Origin: Aquisalimonas lutea
Lineage (GTDB): Bacteria > Pseudomonadota > Gammaproteobacteria > Nitrococcales > Aquisalimonadaceae
Length of the DNA: 64,000 nt
Direction: 5' to 3'
Assembly: GCF_030409225.1 (NCBI RefSeq)
Contig: NZ_JAUFPK010000001.1
Span: forward strand, 2,037,566 to 2,101,565
Part shown: piece after piece, positions 1 through 64,000 of the stretch
How the letters are laid out: the number at the start of each line of letters is the position of its first letter
How positions within the stretch are numbered: the stretch's first letter is position 1
Program-made: the position numbers and the translations under genes
The notes under the pieces: model-generated
What the model saw: only the letters and a program-made list of their open reading frames with translations
The model's database searches: none
Told to the model about the DNA's origin: nothing

Positions 1-150
1 CGGGGTTGAAGCCCCTCCCACAAGCGGGTTGCGGAGCCTGCGGTGCAATCCCGGAGAAGCGGATTCAGCCGTGGGAGCGGCTTCAGCCGCGACCGTTGCA
101 GAGAACCGGGATCACTGGAAGGTCGGGGCTGAAGCCCCTCCTGCACGGCT
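1..150. repeat. REP-like palindromic intergenic repeats
   Basis: Three related units are visible: GAAGCCCCTCCCAC near 9-22, GTGGGAGCGGCTTCAGCC at 71-88, and its near reverse complement GGTCGGGGCTGAAGCCCC at 121-138. They alternate in orientation and can fold on each other. This is the pattern of repetitive extragenic palindromes in high-GC gammaproteobacteria. The element lies just downstream of the copper chaperone gene, where it could act as a transcript end. No second copy was found elsewhere in the window. Confidence 0.6.
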
Positions 151-161
151 CCGGGGTCGGC

Positions 162-632
162 TCAGTGCTCCATGTTGTGCCCGCTGTCGCCGCCGGGTCC
201 GTGGCGCGCGACCTCGGCGGTGACCGTCTTGCGCTCGCCGTCGTCGAAGATGAGCTCCAGCTCCAGCTCGTCGCCGGCCCGGGGCGGGTCGATGTCGCGG
301 CCCATGAGCATGATGTGGTAGCCGCCCGGCTCCAGGACGGCTTCGCCGCCGGCCGGCACGGTGAGCCGCTCGCGGTGCTCCATGCGGGCCATGCCGTCCT
401 CCTCGATGCTCTCGTGGATCTCCGCGCGGGCATAGCCTTCGCTCTCCACTGCCACCAGGTGGCGCTCGGTCTCCGTGGCGTTGTCGATGCGCAGGTAGCC
501 GGCGGCGTTGTCCGCCACCGGCGGCATCTCGCGGACCCAGGCACCGTGGATCGTCAGGCCCTCGCCCGCGCTCAGGGGAAGTGCCAGGGCGAGGGCGATC
601 GCCCCCGCGCACGTGCATGCCAATCGGTTCAT
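162..632 (-). CDS. PCu(A)C family periplasmic copper chaperone
   Basis: This is a 156-residue secreted protein of the PCu(A)C (DUF461) family. Family members carry Cu(I) in the periplasm and help metallate the CuA site of cytochrome oxidase. The first 22 or so residues form a signal peptide. The copper-binding H/M pattern is visible: an AEIHE segment followed by Met residues, then YHIMLMG. The tail SGHNMEH adds further possible copper ligands. I chose the ATG at 632 because GGAGAGAGGA precedes it and the signal peptide starts there; a longer open frame reaching 827 has no support. It stands alone, and the divergent hydrolase gene starts 146 bases away. The copper-export genes near 41-44 kb are the only other copper genes in the window. 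Confidence 0.85.
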   Translation of the reverse strand: MNRLACTCAGAIALALALPLSAGEGLTIHGAWVREMPPVADNAAGYLRIDNATETERHLVAVESEGYARAEIHESIEEDGMARMEHRERLTVPAGGEAVLEPGGYHIMLMGRDIDPPRAGDELELELIFDDGERKTVTAEVARHGPGGDSGHNMEH

Positions 633-777
633 TCCGTTGTCCTCTCTCCTGCAGATGGGTTGTGGCGCGAAGGCGAAGTCTACCGCTGCGGCCGGCCGGG
701 TGGCGAGATCGGCGTGACATTGCGGCGCATGCCCGGGACACTGGGGAACCTGCAGTCCACCGGGGGAGTCGTCGCCC

Positions 778-1650
778 ATGCTGTTTCCCGGCTTTACCGA
801 GCACCGCTTCACCACCGATGCGACCACGATCTTCGCCCGGGTGGGCGGCGCCGGTCCGCCCCTGCTCCTGCTGCACGGCTACCCGCAGACCCACGCCATG
901 TGGCACCCCGTCGCCGGGCGGCTGGCGGAGTGCTACACCGTGGTCTGCCCGGACCTGCGCGGCTACGGGGACAGCGGCCGGCCGGAGAGTGCCCCGGATC
1001 ACGGGCCGTACTCGAAACGCGCCATGGCGGCCGACCAGGTCGCCGTCATGGAGCAGCTGGGCTTTTCGTCCTTCCGCGTGGCCGGGCACGACCGCGGCGC
1101 CCGGGTGGCGCACCGCATGGCCCTGGACTGGCCGGACCGGGTGGAGCGCGCGGCGGTACTGGACATCGTGCCCACGCGGCACGTGTTCGAGACCGCGGAC
1201 CGGCATCTCGCCACCGCATACTACCACTGGTTCTTCCTGATCCAGTCCGGCGGCCTGCCCGAGCACATGATCGGTCTCGACCCGGCGTTCTACCTGCGCG
1301 ACAAGCTCGCGCGCTGGAGCCGGGTGCCGGACGCCTTCGCCGGGGAAGCGGTGGCGGAGTACCTGCGCTGCTTCCATGACCCGGCCGTCATCCACGCCAC
1401 CTGCGAGGACTACCGGGCGGCGGCCACCATCGACCTGGAGCACGACCGGGCGGATGCCGACCGGCGCGTGGAGTGCCCGGTGCTCGCGCTCTGGGGCGAG
1501 CAGGGCGTGGTGGGACAGATGTACGATGCCCTCGGGGTCTGGCGGCAGTATGCCCGGGACGTGACCGGCCGGGCGCTGCCGTGCGGCCATTTCCTGGTGG
1601 AGGAGGCGCCGGAGGCCACCGTCGGGGCGCTGGCGCCGTTCCTGGAGTGA
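778..1650 (+). CDS. haloacetate (fluoroacetate) dehalogenase-like alpha/beta hydrolase
   Basis: This 290-residue alpha/beta hydrolase matches the fluoroacetate dehalogenase (DehH1) pattern. The nucleophile region reads GHDRGARVAHRMALD, giving Asp105 with Arg106 and Arg109, which hold the carboxylate in this family. His150-Trp151 (YYHWFFL) match the pocket residues that bind the halide. Asp129 and His271 would complete the triad, and the oxyanion HGYP motif is at 33-36. The reaction would be hydrolysis of a 2-haloacetate to glycolate plus halide, though many relatives are epoxide or ester hydrolases and the substrate is not proven. The gene is monocistronic and converges on the cyclase gene. 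A strong hairpin lies between the two stops. Confidence 0.75.
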   Translation: MLFPGFTEHRFTTDATTIFARVGGAGPPLLLLHGYPQTHAMWHPVAGRLAECYTVVCPDLRGYGDSGRPESAPDHGPYSKRAMAADQVAVMEQLGFSSFRVAGHDRGARVAHRMALDWPDRVERAAVLDIVPTRHVFETADRHLATAYYHWFFLIQSGGLPEHMIGLDPAFYLRDKLARWSRVPDAFAGEAVAEYLRCFHDPAVIHATCEDYRAAATIDLEHDRADADRRVECPVLALWGEQGVVGQMYDALGVWRQYARDVTGRALPCGHFLVEEAPEATVGALAPFLE

Positions 1651-1663
1651 CGCCGGTGGCAGG

Positions 1664-1693
1664 CCCGGGAGGCCCGGCATCGAGCCTCCCGGG
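1664..1693. terminator. bidirectional hairpin between convergent genes
   Basis: CCCGGGAGGC at 1664-1673 pairs perfectly with GCCTCCCGGG at 1684-1693 around a 10-base loop. It sits between the ends of the convergent hydrolase (stop at 1650) and cyclase (stop at 1704) genes. No T-run follows on either strand, so it may block read-through or act with Rho. Confidence 0.6.
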
Positions 1694-1703
1694 ATGATGG
1701 CGT

Positions 1704-2771
1704 CTACTTGATGACCACCGGGTTCACCGGTGATCCCGTGCCCTGCTCGACCTTCAGCGGGGCGGCGGTGTAGAGGAAGGTGTACTGGCCGTCCTCGGCG
1801 CTGTCCGCGGCGAGGTCCTCCAGCCAGTTGATCTCCGAGAGCACGATGCCGAGATCCCGCATGAGCGCGCCGTGCAGCGGGATGATCGCCGTCTCGCCGT
1901 CGATCTCCTGGACCACCTTCTCCACGGCGATGTTGTCCATGGCGATGGCCGGGGTCTCCATGTCGTCCAGCCATTCCAGCAGCTCGTGGCTGTAGCACAG
2001 GCCGGGCTCGTTCATGGCGTTCCACTCGGCATCGGGTTCGTCCTCGTAGAACCGCGGCAGCGAGCCGGTGCGGATGAGCAGGATGTCGCGCTTCTCGATT
2101 TCGACATCCTGGGCCTCGGCGGTGGCCTGCAGGTCGTCCAGGTGGATGCAGGTCTCCACGGGCAGGCGGTTGTTGTCGCCGCCCATGTGCCGGCCGACGT
2201 CCAGCAGCACGCCGCGGCCGGCGATGCCGCGCTCGCCGAGAGCCCCCACCGACCCGTGGGCGTGGCCGTGCACGGTGCTGTCGGCGCTCTCGCCGCCGTA
2301 GATCTCCTCGCCGTACCAGGCGTGGGCGAGACCATCCACGTGGGTGGTGCCCTGGAGGTACATGAAGGCGACGTCGTCGGAGAACTTCACGCCGCCGGCC
2401 AGCGGGTCGGCCTTGCCGGAGCTGTAGCTGGCCCCATCCTGGGCCATGTAGTGCTGCATGGGCACGCGGCCGGGAAACACCGGTCCCGAGCCGTGGGTCA
2501 TGGGGATCTGCAGGGTGAACGTATCGCCGCTGCGCACGGCCTGCGTGCCACGCAGGACCTGCTCGGCGTCAAGGTAGTTCAGGGCGCCGACCTCGTCGTC
2601 CTCGCCCCATTTGCCCCAGTTGTTGGGGGCGTCGGCCTGCAGTCGCTCCATCAGGCTCTGCTCGCTGTCCTCGTCGGTGGCGGTGGCCGTCCCCGCCGCA
2701 ACCAGGCCGAACCCGGCCGCCGTGGCGGTGGCCAGGGCCAGTGCGCTCGTACGTAGCTTGTCGTTCAACAT
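1704..2771 (-). CDS. secreted cyclase-family (PF04199) metal hydrolase
   Basis: This 355-residue protein has a signal peptide (about 1-32, ending near TATAT). Its fold is the cyclase/kynurenine-formamidase type. The metal-binding signature is present as GTTHVDGLAH, with His144, Asp146 and His150. Relatives hydrolyse cyclic amides or esters, for example arylformamides, isatin and related lactams. The substrate here is unknown. A signal peptide is uncommon for kynurenine formamidase itself, so a periplasmic role is more likely. It is the last gene of the co-directional run starting with the binding-protein genes, 30 bases after the alcohol dehydrogenase. It is therefore probably part of the same imported-compound pathway. 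Confidence 0.7.
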   Translation of the reverse strand: MLNDKLRTSALALATATAAGFGLVAAGTATATDEDSEQSLMERLQADAPNNWGKWGEDDEVGALNYLDAEQVLRGTQAVRSGDTFTLQIPMTHGSGPVFPGRVPMQHYMAQDGASYSSGKADPLAGGVKFSDDVAFMYLQGTTHVDGLAHAWYGEEIYGGESADSTVHGHAHGSVGALGERGIAGRGVLLDVGRHMGGDNNRLPVETCIHLDDLQATAEAQDVEIEKRDILLIRTGSLPRFYEDEPDAEWNAMNEPGLCYSHELLEWLDDMETPAIAMDNIAVEKVVQEIDGETAIIPLHGALMRDLGIVLSEINWLEDLAADSAEDGQYTFLYTAAPLKVEQGTGSPVNPVVIK

Positions 2772-2801
2772 GGTCTCCTCCTCCCTTGTTGTTGTCGCCG
2801 G

Positions 2802-3932
2802 TCAGTCGAAGGTGATGACCTGGCGTATTGCCTCGCCGCTGGCGAGTCGGTCGAACCCGGTATTGATGTCCTCCAGCGCCAGGGTGCCGCTGAGGAGCTG
2901 GTCGACGGGCAGGCGGTTCTGCCGGAAGAGGGTGACGTAGCGCGCCACGTCGCGCACCGGCACGCAGCTGCCCACGTAGCTGCCGCGCAGGGTGCGCTCC
3001 TCGGCCACCAGGCTGACCTGCTGGATGGCGGCGTACTTGTCCGGGTGTGCGAGCCCGCCGGTGACGGTGACGCCGCCGCGGCGGGTGATGCGGTAGGCGA
3101 GCTCCAGCGCCTTCTCGGAGCCGGCCATCTCGATGACGCGCTCGGCGCCGCCGCCGGTGGCCTGGCGGATCTGCTCCACGGCGTCAGCAGCGCTGCTGTT
3201 GAAGGTGCGGCTGGCGCCGAGCTCCCGGGCGCGCTCGAGCTTGGCGTCGTCGAGGTCGACGGCGATGACCTCGCCGGCGCCGGCGACCAGGGCGCCGAGG
3301 ACGCTGTTCAGGCCCACGCCGCCGAGCCCGACCACGGCGACGCTCTGGCCCGGTCGAATGCCCGCGGAGTTCACCGCCGCGCCCACGCCGGTGAGCACCG
3401 CGCAGCCGAACAGCGCCGCGTGGGTGAACGGCAGCGCCGGGTCGATGCGCACCAGGGAGTTGCGCGAGACCACCGCGTGGTCGGCGAAGCCGGACACGCC
3501 CAGGTGGTGATGGACCGGCGTGCCGTCGGCGCGGTGCAGGCGGCGGCCGCCGTTGATGAGCGAGCCGTCGTTGTTGGCTCGGCCGCCGGGCTCGCACAGG
3601 GCCGGTCGGCCCTCGGCGCAGGGCGGGCAGTGGCCGCAGCTGGGGATGAACACGGCGACCACGTGGTCGCCCTCGCTGAGATCACGCACGCCGGGGCCGA
3701 CCTGGCGGACCACGCCGGCGGCCTCGTGGCCCAGGGCCATGGGCACGGGGCGGGGGCGGTTGCCGTCGATCACCGACAGGTCCGAGTGGCACAGCCCGGC
3801 GGCCTTGATGTCGATGAGCACCTCGCCTTCCTCGGGCGGGTCCAGCACCAGCTCCTCGACGACCAGCGGCCGGGTGTCGGCGTAGGGGCCGGGGCGGCCG
3901 ATTTCGCTGAGAACAGCGGCGCGGGTCTTCAT
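2802..3932 (-). CDS. zinc-dependent NAD(P) alcohol dehydrogenase
   Basis: This 376-residue enzyme is a medium-chain alcohol dehydrogenase. The catalytic zinc ligands are Cys48 (GLCHSD), His69-Glu70 (LGHEAAG) and Cys177 (FGCAVLTG). The structural zinc site is the Cys99-Cys102-Cys105-Cys113 cluster. The nucleotide fold carries GLGGVG at 202-207, followed by an acidic residue (VDLDD) that favours NAD over NADP. It would oxidise an alcohol to an aldehyde in the cytoplasm. It follows the LivF gene by 25 bases and precedes the cyclase by 30 bases, so it is very likely cotranscribed with the importer. That suggests the transported substrate is, or becomes, an alcohol. The exact substrate cannot be read from the sequence. 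Confidence 0.8.
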   Translation of the reverse strand: MKTRAAVLSEIGRPGPYADTRPLVVEELVLDPPEEGEVLIDIKAAGLCHSDLSVIDGNRPRPVPMALGHEAAGVVRQVGPGVRDLSEGDHVVAVFIPSCGHCPPCAEGRPALCEPGGRANNDGSLINGGRRLHRADGTPVHHHLGVSGFADHAVVSRNSLVRIDPALPFTHAALFGCAVLTGVGAAVNSAGIRPGQSVAVVGLGGVGLNSVLGALVAGAGEVIAVDLDDAKLERARELGASRTFNSSAADAVEQIRQATGGGAERVIEMAGSEKALELAYRITRRGGVTVTGGLAHPDKYAAIQQVSLVAEERTLRGSYVGSCVPVRDVARYVTLFRQNRLPVDQLLSGTLALEDINTGFDRLASGEAIRQVITFD

Positions 3933-3957
3933 GGCATCGTCCTCCGTATTGTCGGCG

Positions 3958-4620
3958 TCAGGCGGCCGTGGTGGTGTCAGCGGTCACACTACCGCGTTCG
4001 ATGCGGTAATGGTCATCCACCAGGTCCGCCGAGTGGGTGTCGTCGGATTCGGCCAGGAGGACCGTCAGGCCCTGCCCCCGGAGATCGTGGAGCACCGAGG
4101 ACAGCCGCCGTGCCAGCACCGGCGCGACGCCCTCGAACGGCTCGTCCAGCAGCAGCAGGCGCCGCCCGGGCATGAGGGCGCGCCCCAGCGCGACCAGCTT
4201 CTGCTGGCCGCCGGAGAGCTGGAGCGCCTTGCGGCTGCCGAAGTCCGCAATCTCGGGCATGAGCGAGTAGATCCACTCCAGGCGCTGATCGGCGTCGTCG
4301 AGCCCCAGGGCCCAGGCCGGCAGCAGCATGTTCTCCGTGACCGTGAGATCCGGGATGAGCCGACGCTCCTCGGGCATGTAGCTGATGCGCAGGCGCCCCC
4401 GCTCGTGGGCCGGGCGTCCGGCCAGCTCCTCGCCGGCGAAGCGGATGCTGCCGGAGCGCACCGGCAGCAGCCCCATCACCGCCCGGATGAGAGTCGTCTT
4501 GCCGGCGCCGTTGGAGCCGATGAGCCCGGCCATGTGGTTCTCGCGGACGTTGAGGCTGATGTCGCGCAGGATGTCGATCCCTTCGATGGCGACGTCGAGC
4601 CGGTCGATCTGCAGTCCCAT
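3958..4620 (-). CDS. livF: branched-chain amino acid-type ABC importer ATPase, LivF
   Basis: This 220-residue cytoplasmic ATPase belongs to the LivF group. It has Walker A GSNGAGKTT near residues 34-42, signature LSGGQQK, and Walker B LLLLDEPFEG. It is slightly shorter than typical LivF (about 234). It pairs with the LivG ATPase encoded just upstream, with one base between that stop and this start, to energise the LivHM channel. The operon carries an alcohol dehydrogenase and a cyclase instead of amino-acid genes. The transporter may therefore import a non-amino-acid substrate, as several HAAT-family systems do. Confidence 0.85.
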   Translation of the reverse strand: MGLQIDRLDVAIEGIDILRDISLNVRENHMAGLIGSNGAGKTTLIRAVMGLLPVRSGSIRFAGEELAGRPAHERGRLRISYMPEERRLIPDLTVTENMLLPAWALGLDDADQRLEWIYSLMPEIADFGSRKALQLSGGQQKLVALGRALMPGRRLLLLDEPFEGVAPVLARRLSSVLHDLRGQGLTVLLAESDDTHSADLVDDHYRIERGSVTADTTTAA

Positions 4621-4621
4621 G

Positions 4622-5389
4622 TCAGGCCTCCTTCGCCGCGGGGCGCGCCTTGCCGGTGATGAGCTCCTGCACCGTGGCGTCGCTGAGGACCTCCTCCGCC
4701 GTACCGTCGGCGATGACGCTGCCGTCGGCGAAGGCGAGGAGGCGGGTGACGTAGCGGCGCACCACCTCCATGTCGTGCTCGACGAACAGCACCGTCAGGT
4801 TGCGCCGTGCCACGACCTCCATGACGGTCTCCATGAGGGCGTGCTTCTCCTCGAGGCTGACGCCGCTGGTGGGCTCGTCGAGCAGGATCATGCTCGGGTC
4901 GGCGAGCAGCGCCATGCCGATGTCCAGCAGCTTGCGCGCCCCCTGGGGCATGGCCGTGACCAGCTCGTCGCGATACGCGTCAATGCCCATCTGCTCCAGC
5001 ATGGCCTCGGCGGCCTTCAGGCGCTCGGGGCCGTGCACCGGGCGGAACGGGTTCAGGTGCCGGTTCTCGGCGGCGGCCAGGGCGATGACCAGGTTGTCCA
5101 TGACCGGCAGCTCGTGGAAGACCTGCGGGACCTGGAACGACCGGGACAGGCCCTTGCGCATCAGGCGCCGCGGGCCGGCGCCGCGGATGGATTCGCCCCG
5201 GAAGAGGATCTCCCCCTCACTGGGGGGCAGGTAGCCGGTGACCATGTTGATGAACGTGGTCTTGCCGGCGCCGTTGGCCCCGATGACGCCCACGATCTCC
5301 CCGGTGTCGATGGTGACGTTGATGTCATCCGCCGCCGTGACCGCGCCGAAGTACCGGGACAGGTTGCGCGTGGTCAGCACTGCGCTCAT
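4622..5389 (-). CDS. livG: branched-chain amino acid-type ABC importer ATPase, LivG
   Basis: This 255-residue ATPase has Walker A GANGAGKTT at 37-45 and Walker B MILLDEPTSG at 167-176. In place of the usual LSYGQQR signature it reads MPQGARKLLDIG at 147-158. I recall this as a subgroup variant of LivG-type ATPases. It partners LivF. The start at 5389 overlaps the end of livM by four bases (ATGA), typical of translational coupling. A longer frame reaching 6307 is an out-of-frame reading of livM. Confidence 0.85.
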   Translation of the reverse strand: MSAVLTTRNLSRYFGAVTAADDINVTIDTGEIVGVIGANGAGKTTFINMVTGYLPPSEGEILFRGESIRGAGPRRLMRKGLSRSFQVPQVFHELPVMDNLVIALAAAENRHLNPFRPVHGPERLKAAEAMLEQMGIDAYRDELVTAMPQGARKLLDIGMALLADPSMILLDEPTSGVSLEEKHALMETVMEVVARRNLTVLFVEHDMEVVRRYVTRLLAFADGSVIADGTAEEVLSDATVQELITGKARPAAKEA

Positions 5390-6327
5390 GACGTGGCCCT
5401 CCGCAGCCGCGTGAACAGGCTCCAGATGCCGCCCGGCAGGAACAGGATGATGAGCAGCAGCGTGATGCCGAGTCCCATCTGCCAGGCGTTGGGGATGAGC
5501 TCCACGGCATAGGTGCGCACCAGGGCGAACAGCACCGCGGCGATGAACGGGGCGGCCACGTGGCCGGAGCCCGCCAGCAGCGCGATGAAGACGAACTCGC
5601 CGGACGTGGTCCAGTAGGTCATGCCGGGGTCGACGTGGCCGATCGCCAATGCGTGCAGGGAGCCGCCCAGGGCGCCGACCGCGGCCGCGATGACGTAGTT
5701 GATGTAGAGAACCAGCCGTTGCGAGATGCCCATGTACTCCACGCGCACCTCGTTCTCCCGGATCGCCTCGCAGGCCAGCCCCAGCGCGGAGCGGCGGTAG
5801 CGGTGCAGAAGCACGGCGACGATACTGCCGATGGTGACCGTGAGCAGGAACAGGCTGAGCTGGCCGTAGCCGTCGGGCGGCGTCCAGCCGAGGATGTGCC
5901 AGGTATCGATGCCGAAGCCGTCGGTGCTGCCCAGCGCCCGGCTCTTGACCAGGACGCCGTAGGCGATCATGGAGAACGCCAGCGTAAGCATGGCGAAGAA
6001 GATCTCCCGGTAGCGCGAGACCAGCAGCCCGAGCACCATGGCGAGCGCGACGGCGACGACGAGGCCCAGTGCCAGCATGCCGAAGACCTCGGTGACGCCC
6101 AGGAACCGGTTGCTCATGCCGGCGGCATAGCCGCCGATGCCGAAAAACAGGCCCTGGCCGAAGGAGACCAGGCCGGCGCGGATGAGCAGCACCACCCCCT
6201 GTACCACCAGCGCCGTCGCGAACGCCGAGGTGGCGATGGAGACCATCCAGCTCGGCAGCAGGAATCCCCCCAGGGCGATGAGCAGGCCGCCGGCGAGCAG
6301 AAGCCATTCGGATCGGTCCATTTGCAT
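5386..6327 (-). CDS. livM: branched-chain amino acid-type ABC importer permease, LivM
   Basis: This 313-residue inner-membrane permease is hydrophobic throughout and has the LivM-type conserved loop (CEAIRENEVRVEYMGISQR). The N-terminus (MQMDRSEWLLLAGG) is short, without the long cytoplasmic extension of E. coli LivM. The start codon shares a base with the livH stop (TGATG), and the 3' end overlaps livG by four bases. Together with LivH it forms the substrate channel. Confidence 0.85.
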   Translation of the reverse strand: MQMDRSEWLLLAGGLLIALGGFLLPSWMVSIATSAFATALVVQGVVLLIRAGLVSFGQGLFFGIGGYAAGMSNRFLGVTEVFGMLALGLVVAVALAMVLGLLVSRYREIFFAMLTLAFSMIAYGVLVKSRALGSTDGFGIDTWHILGWTPPDGYGQLSLFLLTVTIGSIVAVLLHRYRRSALGLACEAIRENEVRVEYMGISQRLVLYINYVIAAAVGALGGSLHALAIGHVDPGMTYWTTSGEFVFIALLAGSGHVAAPFIAAVLFALVRTYAVELIPNAWQMGLGITLLLIILFLPGGIWSLFTRLRRATS

Positions 6328-7229
6328 CAGATTTTCCTCGCTGTCGCCTGGCCGAACAGGCCGTGGGGCCGGAAGATGAGCACCGTCGCCATGACCGCGT
6401 AGATGACGAACAGCTCCAGCTCCGGGGCGAGATGAACGGACGCGGCGCGGGCGAGCCCCACGGCGATCGCGCCGATGGCGGCGCCGCCGATGCTGCCGAG
6501 GCCGCCGGAGACGACGACGGCGAACGCCACGACGATGACCTCGGCGCCCAGGCCCGGGGCCACGGAGATGGCCGGCGCCGTCAGGCCGCCCGCCGCCGCG
6601 CCCAGGCCGGCGCCGATCATGAACGTGATCGTGAACATGCGCTTGACGTTGACCCCCATGGCCGCGGACACCTCGCGGTCGTGGATGATCGAGCGCAGGA
6701 TCTTGCCCGTGTGGGTCCGCTCGAGCCAGTACCAGAGCCCGAGGCCCACGAGCAGGGAGATGGCGATGAGGGTGACGTCGTAGTACGCCACCGAGAGGCC
6801 GTCGAAGTTCATGCGGCCCATTTCGGCATAGGGCTGGTAGGGCAGGTAGGACTGGGTGCCCCAGATCAGCTTCATGGCGTCGTCGAGGATCAGCAGCAGC
6901 GCAAAGGTGACGATGAGCATCAGGATCTCGTCACGCCCGTACATGATGCGCAGAACGCCCCGCTCGACGGCGGCCCCCAGCAGGGCGCCGGCCACCAGCG
7001 CGCAGCCGCCGAGCAGCAGGTAGCTCACCAGCATGTGCGTGTCGCCGCTGCCGCCGTAGTACCAGCCGATGGCCGTCGCAGCGGTATAGGCGCCCAGGGC
7101 GTAGAAGGCGCCGTGGGCCAGGTTGAGAATGCGCATGACGCCGTAGATGACGGTCAGCCCGGCGGCGATGAGGAACAGCCACGACGCGTAGATCAAGCCG
7201 TCGGCAAGGATGGCCCAGGCAGTCAGCAT
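6327..7229 (-). CDS. livH: branched-chain amino acid-type ABC importer permease, LivH
   Basis: This 300-residue inner-membrane permease of the LivH type begins MLTAWAILADGLIYAS. It carries the typical NLAHGAFYALGAY segment near residues 36-48 and the cytoplasmic loop REVSAAMGVNVKR. It is the first permease after the two binding-protein genes. A hairpin at 7251-7281 separates it from the upstream binding-protein gene, which would lower permease expression relative to the binding protein. Confidence 0.85.
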   Translation of the reverse strand: MLTAWAILADGLIYASWLFLIAAGLTVIYGVMRILNLAHGAFYALGAYTAATAIGWYYGGSGDTHMLVSYLLLGGCALVAGALLGAAVERGVLRIMYGRDEILMLIVTFALLLILDDAMKLIWGTQSYLPYQPYAEMGRMNFDGLSVAYYDVTLIAISLLVGLGLWYWLERTHTGKILRSIIHDREVSAAMGVNVKRMFTITFMIGAGLGAAAGGLTAPAISVAPGLGAEVIVVAFAVVVSGGLGSIGGAAIGAIAVGLARAASVHLAPELELFVIYAVMATVLIFRPHGLFGQATARKI

Positions 7230-7250
7230 AGATTGATTCCTCGGGTCGGG

Positions 7251-7281
7251 CCCGGGCCGGGGCAGTCGCCGCCGGCCCGGG
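7251..7281 (-). terminator. intra-operon hairpin (attenuating or stabilising)
   Basis: CCCGGGCCGG at 7251-7260 pairs perfectly with CCGGCCCGGG at 7272-7281 across 11 bases, in the gap between the binding-protein stop and livH. No T-run follows. In binding-protein operons such a hairpin usually protects the abundant upstream message and reduces read-through into the permease genes. Confidence 0.55.
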
Positions 7282-7289
7282 GCACGCGC

Positions 7290-8621
7290 TTACTCGCAGT
7301 CGACGCCGGGGAAGCCGGCCTCGATCCATTCCACGGGATCTTCCCCTTCCGGTGCCGTGACGCATTCGGCCTCGTAGTGGATCACGTTCTCCAGGCGCGG
7401 CCCCTCGCTGGAGTCATAGTGATACTCGCCGTAGACCATGTCCTGCACGGCCTGGTGGCCGTCCGCCCGGTCCATGCGCACCGTGCCGCTGACGGATTCG
7501 AAGGAGGCGCCGCGCAGCGTCTCGATGATGGCGTCCCGGTCCGGCTTGGTGCCTGCTTCCGCCCCGGCGTTGTCCGCGGCGTGCTTCAGCCCCAGCAGGG
7601 CCTGCGCCATCTTGTGCGACGGGTAGCTCGGCTGTTCACCATGCGCTTCGACGTAGGCGTCCGTGAACCAGCGGTTGAGCGCGTTGTCCGGCGCGAATAC
7701 GCCGTACGGTCCGCGGCCGCCCAGGATGGTGCCGTCCGGGGCCCGGTCCTCGAAGCGGTAGAACGCCGACTCGCCGGTGGTGAGCAGGGCGGTGGCCGTG
7801 TCCAGAAGGCCGCGTGCGTTCGCCTGGGTGACGAAGGCTTCCATGTCGCCGCCCCAGAAGCTGGAGTGGACGATCTCGGGGCGCGCCGTCTGCAGGGCCG
7901 AGATCTCGGAGCCGTAGTTGCCCTGGAAGATCTGCGGCATCTGCTCGGCGACGATCTCCGTGTCGGGCATGAGCGTGTCCAGCGCGGCCTGGAAGTCCCG
8001 CCACGAGTCCTGGCCCCAGGCGTAGTTCTGCTGGATGCCGGCGATCCGCGTGACGTCCGGGCGCGTGTCCTGCAGGTAGCGCACGGCGCCGATGTTGTCG
8101 GCGGTGGCGTCGAGGCCGGTGCGGAACAGGTACTGCGGCGACTCCACCTCTTCGAACAGTCGGGGCGTGCCGCAGTCGAAGGCGATGGTGAGCATCTCCA
8201 GCTCCTCGGCCACCGGGCCGATGGCCAGGCAGTTGCCGCTGGAGGTATAGCCCACGACGGCGTCCACGTCGCGGCGCTCGACGAGGTTGCGGAATTCCTC
8301 GACCTGCTGTGACGTGCCGCCGTTCTCGTCGATGTAGACCGGATCGATGGTGAGGCCGTTGAGCCCGGCGGTATCGTACGGTGCCGGCAGATCGCCGTTG
8401 TTGATGCCCTCGATGACGACCTCGGCGGCATTGCGGGCGGGAATGCCGAACGGGCCGGACGCGTTGCCGGACAGGAAGGCGACGACGCCGACGCGGAAGG
8501 TGTCTTCCTCGGCGCTGGCGGTGGCGGTCATGCCGGCGAGGCCCGCGGCCGCCAGGGCCAGGGCGCTGCCGGCGGTGGTGACACCGCGGGTCCAGCGGGA
8601 CAGGGACTTGTGCGCTTTCAT
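7290..8621 (-). CDS. periplasmic substrate-binding protein of Liv-type ABC importer (second copy)
   Basis: This 443-residue protein has a Tat-free signal peptide (about 1-37, cut near ATASA-EE). A type I periplasmic-binding fold follows, with the family start FRVGVVAFLSGNASGPFGIPARNAAEV. It has an acidic surface. Six Cys residues are present, including GNCLAIG and a C-terminal VDCE, unusual enough to suggest disulfides. Family members bind amino acids, amides, urea or aromatic acids. It lies 53 bases after a second, different binding-protein gene and before livH. One importer may therefore have two specificities, or one of the two may be a sensor component. Confidence 0.8.
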   Translation of the reverse strand: MKAHKSLSRWTRGVTTAGSALALAAAGLAGMTATASAEEDTFRVGVVAFLSGNASGPFGIPARNAAEVVIEGINNGDLPAPYDTAGLNGLTIDPVYIDENGGTSQQVEEFRNLVERRDVDAVVGYTSSGNCLAIGPVAEELEMLTIAFDCGTPRLFEEVESPQYLFRTGLDATADNIGAVRYLQDTRPDVTRIAGIQQNYAWGQDSWRDFQAALDTLMPDTEIVAEQMPQIFQGNYGSEISALQTARPEIVHSSFWGGDMEAFVTQANARGLLDTATALLTTGESAFYRFEDRAPDGTILGGRGPYGVFAPDNALNRWFTDAYVEAHGEQPSYPSHKMAQALLGLKHAADNAGAEAGTKPDRDAIIETLRGASFESVSGTVRMDRADGHQAVQDMVYGEYHYDSSEGPRLENVIHYEAECVTAPEGEDPVEWIEAGFPGVDCE

Positions 8622-8674
8622 GGTTTCTCCTCCAGAGCGTTTGTTGTCTGCGTGGGAGTGCGCCGGCGGAGGCT

Positions 8675-9973
8675 CTACGGAGAGCTGCCGCCGGAGTTGC
8701 CGCGCCGCCGCTCGATGAGGGCGGGTGACGGTTTCAGCGATTCGGCCTCGTAGACGTGCCAGTCGCCCAGCAGCACCTGCGCGGGCGGGAACCGGCCGTT
8801 GCGGGCCGGCGAGCCGATGGCCTGGGCCTGCACGATCTGGTGCGTCTCGGGGTCGATATACGAAGTGTAGCCTTCCGGGTCGGCGGGCAGCGGGATCTCG
8901 AGCCCGCGCAGGGCGGCGATCATGGCGTCGGTGTCCCGGATGTCGCCGCCGGCCTCGGCGGCCCTGGCGATGGCGAGAATGCCGGTATAGGCGCCGAGCG
9001 CGGCGTAGCTCGGGTAGTGGCCGGCCTTGTCGTGGAAGGCGCGGACGAAGTCGCGGTTGCGTTGCGTCTGCGGCCAGTTGACGTGGTGGCGGGCGGACAG
9101 GATCAGCCCCTCGGGCGCGGATTCACCGAAAGAGACCAGCGTGTCGTAGTTGCCGCCGGCATCGAAGTTGGCCACGCGCATGAGCTCGAACAGCCGGGTC
9201 TTGCGGGCCTGCTCCACGAAGGCGTTGAAGTCGCCGCCCCAGAGTGCGGTGACGAGGATGTCCGGCGGGTTCTCCAGCAGGGCCTGGATGTACAGCGAGT
9301 AGTCGGGCTCGTAGAGACGCGGCCAGTAGGTGCCGGCCGGCTCGTAGTCCACGCCGATCTGGTCCAGGGCCATGCGCAGGTCCCGCCAGGCGACGCGGCC
9401 GTACTCGTAGTCGGGCCCCAGGAACGCGAGGCTCTGCCAGCCCGTTTCCTCCCGCAGCTCCTTGAGATAGCGGGCGCCGGCGGCGTGGGAGTACCAGGTG
9501 TCGCTGGAGACGCGGAAGTAGTAGCGGTGGCCTTCCTCCAGGGTCAGCCGGGAGGAGGCGTGGTCGGTGCCGACCAGGATGGTTCCGGATTCCCGGGCGA
9601 ACCGGCTGACGGCGCGCCCGACGCCGGAGCTGACCATGCCGCAGAGAATGTCGGCGCCCTGGTTGCTGATGAAATCCTCGGCCATGCGCACGGCGAACGA
9701 GGCCTTGGAGCGGGAGTCCTCCACCAGCACGCGCAGCCGGGGTGCCGCGGGGTCGTCGGCCAGCCGGTCCAGCGCCAGCTCGATGCCGTGGATGCTGTCC
9801 CGGCCGTAGGTGGCGCCGCGGCCGGTCATGGGGTACATGCACGCCACGGTGCCGTCGGCCTGGGCCGCGCTCGCGCCCAGCTCGACGCGGCCGGTCGGCT
9901 GCGCGGATGCCGCGCCCACGGTGATCAGGAATGCAACAGCCGTCCCTAGCGCCACGATGGTGGCACGGCCCAT
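8675..9973 (-). CDS. periplasmic substrate-binding protein of Liv-type ABC importer (first copy)
   Basis: This 432-residue type I binding protein has a signal peptide ending near ASAQP at residue 26. The core reads MYPMTGRGATYGRDSIHGIELALD, the ligand-cleft start of the HAAT group. I chose the start at 9973 because GGGGAGGAGAAC precedes it and the signal peptide begins there; the open frame reaching 10294 runs through non-coding sequence and the regulator's 3' end. It is the first gene after a sigma-54-type promoter (10075-10090). It and the next binding protein share domain type but little obvious identity, so this looks like an old duplication or a two-substrate system. Confidence 0.8.
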   Translation of the reverse strand: MGRATIVALGTAVAFLITVGAASAQPTGRVELGASAAQADGTVACMYPMTGRGATYGRDSIHGIELALDRLADDPAAPRLRVLVEDSRSKASFAVRMAEDFISNQGADILCGMVSSGVGRAVSRFARESGTILVGTDHASSRLTLEEGHRYYFRVSSDTWYSHAAGARYLKELREETGWQSLAFLGPDYEYGRVAWRDLRMALDQIGVDYEPAGTYWPRLYEPDYSLYIQALLENPPDILVTALWGGDFNAFVEQARKTRLFELMRVANFDAGGNYDTLVSFGESAPEGLILSARHHVNWPQTQRNRDFVRAFHDKAGHYPSYAALGAYTGILAIARAAEAGGDIRDTDAMIAALRGLEIPLPADPEGYTSYIDPETHQIVQAQAIGSPARNGRFPPAQVLLGDWHVYEAESLKPSPALIERRRGNSGGSSP

Positions 9974-10074
9974 GAAGTTCTCCTCCCCGCTGCCGGCGTC
10001 GTGCCCTTGCCGGTCTGCGCATGCTCGCCGCGGTGGCCCGGAGGGCCCGCGGTCATGTCGTTTCCCGGCTACAG

Positions 10075-10090
10075 TGCAAGTGCGGGGCCA
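10075..10090 (-). promoter_or_regulatory. sigma-54 (-24/-12) promoter for the ABC importer operon
   Basis: On the minus strand the sequence reads TGGCCCCGCACTTGCA. The GG of the -24 element and the GC of the -12 element are ten bases apart, exactly the sigma-54 spacing, and only one of the strongly conserved positions differs from TGGCAC-N5-TTGCA. Transcription would start near 10064, about 90 bases before the first binding-protein gene. The neighbouring gene encodes a sigma-54 activator, which supports the call. Confidence 0.75.
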
Positions 10091-10134
10091 GGTGCGCCCG
10101 GCGCCTGCCGGGGCGGGTTCAGCGGCGATCGCGG

Positions 10135-10159
10135 CGCTCCGCGTGAGCGGCTGGCGCTC
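10135..10159. promoter_or_regulatory. upstream activator dyad 1 (probable response-regulator site)
   Basis: GAGCG at 10145-10149 and CGCTC at 10155-10159 form a dyad with a five-base spacer. A further CGCTC half-site at 10135-10139 lies ten bases from the GAGCG. The centre is about 88 bases upstream of the predicted sigma-54 start, a normal position for an enhancer-binding activator. Confidence 0.6.
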
Positions 10160-10177
10160 GCCTGCGCGGGTGCCTTT

Positions 10178-10192
10178 GAGCGGTTTCCGCTC
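10178..10192. promoter_or_regulatory. upstream activator dyad 2 (probable response-regulator site)
   Basis: GAGCG, five bases, then CGCTC: the same arms and spacer as dyad 1, extended to TGAGCGG/CCGCTCA. The two centres (10152 and 10185) are 33 bases apart, three helical turns, so bound dimers would face the same side. It overlaps the stop codon of the regulator gene. Confidence 0.6.
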
Positions 10193-11528
10193 AGGCCAGT
10201 CCCAGGCGCTGCATGCGGCGCTTGAGCGCATGCCGCGAGATGCCCAGGCGGGCCGCCGCCTCGCCCTTGCGCCCGCCGCTGGCTTCCAGGGCATCGAGCA
10301 CCATGCGCCGCTCGGTCTGGTCCAGCCGCTCGTCGAGTTGCGGCGAAGCGGGCGGCTCGCGGGTGATCTCCGCGGGCAGGTGCGCCGGCTCGATGAGCCC
10401 GCCGGGGTAGAGAATGGTCAGGCGCTCCACCAGGTTCTTGAGCTCGCGCACGTTGCCGGGCCAGGCGTAGCCCGCGAGCTGCTCCATGGCCGCGGTGCTG
10501 AAGTGCACGGGCTGGCAGCCCTCGGTCTCTGCCTGGCGCTGCGCCAGGGCCTGGGCCAGGGTGGCGATGTCGTCGCCGCGCTCGCGCAGCGGCGGCACGC
10601 GCAGCTCGAAGACATTGAGGCGGAAGTAGAGGTCCTCGCGGAAGCGCCCGTCGCGGACTTCCGTGTCCAGGGAGCGATTGGTGGCGGCGACCACGCGGAC
10701 GTCCGCGGACTGCGAGCGGGCGGCGCCCACCGGGCGGTAGTCGCCGTTCTCCAGGAAGTGCAGCAGCTTCGCCTGCAGGGGGAACGGCAGCTCGCCGACC
10801 TCATCCAGGAACAGGGTGCCGCCGTCGGCGAGGCTGACCAGCCCGGCCCGGCGCTGGTGGGCGCCGGTATACGCGCCCTTCTCGGCGCCGAAGAGCTCGG
10901 CCTCGATGAGCTGCTCCGGCAGCGCCGCGCAGTTGATCTCCACGAACGCCTGGGCGGCGCGGGGGCTCTGGGCGTGGATGGCGCGCGCCACCAGTGCCTT
11001 GCCCGTGCCGGACTCCCCCTGTAGGAGGATGCGTGCCGTGCTGCTGCCGGCCACCCGCTGAATGGTCGTCCAGAGCGTCTGCATGGGCGGGCTGTCGCCC
11101 ACCAGGCCGGAGTCGGTATCGGCGGCGCGCTCGCGATGGTAGTTGAGCTCGCTGCGCAGGCGCTCCCGGCGGGTGGTGGTCTCGATGAGGTGCAGGACCT
11201 CGTCCAGGGCGAAGGGCTTGGTGAGATAGTCCGACGCGCCGGCCTTGACCGCCTGCACCGCGGCGCGCGTGTCGCCGTGGGCGGAGATCATCACCACCGG
11301 CAGCTCCGGCAGTTCCTGGTTCAGCGCCGCGAGCACGTCCATGCCGTCCATTCCCGGCAGGCGCAGGTCCAGCAGGACCAGATCCGGTGGATTGCTGCGC
11401 GCGGCGGCCAGGCCGTCCTCGCCGGTGTAGGCGGCGTCGGCGTCCAGGCCCTCCTCCTGCAGGCCGAACAGCAGGGAGCGCACGAAGCTCTTCTCGTCGT
11501 CGATCACGAGGATGCGGGCTGCGGTCAT
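10191..11528 (-). CDS. sigma-54-dependent response regulator (NtrC/AtoC type)
   Basis: This 445-residue activator has three domains. The receiver (1-120) has phospho-acceptor Asp54 (VLLDLRLPG) and Lys104. The AAA+ domain (about 140-375) has Walker A GESGTGKA at 171-178, the sigma-54 contact loop GAYTGA at 218-223, and Walker B GGTLFLDE at 236-243. A Fis-type helix-turn-helix ends at 445 (GEAAARLGISRHALKRRM). It is translationally coupled to the kinase gene by a four-base overlap. Downstream lie its likely binding dyads and a sigma-54 promoter for the importer operon. The role is therefore inferred as activating import and use of the transported compound when its kinase detects a signal. Confidence 0.9.
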   Translation of the reverse strand: MTAARILVIDDEKSFVRSLLFGLQEEGLDADAAYTGEDGLAAARSNPPDLVLLDLRLPGMDGMDVLAALNQELPELPVVMISAHGDTRAAVQAVKAGASDYLTKPFALDEVLHLIETTTRRERLRSELNYHRERAADTDSGLVGDSPPMQTLWTTIQRVAGSSTARILLQGESGTGKALVARAIHAQSPRAAQAFVEINCAALPEQLIEAELFGAEKGAYTGAHQRRAGLVSLADGGTLFLDEVGELPFPLQAKLLHFLENGDYRPVGAARSQSADVRVVAATNRSLDTEVRDGRFREDLYFRLNVFELRVPPLRERGDDIATLAQALAQRQAETEGCQPVHFSTAAMEQLAGYAWPGNVRELKNLVERLTILYPGGLIEPAHLPAEITREPPASPQLDERLDQTERRMVLDALEASGGRKGEAAARLGISRHALKRRMQRLGLA

Positions 11529-13231
11529 GATTCCTTCCCGGCTGGCTCGTCCGTCCTGCAGCGGGGCAGGCGCAGGGTCACCGTGGTGCCTTCGCCCGGC
11601 TCGCTGGCCAGCTCCAGGCTGCCGCCGTTGAGCAGCGCCAGCTGCCGCGTGATGCTCAGCCCCAGGCCGGTGCCGTCCTCCCGCGTGGTGTAGAACGGAT
11701 CGGTGACCCGCTCCAGGGTGGCGGCATCCATGCCGCGCCCGTTGTCGGTGACATCGATGCGGACCTGGGCATGCTCCTCGTGGGCGCGCAGGCGGATGAC
11801 GTCATCCTCGCCGCACGCCTCGACGGCATTGGCCAGCAGGTTGACCAGGCACTGCACCACCTGCTCGGCGTTGGCGTAGACGCACAGCCGCGAGTCGCCG
11901 CTGGTGCTGATGTCCACGCCCTTGTCGCGGGCGCTGGCCTCGACCACGGTGGTGGCCTTGCGGAAGGCGGTGCGGATCTCGAAGCAGGCGGACTCGCCGG
12001 CGGTGGCGCGGCCGTAGGTCAGCAGATCGCCCACCACCCGGTTGAGGCGGTCGATCTCCTGCTCCACGTCCACCAGCAGCTCGCGGCGGCGCTGGTCGTG
12101 CTCCTTGCGGGCCAGGGCCTGGACGGTCAGCTTGATGGTGGCCAGGGGGTTGCGGACCTCGTGGGCCACCCCCGTCGCGAACTCGCCGAGCACGGCCATC
12201 TTCTCGCTCTGGATTGTGCGCTGGAGCATCTGCTGCAGCCGGTCGGCCATGGCGTTGAAGCCGTGGGCGACCACGTCGATCTCGTCCCAGCGGTCCTCGT
12301 GGACGCGCAGCCGGAACTGGAGGTCGCCGGCGGCCAGGGTGTCGGCGCCGTCGACCAGCCGGTTGACCCGGCGCCGCAGGCTGCGGGCCAGCCGCCAGAA
12401 TACCAGCACCAGCCCCACGCCGGTGGCTCCGGCCAGGGAGTACATCCCGAGCTGGGCGGTACGCACCGGATTGAGGATGTGCTCGGCCTCGATCTGGTAG
12501 GCGATGTGCCAGCCGGGCAGGACCTCCGGGCCCTGCATGAGGTCCGGCGGGGCCTTGCTCACGGGGCGCCCGGTGGGCGTGAGCAGCCGGCCGTCAGGCA
12601 GCTGCAGGAACGTGCGGGTCGCCCCGGAGAGGTCCTCGATGCGGATACGCTCGGTAATGGATGCCAGGCGGACGTGCAGGGCGACGTGGCCCCGGCGTTC
12701 GCCGCCCTGCATGCCCCGCAGCGGCTGGCGGATCAGGAGCCAGCCGGGGGCGCCGCTGTCGGGCACGTGCGGGCCGATGATCTCGGTACCGCCGGTGCGG
12801 GTGCGGGGCAGGGGGGCGATGCTCCAGCCCCGGCGGGACCAGTACGGGGGGCCGGAGGCGGCCTGCCCCGGTACCAGGTTGGCCAGGCGATCGTCACCGT
12901 CGAAGAACAGGATGCCGTAGAGATCCGGCGAGTCGGCCTCGACCCGGACCAGCTCCTCGACGCCCTCGGGGACGCGGACCTCCGCGGTCAGGTACAGCGG
13001 CATGGCCGGGTGGCTGGACAGCGTCTCCAGCTGGTAGATGCGGTTGTCGATGAAGGCGCTGATGCGGTTGGCCGTACCCGCGAGCTGCGCGTTCAGCCGC
13101 TCGCCCGTGAGACGCTCGATCAGGGTGTCGGAGAACTGGGCATAGAGCACGCTCAGCCCCGCCACGGCACCCAGGATGAGCGCCAGCGAGAACACCGTAT
13201 ACTTGCCGACGAGGCTGACTCGGGGTTTCAT
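11525..13231 (-). CDS. sensor histidine kinase, membrane, HAMP-HisKA-HATPase
   Basis: This 568-residue kinase has a first membrane helix at about 11-30, a large periplasmic sensing region (about 31-260), and a second helix at about 261-281. HAMP follows at about 282-335. The HisKA box LGEFATGVAHEVRNPLATIK carries the phospho-accepting His357. The ATPase domain has N (NLLANAVEAC), G1 (DNGRGMD) and G2 (GTGLGLS) boxes. I chose the ATG at 13231, where the membrane helix starts six codons in. There is no PAS domain, so the signal is probably read in the periplasm. It is coupled to the regulator gene by an ATGA overlap and divergent from the secreted unknown gene. Confidence 0.9.
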   Translation of the reverse strand: MKPRVSLVGKYTVFSLALILGAVAGLSVLYAQFSDTLIERLTGERLNAQLAGTANRISAFIDNRIYQLETLSSHPAMPLYLTAEVRVPEGVEELVRVEADSPDLYGILFFDGDDRLANLVPGQAASGPPYWSRRGWSIAPLPRTRTGGTEIIGPHVPDSGAPGWLLIRQPLRGMQGGERRGHVALHVRLASITERIRIEDLSGATRTFLQLPDGRLLTPTGRPVSKAPPDLMQGPEVLPGWHIAYQIEAEHILNPVRTAQLGMYSLAGATGVGLVLVFWRLARSLRRRVNRLVDGADTLAAGDLQFRLRVHEDRWDEIDVVAHGFNAMADRLQQMLQRTIQSEKMAVLGEFATGVAHEVRNPLATIKLTVQALARKEHDQRRRELLVDVEQEIDRLNRVVGDLLTYGRATAGESACFEIRTAFRKATTVVEASARDKGVDISTSGDSRLCVYANAEQVVQCLVNLLANAVEACGEDDVIRLRAHEEHAQVRIDVTDNGRGMDAATLERVTDPFYTTREDGTGLGLSITRQLALLNGGSLELASEPGEGTTVTLRLPRCRTDEPAGKES

Positions 13232-13335
13232 GACCGTGGGCCGGGTACTCTGGCTTGATGGACGACCGTCGGACGTGTCGAGAATACACGAGCCGGCGGA
13301 GTTGGATGCTAACAGCAACAGCAGGAGGAAGGGTC

Positions 13336-13872
13336 ATGATGGTACGGGGATGGACAGCGGCACTGGCCCTGACCGGAGTGCTGGCATTCGCGCCGGCCCA
13401 CGCGCTGGACGACTCGGAGATCGACCGCTGGCTGGAGTCCATGCAGGAGCTGCAGTCCTGGGGCGAGAGCCAGGAGGATCTGGCGGCGGACGAGTACACG
13501 CCGGAGGGCCCGGAAGACATGGACTTCGAGCGGATGCTGGCGCAGTCGGCGCAGCAGCACGAGGAGGTGCGCGCGATTATCCGCAGCCACGGCTACCAGG
13601 ACGTGGGCGAGTGGTCGCGCGTCGGCGGGCGCATCTACCGGGCGCTGATGGCCGTGGAGATGCAGGGCAGCGGCGACATGCGGGGCCAGATGGAGCAGGC
13701 CATGCAGCAGCTGGAGGACAATCCCAACATCTCCGACGAGCAGAAGCAGCAGTTCCGGCAGCAGATGGAACGGCAGATGGAGCAGATCGCCGGCATGTAC
13801 GAGGATGTGCCCGAGGAAGACATCCGCGCCGTTCAGCGGCGCCGGCAGGACCTGCAGCGCATCATGGAGTGA
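13336..13872 (+). CDS. secreted protein of unknown function, Gln/Met/Glu-rich
   Basis: I do not recognise this 178-residue protein. It has a clear signal peptide (about 1-21, cut after AHA). The mature part is mostly predicted helix and contains EDMDFERMLAQSAQQHEEV and a Gln/Met-rich stretch (MEQAMQQLE ... FRQQMERQMEQIAGM). That stretch could form a coiled coil. GGAGGAAGG precedes the ATG at 13336, which decides this start over an upstream one at 13255. It is divergent from the kinase gene with 104 bases between, so joint regulation is possible. Its end overlaps the convergent CbiX-like gene by 11 bases. Confidence 0.7.
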   Translation: MMVRGWTAALALTGVLAFAPAHALDDSEIDRWLESMQELQSWGESQEDLAADEYTPEGPEDMDFERMLAQSAQQHEEVRAIIRSHGYQDVGEWSRVGGRIYRALMAVEMQGSGDMRGQMEQAMQQLEDNPNISDEQKQQFRQQMERQMEQIAGMYEDVPEEDIRAVQRRRQDLQRIME

Positions 13873-14728
13873 CGGACAGCAGCAGGCCGTCGCCGGCGCG
13901 CGCCGCGGTCAGCCGGTCGGCGAGGACGTCCAGGACGGCCTCGTGCTCGCCGGCCAGCGGGGTCATGCGGGTGGTCAGCCCCGGGTTGCGGCCCTCGGCC
14001 GCGGTGCAGATCGCGGCGACGTCGCCGTCCGGGCCGGCATGGCGCCCGGGGGAGAGAAACAGCATGGCCACGACGACCGGCCCCTGGTTGAATCCGGGCT
14101 CATCCAGCAGGCTCTCCAGCAGCGGCTCGTTGAACCGGTAGTCGTCGCCGTCGCGGCGTTCCATGGAAGCCGGCGCCACGCGTGCGACGCGGCCTTCCAG
14201 CAGCGCCCCGAGCTGACCCGCGAGCACGTTGCGAACGGCGGTGACCTCGGGGATGGGGCTGCCGTGGTCCACCAGGGCCACGGCCGGGTTCGTGCCGTCC
14301 TCGACGGTATCCAGGACGCCGTCGCGCAGGGCCCGCGCCAGCCGCAGGTCGACGGGACCGTAGAGGTCCACCAGCGGCCTGGCGACGCGGACGGCCAGCT
14401 CCGGGTGGTGCTCCCGCAGCGTTGCCACCCGTTCCGGGAGATAGCCGGTGAGCGCGCGGCTGGGGCCGAAGAAAAACGGCACCACCACGATCTCCTCGGC
14501 GCCGTCCTGTGCCGCCCGCGTGGCGGCGGGCCCGAACGTGCGCGCGGCCTCGCCGTCCAGCTCCTCGGCCGGCACCTTGTTGGAGTGGAGCAGGGAGACC
14601 GGCTCCACGGTGACGCCGCAGCGGTCGCTCAGCGCCGCCGCTACCCGGCGCAGGTTGAGCGTCGACGACGGCCGCAGCGAGCCGTTGTCCACCAGGAAGA
14701 TGCGGCGTCTGGATGCGTCGGCGGCCAT
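13862..14728 (-). CDS. CbiX/SirB-type chelatase family protein
   Basis: This 288-residue cytoplasmic protein is made of two related halves of the CbiX (sirohydrochlorin chelatase) fold, shown by repeated VDxGS starts and a VVVPFFFGPSRAL segment. The first half begins LVDNGSLRPS, where Asn replaces the metal-handling His of the usual HGS. The second half retains VDHGSPIPE. The enzyme would insert Co or Fe into sirohydrochlorin, but no other cobalamin or siroheme gene is nearby. The function should be read as family-level only. It overlaps the convergent secreted-protein gene by 11 bases and follows the serine hydrolase gene by three bases. Confidence 0.65.
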   Translation of the reverse strand: MAADASRRRIFLVDNGSLRPSSTLNLRRVAAALSDRCGVTVEPVSLLHSNKVPAEELDGEAARTFGPAATRAAQDGAEEIVVVPFFFGPSRALTGYLPERVATLREHHPELAVRVARPLVDLYGPVDLRLARALRDGVLDTVEDGTNPAVALVDHGSPIPEVTAVRNVLAGQLGALLEGRVARVAPASMERRDGDDYRFNEPLLESLLDEPGFNQGPVVVAMLFLSPGRHAGPDGDVAAICTAAEGRNPGLTTRMTPLAGEHEAVLDVLADRLTAARAGDGLLLSVTP

Positions 14729-14731
14729 GGA

Positions 14732-16000
<1,269 letters not shown>

Positions 16001-16082
16001 GGCCCGTTTCTCCTCTTGTTCGTTCCCGGGTGTGGGGCCGCCTACCGGAAGACGGCCGCCGGCGCGCTCGCACGCGCCGCCG

Positions 16083-17888
16083 TCACGCTTCCTGCTCTTC
16101 CGGCACCGGAGTCCCCTGCAGCTGCGCGTAGTGGCCGTTGCGGGCCAGGAGCTCCGAGTGCGTGCCGGTCTCCGCGATGCGCCCCTGGTCCAGCACGAGA
16201 ATGCGGTCGGCGTTCTCGATGGTCGACAGCCGGTGCGCGATCACCAGGGTGGTTCGCGATTCCATGAGCCGTTCCAGCGCCTCCTGGATCATCTGCTCGG
16301 ATTCCGAGTCCAGCGCCGAGGTGGCCTCGTCGAGGATGAGAATCGGCGCGTCCTTGATCAGCGCCCGCGCGATGGCCAGGCGCTGGCGCTGGCCCCCGGA
16401 GAGCATGATGCCGTTCTCGCCGATGGGCGTGTCGAAGCCCTGGGGCAGCGCCCGGATGAAGTCCAGGGCGTTGGCCGAGGCGGCGGCCTCCTCCAGCTGC
16501 TCCCGGGTGGCGCGCTCCGGCATGCCGTAGGCGATGTTGTTGGCGACGGTATCGTTGAACAGCACCACCTGCTGGGTGACCAGGGCGATCTGCGCGCGCA
16601 GGTCCTTCATGGGGTACTCGTCGATGGCGCACCCGTCGAGCAGGATGCGGCCGTGCGTGGGCTCGTAGAACCGCGGCAGGAGGCTGGCGATGGTGGACTT
16701 GCCGCTGCCCGAGCGGCCCACCAGGGCGAGCGTCTCGCCCGGCTTGATCTCGAAGCTGATGTCGTTGAGGACCAGGGGCGTGTCCGGCGTATAGCAGAAA
16801 TCCACGTGCTCGTAGGCGACGTGGCCTTCCGCGCGCTCCAGCGGCACCGTGCCGTGGTCCGGCTCCGAGTCCTCGTCCAGCGTCTCGAACAGGCTCTCGC
16901 CGGCGGCGATGGCCCGCTGGATCTCCGAGTTGACCTTCACGATGCGCTTCAGCGGCCCCATCATCAGCGTGATGGCGGTGATGAACGAGAGAATGCCGCC
17001 GGGGCTGACCGCTTCCATGACCACGTCCATGGTGGCGAGATACAGGATGACCGCCAGGGCGATCACCGCGATGAGCTGGACCAGGGGCTGGCTCATCGCC
17101 TTGACCATGATGTAGCGCAGATGCTGCTTCTTCTGGCGTTCGTTGACGCGGTGGAAGCGTGCCGCCTCGTAGCCGGTGGCGCCGAAGATCTTGACCTCGT
17201 TGTGGCCGCGCAGGGTGTCCTCGGCGATCTGGCCCAGGCCGCCCACGGCGTTCTGCATGCGCCGGGCCGTCTTGCGGAAGCGCCGGTTGGCCCAGAGGAT
17301 GACCCCGCCCAGCAGCGGCGCCACGGCGAAGAACACCAGGGTCAGCCAGCCCGCCAGATACACCATATAGCCGATCAGGAAGACGATGGTGAAGGTGTCG
17401 CGGACCAGGGTGACCACGGCCTGGGAGGCGGCATTGGCGACCTGGTTGACGTTGTAGGTGAGCTTCGCCTTCAGAAAGCCCAGGGAGCCGGCGTCGAAGA
17501 AGCTGGTGGGCAGGGCCAGATACTTCTCGAAGACATCCTGGCGCATGTCCGCGACGACGTTGCGGCCCACCCAGGCCACGCTGTAGTCCGAGGCGAACAT
17601 GCTGAAGCCGTGGAACAGGAAGATGCCCACCAGGGCGAGCGGGACCCAGGTCTGCGCGCCGGGATCCTGCTCGATGAAGGTGCCGTCCACCAGCGGCTGC
17701 ACGATCCACGCGAACGCCGCCTGGCCGCCGGCGGCCATGATCATGGCGATCACCGCCAGGATCGCCAGGCGCCAGTAGGGAATGACGTAGGCGAGGATGC
17801 GCTTGTACACCTCCAGGGACTGTCCGGAAGTGAGCTGGTGTCCCGCCGCATTCTTGATAGCGGCCTTGGCTTCACTGAGTTCGTTCAT
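16083..17888 (-). CDS. msbA: lipid A/LPS core flippase ABC transporter MsbA
   Basis: This 601-residue protein has an N-terminal six-helix membrane domain (about 30-330) fused to an ATPase domain (about 350-595). The ATPase has Walker A GRSGSGKST, signature LSGGQRQRLAIARAL and Walker B ILILDEATSALDSES. Length and layout match MsbA, which flips lipid A-core across the inner membrane. lpxK, its usual neighbour, is absent here. Its place beside a glycan cluster with LPS ligase and kinase genes supports an LPS role. Confidence 0.85.
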   Translation of the reverse strand: MNELSEAKAAIKNAAGHQLTSGQSLEVYKRILAYVIPYWRLAILAVIAMIMAAGGQAAFAWIVQPLVDGTFIEQDPGAQTWVPLALVGIFLFHGFSMFASDYSVAWVGRNVVADMRQDVFEKYLALPTSFFDAGSLGFLKAKLTYNVNQVANAASQAVVTLVRDTFTIVFLIGYMVYLAGWLTLVFFAVAPLLGGVILWANRRFRKTARRMQNAVGGLGQIAEDTLRGHNEVKIFGATGYEAARFHRVNERQKKQHLRYIMVKAMSQPLVQLIAVIALAVILYLATMDVVMEAVSPGGILSFITAITLMMGPLKRIVKVNSEIQRAIAAGESLFETLDEDSEPDHGTVPLERAEGHVAYEHVDFCYTPDTPLVLNDISFEIKPGETLALVGRSGSGKSTIASLLPRFYEPTHGRILLDGCAIDEYPMKDLRAQIALVTQQVVLFNDTVANNIAYGMPERATREQLEEAAASANALDFIRALPQGFDTPIGENGIMLSGGQRQRLAIARALIKDAPILILDEATSALDSESEQMIQEALERLMESRTTLVIAHRLSTIENADRILVLDQGRIAETGTHSELLARNGHYAQLQGTPVPEEQEA

Positions 17889-18045
17889 AAGATAAACAGG
17901 ATAACATCCAGCCTGCGGCGATTATCGTGGTGACTCGGATACCGGGGGAACGGGCACGACCTCTCATGGCCGCCCTGTCGACGGACTCCGGCAGGGTCCG
18001 GGACAGGTCGCGAGCGTCGACGCACGGTAGTGGCCTTCCCGAAAA

Positions 18046-19032
18046 TCAGCTGTCGCGGGAGTGCTGTCGCATCGATTCAGGGCCCTCATCAAGTATGCGG
18101 GACGCGATACGCTGCAGCTCGGCTTCCTCCGCTTCGTAGAGGGTGTTCAGTTCCCTGCGCATTCCGCCCCGTTCCAGAAGGTCCCAGTCGATATAGGCAA
18201 TGCGGTCAAAAACATGCTTGATCACGTTCGCCCGCAACTTGCGAAGGCGCTTGAGGCGGCGCCGAATCGTTCCAGGGCCTTGGCCGATGGCGTGCTCCGG
18301 CGGGCGACCGGAGCGCAGCCAGGCGCCCGGGAAGAAGAGGTGGATGGCGAGTGCCGAGAACGAGCGGTTCTGCGAGCGCTCATGGGGAGGTTCCGGCAGG
18401 CGGTCGATGGCGAGCGCCTGCGCAAGCCGCCGGTTCACCGCATCCGGGCGCTTGCGCAGGTGCTCCTGGGTAAACAGATACACCCGCTCCGGGCCGAACG
18501 CCTGCGCGTACGTGTTGTAGATGTCGAGAAAACGCATGCCGGTCGCATCCAGTGTCCGGTTGCCCGCCACCCAGGCGGCAGGACGCGGATGGAACGCACC
18601 GTCGTAGAAGTTCAGGAAGCGCTCGATCGGCTGCCCCGGGTCCTTCACCAGGCTCTGCCGATACGCCGATTGCAACCAGCTCGCTACGTTGCGGACGACG
18701 TAGACGATTCTCGCCTTCGGAAACAGCTCCCGGAGAAGCGCCGCATGCTCCTCGTAGCCCTGATGCATGCCGTACATGTCGCCGGATGCATGGGGTTGGC
18801 TCAGCACCAGGGTTCGCGTGTCGCCCTCGGAGCGCCAGCGTTCGACGGCCTCTCGTGCGCGGTCGGCCGCTTCCCGGTTGCCGGGGGCGCGTAGCGCTTG
18901 CCGGAGCGGGTCCGTCAGGGCCGGAGGGTTGAACACGAACTCCGCCGAGGGCAGTTGTGCAAACACCATCCGCTGGAGATACCTGGTTCCCGTCTTGTGA
19001 AGACCGATGTGGATGACCACGGATTGCGTCAT
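18046..19032 (-). CDS. sulfotransferase-like protein 1
   Basis: This 328-residue protein has the PAPS-binding 5'-phosphosulfate loop GLHKTGTRYLQ near residues 10-20. It also has a 3'-phosphate-binding segment VYVVRNVASWLQSAYRQSL near 107-125. These are the two marks of the sulfotransferase superfamily. No signal peptide is seen, so it acts in the cytoplasm or at its membrane face, moving sulfate from PAPS to a glycan or lipid-linked sugar. The C-terminal region is basic and Arg-rich. It is the first of four such genes on the minus strand beside glycosyltransferases. Its promoter region holds the palindrome TCCGCGCGGA (19075-19084). Confidence 0.65.
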   Translation of the reverse strand: MTQSVVIHIGLHKTGTRYLQRMVFAQLPSAEFVFNPPALTDPLRQALRAPGNREAADRAREAVERWRSEGDTRTLVLSQPHASGDMYGMHQGYEEHAALLRELFPKARIVYVVRNVASWLQSAYRQSLVKDPGQPIERFLNFYDGAFHPRPAAWVAGNRTLDATGMRFLDIYNTYAQAFGPERVYLFTQEHLRKRPDAVNRRLAQALAIDRLPEPPHERSQNRSFSALAIHLFFPGAWLRSGRPPEHAIGQGPGTIRRRLKRLRKLRANVIKHVFDRIAYIDWDLLERGGMRRELNTLYEAEEAELQRIASRILDEGPESMRQHSRDS

Positions 19033-19165
19033 AAGTGCTGTCCATGCCCCCTGGTGCTGAGTATGTGCATATGTTCCGCGCGGATCCGTATGTTATGCGC
19101 GTCCGCTCGGCGCGTCACGCACGAAGCGACGGCCCACGGCCCGACGCCGGCCGTCTCCGGTGAGC

Positions 19166-19912
19166 TTACGGGGAATCCTCGTAGCTCATTATGACGCTGT
19201 ACTTGTAGTCGCTGATCTTCTCCATTTCATGAAGTCTTTCAATGCACTCGTAGTCGTTTCTGAGGAACCTCTTCATGTTCTCAACCGCTTGCGGGCTCAG
19301 CTCCAGCCTCGAAGGTTCCGTGATCTTCTTGTTCGATTTTCTTCTTTCCGTACTTGGAAGTCCGAATATATCGTAGATGTCAGAATCGAGAAATTCCTGG
19401 CTGAAAACTCCCCGAATTTGATCAGGTTCTACTGACTGGAGAAGTTCGCCAAGGTAGAAATGAATGTTTTCCCCGAGATGATGTATCGATAAAAAATCTT
19501 GTTGAGCCTCTGCGTTTGCACTTCCGTCCTTCGCGTATAGAGAGAGGGCGAGTGTGTCCAGGGTTCCGTATTTTGTGAGTATTGCCCACTCCCCTTGGAA
19601 CCTGTCCTTTTGCGTCTCGTCCTCCACTACGAGCTTGTAGCGCCAGTTGAACGCGGAAAGAGCGCGCGATATGGGATTTCGTATCGTCAGTAGGTATGAC
19701 GCACCTTTGTGAATGGGAGGTTTCTTGATATGAACGACTTTCATGCTCTTGTAGCGCTGCTGCCTCTTCGCCGCCTTTTTTAGGGTGCTTCCTCCGCATT
19801 TCCCAACATGGACAAGAATGTTGGGATTGGGTCCAAGAGTTAGCCTCTTGTAATATCCGCGTATTCGCGAAAGAGTGTTCAAGGAGCTCCCTTTAGCGTT
19901 TGACCCTTTCAT
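19166..19912 (-). CDS. sulfotransferase-like protein 2, low GC
   Basis: This 248-residue protein starts with a basic stretch, then ILVHVGKCGGSTLKK near 31-45. That is a P-loop of the sulfotransferase type (HxGKxGGST). LLTIRNPISRALSAFNWRY near 75-93 is the matching 3'-phosphate loop. Length and layout resemble the short sulfotransferase-2 group acting on carbohydrates. Base use differs sharply from its neighbours: 25 of 60 bases are G or C in 19201-19260, against clearly higher values around it. Codon choice is correspondingly AT-rich. This marks recent acquisition. The acceptor is unknown. Confidence 0.6.
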   Translation of the reverse strand: MKGSNAKGSSLNTLSRIRGYYKRLTLGPNPNILVHVGKCGGSTLKKAAKRQQRYKSMKVVHIKKPPIHKGASYLLTIRNPISRALSAFNWRYKLVVEDETQKDRFQGEWAILTKYGTLDTLALSLYAKDGSANAEAQQDFLSIHHLGENIHFYLGELLQSVEPDQIRGVFSQEFLDSDIYDIFGLPSTERRKSNKKITEPSRLELSPQAVENMKRFLRNDYECIERLHEMEKISDYKYSVIMSYEDSP

Positions 19913-19999
19913 GAGCTTACCGTGCCACTTGGATTAGGAGGTATAAGGTGAGCCGACCCTTCAGCCATGCTCGGTGCCGCCGGGCCGAGCAGAACCCGG

Positions 20000-21037
20000 T
20001 CAGTAATAACCAAGCGATTCCAGGTCGCGACCGAGCTGTTCGGCGAGCCGCTGGTTGCTCAAGCGTACGTGTCGAAGAATATCCTGGCGTACTCGGTCCG
20101 TGAGAAGGAAATTTCTTCCTCGTACAGGAAAAAAGAGAAGCCGGGTTACAGGCTTGTACAGAGATTCGGTCTTGTCCATAAAGCGAAGCGTTGATAACCG
20201 GAGTCCATTAAAACGATTATCGGGCCAGTTATTCATTACCATGCGGCGAATATGCGGTGGCCGTATGCGCCAGGCGACTCCTGGGCTTTCATTGCGCTTG
20301 TTTTCTTCAATATCGGGATTCTTGTGGAGATCCGGATTTGTCGTTCCTGGGTCCACAAAGGTGCCGAGCTTTTTCCAGAAATGCGGAGAATCAATCTCTT
20401 CCGTAAGAAGCGTACAAACATTGTCGCTTCCAAGAGCCTCTACAAGCCCAGCGTGCCAGTGCGACCATTGAATGTAGGGATCGTCCGTGTCTATTAGCGA
20501 ATACACGCGGCGCTCGAAATCCTTTTGTGACGGACGCACGATCCGGTCGCTCAACTGAGCATAGAGAGACGCCAGCCACTCGGGTTGATTCCGGACGGTA
20601 AAGATTACCCGAACGCGACCCCAGGGCCAGATTTCGTCTTTCCATAACTTCAGGAAGTCGACGATCGGCGGATTGCCCTCCCGGCGGAGAGACCGTTTCG
20701 ACCAATCACTCATGCTGATCGGTAGCCGGTGGGGGCGTCCCCGGGCGCGCCAGTCGCATAGCGCCTCCTGGCTGATGACGACGGTCCTCAGTGCGGGGTC
20801 GTGCCGTTGTGCCTGGTCCCGGATCTCGTGCGCCCAGCGCTGCGCGCGGTGCAGTCGTTCCGTTGATCGTTCCGGTGGCCCGGTATCCTTCTCGCCAACG
20901 GCGTGCGCCAGGGTGTCCGGGTCGTCCGGATTCCTTTTCCCGCGCGGGACAAAGGATCCCGAGTGCTCGTCAAGCAGCGCACGCTGGATGGTTGTCGTAC
21001 CGGTTTTCGGTAAACCGATATGAAGGATGAGATCCAT
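20000..21037 (-). CDS. sulfotransferase-like protein 3
   Basis: This protein is 345 residues from the ATG at 21037 (an in-frame ATG at 21055 would add six). The phosphosulfate loop is IGLPKTGTTTIQRAL at the very N-terminus, and the second loop is VRVIFTVRNQPEWLASLYAQ. Both are standard sulfotransferase marks. The 3' half is lower in GC than the 5' half, as in the adjacent gene. I prefer 21037 because GGACAG lies upstream and the loop then sits where it does in relatives. No signal peptide is present. It is the third sulfotransferase in a row, so the cluster probably sulfates more than one position or sugar. Confidence 0.65.
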   Translation of the reverse strand: MDLILHIGLPKTGTTTIQRALLDEHSGSFVPRGKRNPDDPDTLAHAVGEKDTGPPERSTERLHRAQRWAHEIRDQAQRHDPALRTVVISQEALCDWRARGRPHRLPISMSDWSKRSLRREGNPPIVDFLKLWKDEIWPWGRVRVIFTVRNQPEWLASLYAQLSDRIVRPSQKDFERRVYSLIDTDDPYIQWSHWHAGLVEALGSDNVCTLLTEEIDSPHFWKKLGTFVDPGTTNPDLHKNPDIEENKRNESPGVAWRIRPPHIRRMVMNNWPDNRFNGLRLSTLRFMDKTESLYKPVTRLLFFPVRGRNFLLTDRVRQDILRHVRLSNQRLAEQLGRDLESLGYY

Positions 21038-21102
21038 GATGTTCTGTCCGTGCACGGTTGGAATGTGTCAAAGGTAGCCGCTGCTAGGTGTGCTTTGGGA
21101 GC

Positions 21103-21876
21103 TTAGTGTGTAGTCGCCGTGTCGTGGTTTTCGCCTGCTTCGAACCGATAACCGAACAGCTCGATCTCTTTCCGGCAGACATCGGTGATCAAGTCCCTGT
21201 CCTGAGGGGATAGCACCTCGGTGTACGGGCGATCGTCCCGGCGGAATCCGCTCTTGGCGCGCTTCTGCGGCAACTGTAACGTTTCCTCGGATACACGGAG
21301 CCGTCGCGCCAGGGCGTAAAGATCGTCCTGGAGTGTCTCGTAGAAGAGCACGACGTCGACGGCAAGCTGGTCGTTGATCGTGTAATGGTGCCAGTTGGAC
21401 AGCCAGTGGGGACGCTGCTCGGCGACGCGGTGGAAGAACGCGGACATGGGCTCGAAGGGCGTGGAATGGCGGCGCTCGTGGCGGTGCTTCATCCACCAGT
21501 AGCGCGAGACCGCCTTGTCCCAGGGGTTTCTTTCAATGGTGACCCGGAGATACTGGTTCCACGTGGCGTCACCATAGCGGTTCCGAAGTTCACGTGCGGT
21601 GGCGTGGGTGCCGAGGACCATTGCCTGTTTGCCGTACTTGATGCGATGGCGGATTTCCTTCCAGTCGCGGTATTGCCACCATCGCTTGCGCCAGTTGACC
21701 GGAGACTGGCCACCTGATTCGCGGCGCAGGCGCTCGTCGAAGCCGTCGGGGTAGCTGAGGGGGGTGACGAAGTCATCCGCATCGCACAGCCGCGAAAGAG
21801 CGATCTCCACGCTGCTCCCGGCGGTCTTCCGCGTTTTGATGAACATGAACTTGTGCTTGTGACAGACGATCGCCAT
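21103..21876 (-). CDS. sulfotransferase-like protein 4
   Basis: This 257-residue protein opens MAIVCHKHKFMFIKTRKTAGSSVE. The RKTAGSSVE element is the phosphosulfate loop of the sulfotransferase-2 group. RVTIERNPWDKAVSRYWW near 110-127 is the second loop. A His-rich segment (HRHERRHS) follows. It has normal high GC, unlike sulfotransferase 2. It lies 22 bases before the downstream-oriented glycosyltransferase gene end, in the same orientation, so it may be cotranscribed with the glycosyltransferases. Confidence 0.6.
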   Translation of the reverse strand: MAIVCHKHKFMFIKTRKTAGSSVEIALSRLCDADDFVTPLSYPDGFDERLRRESGGQSPVNWRKRWWQYRDWKEIRHRIKYGKQAMVLGTHATARELRNRYGDATWNQYLRVTIERNPWDKAVSRYWWMKHRHERRHSTPFEPMSAFFHRVAEQRPHWLSNWHHYTINDQLAVDVVLFYETLQDDLYALARRLRVSEETLQLPQKRAKSGFRRDDRPYTEVLSPQDRDLITDVCRKEIELFGYRFEAGENHDTATTH

Positions 21877-21897
21877 GGGCTGAATCTTGATCCGCTC

Positions 21898-23028
21898 TTA
21901 CGTGGTTGCGCGGGTCTGGGGGTACCGGCTATCCGGTGCATATGTCCGCAGTGCGGCTGCGTATGCTTGCGCACTTGCGTGCGCATGATACGGGGCCGCG
22001 GCAGACCGGGTCCACGATACCGGGGGTGGATCGGTTAATGCGCGAACAAGGGCCGCCGCCAGGGCCTTGTCGTCGCCAACGGCGACCAGCCCGCCGAGCC
22101 GGCCGTTCTGGAGGATATCGCGCGGGCCGCTGATGCAGTCCGTGGCGACCACCGGGGTGCCGAGGGCGGCGGCCTCGACCAGGGCGTTGGGGGAGCCTTC
22201 CCAGCGCGAGGACAATGCGAACACGCTGGCGCGGGACATGTACGCATGGGGGTTCTGCACCCAGCCGGGCAGATCGAGAGCGCCGCCGATACCCAGCTCG
22301 GCTCCCAGTGCCAGAAGGCGCTCCCTCTGGCGGCCGTCCCCGAGAATGACCAGCCTTGCGTCGACTTCGGCCCGCGCGCGGGCGAACGCACGGACGAGCG
22401 TGCCATAGTCCTTCTGCTTGCGCAGTGCGCCGGCAGCCAGGACGACCGGGATCGATCCGGGCTGGAACCAAGGGTGCGAGACGTCCTCGTTCGCCCTTGT
22501 GAACAGCTCGTCGCTGACGGTCGGGTTGGGCAGCACGTGTATTCGCTCGCGGGGCACGCGGAGGCTGTCCGTGAGATCCTCGGCGATACCGGACGATACC
22601 GCGATGCAGCCGTCCGCCTGCCGGTACAATCGGCGAAGCGATCGCAGTTGCCACCGTTGCCATGGTGCCCATCCTCCGCGGGATCGCAGCCGGTGGCCGA
22701 TCGGGTTGCCCACGCGGAAGAGCAAGCTGGGGCGGGGGGTGATCCGGCGAGCTGCCCTGGCCAGGAGTCGGTCATCGGCAAGCTTTGCGCTGATCACCAC
22801 CTCGGCCTGGATTGCCTGCAGGTGGCTGGCGAGGGACGATGCCGACGGCCGAGGGCCAACGTCATCGACGGCGACCGACGGGTCGGTCTCGTCGAGATAC
22901 GGGCCCTGTGGATCGCTGACGATGAGATGGGGTTCCATGCCGGCCCGGGCGAGGGCGCTCGCGGTGTTGATCACCATGCGTTCGACCCCGCCCCGGCCGT
23001 AATCGATCAAGAGAAATGCAACCCGCAT
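21898..23028 (-). CDS. GT4-family glycosyltransferase A
   Basis: This 376-residue GT-B glycosyltransferase has an N-terminal acceptor domain (RGGVERMVINTASAL) and a C-terminal donor domain. The GT4 E-x7-E motif is visible in SSRWEGSPNALVEAA, followed by GTPVVATDCISGP. It adds a sugar from an NDP-sugar to a growing glycan at the cytoplasmic face of the membrane. The stop of the upstream glycosyltransferase gene touches this start (TGAATG), so the two are coupled. It is closely similar in motifs to the glycosyltransferase at 26999-28105. Confidence 0.8.
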   Translation of the reverse strand: MRVAFLLIDYGRGGVERMVINTASALARAGMEPHLIVSDPQGPYLDETDPSVAVDDVGPRPSASSLASHLQAIQAEVVISAKLADDRLLARAARRITPRPSLLFRVGNPIGHRLRSRGGWAPWQRWQLRSLRRLYRQADGCIAVSSGIAEDLTDSLRVPRERIHVLPNPTVSDELFTRANEDVSHPWFQPGSIPVVLAAGALRKQKDYGTLVRAFARARAEVDARLVILGDGRQRERLLALGAELGIGGALDLPGWVQNPHAYMSRASVFALSSRWEGSPNALVEAAALGTPVVATDCISGPRDILQNGRLGGLVAVGDDKALAAALVRALTDPPPVSWTRSAAAPYHAHASAQAYAAALRTYAPDSRYPQTRATT

Positions 23029-24159
23029 TCAGTGCCCGTCCTGCAAGACGCCGTGAATCGCATCCAGGTGGTCCCGCGCGCTGTTGATGGAATCGTAGGG
23101 CGTGGCTGCGGCCCGGAGTGAATCCGGGTCCGCCGGGGCAGAGAGCTCCCGCGAGATGGCTTCGGCCAACGCCCCGGAGGTCGAGGGGGCGACAAGCTCC
23201 CCCTGCCGGGTGGCCGCGTGGATCGATGCCGGTCCCTTCGCCTCGGCCATGGCGATGAACGGCGTCCCGGTGAACAGGCTCTCGATGAGCACCAGCCCGA
23301 AGGTCTCGTGCCCGGAGGGCAGGACCAGCATCCGCGCGCAGCGCATCCAGGCGTACGGGTTGGCGCTGAACCCCGGCAGGTCCGTAACATCGCCGATGCC
23401 GAGACCGCGCGCCTGCTCCGCCAGGCGCTCCTGTTCCGGCCCCTTGCCCAGAATGACCAGGCGCACGTCGTACTGCTCGCGGACCTGACGGACCGCTTCC
23501 ACCAGCAGATGGAAGCGCTTGTCGCGCACCAGCCGGCCGACACCGAGAATCACCGGCGGCGCATCGCCGGCGGCCCAGGGATGCTCGACCGGCTCCCGGC
23601 TCAGGGTGTCGACGTCCTCGCCCACCACGGGCGGATGGACGTAATGCACCTTGTCGGCGGGAAATCCCGGCACGCTCCGCCAGTCGGCGGCGATCTCCGG
23701 CGAGATGGTGAGGACCCCGTCGGCGCGGCTCCAGAGGCGGCGCATGCGGCGATGCAGCTTCCACCCCCGGAGGCGCTGCAGCCCCGACCCGGACAGGCGC
23801 TCCGTCATGAAGGCGCCGCTGACGAGGAACAGGCCCGGCCTGGGCGCCGGCGCCCCGGTGACCGTCGCCACCGTCGCCGAGAAATCGGTGGCGCGGAAGG
23901 CGAGCACGGCGTGGCGGGCGGGGTCGCGTTCCGCCATCAGCGCCTGCAGGCCGCGCTGCAGCGGCCTCTCTCCCGGGCACACCCGCATCTCGACCCCGGC
24001 CGGGACCAGATCGCCCGCGCCGCCCTTGCCGCTTTCCCCGAGCAGGAAGGTGCAGTGCACGCCGTTGCGGAGCATGCCGTCCGCGAGCCGGTTGATCCGT
24101 CGTTCGACGCCGCCGTCACGGAAACGGCTGGCCACGAAAGTCACGTGAAACGGGTCCAT
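23029..24159 (-). CDS. GT4-family glycosyltransferase B
   Basis: This 376-residue GT-B enzyme has an N-terminal FRDGGVERRINRLADGM element and a C-terminal donor domain with GVGRLVRDKRFHLL. The E-x7-E motif is SGHETFGLVLIES. I chose the start at 24159, where the Rossmann strand (HVTFVASRF) begins; the open frame extends to 24249 without support. It is divergent from glycosyltransferase C, with 153 bases between starts, and coupled to glycosyltransferase A downstream. Sugar and acceptor are not identified. Confidence 0.8.
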   Translation of the reverse strand: MDPFHVTFVASRFRDGGVERRINRLADGMLRNGVHCTFLLGESGKGGAGDLVPAGVEMRVCPGERPLQRGLQALMAERDPARHAVLAFRATDFSATVATVTGAPAPRPGLFLVSGAFMTERLSGSGLQRLRGWKLHRRMRRLWSRADGVLTISPEIAADWRSVPGFPADKVHYVHPPVVGEDVDTLSREPVEHPWAAGDAPPVILGVGRLVRDKRFHLLVEAVRQVREQYDVRLVILGKGPEQERLAEQARGLGIGDVTDLPGFSANPYAWMRCARMLVLPSGHETFGLVLIESLFTGTPFIAMAEAKGPASIHAATRQGELVAPSTSGALAEAISRELSAPADPDSLRAAATPYDSINSARDHLDAIHGVLQDGH

Positions 24160-24312
24160 GGGCTGAGCGGGTTCCGGTCTCGATGGGTGGCAGTGCGGCG
24201 GATCGGGGGATTCTACACGAGACCGCGGGATTTCCCGATACGGCGGCACGGGGGCACCGGCGCGTTATGTTAGGCTCGCGCCTTCTTCCAGGATCGTGGA
24301 CCGGGTGGCGCA

Positions 24313-25500
24313 GTGAATCTTCTGCATGTGGTCAACCTCGCCGGCCGCGGCGGCATGGAGCATTTGTTCGCCTCCTATTTCGATGCCTCCGCCGGTGGTG
24401 ACCCGGTGGTCCACGTGGCCGCGAAGGGCGCCATCCACCAGGCGTTCCGTAACGTGCGGGCGGCGCGCGGGCGCGTGTCCAGCGTGAAGAAGGTGGGTGC
24501 GCTCCCCGTACCCGATCTCGGCGGGCTGCGCGACCGCAACATCCGCCGGATCGTGCGCCGGGTCCGGCCGGGCCGGGTCGTGTTCTGGAGCACGTTGCCC
24601 ACGGACGCCTGGCGCCGGGCATGCCGGGAGTCCGGCGCGGCCATGGTGTACTACGACCACGGCAAGGCCTGGCGCCTGCCGGTGGACGAGGCGTCCCGGG
24701 CGCTCGCGGATGTCCCGTTCGCGGTCACGGTCTCCAGCGGCGGCGCCCGGATCCTCTCGGAGCGCATCGGCTATCCGGGCCCGGTACACGTGGTGCCCAA
24801 CGGGCTCCGCCTGCCGGAGGGCTCGGCGGCCGGACGGCGGCCGTATCTTGCCGACGGGGTGCTGCGGGTGGGGTTCGCCGGCCGCCTGGTGGACAAGAAG
24901 GGCCTGCCCGTTCTCCTGGCGGTTATCGCCGGACTGCGGAGGCGCGGTGTGCCGTGCCGGCTGGATGTCGCCGGCGACGGGCCCGGTCTGGGGCGCTGTC
25001 GCGAGCTGGTCCGGGAGCACGCCCTGGACGACTGCGTACGGTTCCGCGGCAACGTGGCGGACATGGCCGGTTTCTACCGGGATGTGGACGTGCTTGTCGT
25101 TCCGTCCCTGCATGAACCCTTCGGCCTGGTCTCCATCGAGGCGGCGGCCTGCGGCGCGGTGCCCGTCGTCACCGGGGTCGACGGCCTGGCGGAGACGGTC
25201 CGGGACGGTGACACCGGTCGCGTGATCCCGGTTACCGGGGATGTGTCGCGGTACGAAGCCCTCGGCGGCGGTGCCGACGGGCTTCCGGAGTATGTCCATG
25301 ACCCCGTGAGGGACGTGCTGGTGCCCCCGGGGATTCCGGATCCGGATCGGCTCACCGAGGCGCTGGAGGGGCTGGCGCGGGACCCGGAGCGGCTGCGGGA
25401 GATGGCGGCCGCCGCCGAGGCGCACGTCCGCACGGCCTTCTCGGTGGACCGTTATGCCGCGACGCTCAATCGTGTTCTCGTGCAGAGCGACGCTCGTTGA
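24313..25500 (+). CDS. GT4-family glycosyltransferase C
   Basis: This 395-residue GT-B enzyme starts at a GTG. The N-terminus reads NLLHVVNLAGRGGMEHLF and the donor half reads VGFAGRLVDKKGLPVLL. The E-x7-E motif is SLHEPFGLVSIEAA. An insert near 305-345 (GGGADGLPEYVHDPVRD) is longer than in the other glycosyltransferases here. It is the only plus-strand gene in the glycan cluster. Its last 35 bases overlap the convergent ligase gene. Confidence 0.8.
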   Translation: MNLLHVVNLAGRGGMEHLFASYFDASAGGDPVVHVAAKGAIHQAFRNVRAARGRVSSVKKVGALPVPDLGGLRDRNIRRIVRRVRPGRVVFWSTLPTDAWRRACRESGAAMVYYDHGKAWRLPVDEASRALADVPFAVTVSSGGARILSERIGYPGPVHVVPNGLRLPEGSAAGRRPYLADGVLRVGFAGRLVDKKGLPVLLAVIAGLRRRGVPCRLDVAGDGPGLGRCRELVREHALDDCVRFRGNVADMAGFYRDVDVLVVPSLHEPFGLVSIEAAACGAVPVVTGVDGLAETVRDGDTGRVIPVTGDVSRYEALGGGADGLPEYVHDPVRDVLVPPGIPDPDRLTEALEGLARDPERLREMAAAAEAHVRTAFSVDRYAATLNRVLVQSDAR

Positions 25501-26848
25501 GCGGCTCCCCGCCGGCGGATCGCCGCGGGCGCTCCATGGTGAGGGCATAGATCGCCCCTCCGGCCACCAAGGCGACGTAGTAGCTCGAGTCGTAGTTGAT
25601 GAAGGTCTCGAAGAAGTTCACGGCCGCGAAATAGGCGACCCAGCTCACTGCGAACACCCCCGTCAGCGCCCCGAGCCTGCCGTCGCGCACGGCCTGCCAG
25701 GCGCGCATGAACAGGACCACCAGCCCCGTCAGCCACAGTGCCGTTCCCACCAGGCCGTAGTGGAGGGCGCTTTCCAGGTAGCTGTTGTGGAAGTGGCCGA
25801 ACCCGGCCTGAAGCTGCTCGGGCATCGCCGACATGGCGGTGATCGTGCCGTTCGCGCCGCCGCCGTAGCCCGTAAGCGGCCGTGCGGCGATGTATTCCCC
25901 GGCGGTCCGCCACTGGATCAGGCGAATGGTGATGCTCCGATAGCGCTCCGGCGTCTCCCCCTCGAGCATTTTCGTCACGGTGTTCCACTCGGCCTGCGTC
26001 CGCTCCCATGCCCCTTCGAAGGGGTTCATCAATACCAGCGCGGCGACGACCGCGAGCGTCACCGCACCTGCGGTGACAAGCCTCTTCCGGGACCAGTGCA
26101 CGGGTGCCGCCGGGCGGCACAACCCGATGAGAGCCGCTGCGCAGACGGCGGCCGCGGCCAGGCCGACCCAGGTCTGGCGCGTCTGCGTGGCCGCGAGAAT
26201 GAAAAGGCACAGCGCTGCCGCGCCGGCCAGCGCAGCGATCACCGCGCGGCGGGCGTACGGGCGGGGCAGTCGCAGTGCCTCGCCGAGGAGATGGAGCAGC
26301 ATTAGCAGGCACGTGCCGAAATACAGCGCCGTGTGCTGCGCGTTGTGGAAGCCGAAGTCGCTGCGGCCGCCCTCGATCGCCCGGATCCAGTCCTCCGGCG
26401 AAGAGAGAACGGCGAGCCCGAGGGCGCATCCCGCCAGCGCGGCGACGAGCAGCACGTTGACGTTGCGCAGGTTGGCCCCGAGCCACCAGCCGGAGAACAG
26501 GAAGAAGTACTGCCGCAGGTAGTTGCGCTCGTACTTCGCCACGTTGACGTGGTCCGGGGCGATGGAGACGGTGAAGTCGATCAGCAGGATCCAGGCGGCG
26601 TAGGCGATGAACACGGCGAACAGCCACCAGTGCCGGTCCGTGCGGTAGATGTGCTTCACGGAGAACACGGCCAGGAAGAAGGTCAGGATTTCGCCGATGC
26701 GGGTAATATCCCGGGAGGCGAACGTCATGACGGCGACCGCCATCATGCCGCCGAGGGCGAGCCAGTGGACTCCGGGCAGCGGCGAGGTCGAATAGCGTTG
26801 GGGCGCCAGGTAGGCACGGCCGCTGCGGAGCAGGCTCACGGCATCCAT
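25466..26848 (-). CDS. O-antigen ligase/polymerase family membrane protein (WaaL/Wzy type)
   Basis: This 460-residue protein has about ten to twelve membrane segments. The ligase motif H-[NSQ]-x9-G-x-x-G is met exactly by HNSYLESALHYGLVG from His354, in the large periplasmic loop region. A TRQTW arginine near 224 and GYGGGAN near 328 are further family marks. WaaL enzymes join undecaprenyl-linked glycan to lipid A-core, and Wzy enzymes polymerise it; sequence alone does not separate them. I chose the ATG at 26848 because a longer frame has no ribosome site. The 3' end overlaps glycosyltransferase C. Confidence 0.75.
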   Translation of the reverse strand: MDAVSLLRSGRAYLAPQRYSTSPLPGVHWLALGGMMAVAVMTFASRDITRIGEILTFFLAVFSVKHIYRTDRHWWLFAVFIAYAAWILLIDFTVSIAPDHVNVAKYERNYLRQYFFLFSGWWLGANLRNVNVLLVAALAGCALGLAVLSSPEDWIRAIEGGRSDFGFHNAQHTALYFGTCLLMLLHLLGEALRLPRPYARRAVIAALAGAAALCLFILAATQTRQTWVGLAAAAVCAAALIGLCRPAAPVHWSRKRLVTAGAVTLAVVAALVLMNPFEGAWERTQAEWNTVTKMLEGETPERYRSITIRLIQWRTAGEYIAARPLTGYGGGANGTITAMSAMPEQLQAGFGHFHNSYLESALHYGLVGTALWLTGLVVLFMRAWQAVRDGRLGALTGVFAVSWVAYFAAVNFFETFINYDSSYYVALVAGGAIYALTMERPRRSAGGEPLNERRSAREHD

Positions 26849-26998
26849 GTTCTCGTCACACGTTCGGTTTCCGGCAGAGAGGCCCGGGGCCCGGGCGGGC
26901 GGGAGTCTATCACTTCCGGGGCGCCGGGAAACCCGTCCGGGCACGCCGGCGTCGTCGGCAATGCCGCGGACGTCCGCATTGTCCGGGGAGGCGGGTGG

Positions 26999-28105
26999 TC
27001 ACCCGAGCGACAGCGTGCGCAGGTAGGCTTCGGCACTCTCCCGCGCCTGGTAGGCGGTAACGCCGTCGCGCAGCAGCGCGGCGTCGGGGCGATGATCGAG
27101 GGTCTGTGCACACGCGGCGGCGACGGCCGCGGCGTCGCCCACCGGGATCAGGCGGCCCAGCCGGCCGCGGTCGAGGACCTCGGCCGGGCCGCTGGGGCAA
27201 TCCGTGGCCACCACCGGCGTGCCCAGGGCCAGGGCCTCGACCAGCACGATGCCGAGGCCCTCCCACCGCGAGGTGTGCGCGAATACGTCGGCTGCTGCCA
27301 GGTAGGGATAGGGATTGGCCAGGTGGCCCGTGAAGCGGACATCATCGGCGATGCCGAGGGACTGCGCCTGGCGCTCGAGATCGTGCCGGCATTTGCCGTC
27401 ACCCACGAGGATCAGCCGCGCCGGTCGCTCCTCCCGCAGCCGCGCGAACGCGTCGATCAGGGTCGCGTAGTCCTTTCGCGGCGTCAGCGAGCCCACCGCC
27501 ACGACCACCGGCCGGTCGCGATGACGAAGCCACGGCTCATCCACCGGTTCCGCCGCCGCCCGGTGAAGTTGTGGTGCAATGATCGGGTTCGGCAGGACCG
27601 TGATGGCGGAGGCGGGGCGGCCCATGATGTGTGCCAGGTCCTCCGCGGCGCCGTGGGAGGGGACAACAACGGTGTCCGCGTAGCGATAGAGCCGGCGTAT
27701 GGACTGCTTCTGGACGTAGGCCTGCCAGGGCTTCTTGTTGGCCAGATTCACCGAGACCGTCGTTCCCAGGCGCACGGCGCACCGTGTCGGCACCCGGGCC
27801 ATCCACCGCGCGATCAGGGCGATGCGGTTGACGCTGTCCTTGTCCGAGAGAAGGACGCGCGGCCGCTCCCGGCGGAGGTAGCGAACGAGCGCGGGGAGCG
27901 CGGTCTCCACATGGCGCGCGCCGAGCCTGACCTCGCGCGTGCCCGGCGGGAACTCGGCCAGCTCGGGGCCGTGGTTGTCGATCCGCAGGACGTCCGTGCG
28001 CACCCCCGCCCGGGAGAACTCCGGGAGCAGGTTGCGCACGATGGTGTCGACGCCGCTGTGGCCCGATGTGGCGGTCAGTATCGCCAGGTCCGTCCGCTCG
28101 GCCAT
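26999..28105 (-). CDS. GT4-family glycosyltransferase D
   Basis: This 368-residue GT-B enzyme has an N-terminal TATSGHSGVDTIVRNLLP element. The donor domain has VGSLTPRKDYATLI, the E-x7-E motif SRWEGLGIVLVEAL, and GTPVVATDCPSGP. It resembles glycosyltransferase A in the last motif and in the NPTV/NPII linker, consistent with duplication. It follows the LPS-kinase-like gene by four bases and shares its strand. It probably adds a core or O-antigen sugar. Confidence 0.8.
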   Translation of the reverse strand: MAERTDLAILTATSGHSGVDTIVRNLLPEFSRAGVRTDVLRIDNHGPELAEFPPGTREVRLGARHVETALPALVRYLRRERPRVLLSDKDSVNRIALIARWMARVPTRCAVRLGTTVSVNLANKKPWQAYVQKQSIRRLYRYADTVVVPSHGAAEDLAHIMGRPASAITVLPNPIIAPQLHRAAAEPVDEPWLRHRDRPVVVAVGSLTPRKDYATLIDAFARLREERPARLILVGDGKCRHDLERQAQSLGIADDVRFTGHLANPYPYLAAADVFAHTSRWEGLGIVLVEALALGTPVVATDCPSGPAEVLDRGRLGRLIPVGDAAAVAAACAQTLDHRPDAALLRDGVTAYQARESAEAYLRTLSLG

Positions 28106-28109
28106 CGGG

Positions 28110-28778
28110 TCAGCAAGCCGCCTTGTCTTCGAGGGTGTCGATCTGCTCACGGATCGCCGGAACCGTCGAGAAGAGTCGCGCCAGGTCCTTGCACGTGCCC
28201 CGTCGCCGGTTGGGCGGAAGCATGCGCCGGCGCACGCTGTCGAGGTCGATGAAATAGGGGGTGGCCTCGTGGATGATGATATTCCTGCCCTTGAGATCAC
28301 CGTGGATGTACCCCGCCCCGTGCAGCCGGCAGACCGACTCGACAATGCGCGCGGCGACGGCCTGCTTCAGGTCGACGGGACTGTCCGGGTCCAGGAAGAA
28401 CGCCTCGGCCGACAGGCCCGGGACATGCTCGACGGCCAGGTAGGAGACCGGCCGCAGCGTCTGCGTGAGCGCCTGGATGCAGGCCAGCGGCCGCGGGGTG
28501 GCGATGCCCAGCCGCTGCAGCACGAACGCGTTGCGCCAGGCGCGCCGTGCCGGGCTCGGGGAGATGAGCCGCCGCAGGCGTGTGGGTACGTCCGGCGCGT
28601 TGAAGCGCTTCAGGACGAGATCGATTCCATCGATATGCATCCGGGCGACCGTCGAGCGCCTGTGCGTGCGAAAGGTCTGGTCCGCGGAGTCGAGGCGCCC
28701 GTCCGGCGCCCGCGCTAGGACCTCCCGCAACGCGGCGGGCGTGTCGGCCGCCCAGGTTGTACGCAGGACATGGGGCAC
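28110..28778 (-). CDS. LPS core/Kdo kinase-like protein (WaaP/InaA type)
   Basis: This 222-residue protein starts at a GTG at 28778. The kinase core is visible: IHGDLKGRNIII with catalytic Asp161, then FIDLDSVRR carrying metal-binding Asp178. These match the WaaP/Kdo-kinase group that phosphorylates LPS inner-core sugars. There is no nearer ATG before Met46, which would cut off the N-lobe, so GTG is preferred; GGCAGGGAAC lies upstream. A TATACT-like element at 28819-28824 (minus) could be a promoter, but no -35 is seen. Four bases separate it from glycosyltransferase D, so both probably build the phosphorylated core. Confidence 0.65.
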   Translation of the reverse strand: MPHVLRTTWAADTPAALREVLARAPDGRLDSADQTFRTHRRSTVARMHIDGIDLVLKRFNAPDVPTRLRRLISPSPARRAWRNAFVLQRLGIATPRPLACIQALTQTLRPVSYLAVEHVPGLSAEAFFLDPDSPVDLKQAVAARIVESVCRLHGAGYIHGDLKGRNIIIHEATPYFIDLDSVRRRMLPPNRRRGTCKDLARLFSTVPAIREQIDTLEDKAAC

Positions 28779-28855
28779 GACTTGGGGGTTCCCTGCCGGC
28801 AGCTGATATAGACCGTTTAGTATACCGCACGAGACTTGTCTATGGGGGCCAGCCG

Positions 28856-29563
28856 TCAAGTCCTGCCCGGGCGGCCGGAGCCCGGGGCGTCCCTTCGCGC
28901 CTCCTCGAGCGCCCAGACCAGCAGCGTCCGCGCTTCCGTGGTGTCCGGGAGCGGGTGCTGGGCGAGGCGCCAGGCGGTCAGCGTGGCGGCCAGGGCGGCC
29001 ACGAGCAGACCGGCGGCGACGGCCGGGGCGGCCAGGCCGTGCGGTTGCAGCCAGGGCGATGCCGCCGGCAGCGCCACGGCGGCGACGAAAGCCAGGATGA
29101 CGGGGCCGGTGCGTACCTTCGGCCGTCCCTGCTGCCGCATGGCACGCTCGGCATCGCAACAGCGCAAGGCGCTCTCCAGCGCCTCCGGCGTGAAATAGTC
29201 GGTCGCCCGCAGGCGCTCCATGAACAGCACGTAGCGCGCGCCGAGAAAGCCCCGCCGGTACCGGCGCACCAGGCCGTTGAGATGGATCGCCTCCGGCGAT
29301 GACTGGAATACGGCCGCGGCCCGGTCTTCCAGCGCCAGCGCGCCGAGAAAGCCCACCACCAGGATGACGACGGCCGTGCCCGCCGCCTGCGGCCAGCCCG
29401 CGCTCAGCCACGCCACCGCGAACAGGGCGCCGGCGCCGAGGACGACGCAGAGCGCCAGTGCCAGGGTGGAGAAGCTGCGCCAGCGCTGCAGCAGCAGCGC
29501 CGCGAGCACGCGCCTGCGGGAGCATTCACGGGTGAGCTGCTGGATCACGAGCCATTCGCGCAA
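28856..29563 (-). CDS. four-helix membrane protein of unknown function
   Basis: I do not recognise this 235-residue protein. Two hydrophobic hairpins are clear, at about 33-58 plus 60-80 and at about 151-170 plus 175-195. Basic cytoplasmic stretches (RRYRRGF, ARYVLFMERL) lie between them. The tail is charged (EEARRDAPGSGRPGRT). It lies between the LPS-kinase-like gene and an ABC exporter on the same strand, suggesting a surface-glycan role by position only. Confidence 0.5.
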   Translation of the reverse strand: MREWLVIQQLTRECSRRRVLAALLLQRWRSFSTLALALCVVLGAGALFAVAWLSAGWPQAAGTAVVILVVGFLGALALEDRAAAVFQSSPEAIHLNGLVRRYRRGFLGARYVLFMERLRATDYFTPEALESALRCCDAERAMRQQGRPKVRTGPVILAFVAAVALPAASPWLQPHGLAAPAVAAGLLVAALAATLTAWRLAQHPLPDTTEARTLLVWALEEARRDAPGSGRPGRT

Positions 29564-29699
29564 GGCAAGTCCCTTCGCCGCCGGGTTGGGTGGATGCGCC
29601 TGTGGTCGGCCACCATCGTTTCAGTGCCCGGAATCATACCAGGGGTGAACCCGCGGCGCTGCCGGTGATCGCCGGACGAGCTCGTCGCTGCCGTACTTG

Positions 29700-31493
<1,794 letters not shown>

Positions 31494-31559
31494 GATGGGC
31501 TCCCGTCGCGGCTCAGGGCGATGATACTAACCTGCACGGGCGTGTTGGCAGGTGCTCGG

Positions 31560-31589
31560 TTGGGTTGCGGCCGCCGGCAATGGTATAAA
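31560..31589 (+). promoter_or_regulatory. sigma-70-like promoter for ttcA
   Basis: TTGGGT at 31560-31565, an 18-base spacer, then TATAAA at 31584-31589. It lies 33 bases upstream of the ttcA start. Both boxes keep four or five of six consensus bases. Confidence 0.45.
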
Positions 31590-31621
31590 CGCGCTTCACT
31601 CCACCCGTAGCGGAAGCCGCC

Positions 31622-32476
31622 ATGAGTGTGAAGTCCCTGGAAAAGCGCCTGAGGCATCTCACCGCCAATGCCGTCCGCGACTACCGCATGATCGAGGACG
31701 GCGATCGCATCATGGTCTGCCTGTCCGGCGGCAAGGACTCCTACGCCATGCTGGAGATGCTGCGGCTGCTGCGCGAGCGGGCCCCCGTGCGCTTCGAGAT
31801 CACGGCGGTGAACCTGGACCAGAAGCAGCCGGGCTGGCCGGAGCACGTGCTGCCGGAGTACCTGGACGGCCTGGGCGTGGACTACCGCATCCTCGAGCAG
31901 GACACCTACAGCGTGGTCAAGAGCGTCCTGCCCGAGGGCAAGACCATGTGCTCGCTGTGCTCGCGGCTGCGGCGCGGTGCCCTGTACACCGCCGCCGAGG
32001 AGATGGGCATGACCAAGATCGCCCTGGGCCATCACCGCGACGACCTGGTGGAGACCCTGTTCCTGAACATGTTCTACGGCGGTCGGCTGGCCACCATGCC
32101 GCCCAAGCTCAAGAGCAATGACGGCAAGCACGTGGTGATCCGGCCGCTGGCCTACGTGCCGGAGGCCTATCTCGAGGACTACGCCGAGCGCAAGGGCTTC
32201 CCCATCATTCCGTGCAACCTGTGCGGCTCTCAGCCCAATCTCAAGCGCGCCGATATCAAGCGCATGATCCGGGCCTGGGAGGAAGAGGACCCCAACCGGC
32301 TGAACATCATCCTGCGCAGCATGCAGAACGTCCGGCCCTCGCATCTGGCGGACAGCGACCAGTTCGATTTCGAGAGCCTGCAGGGCAGTATTGCGGCGGG
32401 CATGCCGGATCCGGTCACCGGCGAGGAAGACGCCTTCGCCGGCCTGGCGACAGCCATGGGCGATCCGGCCCGGTAA
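31622..32476 (+). CDS. ttcA: tRNA 2-thiocytidine biosynthesis protein TtcA
   Basis: This 284-residue enzyme thiolates cytidine-32 of some tRNAs. The ATP-binding PP-loop is SGGKDS at 35-40. The Fe-S cluster cysteines are visible as CSLC (Cys110, Cys113) and CNLC (Cys198, Cys201), the family pattern. The length is close to E. coli TtcA. It is single, divergent from the ABC exporter, and followed by a small membrane-protein gene. It needs sulfur from IscS, whose operon lies further along the window. Confidence 0.95.
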
Positions 32477-32588
32477 CGGGCCCCGAACCTGCGGTATGCT
32501 GGCGCGACGGGCTGCGCCCGCTGCGCCGTATCAACACCGGACGCCCCGCGATACGGGACGGCGCCGGTCATCCAGGAGGCACGCATTC

Positions 32589-33212
32589 ATGAGCACCGAC
32601 AACGAACCCCTCACCCCCGGCGAAGCCCGTGCCCGCGAGGCCCGCACCTGGCGGGAGCTCTGGATCGGCCTGGCGGTCATGGCGGTCGTGGTGGTGTTGC
32701 TGATCCTGGTGGTCATGGAGATGCGGTACCGGGATTCCCTGGACGACCCGCGCCCCAGCGCAGCCCTGGACGAGTCCATGACGGCCCTGATGAGCGACCT
32801 GGGGCCGCTGCCCGGCGATGCCGATACCATCGAGCTGGCCACCCGCCGGGACGGCGGCGCCCGCTACCAGGTGGTCATCCGCGATGACGACGGCGAGCGG
32901 CTGTTCTCCATGGCCCGGGGGGTGGAAACCACGGGGGCGATCGAGCACGGCCGGCGCGCCGGCGAGCCCATCAACTACCGCATCGAGCTGTCGCTCGCCG
33001 ACGACGGCTCGGTGACCGGCGCCTACCGCCCCGACCGCGGCGTGCCGGTGGAGCGCTACCGCGACGTGGCCGCGGCGGTGCTGCGGCAGGCCCTGGTGGC
33101 CTGGCACGCCCACGCCAGTCACCCCCTGCCGTCCGGCGACGAGACCTCCCCGCAGACGATCCAGGAGGGCTGGGATGCGGTCATGGACGAGACGCGGGCG
33201 TCCGGCCACTGA
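32589..33212 (+). CDS. single-pass membrane protein of unknown function
   Basis: This 207-residue protein has a short cytoplasmic start, one membrane helix (about 25-46, IGLAVMAVVVVLLILVVMEM) and a mostly soluble, probably periplasmic remainder. I chose the ATG at 32589 because GGAGGCACGC precedes it; a longer frame starting at 32391 overlaps ttcA. I recognise no domain. A strong perfect hairpin follows its stop. Confidence 0.65.
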   Translation: MSTDNEPLTPGEARAREARTWRELWIGLAVMAVVVVLLILVVMEMRYRDSLDDPRPSAALDESMTALMSDLGPLPGDADTIELATRRDGGARYQVVIRDDDGERLFSMARGVETTGAIEHGRRAGEPINYRIELSLADDGSVTGAYRPDRGVPVERYRDVAAAVLRQALVAWHAHASHPLPSGDETSPQTIQEGWDAVMDETRASGH

Positions 33213-33215
33213 CGG

Positions 33216-33248
33216 CCGCTCCGCCCCCGCGTCGCGGGGGCGGAGCGG
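33216..33248 (+). terminator. perfect 15-bp hairpin after the membrane-protein gene
   Basis: CCGCTCCGCCCCCGC at 33216-33230 pairs base for base with 33234-33248 across a three-base loop, immediately downstream of the stop at 33212. No T-run follows, so it may work with Rho or just end the message before tRNA-Leu. Confidence 0.6.
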
Positions 33249-33303
33249 GTGCACGGCGTAGCGCTTTGTGCCAGACTATTGCGCCTGTTTCCGGTCGTAC
33301 ACT

Positions 33304-33389
33304 GCCCCGGTGGCGGAACTGGTAGACGCGCTCGACTCAAAATCGAGTGGCCTTAGGCCGTGGGAGTTCGACTCTCCCCCGGGGCACCA
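33304..33389 (+). tRNA. tRNA-Leu (anticodon CAA)
   Basis: The acceptor arms GCCCCGG and CCGGGGC pair fully, followed by A and an encoded CCA. The anticodon stem CTCGA/TCGAG encloses the loop CTCAAAA, giving anticodon CAA, which reads UUG. A long variable arm (TGGCCTTAGGCCGT region) marks a class II leucine tRNA. The length is 86 bases. It lies 46 bases before queA and would be processed from a common upstream promoter region. Confidence 0.95.
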
Positions 33390-33435
33390 ATCCAACCCCT
33401 GCGGCGGCGGGGATCACGGTCCAGCGCCGAAGTGC

Positions 33436-35591
<2,156 letters not shown>

Positions 35592-35743
35592 CAAGCGGCG
35601 GGCGGGTCGGCGCCGCCTGCTGTGGCATAATGCGGCGCTCCTTCGGCGATGACCGCAGGGTTTCCCGGGCGCAGCCGGTTTGACGCCGGTCCCCGGTGCA
35701 TGCATTGTTTGGCTCGTTTTTGCCATCGACAAGAGGTTGATCC

Positions 35744-36100
35744 ATGGAATTCTTCATCTCCAGCGCATTCGCGCAGCAGGGCGGCGAGGGAACCGGCTGG
35801 ACCGCGCTGCTGTTCCCCATTGTGCTGATCGCGATCTTCTACTTCCTGCTCATCCGCCCCCAGGCGAAGCGCGCCAAGGAGCACAAGAAGCTCATCTCCG
35901 AGCTGGACAAGGGCGACGAGGTGGTCACCCAGGGCGGCCTGCTCGGGCGCATCACCGAGGTGGAGGAGTCGTTCATCACCATGGAGATCAACGACGGCAA
36001 CCAGGTGAAGGTGCAGAGGAATGCCGTCGCCCAGGTGGTTCCGAAGGGCACCATGAAGGGCAAGGCCGACCCGGCCGAGACGAAGAAGACCGGCAAGTAG
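35744..36100 (+). CDS. yajC: preprotein translocase subunit YajC
   Basis: This 118-residue protein has one N-terminal membrane helix (about 21-37, LFPIVLIAIFYFLLI). The cytoplasmic part starts RPQAKRAKEHKKLISEL, followed by GDEVVTQGGLLGRITEV. It matches YajC, the SecDF accessory subunit. It precedes secD by 18 bases. The 152 bases upstream hold no clear consensus promoter. Confidence 0.95.
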   Translation: MEFFISSAFAQQGGEGTGWTALLFPIVLIAIFYFLLIRPQAKRAKEHKKLISELDKGDEVVTQGGLLGRITEVEESFITMEINDGNQVKVQRNAVAQVVPKGTMKGKADPAETKKTGK

Positions 36101-36118
36101 GGTCGGGGCCGCCGCGTG

Positions 36119-37987
36119 ATGAATCGTTACCCGCTCTGGAAGTACCTGTTGCTGCTCGTCGCCATCGTCGGCGGTGTCCTCTACGCCCTGCCGAATCTGT
36201 TCGGCCAGGATCCCGCGGTGCAGATCACCCCGGCACGCGATGCCGTGAGCGTCTCCGCCATCGAGCGCCGGGCACAGGCGGCGCTCGAGGACGAAGGCGT
36301 GGACCCGCTGGCCGTCGACCGGAACGAGGAGCGGGTGCTGATTCGCTTCACCAGCCAGGAAGACCAGGTGCAGGCGGCGGACCGGCTGCGCACGGAGCTC
36401 GGGCGGGAGGCGACCGTGGCCCTCAACCTGGCCCCGGCCACGCCGGAATGGCTGCGCTCCATCAACGCCCGCCCCATGTTCCTGGGGCTGGACCTGCGCG
36501 GCGGCGTGCACTTCCTCATGGAGGTGGACCTGGAAGCCGCGGTGACCCAGAGCCTGGAGCGCTACCAGACGGATTTCCGGCGGGTGCTGCGCAACGAGCG
36601 CATTCGCTACAGCGCCATCGAGGTGGAGGACAACCAGCGCGTGGTGGCGCGCTTCCGCGAGGCGGCTGACCGGGAGCAGGCAGTGGGGCTGCTGCGCGAG
36701 GAGTTCCGGAACCTGAACCTGGAGCAGGAAGAGCGCGACAGCCAGTACTGGCTCATCGCCGAGCTGCCCGAGGAAGAGCGCCAGGAAATCCAGGATTTCG
36801 CCGTCGAGCAGAACATCACCACCCTGCGCAACCGCGTCAACGAGCTCGGCGTGGCCGAGCCCGTGATCCAGCAGCAGGGCGCCAACCGCATCGTGGTCCA
36901 GCTGCCGGGGGTCCAGGACACCGCCCGGGCCAAGGACATCATCGGCACCACGGCCACCCTGGAATTCCGCATGGTGGACGAGGACCACTACCCCTACCGC
37001 GGCGGGGCGGAGGAGCCGGCGCCGCCGGGGACGGTGAAGTATCCCGCGCGCAATCCGCGCTACGGCGACTACGTGGTCATGGAACGGGAGGTCATGCTCA
37101 CCGGCGAGTACATCGTCGATGCCTCGTCGAGCATCGACCAGGAAACGGGCCAGCCCCAGGTCGACATCCGTCTGAGCTCTGCCGGGGGCGACATCTTCAG
37201 CCGCGCCACCCGCGAGAACGTGGGCGAGCGCATGGCGGTGGTGTTCATCGAGTCCCGCCAGGAGACCCGGGAGGTCGACGGCGAGACGGTCACGGAGCGG
37301 GTGCGATCCCAGGAGGTGATCAACGTCGCCACCATCCAGGAGCCCCTGTCGACGCGCTTCCGCATCACCGGGCTGGAGAGCACCGAGGCCGCGCGGGACC
37401 TGGCGCTGCTGCTGCGGGCGGGGTCGCTGGCGGCGCCCGTTGACATCGTCGAGGAGCGCACCGTGGGCCCGAGCATGGGCCAGGAGAACATCGATCGCGG
37501 CTTCATGGCGGTGGTCATCGGCTTCGTCCTGGTGGTGCTGTTCATGGCCGCGTACTACCGCGTCTTCGGCCTGATCGCCAACATGGCGCTGTTGCTCAAC
37601 CTGGTGTTCATCGTGGCGATCCTGTCCCTGATGCAGGCGACGCTGACGCTGCCCGGCATCGCCGGCATCGTGCTCACGGTGGGCATGGCCGTGGACGCCA
37701 ACGTCCTGATATTCCAGCGCATCCGCGAGGAGATCCGGGCCGGGCAGTCGCCCCAGAACGCCATCCACTCGGGCTACGCCAAGGCGTTCTCGACGATTGC
37801 CGACGCCAACATCACCACGCTGATCGCGGCCCTGGTGCTGTTCCTGTTCGGCACCGGCCCGGTGCAGGGCTTCGCGGTGACGCTGTCCATCGGCATTCTC
37901 ACGTCCATGTTCACGGCCATTCTCGGCACCCGGGCCGTGGTCAACCTCATCTACGGTCGGCGCCGCGTGTCGCGGCTGCCCATCTGA
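36119..37987 (+). CDS. secD: protein translocase subunit SecD
   Basis: This 622-residue inner-membrane protein has its first helix at about 7-24, a large periplasmic P1 domain, and a C-terminal five-helix block. The motif LGLDLRGGVHFLMEVD is the SecD signature near 120-135, and VGMAVDANVLIFQRIREE marks the proton channel helix. It helps secretion at the cost of the proton gradient with SecF and YajC. The ATG at 36119 gives MNRYPLWKY, the usual start; GTG three bases earlier is possible. Confidence 0.95.
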   Translation: MNRYPLWKYLLLLVAIVGGVLYALPNLFGQDPAVQITPARDAVSVSAIERRAQAALEDEGVDPLAVDRNEERVLIRFTSQEDQVQAADRLRTELGREATVALNLAPATPEWLRSINARPMFLGLDLRGGVHFLMEVDLEAAVTQSLERYQTDFRRVLRNERIRYSAIEVEDNQRVVARFREAADREQAVGLLREEFRNLNLEQEERDSQYWLIAELPEEERQEIQDFAVEQNITTLRNRVNELGVAEPVIQQQGANRIVVQLPGVQDTARAKDIIGTTATLEFRMVDEDHYPYRGGAEEPAPPGTVKYPARNPRYGDYVVMEREVMLTGEYIVDASSSIDQETGQPQVDIRLSSAGGDIFSRATRENVGERMAVVFIESRQETREVDGETVTERVRSQEVINVATIQEPLSTRFRITGLESTEAARDLALLLRAGSLAAPVDIVEERTVGPSMGQENIDRGFMAVVIGFVLVVLFMAAYYRVFGLIANMALLLNLVFIVAILSLMQATLTLPGIAGIVLTVGMAVDANVLIFQRIREEIRAGQSPQNAIHSGYAKAFSTIADANITTLIAALVLFLFGTGPVQGFAVTLSIGILTSMFTAILGTRAVVNLIYGRRRVSRLPI

Positions 37988-38008
37988 GCAGGGAGACAGC
38001 GCGCATCC

Positions 38009-38959
38009 ATGTGGCTTCTCGAGAGACAACTCGCGTTCGATTTCATGAACCGGCGCCGCTGGGCGGGTCTGGCCTCGGTGATCGTGCTGGGGCTGGCCGT
38101 GGCCGTGCTCGTCATACGCGGACTCAACCTGGGCATCGATTTCACCGGCGGCACCATCGTCGAGGTAGGCTTCGACGAGCCGGCCGACGTGGCCCAGATC
38201 CGCACGGTTCTGGAGTCCCAGGGCTACGAGCAGGCCCTGGTGCAGCAGTTCGGCACGGCCCGGGACGTGATGATCCGCCTGCCGCCGCAACCGGGCGCCG
38301 AGGACGCCGACGAGATCAGCAACCGGGTCCTCCGGGCCCTGGAGGGCGACTTCCCCGCGGTGGAGCTGCGCCGCGTGGAGTTCGTGGGCCCGCAGATCGG
38401 CGACGAGCTCACCGAGCAGGGCGCGCTGGCCATGCTGGGGGCGCTGGGCTGCATCCTGCTGTACGTGGCCTTCCGCTTCGAGTACCGCTTCGCTGCCGGG
38501 TCCGTGGCGGCGCTGCTGCACGACATCGTGCTCGTCTTCGGAGCCCTGTCGCTGTTCCAGATCTCCTTCGATCTCACTGTGCTCGCCGCCATGCTCGCGG
38601 TGGTGGGCTATTCCCTGAACGACACCATCGTGGTCTTCGACCGGATCCGCGAGAACTTCCTGGTGATGCGCAAGGGCACCACCGAGGAGGTGATGAATGC
38701 CTCCATCAACCAGACCCTGTCCCGTACACTGGTGACGTCGCTGACGACGCTGCTGGTGGTGGTGTCCCTGTATTTCCTCGGGGGCGAAGTGATCGCCGGG
38801 TTCGCCTTCACCCTGCTGGTGGGCGTAGTCGTGGGGACGTACTCGTCCATTTTCGTGGCCAGCGCCTCGGCCCTGGCCCTGGGCGTGACCAAGTACGATC
38901 TGCAGCCGCCGGCCAAGGAGGGCGCGGAGGACGAAGGCGAATCGGAGTTCCGTCCCTGA
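38009..38959 (+). CDS. secF: protein translocase subunit SecF
   Basis: This 316-residue inner-membrane protein starts with one helix (about 22-40), a short periplasmic domain containing GIDFTGGTIVEVGF, then five helices. The SLNDTIVVFDRIRENF segment near 206-221 is the SecF counterpart of the SecD channel motif. It follows secD by 21 bases and ends before the LOG gene, so yajC-secD-secF form one unit. Confidence 0.95.
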   Translation: MWLLERQLAFDFMNRRRWAGLASVIVLGLAVAVLVIRGLNLGIDFTGGTIVEVGFDEPADVAQIRTVLESQGYEQALVQQFGTARDVMIRLPPQPGAEDADEISNRVLRALEGDFPAVELRRVEFVGPQIGDELTEQGALAMLGALGCILLYVAFRFEYRFAAGSVAALLHDIVLVFGALSLFQISFDLTVLAAMLAVVGYSLNDTIVVFDRIRENFLVMRKGTTEEVMNASINQTLSRTLVTSLTTLLVVVSLYFLGGEVIAGFAFTLLVGVVVGTYSSIFVASASALALGVTKYDLQPPAKEGAEDEGESEFRP

Positions 38960-38992
38960 GCATCCTTCCGGGTGCGGCGTGAGGTGAAGGTG

Positions 38993-39559
38993 ATGCAGCG
39001 GGTCTGTGTGTACTGCGGCTCGAACCCCGGTCGCGGCGAGGAGTATCGGGCCCTGGCGCGGGCCATGGGTACGGCGATCGCCGCGCGCGGCCTGAGGCTG
39101 GTCTACGGCGGTGCCAGTGTCGGCCTGATGGGCGAGCTCGCGGATGCCGCCCTGGCGGGCGGTGCCGAGGTGACGGGCATCATCCCGGGCGTGGTCGCCG
39201 AGCGCGAGATCGCCCACTCGGGGCTGACCGAGCTCGTTCCCGTGGCCTCGATGCACGAGCGCAAGACCCTCATGGCCGAGCGCGCCGACGCCTTCGTCGC
39301 CATGCCCGGCGGGCTCGGCACGCTGGAGGAGCTGTTCGAGATTCTCACCTGGGCGCAGCTGGGCATTCACGACAAGCCCGTGGGCCTGCTCAACGGCCTC
39401 GGCTACTACGACCGCCTGATCGCGTTCCTGGACCACTGCCTGGCGGAGGAGCTTGTCCGTCCGCCGCACCGGGCCCTGCTCAAGGTCGCCCGCGATCCCG
39501 AGACGCTGCTGGACCAGCTCGCCGCTGCCGGCGCGGCGCCTGACACCTCTCCCGATTGA
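38993..39559 (+). CDS. LOG-family nucleotide 5'-monophosphate phosphoribohydrolase
   Basis: This 188-residue Rossmann-fold protein has the LOG signature PGGLGTLEELFE near 103-114. The preceding ERKTLM segment supplies the ribose-phosphate contact. Relatives release free bases from cytokinin-type or purine nucleotides. The start at 38993 is supported by GAGGTGAAGG just before it. The gene follows secF by 33 bases. Confidence 0.85.
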   Translation: MQRVCVYCGSNPGRGEEYRALARAMGTAIAARGLRLVYGGASVGLMGELADAALAGGAEVTGIIPGVVAEREIAHSGLTELVPVASMHERKTLMAERADAFVAMPGGLGTLEELFEILTWAQLGIHDKPVGLLNGLGYYDRLIAFLDHCLAEELVRPPHRALLKVARDPETLLDQLAAAGAAPDTSPD

Positions 39560-39575
39560 TCGTCTCAATGCTTCC

Positions 39576-39604
39576 TTAACAGTGCCTAGACCGGGCTGTA
39601 TACT
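39576..39604 (+). promoter_or_regulatory. sigma-70 promoter of tetR with embedded operator-like site
   Basis: TTAACA (39576-39581), a 17-base spacer, then TATACT (39599-39604): good boxes with ideal spacing. The spacer and -10 contain TAGACCGGGCTGTATA at 39587-39602. The arrangement TAGAC-N6-GTATA is repeated at 40294. Binding there would block RNA polymerase, so the TetR protein probably represses itself. Confidence 0.65.
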
Positions 39605-39673
39605 GAATCCGAAGAAGAAAGCGCATAACAGCGTCACGGTGCTGTGCAGATCCGGCTACTCCTGGAGGAGACC

Positions 39674-40270
39674 ATGAGCGGAACGACCACGGATACCCAG
39701 TCCACCTCGCGGCGAGACCAGTTGCTGGAGACCGCCACGGAGCTGTTCTACCGCAATGGCTGCCACACCACCGGGATCGACAAGGTCCTGGCCGAGGCCG
39801 GCGTGGCCAAGATGACCCTCTACAAGCATTTCAAGTCGAAGGACAATCTGGTGCTGGCGGCCTGCGAACGCTTCCACGAGAAGGTGCGCGAGGAGTTCGA
39901 GGAGACGGTGAACGAGGAAGGGCTCACCGCCCGGGAGCGTCTCGAGGCGCTATTCGATTTCATGGACAGGTGGTCCCGGCGCGAGGAGTTCTGGGGGTGC
40001 CCGTCCATCAATCTGGCCGTGCAGTATCCGGAGCACGACCACCCCATCCACCAGGCGGCGGCGGAGCACAAGCAGTTCCGCATGGACTACGTCACCGATC
40101 TCGCCGAGCAGGCGGGATTGAGCAATCCCCGCGAGACGGCGCGCCAGCTGGTCCTGCTCATCGAGGGCGTGACCGTGATGGTCCAGGTCACCGGGGATCA
40201 TTCGCTGGTGGCCAGTGCCCGGGAGGGCGCCCGGACCCTGATCGCCCGGGCCGCCGGCGAGAGATCCTGA
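39674..40270 (+). CDS. TetR-family transcriptional repressor
   Basis: This 198-residue protein has an N-terminal TetR helix-turn-helix (TGIDKVLAEAGVAKMTLYKHFKSKDNLVL) near residues 33-60. A helical ligand-binding domain with conserved CPSINLAVQYPEHDHPI follows. The ATG at 39674 has GGAGGAG before it. A 17-base-spaced promoter upstream carries a probable operator, and two similar operators lie between this gene and the next. It likely controls itself and the downstream repeat protein. The inducer is unknown; NemR- and AcuR-type relatives sense reactive electrophiles or other small molecules. Confidence 0.85.
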   Translation: MSGTTTDTQSTSRRDQLLETATELFYRNGCHTTGIDKVLAEAGVAKMTLYKHFKSKDNLVLAACERFHEKVREEFEETVNEEGLTARERLEALFDFMDRWSRREEFWGCPSINLAVQYPEHDHPIHQAAAEHKQFRMDYVTDLAEQAGLSNPRETARQLVLLIEGVTVMVQVTGDHSLVASAREGARTLIARAAGERS

Positions 40271-40293
40271 CCCCACAGGCGAGCGCTCCGATG

Positions 40294-40309
40294 TAGACAG
40301 ATCGGTATA
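40294..40309. promoter_or_regulatory. TetR operator-like site 2
   Basis: TAGACAGATCGGTATA: the same TAGAC-N6-GTATA layout as the site in the tetR promoter. A further inverted repeat, ATACAC-N6-GTGTAT, starts within it (40307-40324). TAGACA could also serve as a -35 element for the downstream gene. Confidence 0.55.
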
Positions 40310-40332
40310 CACCTGGTAGTGTATCCATGGAA

Positions 40333-40349
40333 TAGACAAACCGGTCTGT
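40333..40349. promoter_or_regulatory. TetR operator-like site 3
   Basis: TAGACAAACCGGTCTGT keeps the TAGAC-N6-GTCTG layout. Its inner part ACAAACC/GGTCTGT is a palindrome with six of seven pairs. It lies 21 bases before the downstream ATG, so binding would block transcription or initiation. Confidence 0.55.
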
Positions 40350-40369
40350 GCCATCCAAGGAGGTTCGCC

Positions 40370-40741
40370 ATGAAAAAGTCGCTTCTTGCCGCTGTCGCCG
40401 CCCTGATTGCCGTGCAGCCGGCGTTCGCCGTTGACAACGCGGCCATCCAGCAGCGCCTGATCGAGGACGGGTTCCTGCCGGAGCCCATCGAAGCCAGCGA
40501 GATCGTGCGTACGGTACCCGCGGAGCCGGAGACGCCGACGGAGGCCTTGCTGGTGGAATGGGGATTCAAGCCGCAGCCCGTCGAGCGCGTGCTGGCGACC
40601 GAGCAGCGGGTGGTTACCGACACCATGCCCGACGATCCGGTCCAGCGCAGGCTCGTGGAGTGGGGCTTCAAGCCGCAGCCGGCCCGGAACGTGAGCACCC
40701 TGGTCGGGGCGGGTGAGCGCGACGTCAACGCCGGCTCCTGA
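40370..40741 (+). CDS. small secreted protein with three repeated motifs
   Basis: This 123-residue protein has a signal peptide (1-20, ending AFA). The mature part has three similar segments, RLIEDGFLPEPIE (29-41), LLVEWGFKPQPVE (60-72) and RLVEWGFKPQPAR (94-106), spaced 31-34 residues apart. I recognise no family. AGGAGG precedes the ATG at 40370, which decides the start over one at 40319. It follows the tetR gene with two operator-like sites between, so it is probably the regulated target. Function unknown; a periplasmic stress or binding role is only a guess. Confidence 0.6.
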   Translation: MKKSLLAAVAALIAVQPAFAVDNAAIQQRLIEDGFLPEPIEASEIVRTVPAEPETPTEALLVEWGFKPQPVERVLATEQRVVTDTMPDDPVQRRLVEWGFKPQPARNVSTLVGAGERDVNAGS

Positions 40742-40781
40742 TCCGGGTACGGGGCCCCACGCTGCGGGTGCGGCGCGGCTC

Positions 40782-40970
40782 TCAGACCAGGCTGATCAGC
40801 AGCAGCACGAACAGCGCCACGAAAACCAGGGGCAGGATGACGCCGCGCCAGTCGCGCGGGACGTCATCCCTGTCCTTGTTCTGTTTCAGGCTCTCGCGGA
40901 TCCCCGGCAGAAACCACATGGTCACTGCGATCGCGGCGATCCCGGCGAGCACGATCTCCCAGGTAGCCAT
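40782..40970 (-). CDS. small two-helix membrane protein
   Basis: This 62-residue protein has two hydrophobic helices at about 3-22 (WEIVLAGIAAIAVTMWFL) and 43-61 (VILPLVFVALFVLLLISL), linked by a charged loop (ESLKQNKDRDDVPRDWRG). I chose the ATG at 40970 because GAGGTGG precedes it; a longer frame reaches 41072. It is divergent from the metal-repressor gene. Function unknown. Confidence 0.55.
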   Translation of the reverse strand: MATWEIVLAGIAAIAVTMWFLPGIRESLKQNKDRDDVPRDWRGVILPLVFVALFVLLLISLV

Positions 40971-41092
40971 CGTTCCACCTCGCATCGGCTGGCACGGCTG
41001 ATCATGACGGCTGACCGCCTCTAGATACAAGGGCTGCGATAAGCCAGTGGGGTCGGCCGGATCAGTTATCATTAAGCTATTTCATCAACCCC

Positions 41093-41110
41093 CACCCCAG
41101 GTGGGGTGGA
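41093..41110. promoter_or_regulatory. CsoR/RcnR-type operator palindrome
   Basis: CCACCCCAGGTGGGGTGG has perfect eight-base arms around a GG centre. G/C-tract palindromes of this kind are the binding sites of the CsoR/RcnR repressor family. It lies 58 bases upstream of the repressor gene, so it would control that gene and the copper ATPase. Confidence 0.65.
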
Positions 41111-41167
41111 TTATTGAAGCAATCGACCCCATACTGGTGCGTAGCAGATGCACCAAGGAGACCGACC

Positions 41168-41461
41168 ATGGCCGAACCCCATTGCGACGGCTTGCACCTG
41201 GACCCGGCGATCCGCGAGCAGGCACGGCAGCGGCTGCTGTCCGTGCGCGGCCACGTGGAGGGCGTGCTGCGCATGCTGGAGAAGGATTCGGTGTATTGCG
41301 TGGACGTCCTCAAGCAGATCAAGGCCATCGACGGCGCCCTGGACAAGGTCGGGGCCATGGTGCTGCGGGGCCACCTGCGCGACCACGTGGCCACGGCGGC
41401 CCGGCGCGGTGACACCGAGGCCATGGTGGAAGAGCTGATGGAAGTCCTGAAATACCGGTAG
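41168..41461 (+). CDS. CsoR/RcnR-family metal-responsive repressor
   Basis: This is a 97-residue all-helical repressor of the DUF156 family. The metal ligands read Cys44 (VYC), His69 (RGHL) and His73 (RDHV), with His5 and His10 at the N-terminus. CsoR copper sensors use Cys-His-Cys; an H-C-H-H set is the RcnR (Ni/Co) fingerprint. The next gene is a copper exporter, so metal choice cannot be decided from ligands alone. A palindromic operator lies at 41093-41110. It is followed by the ATPase gene after 70 bases, consistent with a derepressed export operon. Confidence 0.75.
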   Translation: MAEPHCDGLHLDPAIREQARQRLLSVRGHVEGVLRMLEKDSVYCVDVLKQIKAIDGALDKVGAMVLRGHLRDHVATAARRGDTEAMVEELMEVLKYR

Positions 41462-41531
41462 AGCGCAGGCGACCTGCGGCCCTTCGGCGGCAGCGATACC
41501 GGTAGCGACGAGATCGACGACGAGGTAGATC

Positions 41532-43964
41532 ATGACAGGCCCCGTACGGCTGGAGATCGAGGGAATGAGCTGCGCCTCCTGCGTCAGCCGCGTGGAGCGC
41601 GCCCTGGGCGGTGTCAGCGGCATCGACGAGCCCAGTGTCAACCTGGCCACCGGAGAGGCGACCCTGCGTCCCCGGGATACCGAGGCCCTGGCGGCGGCGG
41701 TGGACGCCGTGCGCGCGCAGGGCTATACCCCCCGCGTGGAACGCGCGCGGCTGACCGTGGAGAACATGCGCTGCGGCTCGTGCGTCGCCTCGGTGGAGCG
41801 GGCCGTGTCCGGCCTGAACGGCGTGCTCGACGCCAGTGCCAACCTGGCCACCGGCGAGGTGCAGGTGGACTACCTGCCGTCGCAGACTTCCCGCAGGGCT
41901 GTTACGCAGCGCCTGGCGGAGGCCGGCTACCCGGCCCGGGACGACGACGAGCAAGAGCAGGGCGAGCCGCAGGCCGACCGGGAGGCCGCCGGGCTCCTCC
42001 GGGACCTGCGCGTGTCGGTGGCGCTGACCGTGCCGCTGGTTGTCATCGCCATGGGGCCGATGCTCCTGCCGGCGCTGGAGCTGCCCTGGGGCATCGGCGC
42101 CTGGCTGGAGCTGATCCTGGCCACCGGCGTGCTCGGCTACGCCGGCCGGCGGTTCTTCCGGGCGGGCCTGCCGGCCCTGCGCCACGGCGCCCCGGACATG
42201 AACAGCCTGGTCATGCTGGGCACGAGCGCCGCCTGGGCGTACTCGCTGCTGGTGCTGCTGGCGCCGGCGCTGTTCCCCGAATATGCCCGGGCGGTGTACT
42301 TCGAGGCCATCGGCGTGATCATCACCCTGATCCTGGTGGGACGCTATTTCGAGCACCAGGCCCGGGGGCGTGCCTCCCAGGCCATCCGGCGGCTGCAGGA
42401 CCTGCAGGCGCCCACCGCCCGCGTCATGCAGGACGACGGCGCCGTCGCCGAGCGTGGCGTCGCGGACGTGGCCCCGGGGGAGCGACTGCAGGTGCGTCCC
42501 GGCGAGCGCATTCCCCTGGACGGCGAGGTCGAATCCGGCGAGAGCTACGTGGACGAATCCATGCTCACCGGCGAGCCGGTGCCGGTGAGCCGCAGCACCG
42601 GCGACGAGGTCATCGGCGGCACCATCAACGGCAACGGCGTGCTGACGGTGCGGGTGACGCGGGTCGGCGAGGACGCAGTGCTCGGCCAGATCGTGCGCCT
42701 GGTGCAGGAGGCCCAGGGCTCGAAGCCGCCGATCCAGCAGCTGGTGGACCGCATCAGCGGCTGGGTGGTCTGGCTGGCCATCGGCGTCGCCGTGCTGGCG
42801 GCCGTGACCTGGGCGGTATTCGGGCCCGGGCTGAACTACGCCCTGGTGGTGGCCGCCAGCGTGCTGCTGATCGCCTGTCCGTGCGCCATGGGCCTGGCCA
42901 CGCCCATGGCCATCATGGTGGGCTCCGGCCGGGGCGCCGAGCAGGGTGTGCTGTTCCGGCGTGGCTCGGCCTTCCAGACCCTGGCGCGGGTGGATACCGT
43001 GGTCATGGACAAGACCGGCACGCTTACCCAGGGGCATCCGGAGCTCACGGAGTTCGAGCCCGCGGACGGCGCCCCGGAGGACACCCTGCGCCTGGTGGCC
43101 GCGGTGGAGGCGGCCAGCGAGCACCCCGTGGGCGAGAGCATCGTTAGGGCCGCCCGCCAGCAGATGGATGCCCTGCCGGTGGTGGAAGGCTTCGCCGCCG
43201 AGGCCGGCCTGGGTGTGAGCGGCCGCGTGGAGGGGCATCGCGTGCTCGTGGGCTCGGGGCGGTATCTCGAGCGCGAGGGCGTCGCCCTGGGCGATGCCGG
43301 CGAGCGCGGCCGCGCTCTCGGCGAGCGGGGCCGAACGCCCCTGTTCGCGGCGGTGGACGGCCGCCTGGCGGCGGTCATCGGCGTCGCCGACCCGCCCCGG
43401 GAGGGCAGCGCGTCCGCGGTGCGGGCGCTGCAGGCCGCCGGGCTGACCGTGGCCATGCTCACCGGCGACGATACCCGGACGGCCCACGCGGTGGCCCGGG
43501 AGCTCGGCATCGATTCCGTGCATGCCGAGGTCATGCCGGATCGCAAGGCGGAGGTGATCCGCGAGATCCAGGGGCAGGGGCACTCGGTGGCCTTTGTCGG
43601 CGACGGCATCAACGATGCGCCGGCGCTGGCGGCGGCGGATGTCGGCATCGCCGTGGGCAGCGGCACCGACGTGGCCCTGGAGGCCGGCACCGTGGTCCTC
43701 ATGCGCAGCGATCCGCGGGCGGTGGCTGCAGCGGTGACCCTGGCCCGGCGCACCTTTCGCGTCATCCGGCAGAACCTGTTCTGGGCGTTCATCTACAACG
43801 TTAGCCTGCTGCCCGTGGCGGCCGGCGTGCTGTACCCGTTCACGGGGCTCACCCTCTCGCCCATGCTGGCCGCCCTGGCCATGAGCCTGTCCAGCATCCT
43901 GGTGGTCAGCAACAGCCTGCGGCTGCGCTGGGTCCCGGTGGCCGGGAGTGCACGGGCGGCTTGA
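41532..43964 (+). CDS. copA: copper-exporting P1B-type ATPase CopA
   Basis: This 810-residue inner-membrane pump has two N-terminal metal-binding domains with CxxC motifs (Cys14-Cys17, GMSCASC; Cys81-Cys84, MRCGSC). Eight membrane helices follow, with the transport-site Cys449-Pro-Cys451. The phosphorylation site is Asp493 in DKTGTLT. HP (SEHPVGES) and [10 protein letters not shown] are present. The final helices have [14 protein letters not shown] and [14 protein letters not shown], consistent with Cu(I) P1B-1 ATPases. It exports Cu(I) from the cytoplasm. It shares the operon with the metal repressor. Confidence 0.9.
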
Positions 43965-44058
43965 CGCCGTTGTGGAGCTGAGCCATTACTTTCCATGAGG
44001 CCCCGGACGGGGCGTGCCCGGTTGCCGCGCTGGGGCCGGGTTCATGGGAGAGTACGGC

Positions 44059-44331
44059 GTGCACAAGACAATCTATGTAGGCAACCTGCCCTTTACCTCG
44101 TCGGAGGACGACATCCGCGCCCTGTTCCAGCCCCACGGGGAGGTGCGCTCGGTAAAGCTGATCACCGATCGCGACTCGGGGCGCCCGCGAGGCTTCGGTT
44201 TCGTGGAGATGGAGGCCGCCGCGGCGGATGCCGCGATCGAGGCGCTCAACGGCCATGAACTCGACGGCCGCGCCCTGCGTATCAATATTGCCCGCCAGCG
44301 CACCGGCCACCGGATCCGGCGGCCCTTCTGA
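44059..44331 (+). CDS. RRM RNA-binding protein
   Basis: This 90-residue protein consists of one RRM domain. RNP2 is IYVGNLPF and RNP1 is RGFGFVEM, with the usual aromatic contacts. The basic tail (RQRTGHRIRRPF) can add RNA affinity. An ATG at 44044 is possible, but GGAGAG sits six bases before the GTG at 44059. The GTG start also gives the common form MHKTIYVGNLPF, so I prefer it. It is a standalone gene after copA. Such proteins are found in several proteobacteria, and cold or stress roles are suggested. Confidence 0.75.
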   Translation: MHKTIYVGNLPFTSSEDDIRALFQPHGEVRSVKLITDRDSGRPRGFGFVEMEAAAADAAIEALNGHELDGRALRINIARQRTGHRIRRPF

Positions 44332-44465
44332 CACCGGGGCAGTCCGCGGGGCCGCCGACACAGTGGCCTGCTGCATGGCCGGGTGCGCCGGGGGTATCAT
44401 CGTGCACGGAGTATCACGGGCGCGCCGGTCGGGGGCGGCCGGCAGCAACGCAGGGAGAGACTCAC

Positions 44466-45758
44466 GTGTGGCGACGACTGTTGGGACTGTGCCTGGCCGC
44501 GCTGGCGCTTGCCGGCTGCGCGGTCAACCCCGTCACCGGCGAGCGGGAGCTCAGCCTGGTGGGCGAGGACTGGGAGCGCCAGATCGGCGAGGAGAACTAT
44601 GGCCCCATGCGCCAGGCGCAGGGGGGTGAGTACGTCCTGGATCCGGGGCTCGTCGACTATGTCCAGGACGTGGGGCAGCGCGTGGCGGCGGAGGCCGACC
44701 GCGACCTGCCGTACGAGTTCACGGTGCTGAACAATTCGGTGCCCAATGCCTGGGCGCTGCCGGGGGGCAAGATCGCGGTGAACCGCGGCCTGCTCACGGA
44801 GATGGACTCCGAGGCCGAGCTCGCCGCCGTTCTCGGTCACGAGGTGGTGCACGCCGCCGCGCGCCACGGTGCCCAGCGTCAGTCCCAGCAGGTCCTTCTG
44901 CAGGGCGCCGTCATGGCCGGCGGGCTGGCCGTGGGGGCGGCGACGGAGCGCCAGGAGTATACCGCCGTGGCGCTGATGGCGGGCGGCGTCGGTGCCCAGC
45001 TCATCAGTGCGCGCTACTCGCGGGAAGCAGAGCGCGAGGCGGACCGCTACGGCATGATCTACATGGACCGGGCCGGTTACGACCCGGAGGCGGCGGTGGA
45101 GCTGCAGCAGACCTTCGTGCGCATTTCCGAGGAGCGCGGGGGCGGCGGCGGTTTCGCCCAGGGGCTGTTCGCCTCGCACCCGCCCAGCCCGGAGCGCGTC
45201 GAGAACAATCGCCGCATGCTCCGGGAGCTGGGGAGCGGGGGCGAATGGGGCCGGCAGCGGTACCAGGAGCAGATCGCCACCATCGAGCGCCTGGAGCCGG
45301 CCTACGCCGCCTACGACGAGGGTCGCGAGGCGCTGCGTAACGGCGACGTGGACACGGCGCGGAACAAGGCCCGCGAGGCGCTGGAAATGGAGTCGGGCGA
45401 GGCGATCTTCCATGCGCTGCTCGGCGACGTGCGCGCGACGGACGGTGACATGAAGGCCGCCGAGGAGGCGTACGGGAATGCCCTGGCGCGGGATGACGGC
45501 TGGTTCTATCACCACCTGCGGCGCGGCATGATGCGGGAGCAGCTGGGCAACGCCGCCGGCGCCCGGGAGGACCTGCGGCGCAGCCTGGAGCTGCTGCCCA
45601 CCGCCGACGCCCACTACTACCTGGGCAACGCCGAGCGCCAGCTCGGCAACCGGCAGGAAGCGGTCCGGCACTACCGGGCCGCGGCACAGTCGGATTCCGA
45701 GGCCGGGCGCCGCGCCCGGCAGGCCCTGGCGGACATGGGGGCCACAGGGGGCAAGTAA
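44466..45758 (+). CDS. M48-family metalloprotease lipoprotein with TPRs (BepA-like)
   Basis: This 430-residue protein starts at a GTG. The lipobox LAGC gives Cys18. The zinc protease motif is HEVVH (His125, Glu126, His129) and the third ligand lies in EREADRYG near 190. TPR repeats follow at about 300-425. This matches BepA/LoiP-type outer-membrane quality-control proteases. It is monocistronic and converges on the polysaccharide deacetylase gene. Confidence 0.85.
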   Translation: MWRRLLGLCLAALALAGCAVNPVTGERELSLVGEDWERQIGEENYGPMRQAQGGEYVLDPGLVDYVQDVGQRVAAEADRDLPYEFTVLNNSVPNAWALPGGKIAVNRGLLTEMDSEAELAAVLGHEVVHAAARHGAQRQSQQVLLQGAVMAGGLAVGAATERQEYTAVALMAGGVGAQLISARYSREAEREADRYGMIYMDRAGYDPEAAVELQQTFVRISEERGGGGGFAQGLFASHPPSPERVENNRRMLRELGSGGEWGRQRYQEQIATIERLEPAYAAYDEGREALRNGDVDTARNKAREALEMESGEAIFHALLGDVRATDGDMKAAEEAYGNALARDDGWFYHHLRRGMMREQLGNAAGAREDLRRSLELLPTADAHYYLGNAERQLGNRQEAVRHYRAAAQSDSEAGRRARQALADMGATGGK

Positions 45759-45800
45759 TAGCCCCTGGTGCTGCGCCGCCGCCCGCCCGGGCCGTGCGGT

Positions 45801-46862
45801 TCAGTCGGGCAGGATCACCCACTGCTGGCTGAACCAGTAGAACCGGCCGCGCTCCGGCGACGGCGCCGTGCAGTTGTACCGGGTGCGGCCCTCGGAGAGC
45901 GCCTCCGGCGGCTGCACCTCGAAGATGCGCGCGTCGCGGTCGACCCACTCGACGTCGACCTGGCCCTGGAGGCCCACGAAGCAGGCCAGCTGATCCAGCC
46001 GGGCATCGCTTTCCGCCAGGGTCACGCGCAGGCGCGGCGGGTTCGACTTGTTCGCCGCCACCGGATCCCACGGCTCCAGCTCGGTCACCGGCAACGCCAG
46101 TGTCCGTGCCTTCTCGCGGAAGCCTTCCATGTCGGCGTACATCTCGGCCATGGGATAGCGGGGCAGGGCGCGCAGGTCGCTGTGGCGACCGATGGCGCCG
46201 CTGTGCTGACCGACGCCGACATAGCCCAGCTCCCGCACGACCTCGGCGACGGTGCGGTTGTACTCGCCGTAGGGATAGGCGAACAGGTCGGGAATCGTCC
46301 CCTCACTGCCGAGCTCGTCCTCCAGCCGCTCGCGGGCCTTGGTGATGTCGTCGCGCAGGCGCTCGCGGTAGGCGGCGTCGGATTCGTCCTCGCCCCGGCG
46401 GACCAGGTAGTCGTGACTGGCGGTGTGATTGGCGAAGGTGGCGTTGCCGTCCTGCTGCATCTCGCGCATCTGGTCCCAGGTCATGTACCCGGACAGGCCG
46501 ATGTCCACCGGCTCGGTGGCGACGAACACCGTGTACGGAAACCCCTTGTCCTCCAGCAGCGGATAGGCTTCCTCGTAGACGGAGCGGTAGGCGTCGTCGA
46601 TGGTGATGGCCACGGTGCGCTCGGGCAGGGGCTCGCCGTTGTCGACATGCTCGACGATCCGCCGCAGGGGCCAGACGTTGTAGTCCTTCTCGTCCAGGTA
46701 GTCCAGGTGCGCCCGGAACTGCTCCAGCGTGACATTGGTGGCGGAGTAGTCGCTTTCCCCGAAGCGGTGGTACATGAAGGTGACGGCGTGCCCGCCGCCG
46801 GCCTCGGCGACGGCGGCTTCCGCGGCCAGGATAAGCCCGGCCAGGGCGAGTGCTCTCCACAT
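45801..46862 (-). CDS. secreted polysaccharide deacetylase-family protein
   Basis: This 353-residue protein has a signal peptide (about 1-21). The NodB-type fold is visible: TFMYHRFGESDY, then TIDDAYRSVYEEAYP with metal Asp residues (usually TFDDG), then ANHTASHDYL with the zinc His pair. The last third is a separate, uncharacterised domain ending in VILPD. Such enzymes remove N-acetyl groups from amino sugars. I chose the ATG at 46862 because GAGGAGGAGCC precedes it. It converges on the BepA-like gene and follows SuhB on the same strand. The substrate is unknown. Confidence 0.75.
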   Translation of the reverse strand: MWRALALAGLILAAEAAVAEAGGGHAVTFMYHRFGESDYSATNVTLEQFRAHLDYLDEKDYNVWPLRRIVEHVDNGEPLPERTVAITIDDAYRSVYEEAYPLLEDKGFPYTVFVATEPVDIGLSGYMTWDQMREMQQDGNATFANHTASHDYLVRRGEDESDAAYRERLRDDITKARERLEDELGSEGTIPDLFAYPYGEYNRTVAEVVRELGYVGVGQHSGAIGRHSDLRALPRYPMAEMYADMEGFREKARTLALPVTELEPWDPVAANKSNPPRLRVTLAESDARLDQLACFVGLQGQVDVEWVDRDARIFEVQPPEALSEGRTRYNCTAPSPERGRFYWFSQQWVILPD

Positions 46863-46942
46863 GATGGTGGCTCCTCCTCGGGGCTGGATTCGGACCGGCA
46901 CAGCATAGCCCGATGCCGCCGGCCGCGGACACCCCGGGACAC

Positions 46943-47743
46943 TTAGCCCTTGAGCAGGGGTTCGGTGCAGTGGGGCCGGATTTCCTGGAGGAGGTCGTGG
47001 AAGAGCTTGGGGTTGCCGGCGACGACGTTGCCGTTGTCCATGTACCGTTCCTCGCCGTTGAAGTCGGCGACCACGCCCCCGGCCTCGCGCACGATCAGGG
47101 CGCCGGCGGCGATGTCCCACGGCTTGAGGCCGAGCTCCCAGTAGCCGTCCAGGCGCCCGGCGGCGACGTAGGCGAGATCCAGTGCGGCGGAGCCGGCGCG
47201 GCGCAGGTCCCCGGCCCGGCGGATCACGGCCTGGAACTGGTTCATGTACGCGTCCATGTGCCGGGGCTGGCGGAAGGGGAAGCCGGTGGCCAGGAGCCGG
47301 CCCTCGATGCTCTTGTGGTTGCGAACCCGGATGCGGTGATCATCCAGGGTGGCGCCGTTGCCGCGGGTGGCGGTAAAAAGCTCCTGGCGGACGGGGTCGT
47401 AGATGACGCCCACCTCCAGCCGTCCCCGGTGCTGGAGGGCGATGGATACGGCGAAATGCGGCAGGCCGTAGATGAAGTTGGTGGTCCCGTCCAGGGGGTC
47501 GATGATCCACACGTAGTCGGACTTGCCCTGGCTGCCGCCTTCCTCGCCGAGGAACTCGTGGTCGGGATAGGCCTGCCGGAGCGTGCCGATGATCTCCTGC
47601 TCGGCGGTGCGGTCGACGTCGCTGACGTAGTCGTTCAGGCCCTTGGACTCGACCCGCACGCGGTCCAGCCTGTCCAGGGAGCGAACAATCACGTTGCCGG
47701 CGCTGCGGGCGGCGCGCACGGCGATATTGAGCATCGGGTTCAT
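46943..47743 (-). CDS. suhB: inositol-1-monophosphatase family protein SuhB
   Basis: This 266-residue protein matches SuhB. The metal motifs are visible: EFLGEEGG, WIIDPLDGTTNFIYGLPHFA, and ELGLKPWDIAAGALIVREAGG. SuhB dephosphorylates inositol phosphates and also binds transcription antitermination complexes at rRNA genes in E. coli. I chose the ATG at 47743; a longer frame reaching 47887 is unsupported. It is divergent from trmJ, as in E. coli, with 241 bases between. That gap carries a large inverted repeat. Confidence 0.9.
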   Translation of the reverse strand: MNPMLNIAVRAARSAGNVIVRSLDRLDRVRVESKGLNDYVSDVDRTAEQEIIGTLRQAYPDHEFLGEEGGSQGKSDYVWIIDPLDGTTNFIYGLPHFAVSIALQHRGRLEVGVIYDPVRQELFTATRGNGATLDDHRIRVRNHKSIEGRLLATGFPFRQPRHMDAYMNQFQAVIRRAGDLRRAGSAALDLAYVAAGRLDGYWELGLKPWDIAAGALIVREAGGVVADFNGEERYMDNGNVVAGNPKLFHDLLQEIRPHCTEPLLKG

Positions 47744-47832
47744 GGTGACAGGTCCGCCGGGTACGAAGTGGTGCGGGAGAATAACAGGTCTGCGGGCGGC
47801 GTTGAACTGCGCGTCGCCGGCCGGCGGGGGGT

Positions 47833-47919
47833 TGCAGGGCATCGGGGCCGGACGGCCTGCGCGGCGGGGCTCCGCTAGTCGCCCCAATCATGATCCGCCC
47901 CCGGCCCCGATGCCCTGCA
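47833..47919. repeat. 19-bp perfect inverted repeat between suhB and trmJ
   Basis: TGCAGGGCATCGGGGCCGG at 47833-47851 is the exact reverse complement of 47901-47919, around 49 bases. Perfect 19-bp complementarity at this distance is not expected by chance even in GC-rich DNA. It lies between two divergent starts, so it is not an ordinary terminator. Confidence 0.8.
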
Positions 47920-47984
47920 CCTGCACCGCTGCCCCCGGATTCTCGATTACACTGTGGGGCTTTGAGCCTGGCCTGGGAGAGATG

Positions 47985-48722
47985 ATGCACCCCGAGAACA
48001 TCCGCGTGGTCCTGGTGGCGCCGTCGCTGGCGGCGAACGTCGGCGCCGCTGCGCGGGCCATGAAGACCATGGGGCTGACCGACCTGCACCTGGTCGCGCC
48101 CCGGCAGTTCCCCCACGAGGATGCCGCCACCATGGCCTCCGGCGCCGATGACGTGGTGGCGGCCGCGCGGGTGCACGCGACCCTGGACGAGGCGCTCGCC
48201 GGTGCCACCCTGGTGGTGGGGCTGTCCGCCCGGCAGCGATCGCTGTCCTGCCCGGTGCAGGACCCGCGGGAGGCGGCCGAAGAGCTGCTGGCGGAGGCCG
48301 GCGAGCGGCCTGTGGCCATCCTGTTCGGGCGTGAGCGCACCGGGCTGACCAACGCCGAGCTGGACCGCTGCCAGCGCCTGGTCAACATTCCCGCGAATCC
48401 CGGCTACAGCTCCCTGAACCTGGCGGCCTCCGTGCAGGTCATGGCCTACGAGCTGCGCATGGCGGACCGCGCCGGGGTCCGCCCGCAGGCGGCGCGCTCG
48501 GAGTGGCCGCCGGCGGCCGCCGACGACATGGAGCGCCTCTACGAGCACCTGGAACGCGTACTGATGCGCATCGATTTCCTCGACCCGGACAACCCCCGGG
48601 CGCTCATGCGACGGCTGCGCCTGCTCTTCGGCCGGGCTGCGCTCGACCACAACGAGGTCCAGATCCTGCGGGGGATCCTGGCGCACGTGGAGAAGTCGCT
48701 GGCGGATCCGGGACGTTACTGA
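47985..48722 (+). CDS. trmJ: tRNA (cytidine/uridine-32 2'-O)-methyltransferase TrmJ
   Basis: This 245-residue SPOUT methyltransferase opens HPENIRVVLVAPSLAANVGAAARAM. The SAM-binding knot includes FGRERTGLTNAEL and NIPANPGYSSLNLAASVQV. It methylates position 32 of tRNAs. GGGAGAG precedes two ATGs (47982, 47985), and the second gives the better spacing. It is followed by the cysE leader, so read-through may feed the sulfur operon. Confidence 0.9.
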   Translation: MHPENIRVVLVAPSLAANVGAAARAMKTMGLTDLHLVAPRQFPHEDAATMASGADDVVAAARVHATLDEALAGATLVVGLSARQRSLSCPVQDPREAAEELLAEAGERPVAILFGRERTGLTNAELDRCQRLVNIPANPGYSSLNLAASVQVMAYELRMADRAGVRPQAARSEWPPAAADDMERLYEHLERVLMRIDFLDPDNPRALMRRLRLLFGRAALDHNEVQILRGILAHVEKSLADPGRY

Positions 48723-48752
48723 TTGTCCCCGGTGCACGGAATTGGCTAATAT
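48723..48752 (+). promoter_or_regulatory. promoter-like element upstream of the cysE leader
   Basis: TTGTCC at 48723-48728, an 18-base spacer, then TAATAT at 48747-48752 (or TATATC at 48750-48755). Each box keeps three or four of six consensus bases. Transcription would start near 48759-48763, at or just before the leader ATG. The leader peptide would then be almost leaderless. Confidence 0.4.
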
Positions 48753-48762
48753 ATCCAGTCCC

Positions 48763-48831
48763 ATGACCGGATTCACGCACTGGCTCTGTTGCCGCCCCTC
48801 CTGTAGCTGCGACTGTCGTCGCTGTCGCTGA
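48763..48831 (+). CDS. cysteine-rich leader peptide, probable Cys-responsive attenuator
   Basis: This is a 22-codon frame with ATG at 48763 and TGA at 48829. It has six Cys codons at 48787, 48790, 48802, 48808, 48814 and 48823, ending CDCRRCR. It lies 59 bases before cysE, the first gene of cysteine synthesis. No strong ribosome site precedes it, but a promoter-like element ends about ten bases upstream, so it may be translated leaderless. Two competing RNA pairings overlap the Cys codons: CTGTCGT (48813-48819) with ACGACAG (48848-48854), and GTCGTG (48833-48838) with CACGAC (48847-48852). Ribosome stalling at Cys codons when tRNA-Cys is uncharged could choose between them. Polycysteine leaderless peptides acting in this way are known from mycobacteria; finding one before cysE here is inference. 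Confidence 0.65.
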
Positions 48832-48890
48832 AGTCGTGTCAATCGTCACGACAGGCTCGATCCCGCTTATTCCGGACAAGGACATACCCC

Positions 48891-49715
48891 ATGTTTGCGC
48901 GTATTCGAGAGGATATCCGTTGCGTCTTCGAGCGTGACCCCGCGGCCCGCAACGCCTTCGAGGTGCTCACCTGCTACCCGGGCCTGCACGCGTTGCTGTG
49001 GCACCGGCTCTGCCATCGCTTGTGGGGCTGGCGGCTGCGCTGGCTGGCTCGGTTCGTCTCCCTGTTCGCACGCTGGATCACCGGCATCGAGATCCATCCC
49101 GGGGCGCGGATCGGCCGGCGGTTCTTCATCGACCACGGCATGGGCGTGGTCATCGGCGAGACCGCGGAGATCGGTGACGACTGCACCCTCTACCACGGCG
49201 TGACCCTGGGCGGCACGACCCTGGAGCCGGGCAAGCGCCACCCCAGCCTGGGCGACGACGTGGTGGTGGGCGCCGGCGCCAAGGTGCTCGGGCCGGTGCA
49301 CGTCGGCAGCGGAGCGCGGGTGGGCTCCAACGCCGTGGTCATCAAGGATGTGCCCGAGGGCGCCACCATGGTGGGCATTCCGGCGCGCATGGCCGGCCAG
49401 CGGGAGGAGAAGACGCCGCAGCGCCAGGCCACGGCGCGCAAGATCGGCTTCGATGCCTACGGCACCACCGACATGCCGGACCCGGTCAGCCAGGCCATCA
49501 ACTCCATTCTCGACCATATCCACGTGACCGACGAGCGCCTGGTGGAGATGTGCCGGGCGGTCCAGGAGCTGGGCGGGCGCCTGCCGGATGCCCGCATCCC
49601 CGACCTGGACTGCACGCCGTTCGAGAACGGCCAGGAGCCGGAGCAGGAGCCGGGCCGGGAAACCGTCACGGAGCAGGCGGGGGAGGGCGACGGCACCGGT
49701 GACCACGCCCGCTGA
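48891..49715 (+). CDS. cysE: serine O-acetyltransferase CysE
   Basis: This 274-residue enzyme acetylates serine with acetyl-CoA, the first step of cysteine synthesis. The left-handed beta helix carries catalytic Asp81-His82 ([11 protein letters not shown]) and His102 (LYHGVTLGG). The N-terminal helical part is shorter than in E. coli CysE (His158 there). The C-terminal tail is long and acidic. AAGGAC precedes the ATG. The 3' end overlaps the iscS start by 17 bases, so cysteine synthesis and desulfuration are cotranslated. Confidence 0.9.
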
Positions 49716-50952
49716 GCTGCCGTATCTCGACTACGCCGCCACCACGCCGGTGGACCACCGGGTGATGGCGGCGATGACGGACTGCCTCGGCCGCGAGGGC
49801 GTATTCGGCAATCCCTCCTCCCGGCACCCATGGGGGCGGGCCGCCGAGGCCCTGGTCGCGGATGCCGCCGGGCAGGTGGGCGCGCTCATCGGCGGCGATC
49901 CGGCCGGTGTCGTGTGGACCTCCGGCGCCACCGAGGCGGACAACCTGGCCATCCTGGGGTGCGCCCGGTTCGCCCGAGAGCGGGGCCGCGGCGATCACGT
50001 GGTGAGCGTGCGCACCGAGCATGCCGCGGTGCTCGAGCCCCTGGAGCAACTGCGCCGCGAGGGCATGCACGTGACGCTGCTCACCCCGGAGGCGGATGGC
50101 CGCGTGACGCCGGAGGCGGTGCGCGCCGCAGTGACCGAGGACACCGTGCTGGTGTCGGTCATGCACGTGAACAACGAGATCGGCACGGTGCAGGATATCG
50201 CCGGCATCGGCGCGGCTCTGGCGGATCACCCCGCGCGCTTCCACGTCGATGCCGCCCAGAGCGCCGGCCGCCTGCCCATCCGGGTCGATGCCTGGGGCGT
50301 AGACCTGCTTTCGCTGTCCGCCCACAAGATCTACGGCCCCAAGGGCGTGGGCGCGCTCTGGGTACGCCGCCGGCCGCGGGTGCGGCTGGCGCCGCTGCTG
50401 CACGGGGGCGGCCAGCAGGGCGGCCGGCGCCCGGGAACCCTCGCCCCGCACCTGATCGCCGGCATGGGCCGGGCGTGCGAGCTGGCGCAGGACGGCCCCG
50501 AAACCGAGGCCCCTGGGCTGCGAACGCTGCGACGATCCCTGCGCGACCGGCTCCTGGCGCTGGACGGGGTGGTGGTGAACGGCCAGGACGATGGCAGCCC
50601 GCACATACTCAACATGAGCTTCGGCTGCGTCCACGGCGATGCGCTGCAGGCGGAGCTGGAGGGGCTGGGGGTATCGGCCGGCTCGGCCTGCAGCTCGTCG
50701 GCGCGCGGCCCGTCCCATGTCCTGCGCGCACTCGGGGTTCCGGATGCCCTGGCGCACAGCAGCCTGCGCTTCAGCCTGGGCCGCTGGACCACGGAGGCGG
50801 ACGTGGACCGGGCCGCGGACCGGGTCGAGGACGCCGTGCGGCGGCTGCGCGCGTTCTCGCCGGCGTGGCGGCGCTATCGGTCGGGAACGTCGCTGGAAGC
50901 CCTCTACCGGCGGAACCCCGAGCCGGCGCAGCCGTCCAACCGGGAAGGTTAG
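49699..50952 (+). CDS. iscS: cysteine desulfurase, IscS type
   Basis: This 417-residue PLP enzyme starts at a GTG within cysE. The PLP lysine is Lys210 ([11 protein letters not shown]) and the sulfur-carrying Cys331 is in [15 protein letters not shown]. Both are close to the E. coli IscS positions (Lys206, Cys328). It releases sulfur from cysteine for Fe-S clusters and tRNA thiolation, for example TtcA. The C-terminus extends past the usual end. The operon lacks iscR, hscBA and fdx. Confidence 0.9.
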
Positions 50953-50958
50953 TAAACC

Positions 50959-51336
50959 GTGGAACTGCAGGGCACGGCAAGGGAGCACTACCGCGCGCCG
51001 CGCAACGCCTCCGGGCTTCGGGGCGTCGGTGCATCGGTCGGCACGGGCACCGCCGGTGATGTACAATCCGGGATAGAAGTCGTGTTTCAGATCATCAGCG
51101 ATGATCAGGGGCGTATCCGGCAGGCGTGCTGGGAATGCCTCGGCCCGCCGGCGGTGATTGCCGCGGCGAGCTGGCTGTCCGAGCAGCTGACCGGGGCGCC
51201 GGTCGATGACGCTCGCGGCTGGACGGCCCTGGCCATCAGTGAAACCCTGGAGTTGCCGGCGGAGTCGGTCTCCGGGGTGTTGCTGGTGGAGGATGCCTGC
51301 AAGGCGGCCCTGGCGGATCTGGAACGACACGGGTGA
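50959..51336 (+). CDS. IscU-like scaffold with missing cluster cysteines
   Basis: This 125-residue protein starts at a GTG and follows the IscU layout. HYRAPRN is at 10-16, VGTGTAGDV at 27-35, ECLGPPAVIAAASWLSEQL near 59-77, and LLVEDACKAALADL near the end. IscU uses three cysteines. Here the first (in APACGD) is Ala32, the second is kept as Cys60, and the third (in HCSIL) is Ser or Gly. Cys57 and Cys114 are new. The ligand Asp (GDV) remains. It may still receive sulfur but cannot hold a standard cluster, or it may form one with unusual ligands. It is seven bases after iscS. Confidence 0.65.
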   Translation: MELQGTAREHYRAPRNASGLRGVGASVGTGTAGDVQSGIEVVFQIISDDQGRIRQACWECLGPPAVIAAASWLSEQLTGAPVDDARGWTALAISETLELPAESVSGVLLVEDACKAALADLERHG

Positions 51337-51352
51337 TCGGAGGTAGCGGTCC

Positions 51353-51676
51353 ATGACGATCCAGTTGACGGAAGCGGCGGCACGACATGTCAAGGCCAAC
51401 GCCGAGCGGGAAGGGCGTGACCACAGCCTGCGTGTGGGGGTGCGCACCAGCGGGTGCTCCGGCTTCATGTACATCGTCGACTATGCGGACGAGGTCGGCG
51501 AGAGCGATCTCGTCTACGAGCAGCACGGCGTCCGCGTGGTGATCAGCCGCAAGAGCCTGCCGTTCCTGGAAGGCATGGAGGTGGACTTCGTGCGCGACGG
51601 GCTGAACCAGCGCTTCGACTTCCGCAACCCCAACGTCCGCGACATGTGCGGGTGCGGCGAGAGTTTCACGGTGTGA
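51353..51676 (+). CDS. iscA: A-type Fe-S carrier IscA
   Basis: This 107-residue A-type carrier has the three conserved cysteines: Cys35 in SGCSGF, and Cys99 and Cys101 in DMCGCGESF. It receives clusters from a scaffold and passes them to target proteins. The neighbouring iscS and IscU-like genes support a role in the Isc pathway, although the scaffold is unusual. It ends the operon, 188 bases before ndk. Confidence 0.9.
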   Translation: MTIQLTEAAARHVKANAEREGRDHSLRVGVRTSGCSGFMYIVDYADEVGESDLVYEQHGVRVVISRKSLPFLEGMEVDFVRDGLNQRFDFRNPNVRDMCGCGESFTV

Positions 51677-51738
51677 CGCGGCCCCGGCGGGGAAGGTGGC
51701 GGCGGTGTGCGATGGGACGACCCGGCGGTACGGGTAAA

Positions 51739-51767
51739 TTGCCGCTCCATGCTGCAGGCGTTAGACT
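51739..51767 (+). promoter_or_regulatory. sigma-70-like promoter for ndk
   Basis: TTGCCG at 51739-51744, a 17-base spacer, then TAGACT at 51762-51767. Four of six bases match in each box. It lies 97 bases before the ndk ATG. Confidence 0.4.
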
Positions 51768-51863
51768 AAGCGCCGTTTTTCGGCGGCAGCATGGCTGATG
51801 CAGAGACGCCGGCGGTCGCCGCACCATGACAGTCACACTTACCCAGATCCACGGAGTTGCCGG

Positions 51864-52289
51864 ATGGCCGTTGAACGCACCCTGTCCATTGTCAAGCCCG
51901 ATGCCGTTGCCAAGAACGTGATCGGCGAGCTCTATACCCGTTTCGAGAAGGCCGGCCTGCGCGTCGTCGCCGCGCGCATGATGCACCTCGGCCGCGAGCA
52001 GGCCGAAGGGTTCTACGCGGTGCACAAGGACCGCCCCTTTTTCAATGCCCTGGTGGAGTTCATGACGTCCGGGCCGATCATGGTGCAGGTGCTCGAGGGC
52101 GAGGACGCCATCCGCAAGAATCGCGAGATCATGGGCGCCACCAACCCCCAGGAAGCCCTGGCCGGGACCATTCGCCACGACTACGCGGAGAGCATCGACG
52201 CCAACGCCGCCCACGGCTCGGATTCCCCCGAGACAGCGGCGCAGGAAATCGAGTTCTTCTTCCAGGCCGATGAAATCTGTTCCCGTTAA
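51864..52289 (+). CDS. ndk: nucleoside diphosphate kinase
   Basis: This 141-residue enzyme moves the gamma-phosphate between nucleoside triphosphates and diphosphates. The phospho-histidine is His117 in AAHGSDS, as in known Ndk. The family start is [15 protein letters not shown]. It overlaps rlmN by 20 bases, the order seen in many gammaproteobacteria. Confidence 0.95.
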
Positions 52290-53421
52290 GGTTGTCGCCG
52301 AGAACGCCCCGGCGGCGGGTGAGGCTCCGCAGAAGCTGAATCTGCTGGGCCTCGACCGCAAGGGGCTGGAAGGGTTTTTCGCCGAAATGGGCGAAAAGCC
52401 CTTCCGTGCGTCCCAGATTCTCAAGTGGGTCCACGGCCGGGGCGTGACCGATTTCGAAGCCATGACCGACCTCAGCAAGGCCCTGCGGGCCCGGCTGGCG
52501 GACGAGGCCGAGGTGCGCGTGCCCGAGGCGGTGATGGACCAGAACTCCGAGGACGGCACGCGCAAGTGGCTGCTGCGGCTGGACGGCTCCAACGCCATCG
52601 AGGCCGTGCTCATCCCCGAGAAGAACCGGGAGACCCTGTGCATCTCCTCCCAGGTCGGGTGCGCCCTGGAGTGCAGCTTCTGCTCCACCGGCTACCAGGG
52701 CTTCAACCGCAATCTGTCCACCGCGGAGATCATCGGCCAGCTGTGGTACGTCAACCGCATCCTCGAGCGCGAGGGCGAGGGGCGGCAGGTTACCAACGTG
52801 GTGTTCATGGGCATGGGCGAGCCCCTGCTCAACTTCAAGAACGTGGTGCCCGCCTCCGAGCTCATGAAGGACGACCACGCGTACGGGCTGTCCAAGCGCC
52901 GCGTGACCCTGAGTACTTCCGGTGTGATCCCCTATCTGGACCGGCTGACCGAGGTCAGCGACGTCAGCCTCGCGGTGTCGCTGCACGCGCCCAATGACGA
53001 GCTGCGCAACGAGCTGGTGCCGATCAATCGCAAGTACCCCATTGCCGAGCTGCTGGCCGCGTGCCGGCGCTACATCGCCGACAAGCCCCATCGCAGCATC
53101 ACCTGGGAGTACGTGATGCTGGACGGTGTCAACGACACGGACGCACATGCACGGGAGCTGGTGGACCTGCTCGGGGACATCCCCTCCAAGGTCAACCTGA
53201 TCCCGTTCAATCCGTTCCCGGAGGCGCCGTACCGGCGTTCCAGCGATGCCCGGATCCGCGCCTTCGCCCGCATTCTCAGCGATGCCGGGCTGGTGGCCAC
53301 CACCCGCAAGACCCGCGGCGACGATATCGACGGGGCCTGCGGGCAGCTGGTGGGCAAGGTGGCCGACCGAACGCGCCGCCAGGAGAAGCGGGCACGACGC
53401 GAGCAGGTGACCGGGGCATGA
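52270..53421 (+). CDS. rlmN: 23S rRNA (A2503)/tRNA (A37) methyltransferase RlmN
   Basis: This 383-residue radical-SAM enzyme has cluster cysteines Cys131, Cys135 and Cys138 (CALECSFC) and the mechanism Cys357 (DGACGQL). It methylates C2 of adenine. The N-terminus is slightly longer than in E. coli RlmN, but the overlapping ATG at 52270 is the only good start. The last four bases overlap pilW. Confidence 0.95.
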
Positions 53422-54161
53422 CTCCCAGGCTTTTGCTGACACTGGTGATGGCCGCCGCCGTGCTCACCGGTTGCGCGACCGGGGGCGAGCGCCAGGAAGC
53501 GGCGCGGATCAACACCCAGCTCGGCATCAACTATCTGCAGCAGGACAACCTGAACCAGGCCAGCCAGGCGCTGAACAAGGCGCTGGAGCAGGACAGCCGC
53601 AATGCCGAGGCCCACGCCGCCATGGCGGTCCTGTCCGAGCGCCTGGACGACCACGACAAGGCGGACCGCCACTTCCGCCGGGCGCTGCGCCTGGGCGACG
53701 AGCAGCCGTCCGTGCACAACAACTACGGGCGTTTCCTGTGCAACCAGGAGCGCTACGAGGAGGCGGACGAGCAGTTCCGCAAGGCCATCAACGATCCGCT
53801 CTACGAGCGCAAGCACCTGGCGCTGTCCAACGCCGGCCTGTGTGCGCTGCGTGCGGGTCGTACGGACAAGGCCGACGAGTACCTGCGCCGCGCGGTGGAG
53901 CAGCGGCCGAACTTCGCGCCGGCCCTGCGCCGGCTTGCGCAGCTGCGCTACGAGCAGGGCGAGTACACCTCGGCGCGCGGTTACTACCAGCGCTTCGCCG
54001 ACAACGGCAGACAGAACGCCGCGAGCCTGCTCCTGGGGGTGCGTATTGCCCGGGCACTGGGCAACCAGGACGAGGCGGCCAGCTATGCGCTGAGACTGCG
54101 CTCCCAGTATCCCGACTCCGAACAGAACCGGACCCTGCAGCGGCTGGACCGCGATGACTGA
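53418..54161 (+). CDS. pilW: type IV pilus biogenesis TPR lipoprotein PilW/PilF
   Basis: This 247-residue protein has a lipoprotein signal (LTGC, Cys19). At least five TPR units follow, including [22 protein letters not shown] and [20 protein letters not shown]. PilW/PilF binds the secretin and helps its outer-membrane assembly. It is coupled to rlmN and overlaps rodZ by eight bases. Confidence 0.9.
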
Positions 54162-55404
54162 AGACGCTCCCGAGGAGGCAACCCAGCGTCCTTCCGGCCC
54201 CGGCCTCGGGGCCGCGTTGCATGCAGCGCGCGTGGACAAGGGCATGAGCCCGCGCGATGCCGCGGAGGCGCTGCATCTGTCGGAGTCGACCATTACCGCG
54301 ATGGAGGCGGAGGACTGGGACGCCCTGCCGCCCGCCCCCTTCACCACCGGCTACGTGCGTACATACGCGCGCCTGGTGGAAGTCGACCCGGCCATCATCG
54401 ATCAGCATCTCGGGGCTCTCCAGAGTACCCGCGAGAAGGATCCGCCCCTGCGGGTATCCGGGCCGGTGCAGACCGCCCCCCAGATGCCGCGCCTCCTTGC
54501 CCGCACCGGCATCGCCGTGGTCGTTGTGGCGCTCGTCGCCGGGGCCGGCTGGTGGCTGGCCGATCGCGCGCTGCCGTCGTCCGTGGCCGGGCTGTCCTTC
54601 TGGTCGTCCGAGGAGACCGGGGAGTCCCGGGACATCACCGCCGACGAGGCCGCCCCGGCGGAGCCCGAAGGCGGTGACACCGGGCCGGCGCCCGGGGAGA
54701 TCGCCGATGGGCCGGGTGACGACGATCAGCCCGGGGATGAGCGTCGCGAGGCGGGCGGTGAGCGGGATACCGGTGATGTTGCCGGCGAGCCCGCCGAAGC
54801 GGCCACCGGCACCGTGGAACAAGCACCGGCGCCGGACCAGGAAGAGGGCGATCCGGCCCGGTCCGACGACCTGGCGCTGGAAGGCGGGCCGGGGGACGAC
54901 GGCGCAGCGGACGAATCCGAACCCGATTCCGAGGCCGGTGCCGGTGAGGGCCTGACGGCGCCGGGCGGTGGGACGCTCGACGCCCCCGCGGACGGCCTGG
55001 CGAGCCCGGACGACCTGACACCGGAGAGCCTGGAAACCGGTCCGGATGCGCCGGATGTCGGGAGTCCGGCCGAAGAGCTGGAGGAGGCCGGCTCCGCTGC
55101 CGGGGAGTCCATGGCCTCGGCGGCGGAAGAGACCGGCGAATCAGGGTCCGAACCGCCGCCGGCGGAGCCGCAGGAGCTGGAGCTCGATTTCTCGGGCCCG
55201 TCCTGGGTGGAGATCACGGATGCCCGGGGCGAGCGGCTCCTGTACGGCCTCATCCGGGAGGAAGGACGGCAGACCCTGGAAGGGGAGGCGCCGTTCTCGG
55301 TGGTCATCGGTGATGTCACCCAGGTGGACGTCTTCTTCGACGGCAGCGAAGTGGATCTGGGCAGCGAGGATCCCGGCCGGGTCGTCCGGGTCGAGGTGCC
55401 CTGA
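54154..55404 (+). CDS. rodZ: RodZ-type cytoskeletal protein
   Basis: This 416-residue protein has an N-terminal helix-turn-helix (about 15-80: MSPRDAAEALHLSESTITAMEAEDW). A membrane helix follows at about 114-133. A long acidic Glu/Asp/Gly/Pro/Ala linker (about 150-345) and a C-terminal RodZ beta domain (LELDFSGPSWVEITDARGERL) complete it. RodZ links MreB filaments to the cell wall and holds rod shape. The linker is longer than usual and would span the periplasm. The gene normally next in this order, ispG, is absent. Confidence 0.85.
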   Translation: MTEDAPEEATQRPSGPGLGAALHAARVDKGMSPRDAAEALHLSESTITAMEAEDWDALPPAPFTTGYVRTYARLVEVDPAIIDQHLGALQSTREKDPPLRVSGPVQTAPQMPRLLARTGIAVVVVALVAGAGWWLADRALPSSVAGLSFWSSEETGESRDITADEAAPAEPEGGDTGPAPGEIADGPGDDDQPGDERREAGGERDTGDVAGEPAEAATGTVEQAPAPDQEEGDPARSDDLALEGGPGDDGAADESEPDSEAGAGEGLTAPGGGTLDAPADGLASPDDLTPESLETGPDAPDVGSPAEELEEAGSAAGESMASAAEETGESGSEPPPAEPQELELDFSGPSWVEITDARGERLLYGLIREEGRQTLEGEAPFSVVIGDVTQVDVFFDGSEVDLGSEDPGRVVRVEVP

Positions 55405-55500
55405 ACCCGGCGCTCCGCATCGTCGGGCAGCCGTGTCCGGATGCCGGCGCCTTTCCGCGAATCGAGGTCGCCCGCGTACAGGCCGGGCAAGGGAGGTTGA

Positions 55501-56796
55501 TTGGCCAATTCCATTCAGTCCGTGCGCGGCTTTGGCGACGTCCTGCCGGTGGACACACCCGTATGGCAGTTCGTGGAGGATCGCCTGCGCGCCACGCTGG
55601 AGCGCTACGGCTACGAGGAGATCCGCCTGCCGCTGCTGGAGAAGACGGAGCTGTTCTCGCGCTCCATCGGCGAAGTGACGGATATCGTCGAAAAGGAGAT
55701 GTACACCTTCGAGGACCGCAACGGCGAGAGCCTGAGCCTGCGGCCCGAGGGCACGGCCGGCTGCGTCCGCGCCGGTATCCAGCACGGCCTGCTGCACAAC
55801 CGCCAGCCCCGGCTGTGGTACGCCGGCAGCATGTTCCGCCACGAGCGTCCGCAGAAGGGCCGCTACCGCCAGTTCAACCAGGTGGGCGTGGAAGTGTTCG
55901 GCCTCCCCGGGCCGGATATCGATGCCGAGGTCATCCTGCTGGCCGCGCGCATGCTGCGCGACATCGGCCTGGAGGATATCCGCCTGGAGCTCAATACCCT
56001 GGGAACGCCGGAAGCGCGTGCAGCGTACCGCGAGGCCCTGGTGGCCTACCTACGGGGCTACGAGGATCGCCTGGACGACGACAGCCGCCGGCGGCTCGCC
56101 ACCAACCCTCTGCGCATTCTCGACACCAAGGATCCGGATACCCGCGCCCTGCTGGCCGATGCTCCGGCGCTGGCGGACTGGATCGATGACGACAGCCGCG
56201 CCCATTTCCGGGAGCTCTGCGCCATGCTGGACCGGGCCGGCGTTTCCTATACCGTCAACCCGCAGCTGGTCCGGGGTCTGGACTACTATGGCCGTACCGT
56301 CTTCGAGTGGGTGACCGACCGGCTCGGCGCCCAGGGGACCGTCTGCGCCGGCGGTCGCTACGACGGTCTGGTGGAGCAGATCGGCGGGCGCCCGACGCCG
56401 GCCATCGGTTTCGCCCTGGGCATCGAGCGGCTGGTGGCGCTGCTCCAGGATGCCGGCGCGGCGCCGGCGGCGCCGGCCCCCGATGTCTACCTCGTGGTGG
56501 CGGGGGAGGCCGCCGGCCGCGAGGCCCTGATCATCGCCGAGGAACTTCGGGACGCCCTGCCGGGTCTGCGTGTGATGACCCACTGCGGCGGCGGCGGCTT
56601 CAAGAGCCAGTTCCGCCGGGCGGACCGGGCGGGGGCCCGCTTCGCGGTGATCCTCGGCGAGGAGGAGGCGGCACGCGGCGAGGTGGGCCTGAAGGATCTG
56701 CGCTCGGGCGGCGAGCAGCGAACGCTGCCGCGGGCCGAGCTGGTGACGACACTGCAGGAGCTGGATATGGGAACGGCCCCGGGGACCACGATATGA
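55501..56796 (+). CDS. hisS: histidine-tRNA ligase
   Basis: This 431-residue class II aminoacyl-tRNA synthetase starts at a TTG with GGGAGG before it. Motif 1 includes VRGFGDVLP, motif 2 is [17 protein letters not shown], the His-specific [14 protein letters not shown] is near 258-271, and motif 3 is GFALGIERL. It charges tRNA-His. The intergenic 96 bases contain an imperfect hairpin (GGCGC...GCATC with GATGC...GGCGCC) but no His-rich leader. It overlaps yfgM by four bases. Confidence 0.95.
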
Positions 56797-57425
56797 GTGA
56801 CGAGGAACAACTCGAGAAGCTGCAGAACTGGTGGCGCGAGAATGGGCGCGCGGTCATCGCCGGCGTGATCATCGCGGTCGGCGGCGTGGTGGGCTGGCAG
56901 CAGTGGGGCGCCTACCAGGAACGCCAGGCCGAGGCGGCCGCCTCCGCCTACATGCAGTTCATGGAGGCCCGGGACACGGACACGGATGCGGAAACCGTGG
57001 CGCGCCGCGGCGAGCGCGTGATGGAGAATCACGCCGACTCCGCCTATGCCGCCATGGCCGGCCTGCAGCTGGCGGACTACCACATCAGCCAGGATGATCC
57101 CGATGCGGCGGCGGAGACGCTTGCCTGGGTTACCGAGAACGCCGCCGACAAGGCGTTCCGCGACCTTGCCCGGCTGCGCCGCGCCCAGGTGCTCTATGGC
57201 CAGGACCGTCTGGACGAAGCCCTGGCGGTTCTCGAGGATGCCGATCAGGGTCCCTACGAGGGCCGGTACCACGAGCTCCGCGGCGATATCTACGCGGCTC
57301 GCGGAGAGGCCGAGCAGGCACGCAGTGCCTACGAGGCGGCGCTTGGCGCCGACGGCGTGCCGCAGATGCGCAGGACGCTCATCGAGCGCAAGCTCCGTGA
57401 GGTCGGCGGGGAGGTGCCGGCGTGA
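56793..57425 (+). CDS. yfgM: periplasmic chaperone-like protein YfgM
   Basis: This 210-residue protein has a short cytoplasmic start, one membrane helix (about 20-38), and TPR-like helices in the periplasm ([34 protein letters not shown]). It matches YfgM, which works with PpiD at the Sec translocon. The ATG overlaps the hisS stop (ATGA). It also overlaps bamB at its end. Confidence 0.9.
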
Positions 57426-58588
57426 GGTGGCTGGTCGTTGTCGCGGTGGCGCTGGTCCTGGCCGGGTGCGGCTCGACGCCGGAGGCGCCCCAGCCCGCTG
57501 ACGAGCTGCGCGATACGACGCCCGAGGTCTCCGTGAGCAGGTCCTGGCAACGCCACGTCAGCTACGGCCAGGCGACGGCCGGGGACGCCCTGCCGCCGGT
57601 GCTGGTCGACGGCCGTATCCTGGTGGCGGATCACCGCGGCTGGATCCGTGCCCACGCCCCGGACGACGGGCGCCGTGAGTGGCGCATGCGCGTCGAGGAG
57701 GGCGTCGTCAGCGGCGGCCCGGGGATCCACGGCGACCTGGTGGTTGTCGGTACGCGCTCGGGGCGCGTGATCGCGATGGAGGCCCCGGACGGCGAGCAGC
57801 GCTGGCAGGCCCGGGTCAGCAGCGAGGTCCTGGCGGTGCCGTCCGTGGGCGACAACCGGGTCGTGGTGCGCAGCGCCGACGGCCGTGTCTACGGATTCGA
57901 CGCGGATACGGGCGCCCAGCGCTGGGTGCACGACACCAGCGTGCCGTCGCTGACCCTGCGCGGGACCGGCGATCCGGTGCGCGGCGGCGGCCGCGTGCTG
58001 GTCGGCTTCGACAACGGCGTGCTCAAGGCACTGGACGTGACCACCGGTGAGGCGGCCTGGGAGGTAACCCTGTCCGATCCCCGGGGCAGCGCCGACCTGG
58101 ATCGCATGCGGGACGTGGACGCTACCCCCGTGGTTCGCGACGGTGTCGTGTACGCCGTCGCCTACCGTGGTGTGCTCGCTGCGGTGGACCTGCGGAGCGG
58201 CGAGACGGCCTGGGACCGGGAGCTGTCATCCCATGCCGGCCTCGCCGTCGATGACGAGCGGGTCTACGTGGCCGGCGAGCGCGGCCGCATATGGGCCGTG
58301 GATCGACGCACGGGCGCGGCCATCTGGCGCCAGAACGATACCGAGGGCCTGGAGGCCTCACCGCCGGCGGTCCACGGGGACTTCGTGGTCTTCGGCGACG
58401 ATCGCGGGCGCCTGACGGTGCTCTCCCGGAAGGACGGCCGGATCCTCGGCCGCGTCGCCGTGCGCGACGACACCCCTATCAGCGAGGCGCCGGTCAGTGA
58501 CGGCGAGGCCGTCTACGTGCTCACCGACGACGGCCACCTGACACGCTACCGGCTCCGGGCGCTGGACTCGGGGTCCGACGCGGAGTAG
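57422..58588 (+). CDS. bamB: outer-membrane assembly lipoprotein BamB
   Basis: This 388-residue lipoprotein (lipobox LAGC, Cys16) has an eight-bladed PQQ-type propeller. This is shown by repeats such as LVDGRILVADHRGWIRAHA and VYVAGERGRIWAVDRRTGAAIW. BamB supports outer-membrane protein insertion by BamA. It starts at a GTG overlapping yfgM by four bases. The der GTPase gene that often follows is absent; an NRDE gene follows five bases later. Confidence 0.95.
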   Translation: MRWLVVVAVALVLAGCGSTPEAPQPADELRDTTPEVSVSRSWQRHVSYGQATAGDALPPVLVDGRILVADHRGWIRAHAPDDGRREWRMRVEEGVVSGGPGIHGDLVVVGTRSGRVIAMEAPDGEQRWQARVSSEVLAVPSVGDNRVVVRSADGRVYGFDADTGAQRWVHDTSVPSLTLRGTGDPVRGGGRVLVGFDNGVLKALDVTTGEAAWEVTLSDPRGSADLDRMRDVDATPVVRDGVVYAVAYRGVLAAVDLRSGETAWDRELSSHAGLAVDDERVYVAGERGRIWAVDRRTGAAIWRQNDTEGLEASPPAVHGDFVVFGDDRGRLTVLSRKDGRILGRVAVRDDTPISEAPVSDGEAVYVLTDDGHLTRYRLRALDSGSDAE

Positions 58589-58593
58589 CCGCC

Positions 58594-59355
58594 ATGTGCC
58601 TGGTCGTGCTGGCCCTGGATGCCCACCCGGCGTACCCGGTCATCCTGGTGGGCAACCGGGACGAGTTCCACGCCCGCCCCGCGGATGCCATGCACTGGTG
58701 GCCGTCGCCCCGGGTGCTGGCCGGCCGCGACCGGTCCGCCGGCGGGACATGGCTGGGGGTGACCCCGGCGGGGCGGGCGGCCACGGTGACCAACTACCGG
58801 GATCCGGAGCTGCACCGCACGGATGCCCTGTCCCGCGGTGCGCTGGTGCTGGACGCCCTTGCCGCGGCGGACATGGAAGGGTTCGGTCGCGACATCGAGG
58901 CCGGTGGTGCGAGGTACAACGGCTTCAACCTGCTCTGGGGGGATCGCCGTGCCTGGTACTACTACTCCAACCGGCACGGCCCGGCCGAGCGACTCGCCCC
59001 CGGCCTCCACGGCCTGAGCAACGGGCTGCTGGACACGCCCTGGCCCAAGCTGGTGCGGGTGCGGCGGGCCGTGGAGGGGATTCTGTCCGCCTCCGGGCCG
59101 TTGACCACGGACGCCCTGCTGGCGCCGTTCATGGACCGCCGCCCGGCCGCCGACGAGGACCTCCCGGATACCGGCGTGCCCCGGGACTGGGAGCGCCTGC
59201 TCTCCAGCCCCTTCATCGTCAGCCCCGAGTACGGTACCCGCGCGTCCACGGCCGTGCTGCTGGGCGTGGACGGGGCCGTGGAGGTCCGCGAGCAGACCTT
59301 CGACGCCGCCGGCGGCCGGGTGACCGACCAGACCTTCCGGTGGACGGCCCCCTAG
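58594..59355 (+). CDS. NRDE/TANGO2-family protein
   Basis: This 253-residue protein opens MCLVVLALDAHPAYPVILVGNRDEFHARPA, with the NRDE motif at residues 21-24. The Cys2 residue could be an N-terminal nucleophile after Met removal, as proposed for the fold. Function is not settled; heme handling has been proposed for eukaryotic TANGO2. It lies directly after bamB, possibly in the same message. Confidence 0.8.
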   Translation: MCLVVLALDAHPAYPVILVGNRDEFHARPADAMHWWPSPRVLAGRDRSAGGTWLGVTPAGRAATVTNYRDPELHRTDALSRGALVLDALAAADMEGFGRDIEAGGARYNGFNLLWGDRRAWYYYSNRHGPAERLAPGLHGLSNGLLDTPWPKLVRVRRAVEGILSASGPLTTDALLAPFMDRRPAADEDLPDTGVPRDWERLLSSPFIVSPEYGTRASTAVLLGVDGAVEVREQTFDAAGGRVTDQTFRWTAP

Positions 59356-59388
59356 CGTGCTGTAACCCGCGGATTGCAGGCCATTAGG

Positions 59389-60339
59389 TCATTCGCAGGT
59401 GCCGATACTGCCCCGCCGGCAGTAGCTGCCGTCGATCCAGGTGCTGCCGCCCAGCTCGGCGTCGTCGAAGATGGTGCCCTGGGTAGCCGCGTTCTCCAGT
59501 GTTGCTTCCTTGAGATTGGCGCCGGTGAAATCGGCATCGGCAAGCGCGGCACCTTCGAGGTTGGCCTCCTGCAGGTCGGCGTTGCGGAAGTCCGCGTTCT
59601 CGAGGTTGGCGTGCGCGAGGTTCACGCCGGTCAGGTCGGCGCCGCGGAAACGCGCCCCCACCAGGTTGGCGCGGCCGAACCGGGCTTTCGGCGCCACCGC
59701 ATCCGTGAAATCGGCGCCCTGGAGCTCGGCGTTGTAGAAGCTGCTCCCCGAGAGATCGGTTGCCTGGAACAGGGCAGCCGTGAGGTCCGCGGAGTCCAGG
59801 CGCGCGTCGCTCAGATCGGCCCCGGAGAAGTTCGCCTCCGGCAGCGTCGCCGATACGAACCGGGCGCCGTGGAGGTTGGCGTCGTCCATGCGCGCCCGGG
59901 GCATCCGCGAGGCGCCGAAATCCGCTCCGCGCAGGCGCCCGCGGGTCAGGGTCACGCCTTCCAGCGTTGCATCCGTGACCACCGCGTTCTCCATGATCGC
60001 GCCCTCCAGGTTCGCGCCGGAGAGGTCGATGCGCTGGAGCAGGGCGCGCCGCAGGTCGGCATCACTGAGCTCGGCGTTGCGCTTGTCGCAGCCGGCCCAG
60101 TTGACGCCCGCGCCGGGGTCCGCGTTGCAGTCGGCATGGGCCGGTGATACGCTCACTGCCGACAAAACCAGCAGGCCCAGGGCCGTGATCACGGCCCGGT
60201 TCCGGGCAGCCACTGCGCGCAGCGCCCACCGCCACAGAAACCATTCGGGCGGGCAAACCGCCCGGCATACCGATCGGACAGGCACGCTGCGGGCCCGGTT
60301 CGTAGTGCTCGCGGCCACTGCAGGGCGTCGGTGAGCCAT
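59389..60339 (-). CDS. secreted pentapeptide-repeat protein
   Basis: This frame is 316 residues from the ATG at 60339. A signal-like helix (ITALGLLVLSAVSVSPAHA) sits near residues 51-69, after an unusually long basic lead. A shorter start, for example the GTG at 60213, may be the true one. The rest is a row of pentapeptide repeats (A/C-D/N-L-x-x: ADLRRALLQRIDLSGANLEGA and many more), forming a right-handed four-sided helix. A Cys pair at the mature start and another in the tail (CRRGSIGTCE) could be disulfides. Function unknown. It is divergent from adk and convergent with the NRDE gene. Confidence 0.7.
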   Translation of the reverse strand: MAHRRPAVAASTTNRARSVPVRSVCRAVCPPEWFLWRWALRAVAARNRAVITALGLLVLSAVSVSPAHADCNADPGAGVNWAGCDKRNAELSDADLRRALLQRIDLSGANLEGAIMENAVVTDATLEGVTLTRGRLRGADFGASRMPRARMDDANLHGARFVSATLPEANFSGADLSDARLDSADLTAALFQATDLSGSSFYNAELQGADFTDAVAPKARFGRANLVGARFRGADLTGVNLAHANLENADFRNADLQEANLEGAALADADFTGANLKEATLENAATQGTIFDDAELGGSTWIDGSYCRRGSIGTCE

Positions 60340-60448
60340 CGTGTTCGGGTGCCTCCGTCGGGTGATGCCGTCGTCGAGTGCGAGCCTGGATGCATGGATC
60401 GGCGCCGGGAAGAATTCTTTTCTAAAATTGGAGTGAGGAGGCACTTGA

Positions 60449-61108
<660 letters not shown>

Positions 61109-61212
61109 TCCCGGCCGGGGCCCTGCCGCACTGCGCCGCGTGCGTGGTGTCATCGGGGCACCTGCGGTATGTTGGGTTACACACCCTGGCTGCCGCAGGT
61201 GCGCCCGTATCC

Positions 61213-62706
61213 ATGAAGCGACTTCTTGCACTGGTGTTGATCACGTTCCTCGCGGTGACCGCGGGGCGCGCCCAGGATGAGCCGGGCGGCTACATCCTGG
61301 AGGTGGAGGGCGTGATCGGCCCCGCGACGGTGGACTACGTGACCCGCGGCATGGATCGTGCCGCCGAGCGCGGGGCGCGCATCGTCGTGCTGCGCATGAA
61401 TACCCCCGGCGGGCTGGACAGCTCCATGCGGGAGATCATCCAGGCCATCATCGAGTCGCCCGTGCCCGTGGCCACGTACGTCTCCCCGAGCGGCTCACGG
61501 GCGACGAGCGCCGGCACCTACATCGTCTACGCCTCCCACGTCGCCGCCATGGCGCCGGGGACCACCATCGGCGCGGCCACGCCCGTGCGGATGGGGGGCG
61601 GCATGCCGGGCACGGATGATCCGGGGGACACCGGGGACGAGAGCGCCGGCGAACAGGACGGCAACGGCGGCAACGAAGATGAAGGCGACGGCGGCGGGGG
61701 CGGCGGCAGCGGTGACGCCGGCGGCGACAGTGCCGGCAGCGGCGATGAGGCCGGGGGCGGCGACGACGTGCCGCAACCGTCGTCGGCCATGGAACGCAAG
61801 ATGATCAACGACGCCGTGTCCTACATCCGCTCGCTGGCGGAGATGCGGGGCCGCAATGCGGACTGGGCGGAAGAGGCGGTCCGGCGTGCCGCCAGCATCA
61901 CCTCCCGGGAGGCGCAGGAGCGCAACGTCATCGATTTCATTGCGGCGGACGAGGACGAGCTGCTCAGCCGCAGCGACGGCCGCGAGGTGGAGACCGGTGC
62001 CGGCAGCATCACCCTGCGGACGGAAGGGCTGTCGCTGGAGGTGATGGAGCCCGACTGGCGCACTGAGCTCCTGGCCATCATCACCAATCCCAACGTCGCC
62101 TACATCCTGATGCTGGTGGGCATCTACGGCATCATCTTCGAGCTGGCCAACCCGGGGGCCGTGGTGCCCGGCGTGATCGGCAGCATCTGCCTCCTTATGG
62201 CGCTGTTCGCGTTCCAGGCGCTGCCCATCAACTACGCAGGCCTGGCGCTGATGCTGCTGGGCGCGGCGTTCATGGTGGGCGAGGCGTTCATGCCCAGCTT
62301 CGGGATCCTGGGCATCGGCGGCGTGATCGCCTTCGTCCTGGGGTCGCTGCTGCTGGTGGACACCGGGGTCGAGGCCTACGAGCTGTCCCTGGAGGTGGTG
62401 CTCGGCGTGTCCGTGATCAGCTTCTTCGTGATCTTCGGCATCGCTACCATGGCCCTGCGGGCGCACCGCCGGCGCATTGCCTCCGGGGCCGAGCAGATGA
62501 CCCAGGAGCCGGCCGTCGCGGCGATGGACTTCCGCGACAGCCAGGGCAAGGTACGCATCCTGGGCGAGCTCTGGAACGCCGTGCAGGAGGGCGGCGGCGA
62601 GATCCGCCGGGGAGACCGGGTGGATGTGCTCTCGGTGGAAGGCCTGAAGGTTCGCGTGACAGCCCGTGCGGGGGACGAGAGGAGCGATGATGAATCTGCG
62701 CAATGA
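61213..62706 (+). CDS. NfeD1-type membrane serine protease with acidic Gly-rich insert
   Basis: This 497-residue protein has a signal peptide and a ClpP-like domain. The catalytic Ser99 is in GSRATSAGTYI and Lys196 is in ERKMINDAVSYIRSLA. Four or five membrane helices (about 290-415) and a C-terminal OB domain (KVRILGELWNAVQ) follow. This matches NfeD1b-type proteases (PH1510). Residues about 127-187 are an insert almost entirely of Gly, Asp, Glu, Ser and Ala, between Ser and Lys, much longer than in relatives. The usual partner slipin gene is absent. Its 3' end overlaps pdxH. Confidence 0.8.
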   Translation: MKRLLALVLITFLAVTAGRAQDEPGGYILEVEGVIGPATVDYVTRGMDRAAERGARIVVLRMNTPGGLDSSMREIIQAIIESPVPVATYVSPSGSRATSAGTYIVYASHVAAMAPGTTIGAATPVRMGGGMPGTDDPGDTGDESAGEQDGNGGNEDEGDGGGGGGSGDAGGDSAGSGDEAGGGDDVPQPSSAMERKMINDAVSYIRSLAEMRGRNADWAEEAVRRAASITSREAQERNVIDFIAADEDELLSRSDGREVETGAGSITLRTEGLSLEVMEPDWRTELLAIITNPNVAYILMLVGIYGIIFELANPGAVVPGVIGSICLLMALFAFQALPINYAGLALMLLGAAFMVGEAFMPSFGILGIGGVIAFVLGSLLLVDTGVEAYELSLEVVLGVSVISFFVIFGIATMALRAHRRRIASGAEQMTQEPAVAAMDFRDSQGKVRILGELWNAVQEGGGEIRRGDRVDVLSVEGLKVRVTARAGDERSDDESAQ

Positions 62707-63280
62707 AGCCATCCAGCGTTTCCGCGACTGGTTCGACCAGGCGCGTGACTGCGAGTCCATCGCCGACGCCACCGCCATGACCCTGTCGACGGTCAGCCCG
62801 CACGGGCAGCCGGCCGCGCGTACGGTGCTTCTCAAGCAGGTCGATGAGCGCGGGTTCGTCTTCTATACCAATCGCCGCAGCCGCAAGGGCCAGCATCTGG
62901 CAGCGAACCCGCGGGCGGCGCTGTGCTTCTACTGGCCGCCGCTGGGGCTGCAGGTCCTGGTGGAAGGAACGGTGACCGATGTCGGCGACGAGGAGGCGGA
63001 CGCCTATTTTGCCTCGCGTCCCCGGCTGAGCCAGATCGGCGCCTGGGCCTCGGAGCAGTCGCGGCCGCTGGAGAGCCCGGAGGTGCTGGCGGAACGCGTG
63101 GCCGAGCTGGAGCGCGAGTACGAGGGCGTCACGGTACCGCGGCCGCCGCATTGGTCCGGCTACCGGGTGGACCCGCAGTTCATGGAGTTCTGGTCCGCCG
63201 GCGACGGCCGGCTCCACCGGCGCGAGCGCTACGAGGCGGACGCCGGCGGCGCCTGGAGCCACTGCTTCGTCAATCCCTAG
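62690..63280 (+). CDS. pdxH: pyridoxine/pyridoxamine 5'-phosphate oxidase
   Basis: This 196-residue flavin enzyme makes pyridoxal 5'-phosphate. FMN and substrate contacts are visible in RTVLLKQVDERGFVFYTNRRSRKGQHLAANP near 45-75. SQIGAWASEQSRPLES and the C-terminal DGRLHRRERY are further marks. GGAG sits five bases before the ATG at 62690. It overlaps the NfeD gene by 17 bases. PLP is the cofactor of the IscS-type enzyme encoded elsewhere in the window. Confidence 0.95.
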   Translation: MNLRNEAIQRFRDWFDQARDCESIADATAMTLSTVSPHGQPAARTVLLKQVDERGFVFYTNRRSRKGQHLAANPRAALCFYWPPLGLQVLVEGTVTDVGDEEADAYFASRPRLSQIGAWASEQSRPLESPEVLAERVAELEREYEGVTVPRPPHWSGYRVDPQFMEFWSAGDGRLHRRERYEADAGGAWSHCFVNP

Positions 63281-63349
63281 GGTGCGGTTGGCACGCGCCT
63301 TGATCGCCGTGCTGCCCGATGTCGCGCCAAGCAGGGCGCGAGTGGGTTG

Positions 63350-64000
63350 CTAGAGCCCCTCGAGCCAGCCCAGGCGGCGCAGCGCCGGAAGGCTGATGGC
63401 GATGAGGGCCGCGGTCAGTAGCAGCGTGGGCAGCAATCCCGCGAGCGCCGTGATGCCCGCGCCGGCGACCGGGCCGATGAGCAGACCGATGGCGAAGGCC
63501 AGGTTGAAGATGGCATAGGCGACCGCGTAGGACTGGCCGTCATGCTGGTCCACGCGGGCGGCCAGTCCGGGCAGGGCCGGCCCCATGGCCACGGCGCAGG
63601 CCAGGCCCGTGCCGGCGAACAGCGGGGCCGTCCACCATGCCCCGGGCGCGAGCGCGAACAGGGGCAGCAGTATCACCAGGGGCAGCGCCCCGCGGCGGAT
63701 GGTGGCAACAGTGCCCCAGCGATCCGCGCTGTAGCCGGCCAGCGGCGAGCCGAGACCGAAGGCAACGGCGATCAGGCCGAACAGAATACCGATGGTGCCG
63801 GCGCTGGCGTCGAAGCGTGCCTCCAGGTACAGCGGCAGCGTCGGCTCCAGCAGGCCCATGACGGCGGCGACGGCGGCCACCACCGCCGCCAGGCCGAGAA
63901 TGCCCGGATCCGTGACCAGCTGCGCGACAGGCGCATCCGGGGCCGTATCGCCGGGATGAACCCGGACCAGCACCGCGGCGGCGGCCACCGTGATCGCGAG
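63350..64000 (-). CDS. MFS transporter, C-terminal part (cut by the right edge)
   Basis: The visible 217 codons continue past the window end, so the start is missing. They give about six membrane helices, the second half of a major facilitator protein. The half begins AAVVAAVAAVMGLLEPTLPLYL and contains the GYSADRWGTVATIRRG loop typical of MFS motif A. Residues between helices include RVDQHDGQSYAVAYA. Substrate cannot be assigned. It converges on pdxH. Confidence 0.75.
   Translation of the reverse strand, partial: LAITVAAAAVLVRVHPGDTAPDAPVAQLVTDPGILGLAAVVAAVAAVMGLLEPTLPLYLEARFDASAGTIGILFGLIAVAFGLGSPLAGYSADRWGTVATIRRGALPLVILLPLFALAPGAWWTAPLFAGTGLACAVAMGPALPGLAARVDQHDGQSYAVAYAIFNLAFAIGLLIGPVAGAGITALAGLLPTLLLTAALIAISLPALRRLGWLEGL

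Follow-up and report, generated by a model that had tools for sequence, protein, structure and literature searches.

Stalled ribosomes in mycobacteria reportedly unmask a downstream ribosome binding site. Three reports (PMC9031893, PMC13236596, PMC9094748) describe leaderless polycysteine short open reading frames as experimentally supported cysteine attenuators in these bacteria, with ribosomes slowed at Cys codons acting through translation attenuation. Seliverstov et al. 2005 (PMC1262725) predicted candidate cys leader peptides that lack a terminator in Mycobacterium, P. acnes and B. longum; these precede cys or cbs operons, carry Cys-codon runs near the stop codon and have a pyrimidine-rich stretch suggested for Rho, and no conserved hairpins were reported. 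The uORFC-8-2 motif of the Rhodobacterales, located before cysS, contains tandem Cys codons and is a proposed Cys-tRNA sensor (PMC8632094). In Rho-dependent leader-peptide attenuation (tna; PMC12121999, PMC7815308), translation of the upstream open reading frame decides whether transcription terminates prematurely.

The locus described here is located in a 64,000-nt stretch of the Aquisalimonas lutea genome (the window), and all of the features given below are on its + strand. A 22-codon short frame with six Cys codons (ATG to TGA, 48763-48831), the proposed cysteine-sensing leader peptide, ends 59 nt before the cysE ATG (48891); on re-reading, these values matched exactly those of an earlier sequence-only reading of the same DNA. 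The gene order was trmJ, short frame, cysE, IscS-like, IscU-like and IscA-like; profile matches placed trmJ upstream and bore out the previously claimed order cysE-iscS-IscU-like-iscA.

Like the mycobacterial attenuators, this locus has a Cys-codon-rich short frame ahead of a cysteine-metabolism operon, predicted to start very close to the beginning of the mRNA, and lacks an intrinsic terminator; by analogy, the same attenuation of translation by ribosomes slowed at Cys codons is proposed. In contrast to the mycobacterial systems, the host belongs to the Gammaproteobacteria rather than the Actinobacteria, the ATG is predicted to lie 3-5 nt inside the mRNA, and one locus, cysE, was found in the genome rather than a set of loci. 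A genome-wide pattern search for a second polycysteine leader gave 20 matches compared to 17 in the reversed control, none of them convincing by eye; this result is a weak negative, since the pattern, which allowed at most 9 nt between the -10 element and the ATG, was too tight to recover the window's own frame. The element is a plausible member of the same functional kind; the likeness is functional, and no peptide or nucleotide homology is claimed. The actinobacterial leaders of PMC1262725 share with it the Cys codons, the missing terminator and the candidate Rho stretch, although they occur in another phylum and before other operons. The uORFC-8-2 motif is likewise a proteobacterial upstream frame with Cys codons, but it is alphaproteobacterial, is dominated by UGC, controls cysS and ends in an intrinsic terminator. 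The Rho-dependent tna and related leaders also lack an intrinsic terminator; they respond to a different signal from that proposed for cysE.

A -35-like element, TTGTCC (48723-48728), directly follows the trmJ stop codon (TGA, 48720-48722), and a -10-like element, TAATAT (48747-48752), lies beyond an 18-nt spacer, with 10 nt separating its end from the ATG of the short frame. Both elements were read directly and the promoter looks sigma-70-like; a stricter consensus promoter scan did not call the TTGTCC/TAATAT site. The sequence GATTGT at -35 was unchanged across five congeners, and the sister genera g2 and g4 carry TTGG in the equivalent position. Each of the ten family leaders has a TAnnnT hexamer 6-10 nt ahead of its ATG, and a -10-like hexamer occupied this position in nearly all of the 23 leaders accepted in this study, each of which precedes cysE; in several relatives the -10 ends 6 nt before the ATG, as against 10 nt in the window. 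With the transcription start assumed to fall approximately 6-8 nt past the -10, the mRNA should begin some 3-5 nt before the short-frame ATG, leaving no room for a Shine-Dalgarno sequence. The peptide, suggested earlier to be perhaps leaderless, is better described as 'near-leaderless', with a predicted 5' UTR of about 3-5 nt, than as strictly leaderless. An in-frame TTG at 48742 was considered as an alternative start and was rejected: it falls in the spacer between the -35 and -10 elements and would not be transcribed from the predicted promoter. No Rfam cis-regulator (T-box or riboswitch) was found at gathering score, a tRNA being the sole Rfam match in the window.

The short frame was retained in all five genomes of the genus, and Cys 9, 10, 14 and 18 were invariant among them; these genomes include one recorded as Aquisalimonas sp. 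(L002), whose cysE is 84% identical to that of the window. The frame reads MTGHLHRLCCQRHCCCCCRCCD in one congener, MNMHTCPLIRSCCRCCRCC, MKSMILTRYSYSCCSRPCY and MNMCTCPITRASCCRCPC in g2, and MLAHAPSITAPSSCRCCPND and MNISNLPASLSTHCRCRRNA in g4, giving a family total of ten leaders in three genera, all with the frame; it was absent from the four genomes of a further genus of the family, g3. In other families of the order, a frame with one to three Cys codons was found in thirteen genomes, including those of Arhodomonas aquaeolei (L003/L105) and Alkalilimnicola ehrlichii (L007/L107), and was absent from most genomes of some of these families. In total, leaderless-type short frames with Cys codons preceded cysE in 23 of the 53 cysE-bearing genomes of the order, a count that leaves out two doubtful cases (L106 and L117) and for which the out-of-family frames were selected by visual inspection, partly on the position of the promoter. 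No comparable frame was seen upstream of cysE outside the order, at about 70 named gammaproteobacterial loci and in 47 further genomes of many families. A separate origin from the mycobacterial attenuators is most likely, because the element appears restricted to one gammaproteobacterial order.

Several individual leaders had features of their own. In the Arhodomonas leader (L105), a nearly perfect hairpin of approximately 18 bp begins just past the Cys codon and contains the stop codon of the frame (z = -3.6 compared to shuffles). In L107, L108, L110, L113 and L114 the last Cys codon is placed exactly two codons ahead of the stop (C-x-stop), and a GC-rich hairpin often follows directly. Across all 23 leaders, no conserved hairpin was detected immediately after the short-frame stop; local folds had a mean z of -0.4, and four leaders fell below -1.

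Shuffling the window's frame yielded six Cys codons in fewer than 1 of 1000 cases (1.85 expected). In the ten family leaders, 54 TGY codons were in frame, compared to 4 and 1 in the two alternative frames (Fisher, p = 5e-22), a result that upheld the expectation that the Cys codons would be conserved in related genomes. In the 13 out-of-family leaders, several of which have one Cys only, the corresponding counts were 22, 14 and 11 (p = 0.05), or 17, 9 and 9 with one leader per lineage (p = 0.055). All 23 leaders together carried 76 Cys codons, compared to 31 ± 4.6 in dinucleotide shuffles. Because the leaders share ancestry, the counts cannot be treated as independent trials. They indicate strong selection for Cys codons within the family; outside it, such selection is only suggested. 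The leader is real and conserved, and probably regulatory.

Two helices were kept within the genus. The hairpin H1 (48809-48822), inside the Cys-codon cluster, pairs 48809-48813 with 48818-48822; 90% of its alignment cells were paired, and three pairs had changed on both sides. The long-range helix H2 joins the start of the short frame to the segment adjoining the cysE Shine-Dalgarno sequence. In the genus alignment, its 5' arm, TG.CCGGA (48764-48771, leader nt 2-9), pairs with a 3' arm, TCCGG.CA (48871-48878), located inside an invariant 14-nt block, TCCGGACAAGGACA; the Shine-Dalgarno sequence AAGGA (48878-48882), read directly and also invariant in the genus, abuts the helix. Although 97% of the H2 cells were paired in the five congeners, covariation was thin because most pairs never vary (five of seven), and congener G001 breaks one pair.

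Masking of the cysE start was modelled across the wider set of leaders. The beginning of the short frame tended to pair with the cysE start region more than shuffled sequences did (mean p = 0.23, 23 leaders), and this pairing fell when 5' ends were swapped between lineages (mean p = 0.29, 13 lineages; z = 2.6); by Fisher combination the swap test gave p = 0.08. A simulated ribosome at the first Cys codon, with the widest footprint, lowered the opening energy of the cysE start in 13 leaders and raised it in 3 (p = 0.003); narrower footprints gave p values of 0.07-0.09. The window's own leader showed a negligible change, from 6.4 free to 6.1 stalled. In a few leaders the Cys codons lay strikingly at the edge of the masking zone; this arrangement was ruled out as a general feature, since opening energies did not differ between Cys codons and other codons from codon 7 on. 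Masking of the cysE ribosome binding site is favoured but not proven, because the pairing, swap and stalling computations support it and the effect in the window itself is negligible; as a platform for control, masking by the short-frame start is given slightly less than an even chance.

In the proposed mechanism, the near-leaderless short frame that opens the cysE operon mRNA would act as a ribosome-based sensor of charged tRNA-Cys. When cysteine is ample, translating ribosomes would cross the Cys codons fast and depart, after which the short-frame start would pair with the segment touching the cysE Shine-Dalgarno sequence and cysE would be poorly translated; in a possible addition, Rho would end the untranslated, C-rich leader. 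When cysteine is scarce, a ribosome held at the Cys codons, the first of which in the genus is codon 9, would cover the 5' part of the short frame, so that H2 would stay open and cysE would be made. The sequences themselves show that the coding frame and H2 are conserved, that Cys codons are selected in the family, how the promoter and the ATG are spaced, and that the leader has a C-rich stretch; we infer translation of the frame, stalling and the direction of the response, together with the masking step. That the frame is a Cys-tRNA-sensing attenuator of cysE, whatever its output, is considered likely.

The same sensor could have a Rho-dependent output, in which Rho, once ribosomes have completed the short frame, would be drawn to the exposed C-rich leader and would end transcription ahead of cysE or within it, while a ribosome held at the Cys codons would exclude Rho or reshape the leader. 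A terminator scan agreed with the earlier reading that no intrinsic terminator is visible in the leader. In the post-frame leader (48832-48878 in the window), which comprises the last 50 nt or so before the cysE Shine-Dalgarno sequence, C exceeded G in all 23 leaders, with a mean skew of 0.25, whereas a control set of 51 other upstream regions gave -0.02 ± 0.16 (with a single leader per lineage, p = 5e-6); this C-rich, G-poor stretch is an order-wide candidate for a rut-like, Rho-loading element and gives the earlier suggestion of Rho indirect backing. Rho was also proposed for the actinobacterial cys leaders on similar grounds (PMC1262725). However, the stretch spans only about 50 nt, the window's own skew is a modest 0.15 and falls inside the control range, and a ribosome stalled at codon 9 would leave the C-rich stretch uncovered. 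A Rho output is a credible possibility that we hold at clearly less than even. Classical transcription attenuation would depend on the two pairings of one downstream segment that the earlier reading set out: CTGTCGT (48813-48819) with ACGACAG (48848-48854), and a hairpin of GTCGTG (48833-48838) with CACGAC (48847-48852; hairpin 48833-48852). Both are present at these coordinates and they exclude each other, but four congeners retained only 3-5 of the 7 pairs of the former and 0-2 of the 6 pairs of the latter. Furthermore, when the leader was dinucleotide-shuffled, 60 of 2000 sequences (3%) offered a 7-bp arm in competition with a 6-bp one, and there is no U-run terminator. These folds do not form a conserved switch, because they are absent from congeners; their loss even within the genus makes this explanation highly improbable and places it close to refuted. 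Of the earlier proposal, the central idea of a leaderless polycysteine peptide that controls cysE through tRNA-Cys charging holds up on the conservation of the Cys codons; the RNA switch does not, a different long-range helix, H2, being the one kept.

The remaining explanations dispense with tRNA charging. A Cys-rich nascent or released peptide might sense metal or thiol state in the manner of CutF/CruR; the paired Cys motifs of the genus (CCxxxC) could bind metal, and CutF-like upstream frames do use Cys motifs (PMC9973294). Those frames combine a Sec signal, a CxxxC motif and a proline-rich stalling end (PMC9973294), whereas by inspection the 22-residue peptide has neither a signal-peptide-like stretch nor a proline-rich end, and the gene downstream is cysE. 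A codon sensor suits the data better than a metal site because across the order the number of Cys residues drops to one to three and their spacing is not fixed; peptide-based sensing is regarded as very unlikely. Finally, the frame could be a chance or neutral one in a GC-rich leader, its Cys codons deriving from TGY-rich RNA elements. The marginal frame preference outside the family and a whole-leader fold no stronger than that of shuffles (z = 0.03) are compatible with such an origin, but it accords poorly with the 54:4:1 frame ratio in the family, the conservation in ten genomes of three genera and the narrow range of promoter-to-ATG spacing, and is judged unlikely. The attenuator that senses Cys-tRNA charging is the preferred explanation.

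The cysteine pathway begins with CysE, and the gene encoding this serine O-acetyltransferase (48891-49715; TIGR01172, 252.5 bits, cut-off 210.65) is single copy, the sole match of its family in the genome. The upstream gene, trmJ, encodes a tRNA methyltransferase (47888-48722, start approximate; TIGR00050/TrmJ match) and was also found upstream of cysE in the loci of the order that were checked. Downstream are genes for an IscS-like cysteine desulfurase (49699-50952, approximate GTG start; Aminotran_5, with TIGR02006 at 449 bits, below the equivalog cut-off of 643), an IscU-like protein (50959-51336; NifU_N, with TIGR01999 at 65 bits, cut-off 192) and an IscA-like protein (51353-51676; TIGR00049 above cut-off). 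The IscU-like protein lacks the three cluster-ligand cysteines and, when aligned by eye, has A, P and G at what we take to be the positions of C37, C63 and C106 of E. coli IscU. In its relatives across the order the counterpart of C37 is missing too, as is that of C106 wherever the match extends that far; some retain C63. The protein may be a non-scaffold paralogue.

The arrangement of cysE followed by the iscS-like gene, with no space for iscR between them, was common to other genomes of the family and to several further families of the order. No IscR was found above the NCBIfam cut-off in the window's genome, which gave three weaker matches. The leader peptide may be linked to the loss of IscR control in the cysE-iscS-like operon. 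The fullest version of the proposal, in which an order-wide gammaproteobacterial cysteine attenuator, independent of the mycobacterial one, is the main regulator of the cysE-iscS-IscU-like-iscA operon that lost iscR and combines ribosome-binding-site masking with a Rho output, is rather unlikely to hold in every part.

A search of the open-access literature, with few subscription journals covered, returned no report of such a leader for the Gammaproteobacteria or for cysE. Experimental knowledge of leaderless amino-acid-sensing short frames comes largely from mycobacteria, in which leaderless mRNAs are common, and cysteine regulation in the Gammaproteobacteria is usually credited to transcription factors. 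An order-wide gammaproteobacterial case, if true, would suggest that evolution arrived at this solution on two occasions, and would offer a single locus at which to test leaderless initiation directly in the class.
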